A stretch of DNA of 38,934 nt from Cytophagales bacterium (lineage in GTDB: Bacteria > Bacteroidota > Bacteroidia > Cytophagales > Thermoflexibacteraceae): NCBI GenBank assembly GCA_947457925.1, contig CANGYA010000014.1, forward strand, positions 1-38,934, given 5' to 3'. Every line of letters begins with the position of its first letter. Within the stretch, counting starts at the first letter, position 1. This document shows, piece by piece, positions 1-38,934 of the stretch. The notes beneath the pieces were generated by a model that saw only the letters and a program-made list of their open reading frames with translations, was not told the origin of the DNA and ran no database searches. The position numbers were made by a program, and so were the translations under genes.

Positions 1-143
1 AATTGTTATACGTAGTCTTCAAGAAGCTCTATAAAGATGACATCTTTCTAAAAGATGTCATCTTTATAGAGCTTCTTGAAGACAATCAAACTTATTTCTT
101 TGAAAAAAATTAGTTTCACTATAAGTTTTTAAAGCACGACCCT
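1..143. repeat. Palindrome-bearing repeat element, copy A (reverse orientation, cut by window edge)
   Basis: Positions 15-47 and 51-83 are perfect 33-base reverse complements around a 3-nt loop (CTA). The right part (84-143) carries a stretch that recurs at 17180 and 34228, ending in AAAGCACGACCCTA, which reads as TAGGGTCGTGCTTT on the other strand and matches the ends of those copies. The left end continues beyond the window. No coding content is seen. Confidence 0.8.
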
Positions 144-146
144 AAG

Positions 147-238
147 AAAGATTACATCTTTATAGGGCTTGTTGAACACAAACAACTTATTTATTTGAAA
201 AAAATTAACTTTAGTATAAGTTTTTAAAGCACAACACT
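147..238. repeat. Half copy of the same repeat element (one hairpin arm missing)
   Basis: Directly abuts copy A. It holds only one hairpin arm (AAAGATTACATCTTTATAGG at 147-166 and onward to 179) followed by the same internal stretch and the AAAGCACAACACT end. The partner arm is absent, so no long hairpin can form. It looks like a truncated tandem copy. The rest of the space up to 382 is AT-rich with nothing else recognised. Confidence 0.65.
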
Positions 239-382
239 AAAAGCCCTTGTAGGGTTAGCTATTTATCTAATTTTAACTAAAACCAATTTTATTTGTAGTA
301 TAAGTATCGTATAAAACAGTAGCTTTTGATTTATTTTTTTTAGCATCTTAAAATCTCATTATTTCCAACACTCAGATTAATT

Positions 383-1858
383 ATGCACCTTACCAAAGAC
401 CTTTACGGAACTTCGCTATCCTTGCTTACCGATTTGTACCAAATCACCATGGCGTATGGCTATTGGAAAACGGGGATTGTAGAAAAAGAAGCTGTTTTTA
501 ATCTCTATTTCCGCAAAAACCCATTTCAGGGTGGCTATACAATAGCCTGCGGATTAGAATATGCCATAGATTTTCTCAAAAATTTAAGATTTACCCAAGA
601 AGACACCGCCTATTTAGCCACACTCACAGGCAATGACGGCAAACCTCTGTTCGAAAAAGCCTTTTTGGACTACTTAGAAAACATGAGGTTTACTTGTGAT
701 ATAGACGCAGTACCCGAAGGTACAGTGATTTTTCCACAAGAACCACTGATTCGTGTTCGGGGTCCTCTTATTCAAGGGCAACTTATCGAAACTCCTTTGC
801 TCAATATTATGAATTTCCAAACATTGATAGCTACTAAATCTGCACGTATTACGCAAGCAGCCAAAGGAGCAGATGTTTTTGAGTTTGGTTTGAGAAGGGC
901 ACAAGGCATAGATGGCGGTTTGGCTGCAAGTAGGGCTGCCTATATTGGCGGTTGTGATGGCACATCTAACGTATTGGCGGGTAAACTATTCGGGATTCCT
1001 GTACGTGGCACACACGCACACAGCTGGGTCATGTCTTTTGAAAATGAAACAGAGGCTTTTGAAAAGTACGCTGAAGCCTTACCCAACAACTGCATTTTCT
1101 TGGTAGATACTTATGACACGATTAACGGGGTGAAATACGCCATAGAAGTAGGGCATAAATTGGAAAGTAAGGGGCATAAATTTGCGGGCATACGGTTAGA
1201 CTCTGGCGACTTGGCGTACCTAAGTATTCAGGCTCGTAAGCTATTGGACGAGGCAGGTTTCAAAGACACCAACATCATTGCAAGTAATGACCTCGACGAA
1301 CATATTATAAACAGTTTGAACCAACAAGAAGCTCAAATAGATGTTTGGGGCATAGGTACAAAATTGGTTACGGCATACGACCAACCAGCTTTGGGCGGTG
1401 TCTATAAAATTGCCGCGGTGCGAAACAACAACGGACAGTGGGACTACAAAGTGAAACTGTCTGAACAAGCTATAAAAGTGTCTAACCCCGGTATTTTGCA
1501 AGTAAGGCGTTTCTTTACAGACGAAGGGCAGTGTATTGCCGATATGATTATCGACGAGGACAACAAGCCACAAGACGAATTGGTAATTGTCGACCCCTTA
1601 GACAGCACCCGTAGAAAAACGGTAAGCCCTACGACCAAGTACAAAGACTTGTTGCAACCTATTTTCTCTAAAGGCAATTTGGTGTATCAAACTCCTGATA
1701 TTCATACCATTAAAGAAACTGCAAAACAAAGTGTACAGTCTTTACACAACAGTATTTTGCGTTTTACGAACCCTCACGAATACCCTGTAGGTTTGGAAAG
1801 AGGTTTGCACGAAATGAAAACCAACTTGATTTTGAAGTTGAGAGGGGTGAAAAAATAA
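383..1858 (+). CDS. pncB: Nicotinate phosphoribosyltransferase
   Basis: Makes nicotinate mononucleotide from nicotinate and PRPP with ATP hydrolysis, the entry step of the Preiss-Handler NAD salvage route, in the cytoplasm. The 491-residue protein fits the longer bacterial NAPRTase form. Visible family marks are the N-terminal TDLYQITMAYGYW segment (substrate site), FGLRRAQG near residue 172, GTHAHSWVMSF near residue 210 (with the histidine region used for phosphorylation in this family), and GIRLDSGDL near 270. The ATG at 383 gives the expected N-terminus. It is a single gene, with the divergent or convergent neighbours separated by repeat-rich spacers, so it is probably monocistronic. No NAD riboswitch or NrtR-type operator was recognised upstream. 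Confidence 0.95.
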   Translation: MHLTKDLYGTSLSLLTDLYQITMAYGYWKTGIVEKEAVFNLYFRKNPFQGGYTIACGLEYAIDFLKNLRFTQEDTAYLATLTGNDGKPLFEKAFLDYLENMRFTCDIDAVPEGTVIFPQEPLIRVRGPLIQGQLIETPLLNIMNFQTLIATKSARITQAAKGADVFEFGLRRAQGIDGGLAASRAAYIGGCDGTSNVLAGKLFGIPVRGTHAHSWVMSFENETEAFEKYAEALPNNCIFLVDTYDTINGVKYAIEVGHKLESKGHKFAGIRLDSGDLAYLSIQARKLLDEAGFKDTNIIASNDLDEHIINSLNQQEAQIDVWGIGTKLVTAYDQPALGGVYKIAAVRNNNGQWDYKVKLSEQAIKVSNPGILQVRRFFTDEGQCIADMIIDEDNKPQDELVIVDPLDSTRRKTVSPTTKYKDLLQPIFSKGNLVYQTPDIHTIKETAKQSVQSLHNSILRFTNPHEYPVGLERGLHEMKTNLILKLRGVKK

Positions 1859-1871
1859 GCTATTTACAACA

Positions 1872-1998
1872 GTACATGTGCCTTTAGGCGAATGATTTTT
1901 GTCGTTAGCAATGCAAAATTCGCCTAAAGGTGAATGTACCAAAAATATAAGCAATATTCTTTAGGCTTTTAAGGCTTAAAAAATATTGCTTATATTTT
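1872..1998. repeat. Two consecutive hairpins after pncB
   Basis: An imperfect inverted repeat (arms 1872-1893 and 1918-1939, with TGCCTTTAGGCGAAT-type arms) is followed at once by a second hairpin (arms 1942-1958 and 1982-1998, AAAATATAAGCAATATT and its complement). One or both could end pncB transcription, although neither has a clean GC stem plus U-tract. They are the first two of four stacked palindromes filling 1859-2269. Confidence 0.6.
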
Positions 1999-2006
1999 GA
2001 TAATAG

Positions 2007-2077
2007 AGTTTATGAATACTTGCCGAAAGATGTAATCTTTTTGAAAGATTACATCTTTCGGCAAGTATTCATAAACT
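2007..2077. repeat. Perfect 34-bp palindrome D with shared core
   Basis: Arms 2007-2040 and 2044-2077 are exact reverse complements around a TTG loop. The inner part (AAAGATGTAATCTTT) is shared with the palindromes at 15-83, 17242-17320, 34103-34157 and 34325-34393. The outer part (AGTTTATGAATA) is instead shared with the terminal repeats of the elements at 13715 and 37364. Confidence 0.85.
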
Positions 2078-2085
2078 TTAATAGG

Positions 2086-2240
2086 TAACGTAAGTTGCGT
2101 AATACCTAACTGTAGAATGGACTTTAGTCCGTTTTTAGGTTTTTCCTATGAAAAAATTGATTTTTATAGGAAAAACTCCTCGTTTTTATTGTTAAAAACG
2201 GACTAAAGTCCGTTCTACAGGCACTACGTAACTTACGTTA
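2086..2240. repeat. MITE-like element with GGACTTTAGTCC inverted ends
   Basis: Long imperfect terminal inverted repeats: TAACGTAAGTTGCGTA... at the left and its near complement ending TACGTAACTTACGTTA at the right. Inside these lie ACGGACTTTAGTCCGT-type palindromic blocks on both sides and a central hairpin (TTTTTCCTAT / ATAGGAAAAA). The inner block recurs at 38382-38442. No ORF inside. It lies just beyond the stop of the minus-strand E2 gene and could fold in its 3' transcript. Confidence 0.7.
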
Positions 2241-2269
2241 GGTACTAAAAATTTTAACTACTGAAAACA

Positions 2270-3889
2270 CTATACCAACAACCGAATAGGGTCTTCTAAC
2301 AAAGATTTTACGGTTTGTAAAAAGGCTGCTCCGCTTGCCCCATCTACGACTCTGTGGTCGCAAGACAAGGTTACACGCATCATATTACCAACGGCTAACT
2401 GCCCGTTTTTCACGATTGGCACTTCTTTGATAGCCCCAACAGCTAAAATACACGCATCTGGCGGGTTGATAATAGCCGTAAATTCTTCTATCCCAAACAT
2501 ACCTAAGTTGCTGATAGAGAAGGTATTACCTTCCCAATCGGCAGGTTGTAGTTTTTTGTTTTTGGCTTTTCCGCCCAAATCTTTTACTTCGCCAGCTATT
2601 TGCGACAAAGATTTTGTATCTGCAAAACGAACTACAGGCACTAACAGCCCATCTTCCACAGCTACCGCCACACCTATATTAATGTGTTCATTGTAACGAA
2701 TTTTGTCGCCCAACCAAGACGAATTAATCGCAGGGTGTTTCCGTAAAGCTGCTGCACAAGCCTTAATCACTAAGTCATTGAACGAAATTTTGACAGGTGA
2801 AATTTCATTCATACCATTGCGAGCCGTAATAGCTTTGTCCATATTAATATCCATTGTCAGATAAAAATGTGGTGCAGTGTACATACTTTCACTCAAACGG
2901 CGAGCTATGACCTTACGCATTTGCGACACAGGCACTTCTGTATAACTTTCTTTGCCCGTTGTGGTTTGTACGGTTGGCGTGTTAGTTGTTGTTTTGGCGG
3001 TTTGTGGTTGGAAATGCTCCACATCTTTCTTCACAATACGACCATTTTCGCCACTACCAGCTACGGCTTGAATATCAATGCCTTTTTCCTTAGCTAATTT
3101 TTTAGCCAAAGGCGAGGCTTTTATTCTGCCTCCGTCTGCGGTATTATGTGCTGTGGTGGTAGTTGTAGGTGCAGGTGTTGAGGCTGCCACAGTGTTAGTG
3201 GTGATAGGTGTTTGCGGAGTGGCAGCTACTACGGCAGGTTGTTTGTCTGCCTCCAACAATAATTTGTAGTCTGCATTTGCCTCACCAATAATGGCAATAA
3301 TACCGTTTACAGGTACAGATTTACCGTTTTCCACACCAATATACAACAAAATGCCATCTTCGTAGTTTTCCAACTCCATAGTCGCCTTGTCTGTTTCTAC
3401 TTCGGCTAAAATATCTCCAGATTTCACTTTGTCCCCCACATTTTTCAACCACTTAGCAATCACGCCTTCAGACATGGTATCACTCAATTTTGGCATACGC
3501 ACTACCGCAGCCTTTACATGGCTTGTATCTATTTTTGCAGCCGTTACCGCAGGAGTTACAGGGGTAACTGCTTGTTTTTCAGGGCTTGGCGTGTTGGTAG
3601 GCGTAGCTGTGCCACCTGCCAAAGAAGCCAATAAAGCCTCTATATTTTCGCCTGCCTTGCCAATAATAGCTATTACGCCATCTACAGGGACGGCAGCTTT
3701 TTCAGGCACGCCGATATGCAATAAAGTGCCACTTTCATAACTCTCAAGCTCCATAGTGGCTTTGTCTGTATCTACCTCTGCGAGAATATCTCCAGATTTT
3801 ACCGTATCTCCTACTTTTTTTAGCCATTTTGCAATGACACCTTCAGACATGGTATCACTCATCTTTGGCATTCTGATTACTTCTGCCAT
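2270..3889 (-). CDS. pdhC: Dihydrolipoamide acetyltransferase, E2 of pyruvate dehydrogenase complex
   Basis: E2 core enzyme that takes acetyl groups from E1 on swinging lipoyl arms and transfers them to CoA; cytoplasmic multimer. The order is visible: lipoyl domain 1 (residues about 1-80, lysine in DTDKATMEL), a Thr/Pro/Ala-rich linker, lipoyl domain 2 (about 130-210, ETDKATMEL), another linker, a peripheral subunit-binding domain (ASPLAKKLAKEKGID, about 258-292), and the catalytic domain ending in the active-site block SCDHRVVDGASGAAFL. The 539-residue length and two near-identical lipoyl domains are usual for Bacteroidota PDH E2. E1 and E3 genes are not adjacent in this window. The E2 of pyruvate rather than 2-oxoglutarate dehydrogenase is favoured by the duplicated lipoyl domain and tail, but this is inference. 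Confidence 0.93.
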   Translation of the reverse strand: MAEVIRMPKMSDTMSEGVIAKWLKKVGDTVKSGDILAEVDTDKATMELESYESGTLLHIGVPEKAAVPVDGVIAIIGKAGENIEALLASLAGGTATPTNTPSPEKQAVTPVTPAVTAAKIDTSHVKAAVVRMPKLSDTMSEGVIAKWLKNVGDKVKSGDILAEVETDKATMELENYEDGILLYIGVENGKSVPVNGIIAIIGEANADYKLLLEADKQPAVVAATPQTPITTNTVAASTPAPTTTTTAHNTADGGRIKASPLAKKLAKEKGIDIQAVAGSGENGRIVKKDVEHFQPQTAKTTTNTPTVQTTTGKESYTEVPVSQMRKVIARRLSESMYTAPHFYLTMDINMDKAITARNGMNEISPVKISFNDLVIKACAAALRKHPAINSSWLGDKIRYNEHINIGVAVAVEDGLLVPVVRFADTKSLSQIAGEVKDLGGKAKNKKLQPADWEGNTFSISNLGMFGIEEFTAIINPPDACILAVGAIKEVPIVKNGQLAVGNMMRVTLSCDHRVVDGASGAAFLQTVKSLLEDPIRLLV

Positions 3890-3914
3890 TGTGTTTGGTA
3901 TGGTTTTATTTTTT

Positions 3915-3944
3915 CAAAAATAGCAAGTATTTTCAAAATTCAAT
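3915..3944 (-). promoter_or_regulatory. Probable Bacteroidota promoter for the E2 gene
   Basis: On the minus strand a perfect TAnnTTTG -7 box (TATTTTTG, 3915-3922) has an ATTG at 3941-3944 as a -33 box with an 18-nt spacer. The box ends about 25 nt upstream of the ATG at 3889. The -33 match is partial, so this is moderately supported. Confidence 0.45.
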
Positions 3945-4073
3945 GAATTTCTCGTAAAAATGCGTAGGTTTTTAAGGCAACTACTAAGTTTCTATTGCTT
4001 GGGTACAACTTACTTAACTTACTTATGCCTACTTAGTTATTTAAGCACGACTTTGTAAATGCGTAAATTTAGG

Positions 4074-4104
4074 TATGAATTTACACTAAAAAATTGTAGT
4101 TTTG
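4074..4104 (+). promoter_or_regulatory. Possible Bacteroidota promoter for mgtE
   Basis: TAGTTTTG at 4097-4104 matches the TAnnTTTG -7 consensus, and TATG at 4074-4077 is an imperfect -33 box with a 19-nt spacer. It lies about 30 nt before the ATG at 4134 and inside the longer open frame starting at 4059, which argues for the later start. Confidence 0.4.
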
Positions 4105-4133
4105 CTTATCTAAGCACTTCGCAATTTTATCTT

Positions 4134-5489
4134 ATGCTCAAACAAGATACTATCAAACAACTTACGCAACAATTAGGAGAGGCAGCCAAGTACCAAAACA
4201 CAGCCATTGTGCAGGAAATTGCACAAAAATTACTTCCTGCCGATTTGAGTACAATTTTAGACGAATTGAATACCTCACAGTGTCATTTTATCATAGACGT
4301 AGTACCGCCTACATTGGCAGCAGCTATTTTGGCAGATTTAGCCCCTGAAATTCGCAAGCCTTTTTTACAAAATTTTATCCCCGAAGAATTGGCGGTTATC
4401 ATAGACCAAATGGAGTCAGACAATGCCGTTGATGTACTGAATGAACAAGATGTTTTGTTTGCAGAAAGTGTGATGCCCTTGTTAAATAAAGACAAAGCCA
4501 ATGACATTCGGGCTTTGTTGCACTATCCGCCAGACTGTGCGGGGGGGCTGATGTCCAGAGAATTAATAAAAGTCAATGTAAATTGGACAGTGAAACAATG
4601 TTTGGCACAAATTAAGCAACAAGCCGAAAGAGTGAAAAAGGTTTTTTCGGTCTATGTAGTAGATGAAGAAGACAACTTTTTGGGCAGAGTAGCCCTCAAA
4701 ACCATTATTATTTCGGATAATGACACTAAAATTTCCGAAATTTATTTAACAGACGTATTGTGTGTAGAAACGCACCAGTCGCAAGAAGAAGTAGCTGCTA
4801 TCATGCGGAAATACGATTTGGAAACCTTGCCTGTGGTCAATTTGGAAAAAAAATTGTTGGGGCGTATCATGGTAGATGACATTTTGGAGTTAATCCAAAG
4901 AGAAAACGAATTAGACATACAAGCTATGTCGGGGCTTTCTGCCAATGTGAGTGAAGGCGACTCGTCCATTGCCTTAGTCAAAGCAAGGTTGCCTTGGTTG
5001 TTGATTGGTATGATAGGCGGACTGTTGGGAGCTACTTTTTTGGGTACTTTTGAACATGAATTAAGTATCATTCCTGCAATGGCGTTTTTCATTCCATTGA
5101 TTACGGCTACAGGTGGCAATGCGGGCATTCAGTCTTCTACGATTGTGGTGCAAAGTTTGGCAGAAACCCACGAATTTACGACTACTTGGTGGGAAAGACT
5201 AACCAAAGCCCTTTCTGTCGCCTTGTTGAATGGCTTGGCTATTGCCCTTTTTGTTTTTCTGTTCAATATGTTATTTCTCAAAAACATTCACTTGGCGTTT
5301 ATTGTATCTATAGCACTGTTTACAGTAGTCGTTTTAGCTTCTATTTTGGGTACGATTACGCCCTTAATCTTAGATTATTTCGGTATTAACCCTGCCGTTG
5401 CCTCTGGTCCCTTTATCACTACTGCCAATGACTTGGTAGGTTTGGGGATTTATTTTGGGGTGGCGAAGTTGTTGTTGGATATGATTTAA
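4134..5489 (+). CDS. mgtE: Magnesium transporter MgtE
   Basis: Inner-membrane Mg2+ channel gated by cytosolic magnesium. From the ATG at 4134 the protein has 451 residues: an N-terminal MgtE_N helical domain (about 1-130), two CBS domains (about 140-255, including the segment LPVVNLEKKLLGRIMVDDIL), a plug helix, and a membrane domain of five helices with the pore motif TATGGNAGIQSS. This is the normal length and order of the family. The frame is open back to 4059, but that extension overlaps a likely promoter and has no family similarity, so 4134 is chosen. It is divergent from the E2 gene. No Mg2+ leader element was recognised. Confidence 0.93.
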   Translation: MLKQDTIKQLTQQLGEAAKYQNTAIVQEIAQKLLPADLSTILDELNTSQCHFIIDVVPPTLAAAILADLAPEIRKPFLQNFIPEELAVIIDQMESDNAVDVLNEQDVLFAESVMPLLNKDKANDIRALLHYPPDCAGGLMSRELIKVNVNWTVKQCLAQIKQQAERVKKVFSVYVVDEEDNFLGRVALKTIIISDNDTKISEIYLTDVLCVETHQSQEEVAAIMRKYDLETLPVVNLEKKLLGRIMVDDILELIQRENELDIQAMSGLSANVSEGDSSIALVKARLPWLLIGMIGGLLGATFLGTFEHELSIIPAMAFFIPLITATGGNAGIQSSTIVVQSLAETHEFTTTWWERLTKALSVALLNGLAIALFVFLFNMLFLKNIHLAFIVSIALFTVVVLASILGTITPLILDYFGINPAVASGPFITTANDLVGLGIYFGVAKLLLDMI

Positions 5490-5563
5490 GGGAATTTTTA
5501 AAAATAATTTTCATTATGCATATACCTTGCGTAGCACCTATCCAATTTTGTAACATCAAAACA

Positions 5564-5637
5564 ATAAAACAGTGCCGTAACAGAGGATTACTTCGACCTC
5601 TTAATCTACGTCCCTTTGTGCGTATTGCCTGTTTTAT
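5564..5637 (+). other. Structured non-coding stretch with nested inverted repeats
   Basis: ATAAAACAG (5564-5572) pairs with CTGTTTTAT (5629-5637), enclosing a smaller AGAGG / CCTCT hairpin near 5582-5600. It lies between mgtE and the candidate defence pair, is less AT-rich than its surroundings, and is not coding in any sizeable frame. It could be the 3' structure of the mgtE transcript or a small RNA; no known family was recognised. Confidence 0.3.
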
Positions 5638-5733
5638 AGTTAGGTAGTATTTGAAAATATTTTTGGGTGTCGTTGAAAAAAGTTACTTCGTTTGATAATC
5701 CATAGGTTGTGGGTTCAAGTTTCGCCTCTATCG

Positions 5734-6327
5734 TTAGTGTCGCAAAATTTCACTCAAAGTAAGATAGTTTTCTTCTGTTTTGCTATTGGGAAAATTTCTT
5801 ACTTTATATTTTTCATCAATAGCAACAGGTTTGTGTTTGCTACCGAAGTTTTGCATAGGTGTATTCTCTTTTGAATAGTAAAAGAGAATAAATTGCTTTT
5901 TAAAATTGCTAAAATCACAATCATAAAATCTTTTTAATAACAATTCGAGATACTCTACAAAACATAAAGCACTGATAAACTGCGATTTATAATCTTTTTC
6001 TTTGGGAAACTCTGATTTCATTTCGCAAAAAATGATATACGGTTTTGTTTCAAATTCTGTAAAAATAATTCCATCACAACCTTGATTTACAAACTCCGCA
6101 CTTTTGCTAAAGTACAAACAAATATGATTGGGGTTTTCTCCATCTAATTTAAAAGCACAATTTGGGTTTGTAACTTCTCTAATAAATATCTTTTTTAGTT
6201 TAGCTTCCTTACCTGTTTCTTGTAATAACCATTGATTATCAACCTCTGGCAAAAAATACTTGCCCAAATTTACAATTTCACGCAACTTGTTAATAATTGC
6301 TGCTGTGGTTTCTATTTTTGGTTTCAT
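5734..6327 (-). CDS. PD-(D/E)XK nuclease-like protein, partner of the upstream ATPase
   Basis: A 197-residue soluble protein without signal or membrane segment. The best functional clue is D85-G-I-I-F followed 16 residues later by I-I-F-C-E102-M-K104 and then a long amphipathic helix. This spacing of an acidic residue, a beta hairpin and E-x-K is that of the PD-(D/E)XK nuclease fold. Its start codon overlaps the stop of the ATPase gene by one base, so the two are translationally coupled and probably act together. By analogy with two-gene ATPase-effector immunity systems, the ATPase may sense infection or DNA ends and this protein may cut nucleic acid. It is not an HNH (as in Septu) and lacks the UvrD partner of Gabija. 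The function is inferred, not shown. Confidence 0.6.
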   Translation of the reverse strand: MKPKIETTAAIINKLREIVNLGKYFLPEVDNQWLLQETGKEAKLKKIFIREVTNPNCAFKLDGENPNHICLYFSKSAEFVNQGCDGIIFTEFETKPYIIFCEMKSEFPKEKDYKSQFISALCFVEYLELLLKRFYDCDFSNFKKQFILFYYSKENTPMQNFGSKHKPVAIDEKYKVRNFPNSKTEENYLTLSEILRH

Positions 6328-7631
6328 TAGTCATCAAGGGAGTTTTCAATTTTAGAAGAAACATATAGTAAATTATCCAAAGTTTCATCAAAACTTGGTG
6401 TTTCTATGCCATATTTACCGATTTTTGAACGAATAACAGTACAACCTCCTAAGTTTTTATCTTCTACTGCGGTATAAAAACTCACATTTTCAGGTGCTAA
6501 AAAGTCATTTTTTGTATAGCCATATTCTTTTAACTCCTCCAATAAATGTTCTTTTTCTTTGCTTTGCGAAAGCATAATTAAATTATTCAACTCCTTCACA
6601 ATATAATCCGAATGTGTCGTTATCCACACTTTTATCCCAACATTTACCAACTTTGCGAATAACCTCGCCATTTTTATTTGATTTTCGGGGTGCAAGTTTA
6701 ATTCGGGTTCGTCTATCATCAACAAATCTCCTTTTTGGGCTTGGTGTTTTAGCCAAAAATGCAAATACAGCAAAGAACGGACAGACGTAGAAGCCATATA
6801 ATCGGGAATAGTGGTTTCGGTTTTGTTGTCTATAATGGAAACACTATCATCACCGACTACTACAAAGTTCACACCTAAAATATTTTCAATTTCTTTTAAT
6901 AGTTCTGGGTATTCCTCTTGTAAAAAGCTATTAGTTTTAATGACTAAGGAAGTTAAATCACGAGCAAAGTTTAAGTTATTTTCAATAGGTTTTGAAAAAA
7001 TATTTAAAATATCTCTTTGATTATCTATTATGGGACGACCAAATAAAGAGGCTCTTTTTATCGTAAGTTCTTTATAAAATAACGAAACACTATCTCTTTG
7101 AGCTGTTAATAAAAAAGTTCTACTAAAAAAGTTTTCCATTATTATCCAAAATATTCTTACTTGTATATCTATAGAAGTCATGTGAGATGTTCTTTTTTGT
7201 AGCCTTATATGCAAAAGACTACTATTTTTATCTCTTTTTGCATACCAATTTTCATTATTCATAAGATATGCACTTTGGTAATCTATTTGAATATTATCTA
7301 CCTTAAATTTTGTATTTTTAAACAAAAGTTCATTTGCACTAAAAACAGAGGCTATAAATTTATTAGGCTTTAATAAACTTCTATTTTTGATATTATAAAA
7401 TTCTTTAGAAATATTTTTCAAATCAATATTTAACTCTCCTTTTTCATTTATTTCATTAATGTATTGTTCAGGTATTTTAAATTCGCTATAATTATACCAC
7501 TCCAACATTCCCCACACCGCATACGTCAAATACGTTTTCCCCGTATTATTTTTTCCACAAATGACGGTTAAATTTCCCATTTCTATTTGGGCTTCTTTGA
7601 TGCTGCCTAAGTTCTTAAATTCAAAAATCAT
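6327..7631 (-). CDS. ABC/AAA-type ATPase (AAA_15/AAA_21-like) of a two-gene system
   Basis: A 434-residue SMC/RecF-like ATPase of the kind common in phage defence. Visible: Walker A GKNNTGKT (residues 26-33), an AQRDSVSLFYKEL segment near 177 typical of this family, an ABC signature-like STSVRSLLYL at 281-290, Walker B LLMIDEPE (303-310), and the switch histidine in TTHSDYIVKELNN (340). The inserted middle (about 45-270) is helical and carries no TOPRIM domain, and the protein ends soon after the ATPase core, so it is not an OLD nuclease. The stop overlaps the start of the PD-(D/E)XK-like gene by one base. It likely binds DNA or senses phage products and controls its partner; the substrate is unknown. 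Confidence 0.85.
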   Translation of the reverse strand: MIFEFKNLGSIKEAQIEMGNLTVICGKNNTGKTYLTYAVWGMLEWYNYSEFKIPEQYINEINEKGELNIDLKNISKEFYNIKNRSLLKPNKFIASVFSANELLFKNTKFKVDNIQIDYQSAYLMNNENWYAKRDKNSSLLHIRLQKRTSHMTSIDIQVRIFWIIMENFFSRTFLLTAQRDSVSLFYKELTIKRASLFGRPIIDNQRDILNIFSKPIENNLNFARDLTSLVIKTNSFLQEEYPELLKEIENILGVNFVVVGDDSVSIIDNKTETTIPDYMASTSVRSLLYLHFWLKHQAQKGDLLMIDEPELNLHPENQIKMARLFAKLVNVGIKVWITTHSDYIVKELNNLIMLSQSKEKEHLLEELKEYGYTKNDFLAPENVSFYTAVEDKNLGGCTVIRSKIGKYGIETPSFDETLDNLLYVSSKIENSLDD

Positions 7632-7677
7632 AGCTTTATTTTTTATGTAGCAAATGTAAAATATTTATGTGATTAAG

Positions 7678-7837
7678 AAAACTAACATTTCTCAAAGAAA
7701 TGTTAATTTTAATGTAAACCCAGCATTACTTGTGTGGCACTACCCAAAATAGTTTGATTAATTTGTTGGAACTCCACTAATGTTTTACCACAAGGACACA
7801 AGTTTTTACTATTAACCTTTCGTGTCCTTGTGGTAAA
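7678..7837. repeat. Repeat-derived intergenic stretch (three small inverted or shared repeats)
   Basis: AACATTTCT-CAA-AGAAATGTT forms a small palindrome (near 7684-7704). Positions 7702-7744 are closely similar, in reverse, to a segment inserted in the repeat at 34228-34421 (shared CCAGCATTACTTGTGTGG). Then TTACCACAAGGACAC (7786-7800) pairs with GTGTCCTTGTGGTAA (7822-7836). The remaining space up to 7956 shows nothing recognisable. Confidence 0.55.
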
Positions 7838-7986
7838 TTTAATTTTGCATGAAAGTATAGCTATAAGATTAAGAGTTAATCCTAAATAACTTCTTAAATA
7901 ATAATTTACAACATAGTTTTACGTATCTATGATGTATTTGAAATTACTGATTTATCTTGCAGGCAGTTTTAAAAAGTATTTATTTT

Positions 7987-8517
7987 ATGAATAAAAAAAT
8001 TGTTTTAGCAGCTATTTTACTTGTTTTCTTAGGGCTTATTGCTGTTTATTTTCAACGTGGCGGGGGCGTAAAACCCAATCTCTACAAAGTCCAAACCGCA
8101 GCTTTCTACATAGCAGGCACTTCTTATGAAGGAAAATCTACGGACAAAAATTTACAAGCTGTCATTCGCCAAGCACACCAATACTTGGAAAACAAGCAAC
8201 TGAAAGGTATTTTGAGCATTATTTATGAAGGCAACCCAGATGCCAATAAACCTATCAAAGCAACGGTGGGCGTAATTGTAGAGGACACCGCAGGTTTACA
8301 ATTACCCAAAGACTACAAATTACGGCTGTTCCCCGCCATGCGAACCGTAAGAGCCGAAACCAAAGCCCATGTGTCTGTAACGCCCAATGCCGACAAAATC
8401 AATGAAGAACTCCGAGATTTTGCACGCAAAAGTGGTTTGCAAATAGACACTTTATACATAGAAAGGTACTACAACGAAGAACACACCGCAGCAGACATCA
8501 AAGTAAAAGACTTTTAA
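7987..8517 (+). CDS. Membrane-anchored protein with GyrI-like effector-binding domain
   Basis: From the ATG at 7987 the protein has 176 residues: an N-terminal hydrophobic anchor or signal (KIVLAAILLVFLGLIAVYF) followed by a soluble domain. The pattern of that domain, with G-T-S-Y-E-G near the start, SIIYEGNPD, ATVGVIVED and a C-terminal IERYYNEE before a strand, resembles the GyrI-like/SOUL small-molecule-binding fold. In other proteins that fold binds hydrophobic ligands or inhibits gyrase. The anchor would place it in the periplasm. A TTG start 30 bases upstream is possible but less likely. No linked regulator gene is present; the ligand is unknown. The family call rests on motif pattern only. 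Confidence 0.6.
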   Translation: MNKKIVLAAILLVFLGLIAVYFQRGGGVKPNLYKVQTAAFYIAGTSYEGKSTDKNLQAVIRQAHQYLENKQLKGILSIIYEGNPDANKPIKATVGVIVEDTAGLQLPKDYKLRLFPAMRTVRAETKAHVSVTPNADKINEELRDFARKSGLQIDTLYIERYYNEEHTAADIKVKDF

Positions 8518-8546
8518 TAAATTTTTTGAAAAAAAATCCGTTATGG

Positions 8547-8577
8547 TTTGCAAATTCAAAAAAAGTCCCTACCTTTG
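8547..8577 (+). promoter_or_regulatory. Consensus Bacteroidota promoter of tRNA-Arg
   Basis: TTTG (8547-8550), a spacer of exactly 19 nt, and TACCTTTG (8570-8577) match the primary sigma factor consensus TTTG-N19-TAnnTTTG fully. The tRNA begins 20 nt after the -7 box. Confidence 0.85.
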
Positions 8578-8597
8578 CAACGCAATTCAACGCAAAT

Positions 8598-8671
8598 GTT
8601 TTCGTAGCTTAATGGATTAGAGCATCTGACTACGGATCAGAAGGTTGCAGGTTCGAGTCCTGCCGAGAACA
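8598..8671 (+). tRNA. tRNA-Arg (anticodon ACG)
   Basis: A full cloverleaf can be drawn: acceptor GTTTTCG / CGAGAAC with discriminator A, D stem GCTT / GAGC, anticodon stem TCTGA / TCAGA around loop CTACGGA, and T arm GCAGG-TTCGAGT-CCTGC. The anticodon ACG (edited to ICG) reads CGN arginine codons. CCA is not encoded. It is transcribed from the consensus promoter just upstream and ends in a hairpin terminator. Confidence 0.97.
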
Positions 8672-8672
8672 C

Positions 8673-8707
8673 AAAAACTTCTTGAATTAATTTTCAAGAA
8701 GTTTTTT
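8673..8707 (+). terminator. Terminator of tRNA-Arg
   Basis: Fourteen-base arms AAAAACTTCTTGAA / TTCAAGAAGTTTTT around TTAATT, with a T-run on the 3' side, begin 2 nt after the tRNA. Confidence 0.8.
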
Positions 8708-8736
8708 ATTTTTGTGGCTCATTGTATTCTCTTAAT

Positions 8737-8787
8737 AAAAATGTTTAACACCAACTTTTGTAAACCAATGGGGTGTTAAACATTTTT
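8737..8787. terminator. Hairpin terminator after glycerol kinase (bidirectional form)
   Basis: Sixteen-base arms AAAAATGTTTAACACC / GGTGTTAAACATTTTT around a 19-nt loop, 10 nt past the glpK stop on the minus strand. The A-run on one side and T-run on the other let it work in both directions. Confidence 0.75.
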
Positions 8788-8796
8788 ATTTCAATA

Positions 8797-10305
8797 CTAC
8801 ATTTCAGGATTCCAAGCCTCCTCCCACTTCATACTCCGTTTAATGGCTTCTTGCCAACCTTTATACAGCTTTTTACGTTTCTCTTCGGGCATATTCGGCG
8901 TAAAAGTTTTGTCCAAAGCCCATAACTTGGTAACGTCTTCTTTTTTCCACAAACCAATGCCAATACCTGCCAAAAATGCTGCTCCTCTGGCGGTGCTTTC
9001 TATCACTTCGGGGCGTTGCACCTCTACACCCAAAATATCTGCCTGAAACTGCATCAACAAATTATTGGCGGTAGCTCCCCCATCTACCCGCAAACTCTTA
9101 ATGGCAATGCCTGTTTCTTGCTGCATTGCCTCCAAAACGTCTTTGGTTTGGTAGGCTAAGGCATCTAAGGTAGCTCGTATGAAATGGTTGTGTGTAGTGC
9201 CTCTGGTCAAACCAAAAACAGCCCCACGTGCATACATATCCCAGTACGGCGCACCCAAGCCACTAAACGCAGGGACAATATACACGCCTCCCGAATCTGC
9301 CACTTTGCTCGCAAAATATTCAGAATCTTTGGCTTCGTCTATCATTTTCAAGCCGTCCCGTAACCACTGAATAGCTGCCCCTGCTATAAACACACTGCCC
9401 TCCATAGCATATTCTATTTTGTCGTCAACACCCCACGCAATAGAACTTACCATGCCTTTTTGCGACTGTACCAACTGCGAACCTGTGTTTTTGAGCATAA
9501 AACAGCCTGTTCCGTAGGTATTTTTGACCATACCAGCCTGCAAACACGCCTGCCCAAACAAGGCTGCTTGTTGGTCGCCTGCTACGCCTGTAATCGGAAT
9601 TTCTACACCATCAAAAAGTTTTCTGTCTGTTTTTTCATAAAAGCCACTTGAATTGCGGACTTCGGGCAACATATTTCTTGGAATGTCCAAGGTATCTAAA
9701 ATGGTATTGTCCCAATCTAACTTTGTGATATTGTATAACAAAGTACGTGAGGCATTGGAGTAGTCTGTGGCGTGTAGCCAACCACCTGTCAATTTCCAAA
9801 TCAACCAACTGTCTATCGTACCAAACAGTAAATTGCCTGCTTCGGCTTGTTTGCGTGCATTGGGTATCGTGTCCAAAATCCATTTGAGTTTTGTCCCCGA
9901 AAAGTAGGCATCTATGACCAAGCCTGTAGTTTTGCGGATATGCTGCTCAAAATTGGGCTGAAAACGCAGTTTATCGCAAATAGCTGCGGTTCTGCGGTCT
10001 TGCCAAACTATGGCTTTGCAGACAGGCTCACCCGTATTTCTATCCCAAACTACTGTCGTTTCTCGTTGGTTCGTAATGCCTATGGCTGCAATGTCTGTAA
10101 ATTTGAGTTGGGCTTTTTGCACAGCTTGGCGAATCATGTCATACTGTATATTCCAGATTTCATTGGCATCATGCTCTACCCAGCCTAATTGTGGATAATA
10201 TTGTGTAAATTCTTTTTGGGCAATGCTTTTGATAAAGCCGTTTTCATCAAAAATAACAGCCCGACAACTCGTTGTGCCTTGGTCTATGGTGAGAATATAT
10301 TTCAT
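8797..10305 (-). CDS. glpK: Glycerol kinase
   Basis: Phosphorylates glycerol to sn-glycerol 3-phosphate with ATP, feeding lipid synthesis and glycolysis; cytoplasmic FGGY-family kinase. The 502-residue protein starts with the ATPase phosphate-1 motif [13 protein letters not shown], contains [13 protein letters not shown] and the glycerol-site block WQDRRT, the FGGY signature region [28 protein letters not shown], and the adenosine-binding [19 protein letters not shown]. The length is standard and the start unambiguous. No glpF, glpD or glp regulator lies nearby, so the gene is probably transcribed alone. Confidence 0.97.
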
Positions 10306-10338
10306 GGTAGCTTGAAAGACAAAATTTTATGGTTCAAT

Positions 10339-10710
10339 GATTATTAAGGTCTGTAGCATAGACTTTAGTCCAATGCTGTTCAGCTAAGAACAGTGGTTTT
10401 TAGTTGGGGCTGCCTAATATATTTATAGTAATGCCATTTTCTCCTCTTTCAAAGTACCGTAGGCACGATATATTTCGTGCCTACGGCACTTTGAAGGATT
10501 TGGGGCTTGCTTTTACTATAAATATTGCAGTCCTACGGACTTAAAAAAAATTAAATAATTGATTATCAAATAATTATAGATAATTTATTTTTGCTTTCCT
10601 ATTTAATAAGATTAGACTTTAGTCTGTGAATTAATTATTTGATTATCAATATATTAAAGGCACAGACTAGGCATCCCCGACTAAAGTCTATGCTACAAAA
10701 TCTTAATAAC
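10339..10710. repeat. Composite repeat with GTAGCATAGACTTTAGTC inverted ends
   Basis: The left end (TTATTAAGGTCTGTAGCATA, then GACTTTAGTC, 10341-10370) and the right end (GACTAAAGTCTATGCTAC, then AAAATCTTAATAA, to 10709) are inverted copies. A close relative with the same ends lies at 22361-22582. This copy encloses a REP hairpin at 10448-10495 and AT-rich DNA with more TTAGACTTTAGTCTG fragments, and it fills the glpK-nfu spacer. No ORF of note inside. Confidence 0.7.
10448..10495. repeat. REP hairpin of the CCGTAGGCACGA type
   Basis: TTCAAAGTACCGTAGGCACG pairs with CGTGCCTACGGCACTTTGAA, an imperfect 48-nt palindrome. The same CCGTAGGCACGAAAT unit flanks the REP-associated transposase gene at 25460 and 26052, so this is probably a dispersed target or product of that enzyme. 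Confidence 0.75.
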
Positions 10711-10913
10711 TTCTAATTAAAGAAAAAAAACTTTTATTGCCAACTACTTTGAAGGTGAATAATCTTTTTCTGCTACAACTTATTTGCTTGTAACCCTACA
10801 AGGAATTAAAACTCTTGTGGAGTTAGTTTTTTATTACCACTAAATAGTTCTTTTCTAAACAAACTTTTTAATATGTAATTGGGTTGTTTATCAAAATCTA
10901 ATCATTGTTCATT

Positions 10914-11555
10914 ATGTTAAGTTCTCCAAAATATAATGTAGATAAACTCTACGATTCTCATTTGTACGTTTATACAGAGGCAAGTCCCAACCCCAACTCT
11001 ATGAAGTTTGTCTTGAACAGAATGTTGTCTAAAGACGAAAACTTTTTGAGAGATTATACTACTGTAGAAAGTGCGGAAGATTCGCCTTTGGCACAAGAAA
11101 TTTTGCAGTTTCCGTTTGTAGAAAGAGTTTTTATGACCAAAAACTTCATTACGATTACTAAACAAGAGCAAATTCCTTGGGAAGATATTGTAGCTGGCAT
11201 GAAAACGTACTTGAAAGAATACTTTGAGGCAAACAAAGTAGTGATTTTGGGCGAAGACGAGGAAGATGAATTTGGCAAGCCGATTAGCAAAAACATCATT
11301 AACACCACAGATACAGAAACTATCAAACAAATCAAAGGGATTTTAGACGAGTACATTCGCCCTGCCGTAGAAGGTGATGGCGGTGCTATTAGTTTCAGTT
11401 CTTTTGACGAAACTGAAGGCGTATTGAAGGTAACTTTACAAGGTTCTTGCAGTGGTTGCCCTTCTTCTACGGTTACGCTAAAAGCAGGGATAGAAAACTT
11501 GTTTAAACGCATGATGCCCGACAAAGTGAAAACGGTAGAGTCTGTGGCGGGGTAA
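10914..11555 (+). CDS. Nfu-type iron-sulfur cluster scaffold protein
   Basis: Carries and delivers Fe-S clusters to apoproteins. From the ATG at 10914 it has 213 residues: an N-terminal Nfu_N domain (YTEASPNPNSMKFVLNRML early on, and FVERVFMTKNFITITK) and a C-terminal NifU domain (residues about 135-205) with the cluster-binding motif CSGCPSS and the usual EYIRPAVEGDGG before it. A TTG start three codons earlier is open but less likely. The two-domain form is the normal one in Bacteroidota. It faces the TPR-SpoIIE phosphatase gene and shares a terminator hairpin with it. Confidence 0.92.
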   Translation: MLSSPKYNVDKLYDSHLYVYTEASPNPNSMKFVLNRMLSKDENFLRDYTTVESAEDSPLAQEILQFPFVERVFMTKNFITITKQEQIPWEDIVAGMKTYLKEYFEANKVVILGEDEEDEFGKPISKNIINTTDTETIKQIKGILDEYIRPAVEGDGGAISFSSFDETEGVLKVTLQGSCSGCPSSTVTLKAGIENLFKRMMPDKVKTVESVAG

Positions 11556-11565
11556 AAGCAAGTAA

Positions 11566-11603
11566 TAACCATCGGCAGGCTTTTTAAGCACTGCCGATGG
11601 TTA
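11566..11603. terminator. Bidirectional terminator between convergent genes
   Basis: Perfect arms TAACCATCGGCAG / CTGCCGATGGTTA around a 12-nt loop, lying 10 nt past the nfu stop and 20 nt past the stop of the minus-strand phosphatase gene. Confidence 0.75.
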
Positions 11604-11622
11604 ATTTTATACCAATATTTTT

Positions 11623-13614
11623 TTAAATCCTCACCCCCAACACCAAAATATCATCTGTTTGCGGGTTATTACCTTGCCAGTTACGTTTACTTGCCATGAT
11701 AATATCTTGTTGTAAATGAAAGGCGTAAGGTTGCACATTAGACAGTAAATCACGCCATTGCGTAATCATAAATTTGCGGTTACGTTCTCCGCCAAATTGG
11801 TCTTGGAAACCATCAGAAGTAATGTAAAAAGTTTCTCCTTCATTGAACTGAATCGTATGCTCATCATAGCTTGGCGTAACTACTTGTGTATCACTGCCTA
11901 TAGATTGGCGATTGGGCTTAATCGTGTGAATTATACCGTCTTTGAAATAATACAAAGGAATTTTTGCACCTGCATAGACTAAAACTTTTGTTTGCACATT
12001 ATAAGTACATAAAGCCAAATCAACGCCTTGATGTTGGAAAGATTGTGCTTGACGAAACACCTGCACAAATCTGCGGTGCAATTCTTCTAACCAAAAAGCA
12101 GGAGATTTACTTGGAAATTCTTTGAGAATATCTACCAACAGCCCATTACAAGTAATCGTAAGGAAGGCAGCAGGTACGCCATGCCCCGTACAGTCGCCTA
12201 AGGCAAAGACAATTTGGTTTTTGTCTGTTGTATTGGGTAGATATTCAAACCAACAAAAATCACCAGACACCACATCACGAGGCAAATTAACGGTAAAAGA
12301 TTCTTTAAAAGCACTTAGTTCAGGCACACTCACAGGCAGCAAAGCCTCTTGAATACTCTTGGCTGCGTATAAACTCTCGACCATATTGCGGTTTTGAGCC
12401 TCTATGATGTCCCTTTGTGCTGTAATTTCTTGTGATTTTTTCTGTAACTCTTGGTTTGTTTCTCTTAGATTTTTACTATATCTGTTTTTGTATTGATAAC
12501 GATTGTAGAGTCCAAACAACAAAAAAATAGCCCCTACCACCGCAGCAAATAATACGTATAGTTGTAATTCTTTATTTTGGTTTTGTGTTTCTAACAATAA
12601 AATTGTTTGGCGTTTCTTTTCGTTTTGGTACTTTGCCTCTAAGGAAGTAACATTTTGGCGACTGTTCTTGTCTGCCAAACTATCTTCTATTTTTTTGTAT
12701 AATTTATGGTAAGATAAAGCCTTTGCATAATTGCCAGATGCCTCATAAATTTGGCTGCACAAGCCGTAACTATTTCGTAAAAGAGGCAAAGACTGTATTT
12801 CGGTAGCTACTCTAATGGCTTCTTCTTGAGAAAGAATGGCTTTGTCATACTCTTTCATCAACAAATAGGCTTTTGACATATTGACCGCCGCCGCCGCAAT
12901 GCCTACTTTGTTGCCTGTTTTTTCACAAATTGCCCTACTTTCTTTGATGTACTCTATGGCTTTGGCTGCATCTCCTGTGCGGTAATACAAATCTCCTAAG
13001 TTTACCAATGGCTTGTATATCAATTCATTATCTTTCATTTCTTTGCCCAACTGCAAAGCCTCATTGAACTTTCTGAAGGCAAGGTCGTATTCTTGTAAAT
13101 TTGAATAGGCTAAACCCGATAAGTTGAGGGCAGCCGATAAACCCGAATGATTATTGAGTTCTTTCCAAATAGCCTCCTCTCTTTTGGCAAAATCTACGGC
13201 TTCTTTAAATTCTTTGACAAACAAATGTGTTACACCCACTTTGTGTAATACGTCTGCCTCCATGTGCTTATCTTCTAATTTATCGGCTAATAACAAGGCA
13301 TTCAAGAAATGTTCTAAGGCACGTTTAGAGTTGCCTTTGTTGCGGTGTGTAACGCCAGCATTGATGTAGCCAATGGCTAATTGTGTTTCTGAACCGTCTT
13401 TTTCGGCAGCAGCAATGGCTTGGTTGGCATATAACAAAGATGAGTCTGCATCAATATTGCGGTACAGTTCCGATAATTGATTTTGTATGTTAATGACTTG
13501 GTTGTTGCTCGCCTTTGCCAATAGCTTTTTAAGACTATCTGTCTTCGTTACTTGGGCTGCCAATGGAAAGGCTATGCACAAATACAAGAGTACACAAAGG
13601 CGTAAACAGTTCAT
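11623..13614 (-). CDS. TPR-SpoIIE (PP2C-type) serine phosphatase, membrane-anchored
   Basis: A likely signalling phosphatase acting on an anti-anti-sigma-type or other phosphoprotein. The 663 residues read as: signal peptide (about 1-20, ending AAQ), periplasmic TPR array (about 30-330, e.g. AIGYINAGVTHRNKGNSKRA), one membrane helix (LYVLFAAVVGAIFLLFGLY, about 352-370), a coiled coil (about 375-420), and a cytoplasmic SpoIIE catalytic domain (about 425-663). The metal-binding blocks SGDFCW, LGDCTGHGVPAAF and SDGFQDQ are intact, so it should be active. The arrangement suggests an outside signal is read by the TPRs and passed through the helix. Stand-alone gene; a second phosphatase with a different sensor lies at 30118-33978. 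Confidence 0.88.
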   Translation of the reverse strand: MNCLRLCVLLYLCIAFPLAAQVTKTDSLKKLLAKASNNQVINIQNQLSELYRNIDADSSLLYANQAIAAAEKDGSETQLAIGYINAGVTHRNKGNSKRALEHFLNALLLADKLEDKHMEADVLHKVGVTHLFVKEFKEAVDFAKREEAIWKELNNHSGLSAALNLSGLAYSNLQEYDLAFRKFNEALQLGKEMKDNELIYKPLVNLGDLYYRTGDAAKAIEYIKESRAICEKTGNKVGIAAAAVNMSKAYLLMKEYDKAILSQEEAIRVATEIQSLPLLRNSYGLCSQIYEASGNYAKALSYHKLYKKIEDSLADKNSRQNVTSLEAKYQNEKKRQTILLLETQNQNKELQLYVLFAAVVGAIFLLFGLYNRYQYKNRYSKNLRETNQELQKKSQEITAQRDIIEAQNRNMVESLYAAKSIQEALLPVSVPELSAFKESFTVNLPRDVVSGDFCWFEYLPNTTDKNQIVFALGDCTGHGVPAAFLTITCNGLLVDILKEFPSKSPAFWLEELHRRFVQVFRQAQSFQHQGVDLALCTYNVQTKVLVYAGAKIPLYYFKDGIIHTIKPNRQSIGSDTQVVTPSYDEHTIQFNEGETFYITSDGFQDQFGGERNRKFMITQWRDLLSNVQPYAFHLQQDIIMASKRNWQGNNPQTDDILVLGVRI

Positions 13615-13714
13615 TGAGAAAGTAGATTATTGAATTGATTTTTGTTGCTCTTAGATAAGTTACACAAAAATATTGCTACTTGTGTAGTTGATACCTAAAA
13701 TAATTTTTCCTGAA

Positions 13715-13801
13715 TAGAGTTTATGAATAATTCTTTAAAACCCTCCCCAGCAGGGGAGGGAAGGGTGGGGCTATAGCAAAAAAAATTATTCATAAACTCT
13801 A
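13715..13801. repeat. Short element with GAGTTTATGAATAATT inverted ends and GC-rich centre
   Basis: TAGAGTTTATGAATAATT (13715-13732) and its exact complement (13784-13801) flank a centre with the palindrome CCCTCCCCAGCAGGGGAGGG, then AAGGGTGGGGCTATAGC. A second copy, with the centre in reverse orientation, is at 37364-37448. It lies in the 246-nt gap between the phosphatase and barrel genes; nothing else is seen there. Confidence 0.8.
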
Positions 13802-13860
13802 ATGACTGTAAAGTTACAAAAACTAATCCATTAAACTGATTTTGACATATAAAAATAAGT

Positions 13861-14988
13861 TTAATACTGTTCTATGACCACAGCAGGACGTTTTTTGAGG
13901 TTAATCCGATAACTTACCGTAATAGAAAAACTTAATCTTGCAGAACTTTCTGTATTGCCAAATCCCGGTATTTCGTTGGCTCTCAGTAGTACCCCACTTT
14001 GTTTGTAATTGGGCAAAGGTTTTACGATAGGTGTAGGCGAAGTTGGGTCAAATACAGTGCTTGTAAAAGATGTATTTAAGGGTTTTTCTTCACCATAAAT
14101 GCCATTGAGTAATAAAATACGCACTGTAGTCCCCACAAAAATATTTTTCCAAATATTTACTTTCAAGCCTCCCACCAACTCAAACCAATCTGCGGATAAA
14201 GCACTTTGCTCCATACTACCTTGCACAATTTCATTCTCTGGCTCTTTCACATTCCATAGAGAATCTTCAATTAAACTATATGCTAAGGAATGGTTAAAAA
14301 AACTTCGTCCATACCGTACACCCGCCACCAAAGCCTCATCATTAAAATATTTTCGCATGAAATTGTACTCTACTCCTACCCGAAAATAACCTCCACTCAC
14401 ATCATACTGAAAGCCATTAGCAGGGGTTAATTGCGAAGCCTGTGTAGCTTTGGTTGTTGATGATAGAAGAGGCGAAGCTGTTGAATAACCAAATTCGCCA
14501 ATTAAAAACCATTTATTCCCCCTAAAACTCATTTCTACATTTCCGTCATAAGATTTATTTTGAGTATAATAACCCACAGGGTCTTTACTTGCTATGCCTT
14601 TCAACCAAAATGCACCATCTACCCCAAAACGTATAGATTCGGGCTGGTAGAATGGCGTAAGTACGGTATCTGCCAATACTAAGGCTTTGAGAGAATCTTG
14701 TAAGGTTTTTTGGCGAGTTTTTTCGGCTAATTGTTTTTTGAGTAAGGTAAGACTGTCGTACTCTGCCAACATTTTGTCTAATTTAAGGTCTGTAGAGTCT
14801 ATTACTTTTACCTTCTTTTTCCACTTCAAAAACAAAAATTTTTTATAGGTATAGGTAGGCGTTGTTTGTGTTTTTACAGAATCTTGTGCATATACTTTAG
14901 GTTGTAAAACGAACAAAACAAATAATATCACAAAAATTACGCAAAACGGAAACGTAATTGTAGGCTGCTTGAATCTCATGAATGACAT
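13861..14988 (-). CDS. Outer-membrane beta-barrel protein (DUF6048-like)
   Basis: A 375-residue secreted protein. It has a hydrophobic N-terminal signal (about residues 12-34, ending VYAQ) and a charged helical stretch (about 50-110, rich in Lys and Leu). The C-terminal two thirds has alternating aromatic beta strands (GYFRVGVEYNFMRKYF, LVAGVRYGRSFFNH, ARLSFSITVSYRINL), as in an outer-membrane barrel. The pattern resembles the Bacteroidota DUF6048 family, but I cannot confirm it by search. It has no obvious operon partner; the MazG gene follows 350 nt downstream on the same strand. Function unknown, possibly structural or transport. Confidence 0.6.
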   Translation of the reverse strand: MSFMRFKQPTITFPFCVIFVILFVLFVLQPKVYAQDSVKTQTTPTYTYKKFLFLKWKKKVKVIDSTDLKLDKMLAEYDSLTLLKKQLAEKTRQKTLQDSLKALVLADTVLTPFYQPESIRFGVDGAFWLKGIASKDPVGYYTQNKSYDGNVEMSFRGNKWFLIGEFGYSTASPLLSSTTKATQASQLTPANGFQYDVSGGYFRVGVEYNFMRKYFNDEALVAGVRYGRSFFNHSLAYSLIEDSLWNVKEPENEIVQGSMEQSALSADWFELVGGLKVNIWKNIFVGTTVRILLLNGIYGEEKPLNTSFTSTVFDPTSPTPIVKPLPNYKQSGVLLRANEIPGFGNTESSARLSFSITVSYRINLKKRPAVVIEQY

Positions 14989-15153
14989 ACATCTTATTGT
15001 ATTTGGCGGGGCAAAGGTAGCATAAAAACAATCATGCTGTTACTTTCTTTTCATTCTTTAACAAGGGTTTGAACACAACCCTCTCCATTTGGAGAGGGAA
15101 TATATTTTAATCCAACATTTCTATTTCAAGAGGCTATAATTTTTTGTAAAAAA

Positions 15154-15483
15154 CTATGACTTCAGTTTTTCATTATTGGCGTGCCTGTCTGCATCTCTTT
15201 TGGTTTTTTTGTCCAAATTTTTTTGCAATGCTTCGGTCAAATTTACGCCTGTTTGGTTGGCTAAGGCAATGAGGACAAAAAGCACATCAGCCATTTCATC
15301 AGCCAAATCCACTTCTTTGTCCGATGCCTTGAAAGACTGGTCGCCGTATTTGCGAGCCATGATACGAGCTACTTCGCCTACTTCTTCGGTCAAAATAGCC
15401 ATGTTCGTTAATTCACTGTAATAACGTATGCCTGTCGTAGTAATCCAATTATCTACAATGGCTTGTGCTTCTTCTAAGGTCAT
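15154..15483 (-). CDS. MazG-like nucleotide pyrophosphohydrolase
   Basis: Hydrolyses (d)NTPs to monophosphates; small one-domain members are thought to clean the nucleotide pool or lower alarmone levels. The ATG at 15483 gives 109 residues (MTLEEAQAIVDNW). The metal-binding pattern is complete: EEVGE (E-x-x-E type) near residue 35, then DLADEMADVLF (E-x-x-D) near 67. This is the length of the single-domain MazG-like group, not of the two-domain MazG. A TTG start 27 bases upstream is also open. The gene upstream on the same strand is divergent, so it is likely transcribed alone or leads into the barrel gene. A short CCCTCTCC / GGAGAGGG hairpin (15079-15098) sits just downstream. Confidence 0.88.
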   Translation of the reverse strand: MTLEEAQAIVDNWITTTGIRYYSELTNMAILTEEVGEVARIMARKYGDQSFKASDKEVDLADEMADVLFVLIALANQTGVNLTEALQKNLDKKTKRDADRHANNEKLKS

Positions 15484-15608
15484 AAAAGGTTGGTGGTTAG
15501 AAAATGACAAGGATTTTTTCTTTACAAGACTACAATTTTTTGTCTAAAGAAACAGCATATTTACTGAAAATTCTACAAAATCTATTTTCACTTATCAAAA
15601 TCTGATTT

Positions 15609-16235
15609 ATGCTAAGTTACCTCACTTCTTTGCAGCAAAAGTTTTTGCAAAGCCCCCAAATCGTAAAAATTGTGGTGGCATTGGTTGGTGTCTATGCAGT
15701 GTATTGGCTGTATGCCCACCCCTTGTTTTTATTGGTGTTGAAAGGCTTGTGGGCAATTCTACCTTTTGTCCTCAAAATGTTGTGGGCAATGGTCAAATAT
15801 TTTGCAGTGCTATTGCTCTTACAAGTCATTTTCGCCAAGACGATTGAAAATGAATGGTACAAAAAAATAGCGTGGTTGGGTGTGTTAGTTCTGATGAGTT
15901 TGTTGGACAGTGTGGGTTTATTTGGCGATTTTTCTTGGAATCCTCTCAAAATCAAGTCGAGTATAGATTATTTTTGGGTACAGCTACAGTTGCTTAGTTT
16001 TTACTACATCATTTGGCTCTTAATTTTGCCCAGACCTTTATGGAATGTAATGAACCAAATCTTTATAGTTACACTTACCTTGTTGTCTTCAGGTATTAGC
16101 CTTATTCCTGTGGTGGGAAGTTTCTTAGGGGCAGTCTTGAGTGCCGTAGTTACTTTTGCCGTCATTACTTTTTTTATTCTGAACAACGTGGCGGCGGGAT
16201 TAGTGAGTTTAGATAAATATTTGAGGAAAAATTAA
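15609..16235 (+). CDS. Multi-pass membrane protein of unknown function
   Basis: A 208-residue protein with about five or six hydrophobic helices (for example IVKIVVALVGVYAVYWLYA, VKYFAVLLLLQVIFA, WLGVLVLMSLLDSVGLF, LLSFYYIIWLLILP, LIPVVGSFLGAVLSAVVTFA) and short polar loops; inner membrane by character. No catalytic motif or family was recognised. It diverges from mazG (125-nt gap) and converges on the YfiH gene, sharing a hairpin terminator. Confidence 0.75.
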   Translation: MLSYLTSLQQKFLQSPQIVKIVVALVGVYAVYWLYAHPLFLLVLKGLWAILPFVLKMLWAMVKYFAVLLLLQVIFAKTIENEWYKKIAWLGVLVLMSLLDSVGLFGDFSWNPLKIKSSIDYFWVQLQLLSFYYIIWLLILPRPLWNVMNQIFIVTLTLLSSGISLIPVVGSFLGAVLSAVVTFAVITFFILNNVAAGLVSLDKYLRKN

Positions 16236-16240
16236 TTTAA

Positions 16241-16281
16241 CAAAACTTTGGCAGTGGGTAACACCCCTGCCAATAGTTTTG
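16241..16281. terminator. Hairpin between convergent genes
   Basis: CAAAACTTTGGCAG pairs with CTGCCAATAGTTTTG (one bulge) around a 12-nt loop. It lies between the stop of the membrane protein gene (16235) and that of the YfiH gene (16289), so it can serve both. Confidence 0.6.
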
Positions 16282-16288
16282 ATAGCAT

Positions 16289-17077
16289 TTACCGTAAAAA
16301 AATCCCCGCCCCAAATCTTCCTGTAATTCCTTTGCCATGCCTTGACGAGAAAAACGTAGCTGCGTGGCAATACGTACACAATTCTTTTACCTCTATATTT
16401 TCAGGAGCTACGCCTACAGCTTGTAGTTGCAGTTGTGTGGCTTTGTGCAAATCCAAATGGTGTTTGTTACTTGTCGAATTCCAATGCAAAAACTGCTCTG
16501 CATAACTAAAGTTCTGGCGAAAAGCTGCCGTAACTTCTTCGCCCACTTCGTAACAACAAGCACGAATGGCAGGGGCTATACCCACCCGCAAGTTTTCAGG
16601 CTTTGTGCCAAAATTCGTTTGTAGAGCTGCTACGGCTTTGGCTGCAATCTGTGTTACTGTACCTCGCCAACCGCCATGCGTTGCTCCAATCACTTGGTTT
16701 TCAGTGTCGTACAACAACGTAAGCACGCAATCTGCCGAAAAAACCATTAAACAAGCCCCTTTTTCATGCGTAATTAAACCATCTGTGTCCTCAATAAAAG
16801 AACCTGTCAAACTACTCCCCTTACCTATGTCCGTTTTAGTAACAAGGTGAATATTGGCACTGTGCGTCTGTTTAGGAATACAAAATTGAGCTACCGAAAT
16901 GCCCAAATGTGTAGCCAATCTTTGGCGATTAGTATTCACATTATCAGGCGTATCTGCCACTGCATAGCTCAAATTCAAGCTATCAAAAGGTGCTTGGCTC
17001 ACGCCGCCTTGCCGAGTCGTGATGAAAGTTTGTACTTGTGGGTACGGCTTAAATATTTCAAAATCAAGGAGTTGCAT
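16289..17077 (-). CDS. pgeF: YfiH/PgeF (LACC1-type) purine nucleoside phosphorylase / peptidoglycan editing factor
   Basis: Cytoplasmic copper/zinc-type enzyme of the DUF152/laccase-domain family. Members show purine nucleoside phosphorylase and adenosine deaminase activity, and E. coli YfiH limits mis-incorporation of serine in peptidoglycan precursors. The 262 residues show the family blocks TTRQGGVS near the start, KQTHSANIH, FSADCVLTLLYD, GATHGGWRGTV, APAIRACCYEVGEEV and the C-terminal YCHAATFFSSRHGKGITGR. These hold the conserved metal-binding His and Cys residues. The normal length indicates an intact gene. Many databases still call it polyphenol oxidase, which is probably wrong. Confidence 0.93.
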   Translation of the reverse strand: MQLLDFEIFKPYPQVQTFITTRQGGVSQAPFDSLNLSYAVADTPDNVNTNRQRLATHLGISVAQFCIPKQTHSANIHLVTKTDIGKGSSLTGSFIEDTDGLITHEKGACLMVFSADCVLTLLYDTENQVIGATHGGWRGTVTQIAAKAVAALQTNFGTKPENLRVGIAPAIRACCYEVGEEVTAAFRQNFSYAEQFLHWNSTSNKHHLDLHKATQLQLQAVGVAPENIEVKELCTYCHAATFFSSRHGKGITGRFGAGIFLR

Positions 17078-17179
17078 CTTATTAAGTTTTTAATGCGTAT
17101 ATTATAAATAATAATCAAACCTTATAGAGTGATAAGATGAATTGTTAGGCTAAAAATTCTTAGAACTAACAATTCTTAT

Positions 17180-17351
17180 AGTGTTGTGCTTTAAAAACTT
17201 ATAGCAAAACTAATTTTTTTCAAAGAAATAAGTTGATTGTATTCAAGAAGTTCTATAAAGATGTAATCTTTTGAAGGGTGCGACCTCTCGCAAGATTACA
17301 TCTTTATAGAACTTCTTGAACACTAAGTATAACAATTTATAGCACGACACT
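17180..17351. repeat. Palindrome-bearing repeat element, copy B (complete)
   Basis: A 172-bp element between AGTGTTGTGCTTTAAAAACT and its inverted partner ending ATAGCACGACACT. Inside, arms 17242-17270 and 17292-17320 are exact 29-base complements; the 21-nt loop is longer and more GC-rich than in the other copies. It lies in the spacer between the divergent pgeF and yihY-type genes; nothing else is evident in that 379-nt gap. Confidence 0.85.
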
Positions 17352-17456
17352 AAAAGAGATATTAGTTCTTTTGTATTCTTTAAGGTACAACTCTGTAAGG
17401 TCTAAATTATCAAAATTAGCAAAGTTTTACTATTTTTCGCCTTCAAATTTGTTTTT

Positions 17457-18398
17457 ATGCAAGACAACAACACAATCATACGCAGTCATTTGGTCGTTAT
17501 TAGCCCGAAAAAACACCAAAAAATGCTTAATTTCTTAATAGAACTCCTCAAAGAATTTGATGATGATGGCTGTTGGGGTATGAGTGCGTCTTTGGCTTAT
17601 TATACAGCTTTTTCCTTAGCTCCTTTATTGGTTTTGTTAATGTCTTTTGCAGGTGTTTTTTTTGATATAGCCACCATTCGGGGCGAAATTTACTTGCAAA
17701 TCAACAATTTTATAGGCGAACACGCAGCCACCGTTATAGCTGGATTGTTAGAGAATGCAACCCTTAACGCCAATTCTACGATTGGTTGGGTGATTAGTGT
17801 GTTTACCGCCTTGTTGGGGGCATCTACAGCATTTTCTTTCTTACACAACTCTCTCAACAAAATTTGGCAAGTTTATTCCACCGAAAAAAGCCCTTTGGCG
17901 GTGCTTAAACAAAGATTACTTACTTTTTTACTCCTCTTAGGTTTGGGTACATTATTAGTAGGTTTATTGATTTTCAACACCGTTGCCGATTTTGCCTATT
18001 CACACTTCGTAGAGGTCTTTAAAACAGAACCCTCTTTTTTGCTCAAATTATCCCACTCTCTCACCTCTTTCTTTTTTATGACCCTGTTGTTTGCACTTAT
18101 TTTCCGCATACTTTCAGACATAGATTTGCGTTGGAAAGACACTTTGGCAGGAGCAGCACTCACCACAGGCTTGTTTATTTTAGGTCGTTGGGGTATCTCT
18201 TTTTACCTTGCCCAAAGCAATATTAGTTCGGTGTATGGGGCAGCAGGTTCATTAGCTTTATTGCTCACTTGGTTCTATTATTCAGCCGTCATTTTGTTCT
18301 TAGGAGCAGAGTTTATCAAGGTCTTTATGCGTTACCAAGACGATACTTTTGAGAAGAAAAAAAGGAAATTTATAGTCAAATTGCCTAAGCCTCACTAA
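17457..18398 (+). CDS. YihY/BrkB-family inner-membrane protein
   Basis: A 313-residue protein of the YihY/virulence factor BrkB family (formerly mislabelled RNase BN). It has six membrane helices, with family marks in DGCWGMSASLAYYTAFSLAPLL, FLHNSLNKIW and SSVYGAAGSLALLLTWFYYSAVILFLGAEF, and a basic cytoplasmic tail. The exact role is unsettled; export or membrane transport has been proposed for relatives. The ATG at 17457 adds about 21 residues before the family start at MLNFLIELL (17520); either start is possible. No operon partner. Confidence 0.87.
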   Translation: MQDNNTIIRSHLVVISPKKHQKMLNFLIELLKEFDDDGCWGMSASLAYYTAFSLAPLLVLLMSFAGVFFDIATIRGEIYLQINNFIGEHAATVIAGLLENATLNANSTIGWVISVFTALLGASTAFSFLHNSLNKIWQVYSTEKSPLAVLKQRLLTFLLLLGLGTLLVGLLIFNTVADFAYSHFVEVFKTEPSFLLKLSHSLTSFFFMTLLFALIFRILSDIDLRWKDTLAGAALTTGLFILGRWGISFYLAQSNISSVYGAAGSLALLLTWFYYSAVILFLGAEFIKVFMRYQDDTFEKKKRKFIVKLPKPH

Positions 18399-18705
18399 GT
18401 TGAGCACAGTATATAGATACATTACTAAAGACAAGAACAGCGTATTTGTATATGCGTAAACAAGGGTATAAAAATTGCTTTTCAACTATAAATATCACAT
18501 CACTTACATTAGGAAAAATAAAAGTGGCTAATCTTATTCTAAGCCTAAGAGAAGAACAGTTGTTTTGTTGAATCAAATTGAGTAGTTATCAACAAATAAA
18601 ATACTGGTTATCAGTTATTTAAAATTAAAAGTTTATCTTACACACTTAACAGAAAATATATTCCTAATTTCTATTAAAAAAACATTAAAAAAAGTTGTTG
18701 TTTTT

Positions 18706-18736
18706 TTTGCTTTTTAAGGTTTGTATATTACATTTG
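18706..18736 (+). promoter_or_regulatory. Consensus Bacteroidota promoter of the subtilase gene
   Basis: TTTG (18706-18709), exactly 19 nt, then TACATTTG (18729-18736). The start ATG follows about 63 nt later, leaving an AT-rich leader. The rest of the 401-nt spacer from 18399 shows no repeat or structured element I could recognise. Confidence 0.85.
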
Positions 18737-18799
18737 TAATGTCGGTAACAACAACGACAAATATTAAAAAATATCAACCTAAAACCTTATTTAATTACA

Positions 18800-20101
18800 A
18801 TGAAAAATTCTTTTAACTTTCTCAGCAAAGCCGTATTTGGCTTAATGGTAGGTGCGTCAATGACATTTGTTGGTTGTGGTCCACAAGAAGACATTGGTAT
18901 TGACAAAAGTGGTTTTATTCAAGATGAAAAAACTGCATCACCAGTAGCTGGGGCAATACCAAATAGATATATTGTGGTATTCAAAGACGAAGTAAAAAAA
19001 GAGTTAGAAAGCATCGTTGCTACTAAAGCTGCAAGAGGCGAAAACGGCGAACATGGAGATGTGTTCCGTTCAACAAAAGAAAATGTTGATGCCTTTGTAA
19101 ACTTAATGGCAGAAAGAGTAGGTGTAAACGAGAAAGCTATTAGCAACAGATATGGTCATGCTTTGTGCGGTTTCGCTGCCGAATTAAATGATGCACAATT
19201 AAAAGCATTGATGAAGAACCCAAATGTAGCTTATATCGAACCAGATTACGAAGTGAAATTGGAAGATGTAGTACAAGATGTTCCTAATTTGACACAAGCC
19301 TCTACTATGAGTACACAAACTACTCCTTGGGGTATTACAAGAGTAGGCGGTTTTGTAGAATCTACAGGTTCTAGCCGTTGGGCATGGGTAATTGACTCTG
19401 GTATTGATTTAGACCACCCAGATTTGAATGTAAATACATCTTTCTCAAGAACTTTTGTAAGTGGTACTACTAATGCAGATGACCAAAACGGACATGGTAC
19501 TCACGTTGCAGGTACTATTGCTGCTAAAAATAACACAATCGGTGTAGTAGGTGTAGCTGCGGGTGCTACAGTAGTTTCTGTAAGAGTATTCGGTGCTACT
19601 GGTGGTAGCTCAAACTCTACTATCATTGCAGGTATAGACTATGTAACTGCTAACGCAGACCCAGGTGATGTGGCTAACATGAGCTTAGGTGGACCTGCTT
19701 CTACAGCAACTGATGATGCAGTAAGAAGATTGGCAGCAAGAGGTGTACGTTGTGCAGTTGCAGCAGGTAACGAATCTCAAAATGCTTTGAACGTATCTCC
19801 TGCTCGTACAAATGCTACAAATGTGTGGACAGTATCTGCGTTTGATGTAAACAACAGATTTGCTTCTTTTTCTAATTTCTCAAATCCAGGTTCTACTAAC
19901 AATACACCTATTGAAGTATCTGCTCCGGGTGTTTCTGTAAATTCTTGTTGGTTAAATGGTGGCTACCGTTCTATCAGTGGTACATCTATGGCAACGCCTC
20001 ACGTAGCTGGTATCTTATTAGTAAACAATGGTACTGTGAGAACAAGTGGTACTGTAACAAATGACCGTCAAGCTCCTGCTGACCCACGTGCAGTAAGATA
20101 A
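18800..20101 (+). CDS. Subtilisin-like (S8) serine protease, predicted lipoprotein
   Basis: Secreted endopeptidase of 433 residues. The N-terminus (LSKAVFGLMVGASMTFVGCG) is a lipoprotein-type signal with Cys26, so it is likely tethered to a membrane. Next come an I9 inhibitor propeptide (about 52-150, RYIVVFKDEV ... PNVAYIEPDYEV) and the catalytic domain with the full triad: Asp199 in VIDSGIDLDHPDL, His232 in GHGTHVAG, Ser396 in GTSMATPHVAG; the oxyanion Asn is in AAGNES. The protein ends soon after the catalytic domain, with no type IX sorting domain. A perfect consensus promoter and a strong terminator make it a single-gene unit likely to be well expressed. The closest known type is the proteinase K/aqualysin group. 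Confidence 0.95.
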   Translation: MKNSFNFLSKAVFGLMVGASMTFVGCGPQEDIGIDKSGFIQDEKTASPVAGAIPNRYIVVFKDEVKKELESIVATKAARGENGEHGDVFRSTKENVDAFVNLMAERVGVNEKAISNRYGHALCGFAAELNDAQLKALMKNPNVAYIEPDYEVKLEDVVQDVPNLTQASTMSTQTTPWGITRVGGFVESTGSSRWAWVIDSGIDLDHPDLNVNTSFSRTFVSGTTNADDQNGHGTHVAGTIAAKNNTIGVVGVAAGATVVSVRVFGATGGSSNSTIIAGIDYVTANADPGDVANMSLGGPASTATDDAVRRLAARGVRCAVAAGNESQNALNVSPARTNATNVWTVSAFDVNNRFASFSNFSNPGSTNNTPIEVSAPGVSVNSCWLNGGYRSISGTSMATPHVAGILLVNNGTVRTSGTVTNDRQAPADPRAVR

Positions 20102-20130
20102 TCCATAACTTGTTAATTTATATAGAGTGC

Positions 20131-20162
20131 AAAAAGCTGTAGGTTTTCCTACAGCTTTTTTT
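20131..20162 (+). terminator. Rho-independent terminator of the subtilase gene
   Basis: AAAAAGCTGTAGG-TTTT-CCTACAGC followed by a run of Ts, 30 nt past the stop codon. Confidence 0.9.
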
Positions 20163-20357
20163 AGGTTGTGGTAAAAAATGTATGATAATTAAATACTTAA
20201 TTATCAATGCTTTACGAAAAAAGAAATACGAAGTTTAGACGAATAGTAAAGCCTAAAACAAAAACAGTGCCTATCTGCGTTATTCGTGTCATCTGTGTTC
20301 CTTTAAATAACTCATTATCAACAAATTACAAATCATACATTTTTGACCACAACCCTA
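20161..20357. repeat. MITE-like stretch with long inverted ends
   Basis: TTAGGTTGTGGTAAAAAATG (20161-20180, continuing TATGAT) is matched near-perfectly in reverse at 20331-20357 (ATCATACATTTTTGACCACA, then ACCCTAA). The 140-nt interior includes CAGTGCCTATCTGCGTTATT-type sequence but no ORF. Its left end touches the subtilase terminator. Confidence 0.65.
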
Positions 20358-20365
20358 ATTGTAAA

Positions 20366-20407
20366 TGAACCACAAGGACACAAGTTCACAAAGAAAATAA
20401 TCACGAT
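20366..20407. repeat. Short dispersed repeat (AACCACAAGGACACAAGTTC type)
   Basis: The stretch following GTAAATGAACCACAAGGACA is repeated nearly unchanged at 25378-25424, including the trailing CACTAAGAAAATAAT-like part. A shorter inverted pair of the same core occurs at 7786-7836. Non-coding; purpose unknown. Confidence 0.6.
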
Positions 20408-20460
20408 TTACTTCTTTGTTTTACTTAACAACTTACTAATTGCTAATTAAAAATTGGCAA

Positions 20461-22287
20461 TTAGTAGCCTTGCATTTCTATCAACTTCTTATATGCACCA
20501 CTATTTTCTAAAAGTTGGTCGTGTGTGCCTCTTTCTATAATTTCGCCTTCTTTCAGTACCAAAATCTCGTCTGCGTGTTGTATGGTGCTAAGGCGGTGTG
20601 CAATGACTAAAACAGTACGGTTTTGCATCAAATTAGTCAGGGCTTCTTGTACCAACTTTTCGGATTCCGTATCTAAGGCAGAAGTTGCTTCGTCCAAAAT
20701 CAAAATAGGCGGGTTCTTTAAGACTGCCCTTGCTATGCTTAGGCGTTGGCGTTGTCCGCCTGAAAGTTTCACGCCTCTGTCGCCTATGGGTGTTTGGTAG
20801 CTTAGTTCTGTTTTGACAATAAACTCGTGTGCATTGGCTATTTTGGCAGCCTCTTCTATTTGGATTTGTGTGGTATTGTTTACACCAAAAGCTATGTTAT
20901 TGTAAATTGTATCATTAAATAAAATAGAGTCTTGCGTTACAACCCCCATTAAATTTCTCAAAGAAGTTTGCGTAAAATTGCGTATAGATTCGCCATCTAT
21001 CAGAATTTCGCCTTGTTCTACATCATAAAAACGGGGAATGAGGTCAGCTATAGTAGATTTTCCACCACCAGAAGCCCCTACCAAAGCTATGGTTTTGCCT
21101 TTGGGTATGTCAAAGGACAAGTTTTTGAGGACTGTTTTATCGCCATAGCTAAAAGTTACGTTTTGGAAAGAAATTTTATCTTTAAACTCGGTTAAAGTTT
21201 TACTTTGCGGTTTGTCCTGAATGGTGGGGACGGTATCTAAAACCGCAAAAACTCGTTGGGCAGAGGCTATTCCCTTTGGAATACTACTGAAAAGTCCTGC
21301 AATAAACTTGGCAGGCTGCAAAATTTGTGAAAAAATAAGTATGTAGGTCATAAATTGCGGTGCTTTGAGGTCGGCATCGCCACGTACCACCATAGAACCG
21401 CCGTACAACAACAAACCTATAACCACAAAAACACTCATTACTTCTGAAACAGGGCTTGCCATTTCTTTGCGGTTTTCTATAGATAAAGAAACATCACTGT
21501 ACCTTTGGTTTACGTCATAAAACTTTTTGCCTATGTAGTTATTGGCATTGAAAGCACGAATAATTTTTAAACCAAACAAAGTTTCTTCAACGATTCCCAA
21601 TAAATGCCCCATCAAATGTTGGGTTTCTTTGCTGTCTTTTTTGAGTTTTTGGGAAATTTGGCTAATAATTGCACCAGAAATAGGCAAAAAGATGATAGAA
21701 AACAAAGTAAGTTCCCAGGAAGTATAAAGCAACAAAGCAAAATAAGTAACAATTTTCAGTGGCTCAATAAATACTTGTTTGATACTATTCACCAAAGACC
21801 ATTCTACTTCTTGAATATCTACGGTCATACGAGCCACCAAATCCCCTTTTCGTTCATTCGTAAAATAGGCATAATGCAGTTCGTTGATATGTTGGTAGAG
21901 TTGGTAACGCAAATTGCTAACAATAGCTACTTTTACTCTGTTAATAATGTTATTGGCTAAATACCTAAAAATATTGGCAATAATGGTAATGACGCAAAGA
22001 ATAGCACAAACGTACTGCAAAGCCGACATTTTGCCGTAATTCATAATCATAAAGGCAAAATAGTAGTTGAAAAGGTCTTTGAGGTACTCTATGCTCAAAG
22101 AAAACGAAGGATAAACTTCATATTTTTGTAGGTCTGTGGGGATTGTTTCAAATAAAACCTGCAAAAGAGGTATCAACATAGTAAAATTGACCGTACTGAA
22201 AATAATAGACAACAGTACGCAAAGTATATAAATAGGCAAGAAGTTGTAGCTTTTGGCGTAGGACAAAACCCTAAAATATGTGTTCAT
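20461..22287 (-). CDS. MsbA-like ABC exporter (fused permease and ATPase)
   Basis: A 608-residue half-transporter of the MsbA/lipid-exporter type: six membrane helices in the first 330 residues (starting FLPIYILCVLLSIIFSTVNF), then a nucleotide-binding domain with Walker A GASGGGKST, Q-loop VTQDSILFND, signature LSGGQRQRLSIARA, Walker B ILILDEATSALD and H-loop IAHRLST. All catalytic parts are intact; it should act as a homodimer. The substrate is likely lipid A-core or another amphipathic molecule, by analogy only. On the minus strand TATCTTTG (22307-22314) is a good -7 box without a clear -33 partner. The gene stands alone. Confidence 0.92.
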   Translation of the reverse strand: MNTYFRVLSYAKSYNFLPIYILCVLLSIIFSTVNFTMLIPLLQVLFETIPTDLQKYEVYPSFSLSIEYLKDLFNYYFAFMIMNYGKMSALQYVCAILCVITIIANIFRYLANNIINRVKVAIVSNLRYQLYQHINELHYAYFTNERKGDLVARMTVDIQEVEWSLVNSIKQVFIEPLKIVTYFALLLYTSWELTLFSIIFLPISGAIISQISQKLKKDSKETQHLMGHLLGIVEETLFGLKIIRAFNANNYIGKKFYDVNQRYSDVSLSIENRKEMASPVSEVMSVFVVIGLLLYGGSMVVRGDADLKAPQFMTYILIFSQILQPAKFIAGLFSSIPKGIASAQRVFAVLDTVPTIQDKPQSKTLTEFKDKISFQNVTFSYGDKTVLKNLSFDIPKGKTIALVGASGGGKSTIADLIPRFYDVEQGEILIDGESIRNFTQTSLRNLMGVVTQDSILFNDTIYNNIAFGVNNTTQIQIEEAAKIANAHEFIVKTELSYQTPIGDRGVKLSGGQRQRLSIARAVLKNPPILILDEATSALDTESEKLVQEALTNLMQNRTVLVIAHRLSTIQHADEILVLKEGEIIERGTHDQLLENSGAYKKLIEMQGY

Positions 22288-22360
22288 GGTAGCAATGATT
22301 AGTTTGCAAAGATATACATTTAAGCCAAAAAAATAGGAAATTTGCTTTTATGCAATTTCA

Positions 22361-22582
22361 TTAGAGGTTTGTAGCATAGACTTCAGTCTGTGCTATTAAG
22401 CTAAGAAGCATTTAATTAACCCCGTAGGGGTGAAATAGATGACACCCCTACGGGGTTTAGAAAGAGAGTTGCCTCACTATTTTCTACAAATATTGCACCA
22501 CTAACGGGGTTAATTTTACTTCCTTAGCTTAATAGCATTGGGTTGGGCATCCCGACTAAACTATGTTACAAAATCTTAATAA
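22361..22582. repeat. Composite repeat with GTAGCATAGACTTCAGTC ends and a REP centre
   Basis: The left end (GTTTGTAGCATAGACTTCAG, then TCTGTGCTATTAAGCTAAG) and right end (CTTAGCTTAATAGCATTGGG ... CCCGACTAAACTATGTTACA, then AAATCTTAATAA) are inverted copies. The centre holds another palindrome, ACCCCGTAGGGGT / ACCCCTACGGGGT (22419-22456). It is related to 10339-10710. It makes up most of the spacer between the exporter and priA. Confidence 0.7.
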
Positions 22583-22710
22583 TGTCTATTGCTAAAAGCA
22601 ATTTACTTTATAGCCTACATAAAAATTTATTTCTGCCCACCACCATACTTCTTTTACGGACAAAAGCAGTATATTTGTCAATAGAGATTGATTTAGTTCC
22701 GATAACTGCC

Positions 22711-25227
22711 ATGCTTACCCTCAACGATACGCAAGATTTTCAGGAAAGGCTCACATTGTTTGCAGATGTGTTGTTACCAATTCCATTACCCCAACTTTTT
22801 ACGTACAGAGTGCCTCTCGAACTCAACGAATTGATACAGGTAGGCTGTAGGGTGGTGGTGCAATTTGGGCAAAGGCGTGTGCTAACGGCATTGGTGATGA
22901 AAATTCACGAAACGCCACCCGCCAACTACCAAGCCAAGTACATTTTGGAACTGATGGACGAAGCCCCTGTAGTGAGTGAAAAACAGTTGGCTTTGTGGCA
23001 GTGGACAGCCGAATACTACGTATGTACGACAGGCGAAGTAATGAATGTAGCCTTGCCCGCAGGACTGAAACTAAGTTCGCAGTCGAGAGTGCAGCTACAC
23101 CCTGATTATGAATTTTCGGATAGAAAAGACATTGAATTATCGGAAAAAGAACAAAAAATTGTAGATGAACTGCTCGAAAAACAGAGTTTGACCTTTGATG
23201 ACATTTCGGCTTTGGTCAATCTGCAAAACATTTACAATTTGCTCAAATCTCTGCTTCGCAAAGAAGTGATATTGATTTACGAAGAACTCAAAGATAAATA
23301 CAAACCAAAAACAGTCAATAAAATTAGGTTGGTGGCAGACTACACGCAGCCGTACAATATAGAAAGACTGTTTCATGAGTTACAAAAAAAGCCTAAGCAA
23401 CAAGACGTTATCCTCAAATATTTGGCGGTAGTGCCTATTCACGAACTGCACGAAAGAAACCAGTTTGGGGTGCAAAAAAGCCAGTTTTTGTTAAGTGGCA
23501 TTTCGGACTCTGCTATGAATACACTTATTAAAAACGGTGTGTTGGAACAGTTTGAAGAAGTGGTTTCACGTTTTGCAGAACTCTCGACACAAGCCTTACA
23601 GACGATACAACTAACTGATTATCAGGCAGAAAAAGAAAGAGAAATTCTACAACATTTCCAAAACAAAGACACTGTTTTGTTGCATGGAGTAACGGGCAGC
23701 GGAAAAACGGAAATTTACATCTCTTTAATCCAAAAAGTATTAGAAAGTGGCTCGCAGGTGCTGTTCCTATTGCCCGAAATAGCTTTGACTACGCAAATTG
23801 TAATCCGTTTGAAAAAGGTTTTTGGGGATAAAATGGGTGTGTACCACTCCAAATTTTCGGACAACGAAAGAGTGGAAGTTTGGAAGGGTGTTTTGAACGG
23901 ACATTTTCAGTTAGTTGTGGGTGTGAGGTCGTCTATCTTCCTGCCTTTCAATAACTTAGGGCTAATTATTGTAGATGAAGAACACGACTCGTCTTATAAG
24001 CAACACGACCCTACGCCTCGCTATAATGCCAGAGATTTGGCATTGGTAACGTCTAATTTGCACCAGTGTAAGGTGTTGTTAGGTTCTGCTACGCCTTCTT
24101 TGGAAAGTTACTACCAAGCCCAACAAGGCAAATATGCCCTTGTAAGTGCCAACAAACGGTACGGAGATGCCCAACTGCCTACGATTCAGTTGATTAACAC
24201 CAAAATAGAAAAACAGTCTAAACGCATGAAAGGCGACTTTTCGGCAACTTTGGTGGACGAAGTACAGAAGGTTTTGCACCAAAACAAACAAGTAATTTTG
24301 TTCCAAAACCGCAGGGGCTACGCACCGCAACTCAGCTGTGAGGAGTGTGGCATGATACCGTCTTGCGAAAACTGTTCGGTGAGTTTGACGTACCACTTGT
24401 CTTCTAATGAATTGTCTTGTCATTATTGCGGTTACAAAATGCCACCGCCTAAAAGCTGTGGCGTGTGTGGTTCTACCAAAATTAAGACGATTGGTTTTGG
24501 TACGGAGAAAATAGAGGAGCAACTCACAGCCCTACTACCAGAGGCACGTATTCAACGCATGGATTTGGACACTACAAGGTCTAAACTAAGCTATCAGACT
24601 ATTATTCAGGACTTTGCGAACAAAGCCATAGATATTTTGGTGGGTACGCAGATGGTTACAAAGGGCTTGGATTTTGACCATGTGAGTTTGGTGGGGGTGT
24701 TTGATGTGGATAGAATGTTGCATTTCCCCGATTTTCGTTCTCACGAAAGAACGTATCAGCTACTAACACAGGTGGCGGGACGTGCAGGGCGAAAAGGCAA
24801 AAGAGGGCTGGTAATGATACAAACGAATAACCCTTCGCACCCGTTGTTCAAAAAAGTTTTGGACAATGACTATAAGGATTTTTACGAAACTGAGATAAAA
24901 GAAAGAAAGTCGTACTTCTATCCGCCGTTTAGCCGTATGATAGAACTGACCTTAAAACATGAAAATTCGAATTTGGTAACGCAAGTAGCCGAACAAATGG
25001 CGGAGAATTTAAAGCAAAAACTGGGCAGTTTGCGTGTTTTTGGTCCCGACTCGCCGATTATAGACCGTATCCGCAACCAATACCTGAAGGTCATCTACCT
25101 GAAACTGGAAAGGGACAAAATTAACCTGAAAGAAGTTAAAAAGATGATAAGCAATGAGATACAAACCGTATTGGCAGACAAAACGTATAAGCAGATAGAG
25201 GTGGCGGTGAATGTGGACCCGATATAG
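22711..25227 (+). CDS. priA: Primosomal protein N' (replication restart helicase PriA)
   Basis: A 3'-5' DNA helicase that reloads the replisome at stalled forks. From the ATG at 22711 it has 838 residues: a DNA-binding N-terminal domain beginning LFADVLLPIPLPQLFTYRVP, a winged-helix region, helicase lobe 1 with Walker A GVTGSGKTE and DEEH box VDEEHDSSYKQHD, and a zinc-binding insert with paired cysteines (CEECGMIPSCENC ... CHYCGYKMPPPKSCGVCG). Lobe 2 (GTQMVTKGLDFDHVSLVGV, QVAGRAGRKGKRG) and a C-terminal domain follow. The frame is open back to 22543, but that part comes from a repeat element and has no PriA similarity, so the later start is used. Confidence 0.95.
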   Translation: MLTLNDTQDFQERLTLFADVLLPIPLPQLFTYRVPLELNELIQVGCRVVVQFGQRRVLTALVMKIHETPPANYQAKYILELMDEAPVVSEKQLALWQWTAEYYVCTTGEVMNVALPAGLKLSSQSRVQLHPDYEFSDRKDIELSEKEQKIVDELLEKQSLTFDDISALVNLQNIYNLLKSLLRKEVILIYEELKDKYKPKTVNKIRLVADYTQPYNIERLFHELQKKPKQQDVILKYLAVVPIHELHERNQFGVQKSQFLLSGISDSAMNTLIKNGVLEQFEEVVSRFAELSTQALQTIQLTDYQAEKEREILQHFQNKDTVLLHGVTGSGKTEIYISLIQKVLESGSQVLFLLPEIALTTQIVIRLKKVFGDKMGVYHSKFSDNERVEVWKGVLNGHFQLVVGVRSSIFLPFNNLGLIIVDEEHDSSYKQHDPTPRYNARDLALVTSNLHQCKVLLGSATPSLESYYQAQQGKYALVSANKRYGDAQLPTIQLINTKIEKQSKRMKGDFSATLVDEVQKVLHQNKQVILFQNRRGYAPQLSCEECGMIPSCENCSVSLTYHLSSNELSCHYCGYKMPPPKSCGVCGSTKIKTIGFGTEKIEEQLTALLPEARIQRMDLDTTRSKLSYQTIIQDFANKAIDILVGTQMVTKGLDFDHVSLVGVFDVDRMLHFPDFRSHERTYQLLTQVAGRAGRKGKRGLVMIQTNNPSHPLFKKVLDNDYKDFYETEIKERKSYFYPPFSRMIELTLKHENSNLVTQVAEQMAENLKQKLGSLRVFGPDSPIIDRIRNQYLKVIYLKLERDKINLKEVKKMISNEIQTVLADKTYKQIEVAVNVDPI

Positions 25228-25377
25228 GAATATTTGGAGGTTTTGCGTTTTTTATTATGTTGCGTGGAAATAGGTAAGGTAGAATGAAATATGAAGTAAA
25301 TTTTTCTGAATAATATCTTACCTTCATAAGTAATCAGAAATAATAAAACGTAGTTTACAATTTTAGATAACCATTTG

Positions 25378-25424
25378 TAAATGAACCACAAGGACAAAAG
25401 TTCACTAAGAAAATAATAAAGATT
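25378..25424. repeat. Second copy of the AACCACAAGGACA dispersed repeat
   Basis: Nearly the same sequence and orientation as 20360-20407. It sits in the 311-nt space between priA and the transposase, which otherwise holds only AT-rich DNA and the REP units at its end. Confidence 0.6.
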
Positions 25425-25459
25425 TACTTTTTCTTGGTACTTATTGCTAAATACTCAAT

Positions 25460-26072
25460 AGTGCCGTAGGCACGAAATAGTTATAGAAATGAACTGATAA
25501 TTTGTATTAAAGTTCCGTAGGAACGAAATAATTACACTATGGCAAATACGTTTTCACAAATTTATATACAACTTGTTTTTGCTGTCAAAGGCAGAGAAAG
25601 CCTAATCAGCAAATCTTGGAAAGATGAGCTTTACAAATATATTACAGGGATTTGTACGAATAATAATCAAAAGTTAATAGCTATAAATGGCGTTGCAGAC
25701 CACATTCATATTTTAATTGGTTTGAAACCTTCTATGGCTTTGTCTGAATTAGTAAAAGATATAAAATCAAATTCGAGTAGATTTATAAACGAAAAGAAGT
25801 TTGTAAAAGGTAAGTTTAGTTGGCAAGAAGGATACGGTGCTTTTTCTTGCTCACATTCGCAACTTGACGCAGTGGTAAAATACATTGATAACCAAGAAAA
25901 TCATCATGCTACTAAGTCATTTAAAGAAGAATACCTGATATTTTTAAAGAATTTTCAGATTGAATATGATGAAAAATATTTATTTGAATGGATTGAATAA
26001 AGGTTTCGTTCCTACGGAACTTTGGTATTGTGTGGGTTAGTTTTCTATAAATATTTCGTGCCTAACGGCACT
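25460..26072. mobile_element. REP-associated transposase unit (gene plus flanking REP hairpins)
   Basis: The transposase gene is enclosed by two nested pairs of REP units in inverted orientation. The outer pair is 25460-25479 (AGTGCCGTAGGCACGAAATA) and 26052-26072 (TATTTCGTGCCTAACGGCAC, then T). The inner pair is 25509-25530 (AAAGTTCCGTAGGAACGAAA, then TA) and 26004-26023 (TTTCGTTCCTACGGAACTTT). This is the usual layout of a REPtron. No target duplication is evident, as expected for HUH enzymes. Confidence 0.85.
25539..26000 (+). CDS. IS200/IS605-like Y1 transposase, REP-associated (RAYT)
   Basis: Single-strand DNA transposase of the HUH (Y1) type, 153 residues. The family core is visible: start FSQIYIQLVFAVKGRE, the metal-binding HUH motif in ADHIHILIG (about residue 67), SELVKDIKSNSSRFIN, WQEGYGAFSCSHSQ, and the nucleophile tyrosine in VVKYIDNQENHH (about residue 122). 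Its length and flanking REP hairpins point to a REP-associated domesticated-type transposase rather than a full insertion sequence; no TnpB gene is present. It may have spread the related hairpin at 10448-10495. Confidence 0.92.
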   Translation: MANTFSQIYIQLVFAVKGRESLISKSWKDELYKYITGICTNNNQKLIAINGVADHIHILIGLKPSMALSELVKDIKSNSSRFINEKKFVKGKFSWQEGYGAFSCSHSQLDAVVKYIDNQENHHATKSFKEEYLIFLKNFQIEYDEKYLFEWIE

Positions 26073-26317
26073 AAAAAATTATATGCAAAGTTTATGAATG
26101 GTTGAAAAATTATTTATATATTGTTGATTATCAATAACATATGTTTATCAAAGTGGTTCATTGATGAACTATATTAACAATGTTATGCTTACTGTGAAAA
26201 TAGTTTTATAGGAATGAAAGACTTAAGTAGTAAGCACAAGTTAGCTTAGATTATTTTGAGTTCAAAATATAGTTTAACTATTTGATTTTAAGATTATATG
26301 ACTGTTGACAATAGTCA

Positions 26318-27109
26318 TTATTTATCTTTTTTACCATATTTCGCTACAAAACTATCTACTTGGTGCTTCATTCTTGGTTTATCAAAATTATCTGCATGGT
26401 GGTCATCTACTTTACTATGACAAAGTACGCACAAGCATTGTAAATTTTTTGGGTGGTTATGTTGCTTATTTCCGTCTTTATGGTGTACGTGCAAAAATCT
26501 GTAATCTTGTGTATCTGTTATTTGGATAGCACATTGCTCACAAGTATAATTTTTACTTTCTCTATACTTACGGCTAACGGTGTCCCAATCAAAAGGTGGA
26601 GTTAATGTATAGCCAAAAACATCTGTTTCTTTGGGTAAATCTTTATTTTCTATTTCTTTGGCTATTAGGTTATTAAAAAAGTCTTCGGTACTTTCAGGAA
26701 TAGAATTATCAGTTATTATTTCAGTTAAACAGTACGAACAAATAGCTAAAACCTTTGCTTTATATAACTTTCCCGTATCTCTATCTATAACATCAACAGA
26801 AGATTTACTACCTAATACATAATAACCACGTCCTATTTCAGTTACTTTAGTGCATTTAATAAGATGTGCAACAGGGAAAGTATTCTCATAATGAGCAACT
26901 CTATAATTTGGCATATAAAGATACCTTCTAAATTTTTCCCCATTAAAAATAGCATAAATACCATCATCTTCAAATAAAACTTCTTTATCCTTAATTTTTT
27001 TAATATCAATAGTTTCACCTTCCACTACAAGATATTTTTTTCTCAAACTATCTTTTGTGGGTGCTATTTCATCAAGAAGTTTACGTAACTTTTCAAAAGA
27101 GTATAACAT
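26318..27109 (-). CDS. HNH nuclease, effector of the Zorya-like operon
   Basis: A 263-residue soluble protein. The C-terminal third is an HNH domain: C190-x2-C193, then HVHHKDGN (207-214) holding the catalytic His pair, N222, and C227-x2-C230-H231 completing the zinc site. A further C124-x2-C127 lies earlier in the middle region. The first 120 residues (KYLVVEGETIDIKKIKDKEVLFEDDGIYAIFNG ... in part) match nothing I know. Its ATG overlaps the stop of the zorB-like gene as TAATG, so it is coupled to the ZorAB motor. In type II Zorya the third gene, zorE, encodes an HNH enzyme that attacks phage DNA; this one sits in that place. Similarity beyond the HNH domain is unproven. Confidence 0.8.
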   Translation of the reverse strand: MLYSFEKLRKLLDEIAPTKDSLRKKYLVVEGETIDIKKIKDKEVLFEDDGIYAIFNGEKFRRYLYMPNYRVAHYENTFPVAHLIKCTKVTEIGRGYYVLGSKSSVDVIDRDTGKLYKAKVLAICSYCLTEIITDNSIPESTEDFFNNLIAKEIENKDLPKETDVFGYTLTPPFDWDTVSRKYRESKNYTCEQCAIQITDTQDYRFLHVHHKDGNKQHNHPKNLQCLCVLCHSKVDDHHADNFDKPRMKHQVDSFVAKYGKKDK

Positions 27110-27927
27110 TATTGTAGTTGTTTAATGACTTTTTCTACTAATTTTTCACTAGTGGTTACAATTCGAAACTCTACTCTACGAGAGTTTTCATTGTTAATCG
27201 TTTCGCCTGTTTCAAATGAAAGTTTTTTGTTATTATCCAAAGTTCTTCCATAAGACAAGCCGTTGGCAGTTATCCAAAATTGTAACAAGGCTTTTTGCTC
27301 ATTAGGCAATTCCCTGTATTCGTTCAAATTTCGTATATATTTCAACACACTTCTTGCCCTGTCTTGCGATAGCTGTACGTTTCCTATGTAGGCATCATCA
27401 AGTTCATCTAATTGTGTTGGCGAAACCTTTTGAATATTTTTAGGAAGTTGTAAACTATCTTTTTGTGTACTATCTTGAACTAACATACTGTTTTTATACA
27501 GTTTACGAACAATAGGCTCTGGGTCTGTGTGTCCCTCTATTCTTATTTCGGCTATTTTATCCTTGTACTTTTCTTGTGTAACAATGGCTAAATACTTGGG
27601 AAAAAATTTATCTAAAATTTGCCTAAATTCCTGTCTTAATTCAGATTTACCTGATGCAAATAGCACTTCTGGATTAGTAAATTTAATAGATAAATCCTTA
27701 TCCAATTCTACTTTCCATTGTTTAAAATCCTCATTAAATACACTGTCTAACTCTGTGTATAGTTGTTCCTTACTTGCCTTAAATTCCTCAAACATTATAT
27801 CTCTTTCAGCTTGTTTCTTTTGTATTTCAGACATATAAGCAACGGAAACAAATAAAAACACCACCATTAACCCTGTCATAATATCTGACAAAGAAATCCA
27901 ATGATTTTCTACAGGTTGATTTTTCAT
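27109..27927 (-). CDS. zorB: ZorB-like MotB/OmpA-family motor protein
   Basis: A 272-residue protein with the MotB plan: short cytoplasmic N-terminus, one membrane helix with the ion-binding aspartate D15 (SLSDIMTGLMVVFLFVSVAY), a linker, and a periplasmic OmpA-like peptidoglycan-binding domain (about 80-265) with IRIEGHTDPEP and LSQDRARSVLKYIRNL, ending NSRRVEFRI. With the ZorA-like neighbour 3 nt upstream it should form a proton-driven motor anchored to the cell wall. The linked HNH gene and absence of flagellar or Tol genes mark it as Zorya-type rather than flagellar. Intact by length and motifs. Confidence 0.82.
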   Translation of the reverse strand: MKNQPVENHWISLSDIMTGLMVVFLFVSVAYMSEIQKKQAERDIMFEEFKASKEQLYTELDSVFNEDFKQWKVELDKDLSIKFTNPEVLFASGKSELRQEFRQILDKFFPKYLAIVTQEKYKDKIAEIRIEGHTDPEPIVRKLYKNSMLVQDSTQKDSLQLPKNIQKVSPTQLDELDDAYIGNVQLSQDRARSVLKYIRNLNEYRELPNEQKALLQFWITANGLSYGRTLDNNKKLSFETGETINNENSRRVEFRIVTTSEKLVEKVIKQLQ

Positions 27928-27930
27928 TGT

Positions 27931-29331
27931 TTAGTTCTTTTTACTGTTCAAAATAAATTGCTGGATAAGAGTGTCTAAACTTTGCAAAGTGTCATTTAAC
28001 CTTTTGTAAAATTCACTATTGATTACTTTTACATCATTGGCTAATTGTTGATTAGCTTTTGCAACCAAACTAACCCCTTGTTCCATTTGCTTTTTAGTAT
28101 TTGTCCAAAATTCGCCGTTTATGTCTTTGATTTTTTCTATTTCTTCTAACCGACTAATTAAAACTGTTACAGCTTCTTTTAGATTACGTTCACCTTTTAT
28201 CCATTGGTTAAGTTTAGAAGTTGTTTCATCAAATGCATTTGTAGTATTTTCAAGAGTTGCTACCGTAGTAGCTATTTTGCTTGACATTTCTTGGAACTTA
28301 GTATCTTCAATCATTACAGATTGTAATTCTTGAATAAGTTGTACCAATAAACTTTCTTCATTGGTAAGTTTGTTTGTGTTCTCTGCAATTAATTTAATTA
28401 AATCAGATGCTATTTGTAAATTAGAAGATACATTTTTGAATTGTGCTGTTAGCTTTTCAATATGTTCTTTATTTTCCATCTGCCACGTATTCAGTTGCTT
28501 AACACTATTGTTGAGTTCGTGAAAGTTTTCTTTAACAAGCCTTTGAATAAGCTGATTCATTTTTTCATTAAAATCAACTATCACCCGTTGCATAGCATTT
28601 ACTAAGGCTTCTGTATTATTTTTAGCCAATAAATCCCCAAACTCATCAAACTTTTTACTTGTAGCAATATGATTGGTGTTTAAAGTTTCTATTATGGCTT
28701 TTGCATTCTCATTAATGCTTTTGTTTTGTAGTTGCTGCTGTTTTTGAAGTGATTGAATTTCTTTAGTATTTTGTTGGCTGTTTTCTACAATTTGGGTTAG
28801 TAGATTTACACCTTCTAAGTGATTATTTGTAAGAACCTCATTAGCTGTATTGTGCAAATCTTGCTGTAGTTTTATTTCAGTTATTAAACTACTTTTCAAG
28901 TCTTGTGTGTGCTTTATATTTTCAATATGATTTTTTTCTATTACTTGAATTAATTGTTTTAATGCCTCAAATTCAGACGTAGGCGGTGGTGGTACTTCCT
29001 CTTCCTTGCGTTTATTTAGTTCTGCAATTACAAGTGAACTAATAAAAGATAAAGCAATACCAATGATAGAAGTAATGAAAGCTGTTTTCATACCTTCTAA
29101 TAAATTGGGTATGCTCTTAGTAATGTCTTTTACATCAAAAACCCATAAACCATAAGCCACACCTATAAAAGTTCCAAAAATACCTAATGTTGTAAAAACA
29201 GATGGTATAAGTTGTATAATATAAGGGTTAGCCTTTTTATATTTATAGAGATTGTAAATACTAAATAAGCCCCAAAATATAAACAAAAAATATGTAATAT
29301 TATTTATCCAAAAAACAGTAAGAGAATTCAT
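27931..29331 (-). CDS. zorA: ZorA-like MotA/TolQ/ExbB-family motor protein with long coiled-coil tail
   Basis: A 466-residue inner-membrane protein and first gene of the operon. Three membrane helices are visible (about 10-30, 38-62 with FTTLGIFGTFIGVAYGLWVF, and 84-106 with TAFITSIIGIALSFISSLVI), carrying the small-residue pattern of MotA/ExbB stators. From about 110 to the end it is a long, Gln/Asn/Lys-rich helical coiled coil (about 350 residues), like the intracellular tail of ZorA that is needed for defence signalling. It is preceded by a 272-nt AT-rich gap without a clear promoter box. ExbB and flagellar MotA lack such a tail, which supports a Zorya assignment. Confidence 0.82.
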   Translation of the reverse strand: MNSLTVFWINNITYFLFIFWGLFSIYNLYKYKKANPYIIQLIPSVFTTLGIFGTFIGVAYGLWVFDVKDITKSIPNLLEGMKTAFITSIIGIALSFISSLVIAELNKRKEEEVPPPPTSEFEALKQLIQVIEKNHIENIKHTQDLKSSLITEIKLQQDLHNTANEVLTNNHLEGVNLLTQIVENSQQNTKEIQSLQKQQQLQNKSINENAKAIIETLNTNHIATSKKFDEFGDLLAKNNTEALVNAMQRVIVDFNEKMNQLIQRLVKENFHELNNSVKQLNTWQMENKEHIEKLTAQFKNVSSNLQIASDLIKLIAENTNKLTNEESLLVQLIQELQSVMIEDTKFQEMSSKIATTVATLENTTNAFDETTSKLNQWIKGERNLKEAVTVLISRLEEIEKIKDINGEFWTNTKKQMEQGVSLVAKANQQLANDVKVINSEFYKRLNDTLQSLDTLIQQFILNSKKN

Positions 29332-29603
29332 TATACTTTTTAGGTTAGTTATTTTAGCAATATGGTATATCTAAAAAAACATACAAAATTTTAGCTTGCT
29401 TTTTTATCTCTAAATTTTTAGTAAAAGTAGATTATTCTATTTTTTAGTTTATCTTTTAATATTATATAGATTTTCTACTATTTTCTATTCATAGGTAATT
29501 ATGTTTGGTGTTAAAAAACTATATTTGTATTGCCAAAATAACATAAGTAAAACATATTGAGAGGTTTTATTTTGTATTTTAGAGGATATAAAACTAAACA
29601 CTT

Positions 29604-29915
29604 ATGCTCACCCACCTAAAAATCTCTACTCGTCCTTTTTGGGATATAGATTTACACCTCTTAGATGAACAAAAAGATGCTTTGTTTATCATTCAGAGGG
29701 TCTTGGAGTATGGTTTGTGGGAAGAATTGATTACAACTACGCAGTTTTATGGAAAAGAAAAAATTGTGGAGGCAGTCAAACAAGCCCCTTATCTGAATAA
29801 TAAAACCTTAAATTTTTGTTGTATTTGGTTGGATATTAAACCCGAAGATTGCAAATGTTATACAAAGAAACATCGGACTGCCGACCAGTACAACCAAGCA
29901 CATTGGAATTATTAG
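29604..29915 (+). CDS. DUF6922 protein, probable antitoxin-side partner of AbiEii-type toxins
   Basis: A 103-residue soluble protein. LKISTRPFWDIDLHLLDEQK, then FIIQRVLEYGLWEELI, YGKEKIVEAVKQAPYLNNKT and the C-terminal CCIWLDIKPEDCKCY follow the pattern of the Bacteroidota DUF6922 family, whose genes commonly precede an AbiEii/AbiGii nucleotidyltransferase toxin gene. Here the expected toxin reading frame begins inside this gene's end at 29855 but stops after 37 codons (see the next entry), so this may be an orphan. The family assignment rests on remembered pattern, not on a search. Confidence 0.65.
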   Translation: MLTHLKISTRPFWDIDLHLLDEQKDALFIIQRVLEYGLWEELITTTQFYGKEKIVEAVKQAPYLNNKTLNFCCIWLDIKPEDCKCYTKKHRTADQYNQAHWNY

Positions 29916-29968
29916 AAAAATTGATGTTGATTAAAGAAGTTAAAGATTTTGCACTTTTAGGTGAGTAA
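29855..29968 (+). pseudogene. Truncated AbiEii-type nucleotidyltransferase toxin relic
   Basis: An ATG at 29855, in another frame within the end of the DUF6922 gene, opens a 37-residue reading frame (MLYKETSDCRPVQPSTLELL and, further on, MLIKEVKDFALLGE) ending at TAA 29966-29968. The pattern T-L-E-L-L-x-K-L-M-x-I-x-x-(V/L)-K-D-F-x-L is the usual N-terminus of AbiEii toxins just before the GGTALAL nucleotide-binding loop; here the loop is lost after LLG. Nothing downstream resembles the rest of the toxin, and a terminator follows at 30031. It appears to be a deleted toxin, leaving its start. Confidence 0.6.
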
Positions 29969-30030
29969 GTTATAAAATAGCAAAATGCTTTGGAATTGTT
30001 GTAAGTTCCATACAGTTTTTCCTGATGAGC

Positions 30031-30063
30031 AAATTCTCTACGCAGTGCGTAGAGAATTTTTTT
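30031..30063 (+). terminator. Terminator after the DUF6922/toxin remnant
   Basis: AAATTCTCTACGC-AGT-GCGTAGAGAATTT followed by Ts. On the minus strand it also lies 55 nt past the stop of the large sensor gene, so it may serve both. Confidence 0.8.
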
Positions 30064-30117
30064 GGGTAGCTACCAAAAAAATACCTTGTAAATACCTACA
30101 AACCTAATTTCCTACCA

Positions 30118-33100
30118 CTACACCCTCACCCCTATCAACGTAACATCATCTCTCTGTTCTGTGTGGGCTTTGAACTCAAAAAAGGCATTTTTGAGCAATT
30201 CGGCTTGTGCTTCACACGATAAATGGGCATTGGCAAGCACAATTTCGGAGAGGCGTGCTACCGAAAACCTGTGCCTTGCCACATTGTTTTGGTCTGTAAA
30301 ACCGTCTGAACACAAATACAACATAGTTTGGGGTGCTAAGAGTACAGACGTTTCCTCAAAGTTTTTCTGTTTCAAAGACGTGCCACCAATAGAATACCGA
30401 GTAGCCTTTACTTCCTTAAAAACACCTTCTTGCACAAGGTACAAAGGTCTTTTTGCCCCTGCATACACCACTTCCGTATGGGTGGCGTGCTGCTCGAACC
30501 TGCACAAAACAATGTCCATACCGTCTGTATTTTCCGTTTCGTTTTGTTGCAAATACGCCTGAATGGTGCTGTCTAACTGCTGCAAAATCTGTTGTGGGTG
30601 AACAATTCCCTTCTGATGCACAATTTCATTCAACAGCGTATTGCCAATCATAGACATCAAAGCACCCGGTACGCCATGCCCTGTGCAATCTACCACCGCC
30701 AAAAAATTATAGGTGCGTTGCTGTTGCTGGCTTTGTGCCAACCAATAAAAATCTCCCGAAACAATATCTTTGGGGTAAGACAACACAAAATAGTCTTTAA
30801 AAACCTGCGAAAACAGTTTATCCGTAGGCAAAAAAGCATTTTGTATAGTTTCTGCGTACCGTATGCTGTCCGTAATTTGGTCATTTTTGAGTTTAATCAA
30901 CTTATAGGCTTTGGCATTGTCTAAGGCAATGACAATGTAAGAAGCTAAGGTTGCCAATAAGGTAATGTCTTTTTCAGAATAGGCATTTCGGCTAAAACTC
31001 TGTGCCGTAATTACGCCAACTGCCTTGCCATGCAATAACAACGGCACATAAATTAAAGACTGGGGCAATTCGCTATGTTCTGCTGCTCCAACCAAATGAA
31101 TGGTAGGCACGTATTGATGCACCTCCGTAGCTACATTGTTGATAAGCAAGGGTTTACGGTAGTTAAAACAGTAGGCTGCCAAAGAATTTGGATTGTCTAA
31201 TTTCTCGAAATGGTAAGGCAACAATTTGTCTTTTTCCACAGAACCGTTAAAATCTAAACAGTTACCTGTAACATTAAACACGCCAATACCAAAAGAATGT
31301 GCAGGCATTAAGGCATTGACTTGTTGGTAAATGGTCGTTTCTAATAGTTTCATGTCCAGAACGGCTATAATTTCTTGCCCTATTTCATTCAGTAGCTTGA
31401 TATTTTCGAAAGTTTCCTGAATTTGCAAATTTGCATGGCGTAAGTTTTCGGCTTGTGTTTCTATTTCTTCTTTTTGCAAACTCAACTCTTGATTCTTGAT
31501 AGAAATTTCATCGTGGGCTGTTTGTAAAAACTGTGCCTGTTGTAAAATTTCCTCTTTTTGTTGCGAAATTTCCTCTGTCCTCTGCCGTACCAAGTCCTCC
31601 AATTTTTCATTCTCTTTCTCTATTCTCCACGCATTCAGTTTAGCCACTAAAAATATGACCAATACTACGCCTATTGCATATAAACTATACGCCCACCAAG
31701 TCCGATAATAGGGAGTTTGGATAGAAAAACGAAACTGCGTAGGGCTACTCTCCTGCCCATAAATATTTTTAGCTTTTACCCAAAAAATATAATTACCTTC
31801 TTTCAAATTTGTATATTCTTTGCGAGTTTCATGCGACCATTCAGACCAATGTTTGTCAAAACCTTCTAAATAATGACTGTAAACAGTTCTCTGTTCTCCT
31901 TCCATAAAAGGCAAAGCATACTCAACTGCAATGGTATTATATTGGTAATCAATATTTTCTAAACTAAAACTTTCTTTAATCGGATAATTGCCTTCAAAAA
32001 CCACACTGTCTTCTTCCAAAGTTACCTTGCGAATAAAAGTATTGTATTTTTTTTGGTAATTATGTAAATCTTTTTGGCTATCATATCGATACAAACCTTC
32101 GCTGCCTCCTAACCATACCACACCACTTTCTTCCACATACAAACACCGTAACATCATTGTAGGAATACGCCGCAATGCTTGATAAATCCATTGGTATTTA
32201 CTGTTAGATGTAGGTTGCAAATAGCCAATATCGTGTTGTTGATTGTATAAGGGCAATACCCAAATTTTACCATCAGGTATTTCTTGTAAGCTAAAAATAG
32301 TTTGCCTTTTATTGTTCAAATATTGGTTCAGGCTATCAAACACCTCAAACTTTGCTGTTTTTTCATTGAATTGGTACAAACCGAACTCCGTACCAAACAA
32401 TATTTTATCTTTAACTCTAAAAGGCATCAAGTCTTTTAAAGAAGGTAAGCCAGCTTCGTTTGTGTACAAAGTAATTTTGCGAGGTTGTGTAACATCATCA
32501 GGGTTCGGTATCACATGAACAAGCCCCTGCCGAAAAGTTCCCAGCCAAACCGTACCATCTGCTGCTTCTGCAATACCCCGAATGTCTTTTTTAAGGTCAA
32601 ACCAAACCCCTTCTTCCTTCCATTTTCCATTTTCATACAAAAGACTCACTAACTTTTGGTTGTCTGTGCTATAAATTCTGCGTGGATTTTTATGAGAAAC
32701 ATAAATTTTGTTGGCAGCATTGGTATAAATTTTAGAGATAGGCGAGGCTTTAAAATCTTTAATTTCATAAATACCTTTGGCGGTAGCTGCCAACAGATGT
32801 GATTGATTTTCAAATTGATACGCCAAGAGTTGCCAAATTTGCCCCGAAGGTAGCCCGTCTATGTGTCGTATTTCATTACCTAATAAAGCATAAGCCGTCT
32901 GGTGTGTGCCTACATACATCACACCTTTGTAACGGCACACCGTTTCTACAATATCTCGAATGCCCGTTTGTCTGTTCCAATACGTCAAGTCTAACAAGCC
33001 GTCAAAACGTGCAATGCCTTGATTAAGAGTTATCCACAAATAACCGTTATGGTCCACATACAAACTGCGTGTGTAGTTGTTTTGCAGCAACGAATTTTCA

Positions 33101-33978
33101 TTGAGTTCCTGCAAAACTTGTTTGTGGTGGTCTATAATCAATACGCCTTTGCGAATACTACCAAAAGCCATGCGTTGTTGAGGCAATAGTTTGGCAAAAT
33201 AGACAGAGTTATTATCAAAAAAATCTGTACCACTCACCACAAACGGAATAGGTTTACAAGGTTTTTGGGTAGGAAACAAGTACAAACCATGATTTCGCGT
33301 AACGACTAACAACGTATCTGCATGGTACTGTATGCCCGCATAAAATTCCTTGTCTATAAAAAAATCTCCTTCTGGTACAGTTAGCAAACTGTCTTTTTCC
33401 ACTACAACCAATCCTTTGTGTTGTTGGTAAGCATATATTTTTTGGTGAACTGTATCAGCAATGATACCCCCAAAAAAAGAGTTTTTTGGGGCTTCATACA
33501 GAGTTACTTTGGGGGTAGGACGGGCGGTATATTTTAACAACCCTTCAAATGTTCTAAAAAACACTTCGTCTTTTAAAGCCACTGTTTGCCATGTAGAAGT
33601 GTATTTAAATGCAGGGTTTGGCAATAAATGATGCAAACTTTTATAGCTCAACTTACCATTTTCGGCTTGCTGCAAATAGCCAAAATCACCTGTAGCCCCT
33701 ACAAACAATGTTCCTTTGTGGTCAAAAGCCAGCGAATAAATAGACGAGTTGTTCGGAATGGGCTGCGTTGTCCATGTCTTGCCGTCATACTGCATGACCA
33801 AGCCATTCAAGCCAAAATACATGACACCGTTGGCAGCTTGCACTGCCGAAAATACTTGTGGGGGCTGTTCGTATTCATTCGGGCTATAATTGCGAATAAT
33901 AGGGTAGCCCCTTTCCTGAGCTGCCACCTGCCCAAGAAATAGCCAAGTAAGTAAAAAAGCTAAAAAGTAAAGTTTCAT
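30118..33978 (-). CDS. Reg_prop/Y_Y_Y sensor with GAF domain and SpoIIE serine phosphatase output
   Basis: A 1286-residue membrane signalling protein: signal peptide (about 1-20, ending VAAQ), a periplasmic two-propeller region of Reg_prop repeats (about 40-680, e.g. YLWITLNQGIARFDG, VWLGTFRQGLVHV), a Y_Y_Y domain (about 700-785, LEGFDKHWSEWSHETRKEYTNL in part), one membrane helix (SLYAIGVVLVIFLVAKL, about 795), a coiled coil of repeated Gln/Glu heptads, a GAF domain (about 890-1040), and a SpoIIE phosphatase (about 1060-1286) with SGDFYWLA, VDCTGHGVPGALMS and CSDGFTDQ intact. The front half is that of SusR-like hybrid sensors for polysaccharides, but the output is a phosphatase, not a kinase. 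It probably sets the phosphorylation state of an unlinked regulator. Confidence 0.9.
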   Translation of the reverse strand: MKLYFLAFLLTWLFLGQVAAQERGYPIIRNYSPNEYEQPPQVFSAVQAANGVMYFGLNGLVMQYDGKTWTTQPIPNNSSIYSLAFDHKGTLFVGATGDFGYLQQAENGKLSYKSLHHLLPNPAFKYTSTWQTVALKDEVFFRTFEGLLKYTARPTPKVTLYEAPKNSFFGGIIADTVHQKIYAYQQHKGLVVVEKDSLLTVPEGDFFIDKEFYAGIQYHADTLLVVTRNHGLYLFPTQKPCKPIPFVVSGTDFFDNNSVYFAKLLPQQRMAFGSIRKGVLIIDHHKQVLQELNENSLLQNNYTRSLYVDHNGYLWITLNQGIARFDGLLDLTYWNRQTGIRDIVETVCRYKGVMYVGTHQTAYALLGNEIRHIDGLPSGQIWQLLAYQFENQSHLLAATAKGIYEIKDFKASPISKIYTNAANKIYVSHKNPRRIYSTDNQKLVSLLYENGKWKEEGVWFDLKKDIRGIAEAADGTVWLGTFRQGLVHVIPNPDDVTQPRKITLYTNEAGLPSLKDLMPFRVKDKILFGTEFGLYQFNEKTAKFEVFDSLNQYLNNKRQTIFSLQEIPDGKIWVLPLYNQQHDIGYLQPTSNSKYQWIYQALRRIPTMMLRCLYVEESGVVWLGGSEGLYRYDSQKDLHNYQKKYNTFIRKVTLEEDSVVFEGNYPIKESFSLENIDYQYNTIAVEYALPFMEGEQRTVYSHYLEGFDKHWSEWSHETRKEYTNLKEGNYIFWVKAKNIYGQESSPTQFRFSIQTPYYRTWWAYSLYAIGVVLVIFLVAKLNAWRIEKENEKLEDLVRQRTEEISQQKEEILQQAQFLQTAHDEISIKNQELSLQKEEIETQAENLRHANLQIQETFENIKLLNEIGQEIIAVLDMKLLETTIYQQVNALMPAHSFGIGVFNVTGNCLDFNGSVEKDKLLPYHFEKLDNPNSLAAYCFNYRKPLLINNVATEVHQYVPTIHLVGAAEHSELPQSLIYVPLLLHGKAVGVITAQSFSRNAYSEKDITLLATLASYIVIALDNAKAYKLIKLKNDQITDSIRYAETIQNAFLPTDKLFSQVFKDYFVLSYPKDIVSGDFYWLAQSQQQQRTYNFLAVVDCTGHGVPGALMSMIGNTLLNEIVHQKGIVHPQQILQQLDSTIQAYLQQNETENTDGMDIVLCRFEQHATHTEVVYAGAKRPLYLVQEGVFKEVKATRYSIGGTSLKQKNFEETSVLLAPQTMLYLCSDGFTDQNNVARHRFSVARLSEIVLANAHLSCEAQAELLKNAFFEFKAHTEQRDDVTLIGVRV

Positions 33979-34102
33979 AGGGTTGTTTATTGAAAGAATA
34001 GAGCTAAAACAAGTTATTCATTCGATTACATATTAACAAGTTTATATGAACAACATTTTTTGTATATGCTTCACTCGTCTTCAAGGACTGTATTAAACAA
34101 TT

Positions 34103-34157
34103 AATGTAATGCAAACGGTGTAATCTTTTGAAAAGATTACACCGTTTGCATTACATT
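34103..34157. repeat. Near-perfect 55-nt palindrome E with shared core
   Basis: Arms 34103-34129 and 34131-34157 are exact 27-base complements around a single G. The inner GTAATCTTTTG matches the core of the other palindromes, while the outer arm (AATGTAATGCAAACG) is found nowhere else in the window. Confidence 0.85.
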
Positions 34158-34227
34158 TTAACACTACCAATAACAGACAAAAGCATATCATTGAATAGTA
34201 AAAAGTAGTAATTTTCTTGCTTGTTAT

Positions 34228-34421
34228 TGTCGTGCTTTAAAAAGTTATAGTAAAACGGTAGTACCACACAAGTAATGCTGGGACTACATTAAAACTAACT
34301 TTTTTCAACGAAATAAGTTTGATTGTGTTCAGCTATCCCTATAAAGATGTAATCTTTTAGAAAGATTACATCTTTATAGGGATAGCTGAACACTACGCAT
34401 AACAATTCATAGCACGACACT
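34228..34421. repeat. Palindrome-bearing repeat element, copy C (with inserted segment)
   Basis: A 194-bp element between TGTCGTGCTTTAAAAAGTTA and ATAGCACGACACT. Arms 34325-34357 and 34361-34393 are exact 33-base complements around TAG. About 36 extra bases (34258-34293, GTAGTACCACACAAGTAATG and onward), absent from copies A and B, resemble 7702-7744 in reverse. The element and palindrome E together fill most of the 492-nt gap upstream of the large sensor gene. Confidence 0.85.
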
Positions 34422-34427
34422 ATAAAG

Positions 34428-34457
34428 CAAAAAGGCTACACAAGGTAGCCTTTTTTT
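34428..34457. terminator. Terminator after the small secreted protein gene
   Basis: CAAAAAGGCTAC / GTAGCCTTTTTTTG around ACAAG, 14 nt past the stop at 34471 on the minus strand; the A-run on the plus strand gives the U-tract for that gene. Confidence 0.8.
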
Positions 34458-34470
34458 GTTAATAATAAAA

Positions 34471-34893
34471 TTATCTTCTAAACCCTAATACTGCTGCACC
34501 GCAATAGCTTTGTGAGTCTTTGAAAGAGAAACTCAAATAGTAAATCCCTGTAGCTTTGCATTTGTAAGTCCAACCGGGAAAAAACTTGTTATTTACATGA
34601 CTGGTTGCCAACTCGTTACGTTGTGAGTCGTACAATGTAACAATCATGCCTTGCGCCCCACCATCTTTACCAGCCATACGAATCATGTAGTTCGTATCTT
34701 TACTGAATACACAAGTGTACTCAATAACTTTACGAATACCGTTTTTACCATCTACTTTGTAACTTTTTACAAAAGTAAAACCGGGAGCCAAAGCCTTTAA
34801 ACATTTAGAACTGTATGCCTCTGCATCACATTGGGCAAAAGACAATGCCGTACTCATTAAGAACAGCGTAAGAGTGAAAATTAATTTCTTCAT
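34471..34893 (-). CDS. Small secreted protein of unknown function
   Basis: From the ATG at 34893 it has 140 residues (a TTG two codons earlier is open). A clear signal peptide (KKLIFTLTLFLMSTALSFA, then Q) is followed by a compact domain with five cysteines (in CDAEAYSSKC, YTCVF, YKCKATG, SYCGAAV) and many beta-type strands (GIYYLSFSFKD). These features suggest a disulfide-bonded periplasmic or surface domain. I do not recognise the family. It lies 76 nt downstream of a lipoprotein gene on the same strand and may be co-transcribed with it; a terminator follows. Confidence 0.72.
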   Translation of the reverse strand: MKKLIFTLTLFLMSTALSFAQCDAEAYSSKCLKALAPGFTFVKSYKVDGKNGIRKVIEYTCVFSKDTNYMIRMAGKDGGAQGMIVTLYDSQRNELATSHVNNKFFPGWTYKCKATGIYYLSFSFKDSQSYCGAAVLGFRR

Positions 34894-34969
34894 ATACAAG
34901 CAATTTATGAATGATTGCGAAAATGTGGTCTAAATTGATTTTTTATAAAAACAAGGTGTTGTACTGTAA

Positions 34970-35944
34970 TTAGTTACCTGCATTAGACATGGTACTTGTT
35001 ACAATTTTGCTGCGAATAGATTGAATTAAACTTGTAATAGCCTCTAAGTCTTGGTCAGAGATGTTTACTTTACTTTCTGTAACATCTTTTACCACCAACT
35101 CACCATTTTCTTCTTTAATAATTGGTGGTTTTTGGATTACAGTAATTTCTACTCTCGCATATACTTTTTGGAGTTGTTTGAGGTCTTCTATCAAACCGCC
35201 AAAATATTGTCTTGTCTTGTAAATATCAAGTACCAACAAAATCTGCTCCAATGTTAGTTTTTGTTCACCTATTTTCTCTTTCAATTTAGCCAACTTTTCT
35301 TGAGTCTTCGCTACATCTGCACCACCTTTGCCTACTTGGTCTTTGGTTTGGCGGTACACGATAGTCGTCAGTTGAACAGCCTCTACCCAACCACCAGCTA
35401 AAATAAGGATACTTTGGTACTCTCTTTTCTCGTCTTTCAAGTGGTTATTGATACGTTCAAAGTTCGACTGCGTCATGTTTAGCAAGGAATCAAGATTGTC
35501 TTTACTATTCGCCAATCTCTTGATAGTTTCATAATCAAAATATTGACCAATCCCCAAATCATTCGCTAATTTTTTTACAGAATTTAAGTAATTCAAAATA
35601 TCTTGGTTCTTATTGTACAAATTACAGTAGCCCAAGTCGGTACTATACACCCCTAAATTCAATGATTGGCTAAAACTACTCTTGTAGTTGTTCACGTTGT
35701 TGTGGTCATTGAGGTTTGCTACGTTGTATTCAGTACTTACCTCTTTGATGAGTTGAGAAATTTCTAAAGGAGAAGGAATGGACTGCAAAATGTCTGCAAT
35801 AATATCTGGTCCTACTTCGCCTTGAGTGCTTGTGTTGTTGTTTTGTCCTGTATCTGTATTGTCCTTGCCGTCATCTTCAGATGAAGAATCACAGGCAAAA
35901 AGGAATACAAGTGCCAAAGTAAAAATCCAATGACTTTTCTTCAT
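34970..35944 (-). CDS. Helical lipoprotein of unknown function
   Basis: A 324-residue predicted lipoprotein: signal KKSHWIFTLALVFLFAC with the lipobox cysteine at residue 18, then an acidic Ser/Asp/Asn-rich linker (SSSEDDGKDNTDTGQNNN) of the sort that can act as a surface-export signal in Bacteroidota, and a largely alpha-helical body (about 45-324). The body has a segment LAGGWVEAVQLTTIVYRQ and a Lys/Glu-rich coiled-coil-like stretch (TQEKLAKLKEKIGEQKL). No catalytic motif or family was recognised. It may form a small operon with the secreted-protein gene downstream. Confidence 0.72.
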   Translation of the reverse strand: MKKSHWIFTLALVFLFACDSSSEDDGKDNTDTGQNNNTSTQGEVGPDIIADILQSIPSPLEISQLIKEVSTEYNVANLNDHNNVNNYKSSFSQSLNLGVYSTDLGYCNLYNKNQDILNYLNSVKKLANDLGIGQYFDYETIKRLANSKDNLDSLLNMTQSNFERINNHLKDEKREYQSILILAGGWVEAVQLTTIVYRQTKDQVGKGGADVAKTQEKLAKLKEKIGEQKLTLEQILLVLDIYKTRQYFGGLIEDLKQLQKVYARVEITVIQKPPIIKEENGELVVKDVTESKVNISDQDLEAITSLIQSIRSKIVTSTMSNAGN

Positions 35945-36110
35945 ATTCTGTATCGAGTTGTTAAATTGTTGCCGTATATTTTGAAATTAAAGGTAGAAAA
36001 CTGAAGGTGAATTTGCCAAATATATTGAAGTTTTTTTTACAAAGGTACATATTATTTGAACAAAGCCTATTCAGAAGGCATATAGTTGTACTGTAAAGGG
36101 TAAAAAAGAT

Positions 36111-36146
36111 AATGACACCTTTATTTTGTAATAAAGGTGTCATTTT
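36111..36146. terminator. Terminator of recA
   Basis: Perfect 15-base arms AATGACACCTTTATT / AATAAAGGTGTCATT around a 4-nt loop, 15 nt past the recA stop; the minus-strand transcript then runs into a U-rich tail. Confidence 0.85.
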
Positions 36147-36159
36147 TGCATCAAAGCAC

Positions 36160-37206
36160 TTATTCGTCCTCTACCTCTATTTCTTGGCGTTGTTCTATGG
36201 TTGCTTTGTAATAATCTTTAATTTTAGCTTCTAACTCGTCCATCAGTTCGGGGTTGTCGTTAATGATGTTTTTGACCGTATCACGACCTTGCCCTAACTT
36301 GCTACCGTTGTACGAGAACCAAGACCCCGACTTTTTCACAATCTCTAATTCTGTAGCCAAATCTATAATTTCGCCTGCTTTAGAGATGCCATGCCCATAC
36401 AAAATATCAAATTCTACTTGTTTGAACGGCGGAGCAACTTTGTTTTTCTGTACTTTCACTCTGGTACGGTTGCCTACGTTCTCGTCATTGTTGTCTTTGA
36501 TAGCACCGATACGGCGAATATCCAAACGTACAGACGAGTAATATTTCAAGGCATTACCGCCTGTGGTGGTTTCTGGGCTACCAAACATCACCCCGATTTT
36601 ATCACGTAATTGGTTGATGAAGATACAACAACAGTTCGTTTTGTTGATACTACCCGCCAATTTACGCAAGGCTTGGGACATCAAACGGGCTTGTAAACCC
36701 ATTTTACTTTCGCCCATTTCGCCTTCCAATTCGGCTTTAGGTACAAGGGCTGCTACGGAGTCTATGACTAAAATATCTATAGCACTTGAACGAATAAGAT
36801 GTTCGGCAATGTCTAAGGCTTGTTCGCCATTGTCGGGCTGTGCCACAAACAAATTATTAAGGTCTATGCCCAATTTTTCGGCATAAGTCTTGTCAAATGC
36901 GTGTTCTGCGTCTATGAAGGCAGCCAAACCACCAGCTTTTTGAGCCTCTGCGATACAGTGCAACGTAAGGGTCGTTTTACCAGAAGCCTCCGGTCCATAA
37001 ATCTCTATAATCCTACCTCTTGGCAAACCACCTACGCCCAACGCAAGGTCTAAGCCCAAAGAACCTGTGGAAATAGCTGGAACATCTGTAACTTTACCTT
37101 CGTTCAGTTTCATGACTGTTCCTTTGCCATACGCCTTGTCCAATTTGGCGATGGTTACTTCCAACATTTTAAGTTTGTCCAATTTTTCTTTATCTTCTGA
37201 TGCCAT
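36160..37206 (-). CDS. recA: Recombinase RecA
   Basis: Strand-exchange protein for homologous recombination and SOS co-protease. The 348 residues have the standard plan: N-terminal helix, MAW-equivalent region with [11 protein letters not shown], Walker [10 protein letters not shown], the catalytic-Glu segment [10 protein letters not shown], Walker [16 protein letters not shown]-binding loop L1 ([20 protein letters not shown]), loop L2 ([17 protein letters not shown]), and an acidic C-terminal tail (EIEVEDE). The gene is intact and appears monocistronic. No LexA-type box was recognised in the 418-nt upstream space, which holds the repeat at 37364-37448. Confidence 0.98.
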
Positions 37207-37363
37207 ACTGATTTGATGGTTTAAATTGTTTTAGTTATGTAAATGTAAATATTTTTTGGAAAGTTATACAAAAAACGGTTTGTTTTTCATAATGTTTTGT
37301 TGCTGCAAGTTACGATTATTTTTGACAAAAATACATACTTATTGATTATTTTTTATTAAATAT

Positions 37364-37448
37364 TAGAGTTTATGAATAATTTTTTGCTATAGCCCCACCC
37401 AAACCCTCCCCACAGGGAGGGCTAAAAAGGAATTATTCATAAACTCTA
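37364..37448. repeat. Second GAGTTTATGAATAATT-ended element (centre reversed)
   Basis: TAGAGTTTATGAATAATT and its complement (37431-37448) flank GCTATAGCCCCACCC, then a CCCTCC / GGAGGG palindrome. This is the reverse complement of the centre at 13715-13801. It is located between the divergent recA and M15 peptidase genes. Confidence 0.8.
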
Positions 37449-37624
37449 TTTTTTAGTAACTTTTTTACTACTACAAATTAAACACCGCAGAACGTAAGAG
37501 ATGTACGGAGGCATATTTTTTTGTAAAAAATAAGACACTTTTTTGCGTAATATAGGGTTTACAAACCTGTATTTTTGTATGGTGTAAGGTCTGCAAACTT
37601 TGCACTATACAAAACCTTTGTGTT

Positions 37625-38386
37625 ATGCGAAAAAAAACAACTTATCCTCTCCTATTATTCCTTGTTTGTGCCTCTTATGGCAGCTATTCACAAAGTCTAT
37701 TGCAAAGACTCCAAAAGCTGCAACAAGTTTATAGTCAGCATTTTACCTTAATAGACACAACACAAATACGCTGGCAAGACGGTAGCCTTTGGCAGATAGA
37801 CGACAAACAAGTAAAAACGCATGAACAACAGTTAGCCAAAGCAGATATTCAAGACCAATTAGCCCAAAATTATGTAAAAGGGCAGCCAAAAAATCCGCCC
37901 TTAGCAAATGAGGAGGCAGGGCGTATTCGTTGCGAAGAGTTTTTTAGAAAAATGTATGGCAATAGCCCCCAAGAAGTAGAAAAAAACCTAACTACAATTC
38001 GTTGGCTACCCAAATCTGTAAATATTCCTTTGAAAGTAACAACCATTAATAATGTACATTTACGCCTACAAGCCGTAGCCGCGGAGTTGGAGGCATTGCC
38101 GAAGCACCTACACCACTATTTTAACCAACCCGCAGGCACATATTATTGGCGGACTATAGCAGGGACGAATCGGCTAAGTACGCACAGTTTTGGCATAGCC
38201 ATAGACATTAACGTAAAATTTTCGGATTATTGGCATTGGAACAAGCCCAGCAACAAAGGCATACCTTACAAAAACCGTATTCCTTACGAAATTGTAGCTA
38301 TTTTTGAAAAACATGGGTTTGTTTGGGGTGGGAAATGGTATCATTACGACACCATGCACTTTGAGTTTCGTCCAGAACTACTGTAG
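37625..38386 (+). CDS. M15-family D-Ala-D-Ala carboxypeptidase/endopeptidase (VanY-like)
   Basis: A zinc peptidase expected to trim peptidoglycan stem peptides in the periplasm. The 253 residues begin with a signal peptide (LLLFLVCASYGSYS) and end in the M15 catalytic part: HSFGIAIDI holds the zinc ligands His and Asp, and WYHYDTMHFEFRPEL holds the catalytic acid region and third ligand His. The N-terminal half, with a segment RCEEFFRKMYGNSPQEVEKN, is typical of the Bacteroidota M15_4 type. TATTTTTG at 37570-37577 is a good -7 box. The stop codon TAG is supplied by the repeat that begins at 38382. Confidence 0.9.
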   Translation: MRKKTTYPLLLFLVCASYGSYSQSLLQRLQKLQQVYSQHFTLIDTTQIRWQDGSLWQIDDKQVKTHEQQLAKADIQDQLAQNYVKGQPKNPPLANEEAGRIRCEEFFRKMYGNSPQEVEKNLTTIRWLPKSVNIPLKVTTINNVHLRLQAVAAELEALPKHLHHYFNQPAGTYYWRTIAGTNRLSTHSFGIAIDINVKFSDYWHWNKPSNKGIPYKNRIPYEIVAIFEKHGFVWGGKWYHYDTMHFEFRPELL

Positions 38387-38442
38387 AACGGACTTTAGTC
38401 CGTTTAGAGAAATTCCCCAAACGGACTAAAGTCCGTTCTACA
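38382..38442. repeat. GGACTTTAGTCC hairpin overlapping the end of the M15 gene
   Basis: TGTAGAACGGACTTTAGTCC (then GTTT) and its exact complement flank a 13-nt loop: 24-base arms at 38382-38405 and 38419-38442. Its first bases contain the TAG stop of the peptidase gene, and its other end lies 12 nt from the stop of the minus-strand TPR gene, so it can act as a shared 3'-end structure. Related to 2086-2240. Confidence 0.85.
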
Positions 38443-38453
38443 ATAGTTTATTT

Positions 38454-38934
38454 TTATTCATACAACTTTCCTTCGGCTATTTTTTTGTCCAATTTGTCTG
38501 TTAAATTATTACCTGATAGGGTTTTAGCTTTTTTCCACAGTTCTTGGGCTTGTGCCGTTTGCCCTAATTTAAACAGTACATCTCCGTAATGTTCTATGAT
38601 AGTTGGGTTTTGAGAATTTTGGGCTGCCTTTTCCAAATACGTTTTGGCGTTGGCATAGTCGCCAGCTACGTACAAAATCCAGCCGTAAGTATCTAAATAG
38701 GTGCTGTTATTAGGCGAAATTTCTAACAGTCTGTTAGCCAACTGTTTAGCTATATCTAATTTCTCTTTTCTCAAAGACAAAAAATAACTGTAATTGTTTA
38801 GCACAATAGCATCTGTAGGTTTCAGTTCTAATGCTTTGTCAAAATATTTGTCCGATTTTGTATATTCTTTCGTGCTGTTATAGGCATCTCCCAAACGTGC
38901 ATATATCTGAAAAAGGAGTTCGGGGTCTTTTCCT
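38454..38934 (-). CDS. TPR-repeat protein, C-terminal part (5' end outside the window)
   Basis: The frame stays open to the window edge, so the protein starts beyond it. The 160 visible residues are a chain of tetratricopeptide repeats (LLFQIYARLGDAYNSTKEYT, YFDKALELKPTDAIVLNNYS, PNNSTYLDTYGWILYVAGDY, IIEHYGDVLFKLGQTAQAQ) ending in a short Lys-rich tail. This resembles the C-terminal half of Bacteroidota TPR outer-membrane or lipoprotein scaffolds, but without the N-terminus the location and function are open. Confidence 0.85.
   Translation of the reverse strand, partial: GKDPELLFQIYARLGDAYNSTKEYTKSDKYFDKALELKPTDAIVLNNYSYFLSLRKEKLDIAKQLANRLLEISPNNSTYLDTYGWILYVAGDYANAKTYLEKAAQNSQNPTIIEHYGDVLFKLGQTAQAQELWKKAKTLSGNNLTDKLDKKIAEGKLYE

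Follow-up and report, generated by a model that had tools for sequence, protein, structure and literature searches.

Palindrome D, located at 2007-2077 of the 38,934-nucleotide stretch of DNA analysed here (the window), is probably a 75-bp IS5-family MITE from a sub-lineage that carries a GATGTMATC core, in which the short arm has been copied, inverted, over the long one. The original prediction described D as the ends of one repeat family combined with the core of another, and the matches to both parts in the window bear this out. Comparison with related genomes makes it most likely that D belongs to an existing lineage uniting these terminal inverted repeats (TIRs) with the core, and is not a one-off fusion.

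The perfect palindrome comprises 71 bases, with two perfectly complementary arms of 34 bp (2007-2040 and 2044-2077) and a 3-nt TTG loop. Including its full ends, the element spans 2005-2079 (75 bp) and is flanked by AAT at 2002-2004 and 2080-2082, the 3-bp target duplication being the rule in this family. The left TIR AGAGTTTATGAATA (2005-2018, forward strand) equals the end of the IS5-family element L278 except for one base and is followed by the 7-nt linker CTTGCCG (2019-2025, forward strand), which has the place and length of ATTACCC or ATTTTCG in the MITE of a sister species. The core hairpin AAAGATGTAATCTTT-TTG-AAAGATTACATCTTT occupies 2026-2058. On the other arm the perfectly complementary linker CGGCAAG (2059-2065, reverse strand) leads to the right TIR (2066-2079, reverse strand), the outer end of which has one base changed (AAACTTT in place of AAACTCT). 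RNA folding of 2001-2090 gave -54 kcal/mol, with a z-score of -17 against 200 shuffles. D is intergenic and flanked by two convergent genes; the space between them (1858-2270) consists nearly entirely of four consecutive palindromes (1872-1939, 1942-1998, D and 2110-2220), the last of which contains another hairpin inside.

D shares its outer 12 bases with the elements at 13715-13801 and 37364-37448; in the middle it has the GTAATCTTT core, which is present in other hairpins of the window. Both sequences are much more frequent than expected by chance, in the window as well as genome-wide. Exact matches to AGTTTATGAATA lie at 2007, 2066, 13718, 13787, 37367 and 37434; at one mismatch there are 8 matches in the window versus 0.65 expected, a number reached in 0/100 shuffles, confirming that the sharing of the 12-bp ends goes beyond chance. 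For GTAATCTTT, 9 matches were found in the window (0.87 expected). In the whole genome (4.86 Mb), GAGTTTATGAATA has 171 exact matches versus 0 for the reversed control, and core sites with up to 3 mismatches number 223 per strand versus 1 for the control.

Tabulating inverted GAGTTTATGAATA pairs, a check proposed with the original prediction, revealed a MITE family. The TIR of the frame is AGAGTTTATGAATAA with a 3-bp AAT duplication, and these are IS5-family MITE ends. At least 109 paired copies were found across three genomes; the 59 from D's own genome come from stretches round those of the 171 exact TIR places that were among the matches listed. Among these 109, a 3-bp duplication is present in 88 copies (AAT/ATT in 84 of those) and a 4-bp duplication in 0; in the sister species, 33/33 paired copies have the 3-bp duplication. 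Both companions of D in the window have GC-rich centres, with an AAT duplication at 13716-13800 and an ATT duplication at 37365-37447. A scan with PF01609 yielded 12 loci, one of which (L163) pointed to the parent insertion sequence, L278, a 997-bp element of the sister species whose ends are the MITE TIR with one mismatch each. Its transposase is of the IS5 type (DDE_Tnp_4, 3.6e-15) and apparently split across two frames; there is also a truncated second copy, sharing 454 identical bp. D's own genome (assembly in 329 contigs) gave no match to this transposase at E<=1e-5. A subterminal TTTTTTGTTA is common to L278 and the other MITE copies, while D has the TIR only. Since the TIR, the 3-bp duplication, the ends of L278 and the TTTTTTGTTA shared by MITEs and L278 all agree, the assignment of D's frame to the IS5-family MITEs is well supported; D itself shares its ends with L278 and has the short duplication of fixed length, AAT, on either side.

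The centres of this frame differ between genomes. Among the matches listed for D's own genome, the centre is GC-rich in 52 of the 59 paired copies (11 of these 52 with an extra TGCGA..TCGCA micro-hairpin by classifier call), CAGACTTTAGTCTG in 5 and of another kind in 1; D alone has the core. In the sister species a core variant forms the centre of 32/33 paired copies. The remaining MITE (L230, 6771-6949) has, in place of its core tip, a palindrome of about 110 nt with AGGCTGTCCGAAAAGGC ends and no duplication, which resembles an inverted-repeat replacement. In the third genome, 16/17 paired copies contain two CCCTTTAGGG-like blocks. A whole-genome pattern of TIR and core within 30 bases matched only D in its own genome (one element, both strands); the same pattern gave no match in the sister species, where the core variant reads ATTTTT and escapes it. 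Thus, as a comparison, it is real that one TIR frame carries different palindromic centres by genome, which would amount to centre exchange. The proposal that nested palindromes swap their centres agrees with this and with the presence of one core in several frames; it does not hold for D as a swap in its own genome, given the 32 sister copies with TIR and core. The tabulation revealed no hybrid besides D in its own genome, and the idea that such a swap had happened nowhere else in nature was dropped in view of the sister lineage. Exchange of centres would be possible if the transposase needs the ends only, and also because at least one core-carrying MITE (frame A) targets hairpin tips. D itself may have been moved by a transposase acting in trans on its ends.

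We consider it most likely that D is a member of the sister lineage because of these 32 copies and because its arm is laid out like their short arm. In the sister species the short arm consists of AGAGTTTATGAATA, then ATTACCC or ATTTTCG, then AAAGATG, and on the long arm a stretch derived from the IS, TTTTTTGTTA, stands between TIR and core; each arm of D reads AGAGTTTATGAATA, CTTGCCG, AAAGATG. Since both arms of D have the short-arm form, the long arm was likely overwritten, and since the long arm in the sister species contains the IS-derived stretch, unequal arms seem to be the earlier state and D a symmetrised derivative. The linker of D matches the sister short linkers at 4/7 positions (ATTACCC) or fewer. 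In the sister species, L123/L138 has TTTTGTGAATA, CTTACCG and AAAGATG on either arm, and in D's own genome contig C200 ends with a matching right half with ACTACCG; the chain through L123 and C200 is short, and L123 has other genes as neighbours than D and thus does not lie at the D site. An orthologue of the D site (an empty site) was not found in the sister species, where the gene has other sequence behind it, and among the copies compared none was caught with partly equalised arms. In D's own genome the sub-lineage, common in the sister species, would be reduced to D and one broken relative, as far as searched. The overwriting could have occurred when a replicating strand folded back on its own hairpin and copied it (template switching), and the same fold-back copying may keep drifting core hairpins perfect.

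The core is present in several unrelated MITE frames, and some core hairpins have unique arms. Frame A, with TAGTGTCGTGC ends, is found in the window at 17179-17352, with GGTGCGACCTCTCGCA in the core tip and palindromic flanks (score 7.5), and at 34225-34422, with arms changed in step relative to other copies. At 1-239, as judged by eye, two frame A MITEs are nested: the first, which reaches to 144 and is truncated by the start of the contig, occupies the core tip of the second (145-239). Frame 3 has GGTAGTG ends and duplications that by eye seem to be 8 bp long (ACAATGTT, GAAAATTT, TAATTTTA, AATTATTC); in both species it also occurs with a very different centre, AACTAACATTTCT. Its copy with core at 34103-34168 has lost one end and is a second symmetrised case, both arms corresponding to the right arm of the frame. 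The tip variant GGTGCGACCTCTCGCA is found in the core of both frame A and frame 3, and the sister species has a version of it in cores with several different arms. Another core-carrying frame, in genome G002, has TTATACTTTAAACC ends.

Several further arrangements were seen. A frame with AATACCAATTATA ends has two core halves about 50 bases apart (L043 3007, L055 4942 and 15332, L060 13048, L068 1482, L073 11811). On contig C200 (L143 1-222), a D-like half hairpin immediately follows the end of a frame A element, as though this element lay in its centre, the other half being past the contig end. A conserved hairpin beginning with TACGTTGGCAATGGTC has arms that vary by place (L143 188-222, L073 near 8900-9050, L044 18265-18396) and once forms the centre of frame A. 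The search pattern for an apex family, GGCAATGGTC with arms that vary, was matched by a single hairpin. The core as the end of an insertion sequence was rejected, as the sequences examined held no transposase-bearing partner. At window 1-83 and in C25, C56, C61, C64, C77, C171, C172 and C176, a core hairpin lies no more than about 100 bases from the contig end; because many contigs break off near such hairpins, copy numbers are probably too low.

Insertion at hairpin tips is well supported for frame A only. Its flanks are mutually palindromic, with a mean score of 6.98 versus 2.47 after re-pairing (0/200 permutations), and 11 of the 20 flank pairs, which include one second pairing of the same copy, score at least 7 (5.1% expected). 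Three copies (L094, L101, L112) lie in the tip of a core hairpin. The base on either side of TAGT..ACTA is identical in 16/20 distinct copies, collapsed by hand from 37 rows in which most copies appear on both strands, and no 2- or 3-bp repeat flanks this motif, which hints at a possible duplication of a single base at the tip. For the IS5 MITEs the flanks score 1.81 on average versus 1.72 after re-pairing (39/200 permutations), and 2/108 score at least 7. Loop-specific insertion for all families was therefore rejected: the IS5 MITE flanks are not palindromic, and a 93-bp MITE has its micro-hairpin on one arm and not at the tip, so that not all insertions are central. The earlier suggestion that the core inserts into the middle of palindromes thus applies to frame A as one core-carrying MITE; insertion of the bare core into D finds no support. 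How the core entered the IS5 frame may be explained by tip insertion with loss of the middle layer, by inverted-repeat replacement as in IS1272 or by independent capture, and each of these would serve.

The two arms of frame A hairpins change in step. In 15 hairpins picked for distinct sequence and a length of 69 nt (longer or repeated ones such as L066 and L111 were left out), 495/495 cells are paired. Both sides have changed in 14/33 pairs, giving 43 cells of double change, a single cell is changed on one side only, and one cell is G-U (1/495). This pairing was reached in 0/500 shuffles and slid controls were likewise far lower; the core part was ascertained via the search pattern, and the outer 20 pairs are free of that. 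Arms differ between copies at a mean of 4.5/33 positions, within copies at 0 in 14 hairpins and at 1 in one. Such changes are consistent with hairpin-templated copying, which would explain the symmetry of D.

Selection on an RNA hairpin, a terminator or structured RNA, might also hold the arms matched. Those core hairpins whose arms are unique tend to lie at gene ends: with a plain ORF finder, 11 lie between convergent and 2 between divergent genes of 33 (5 overlap an ORF), and another count gave 11 versus 4 of 31, so that a terminator role is possible for these hairpins. Five gene ends compared across species have unrelated sequence or other hairpins in the other species, as this explanation would allow, and at none of them was a hairpin with one arm alone found. 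However, selection on RNA would tolerate many G-U states and leave them behind, whereas none are expected where one arm is copied from its partner, and the near absence of such states in frame A favours copying at the DNA level. Furthermore, the IS5 MITEs show no lean to convergent gene ends (11 convergent versus 16 in one count, 3 versus 8 in the other). A terminator scan of 1700-2500 called two sites, neither of which is D; the stem of D is followed by TTTAATAG, and by the T-run test it is not an intrinsic terminator. We therefore consider RNA selection rather unlikely as the cause of the matched arms. The Rfam search of the window returned tRNA only.

It might further be argued that D is a fresh hybrid formed in its own genome, a local MITE having had its GC-rich centre exchanged for a core hairpin through recombination or tip insertion. 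The prevalence of GC-rich centres there, D being the sole copy with TIR and core, would agree with this, as would the centre replacement seen at L230. But both arms of D lack the subterminal TTTTTTGTTA of the local MITEs, and its linker has the length and place of the sister lineage, which makes an origin by local fusion improbable. That D resembles the MITE ends by chance is the least credible explanation: the shared sequence is short (14 bp), but it is present on both arms, at the ends and with the AAT duplication where it should be, and an entire lineage in the sister species is built alike. Together with the counts in window and genome, this led us to reject coincidence. Our preferred reading remains a symmetrised member of the core-carrying IS5 sub-lineage.

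D is one of a larger group of palindromes that occur nested in these bacteria, of which one kind tends to insert at the tips of existing hairpins. We tentatively consider a self-nesting system, though we regard it as more doubtful than not: frame A, targeting tips and carrying a central hairpin, would create a new tip with each insertion, fold-back copying would rewrite arms and strip middle layers, and a few centres would thereby spread to unrelated palindromes, gene ends and transposons, D being one product. Long perfect palindromes are usually considered unstable; here hundreds of them persist, with arms that co-change and centres common to unrelated mobile elements. Copies of a single hairpin in which 14 pairs have changed on both sides, with G-U states nearly absent, are natural material for the question of selection versus DNA copying, and the tip-inserting MITE offers a concrete, testable target rule.

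REP and REPIN elements are mobilised by RAYTs and consist of a hairpin beside a conserved GTAG-type tetranucleotide, with a linked Y1 transposase. In the window, the region 25460-26075 contains a Y1_Tnp gene (at 25539; PF01797, 1.9e-30) that is preceded by the hairpins GTGCCGTAGGCAC and GTTCCGTAGGAAC, which are other than the core, and followed by inverted copies of them; this looks like a RAYT with REP-like repeats. In the open PMC texts, the only ones searched, we found no literature on the element of D. It resembles bacterial IS5-family MITEs in being short and non-coding, with IS5-type TIRs, a fixed 3-bp duplication and many intergenic copies; it differs from them in that the centre itself is palindromic and varies by genome, and in that D is symmetrical nearly to its ends.

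In Volvox organelle DNA, short palindromic repeats have inserted into other palindromes, generating larger compound repeats (PMC2670323). This insertion of palindrome within palindrome is similar to our observations; the portion of that report available to us concerns organelle DNA and gives no TIR or duplication, whereas the frames here have transposon ends. IS1272, according to the part of its description available, targets stem-loops by inverted-repeat-replacing transposition (PMC5678879). L230 fits this mode, its hairpin tip being replaced by another palindrome without duplication, whereas frame A keeps the arms of its target in place. D itself was not made in this way, since it has a 3-bp duplication. 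Template switching makes and maintains hairpins; the accessible part of the source argues this for RNA stems and terms the process thoroughly studied in microbes (PMC8794818). The likeness lies in perfect stems and paired changes that arise when one arm copies the other. There, as far as that part goes, the case was inferred for RNA genes, whereas here it would concern mobile DNA palindromes.
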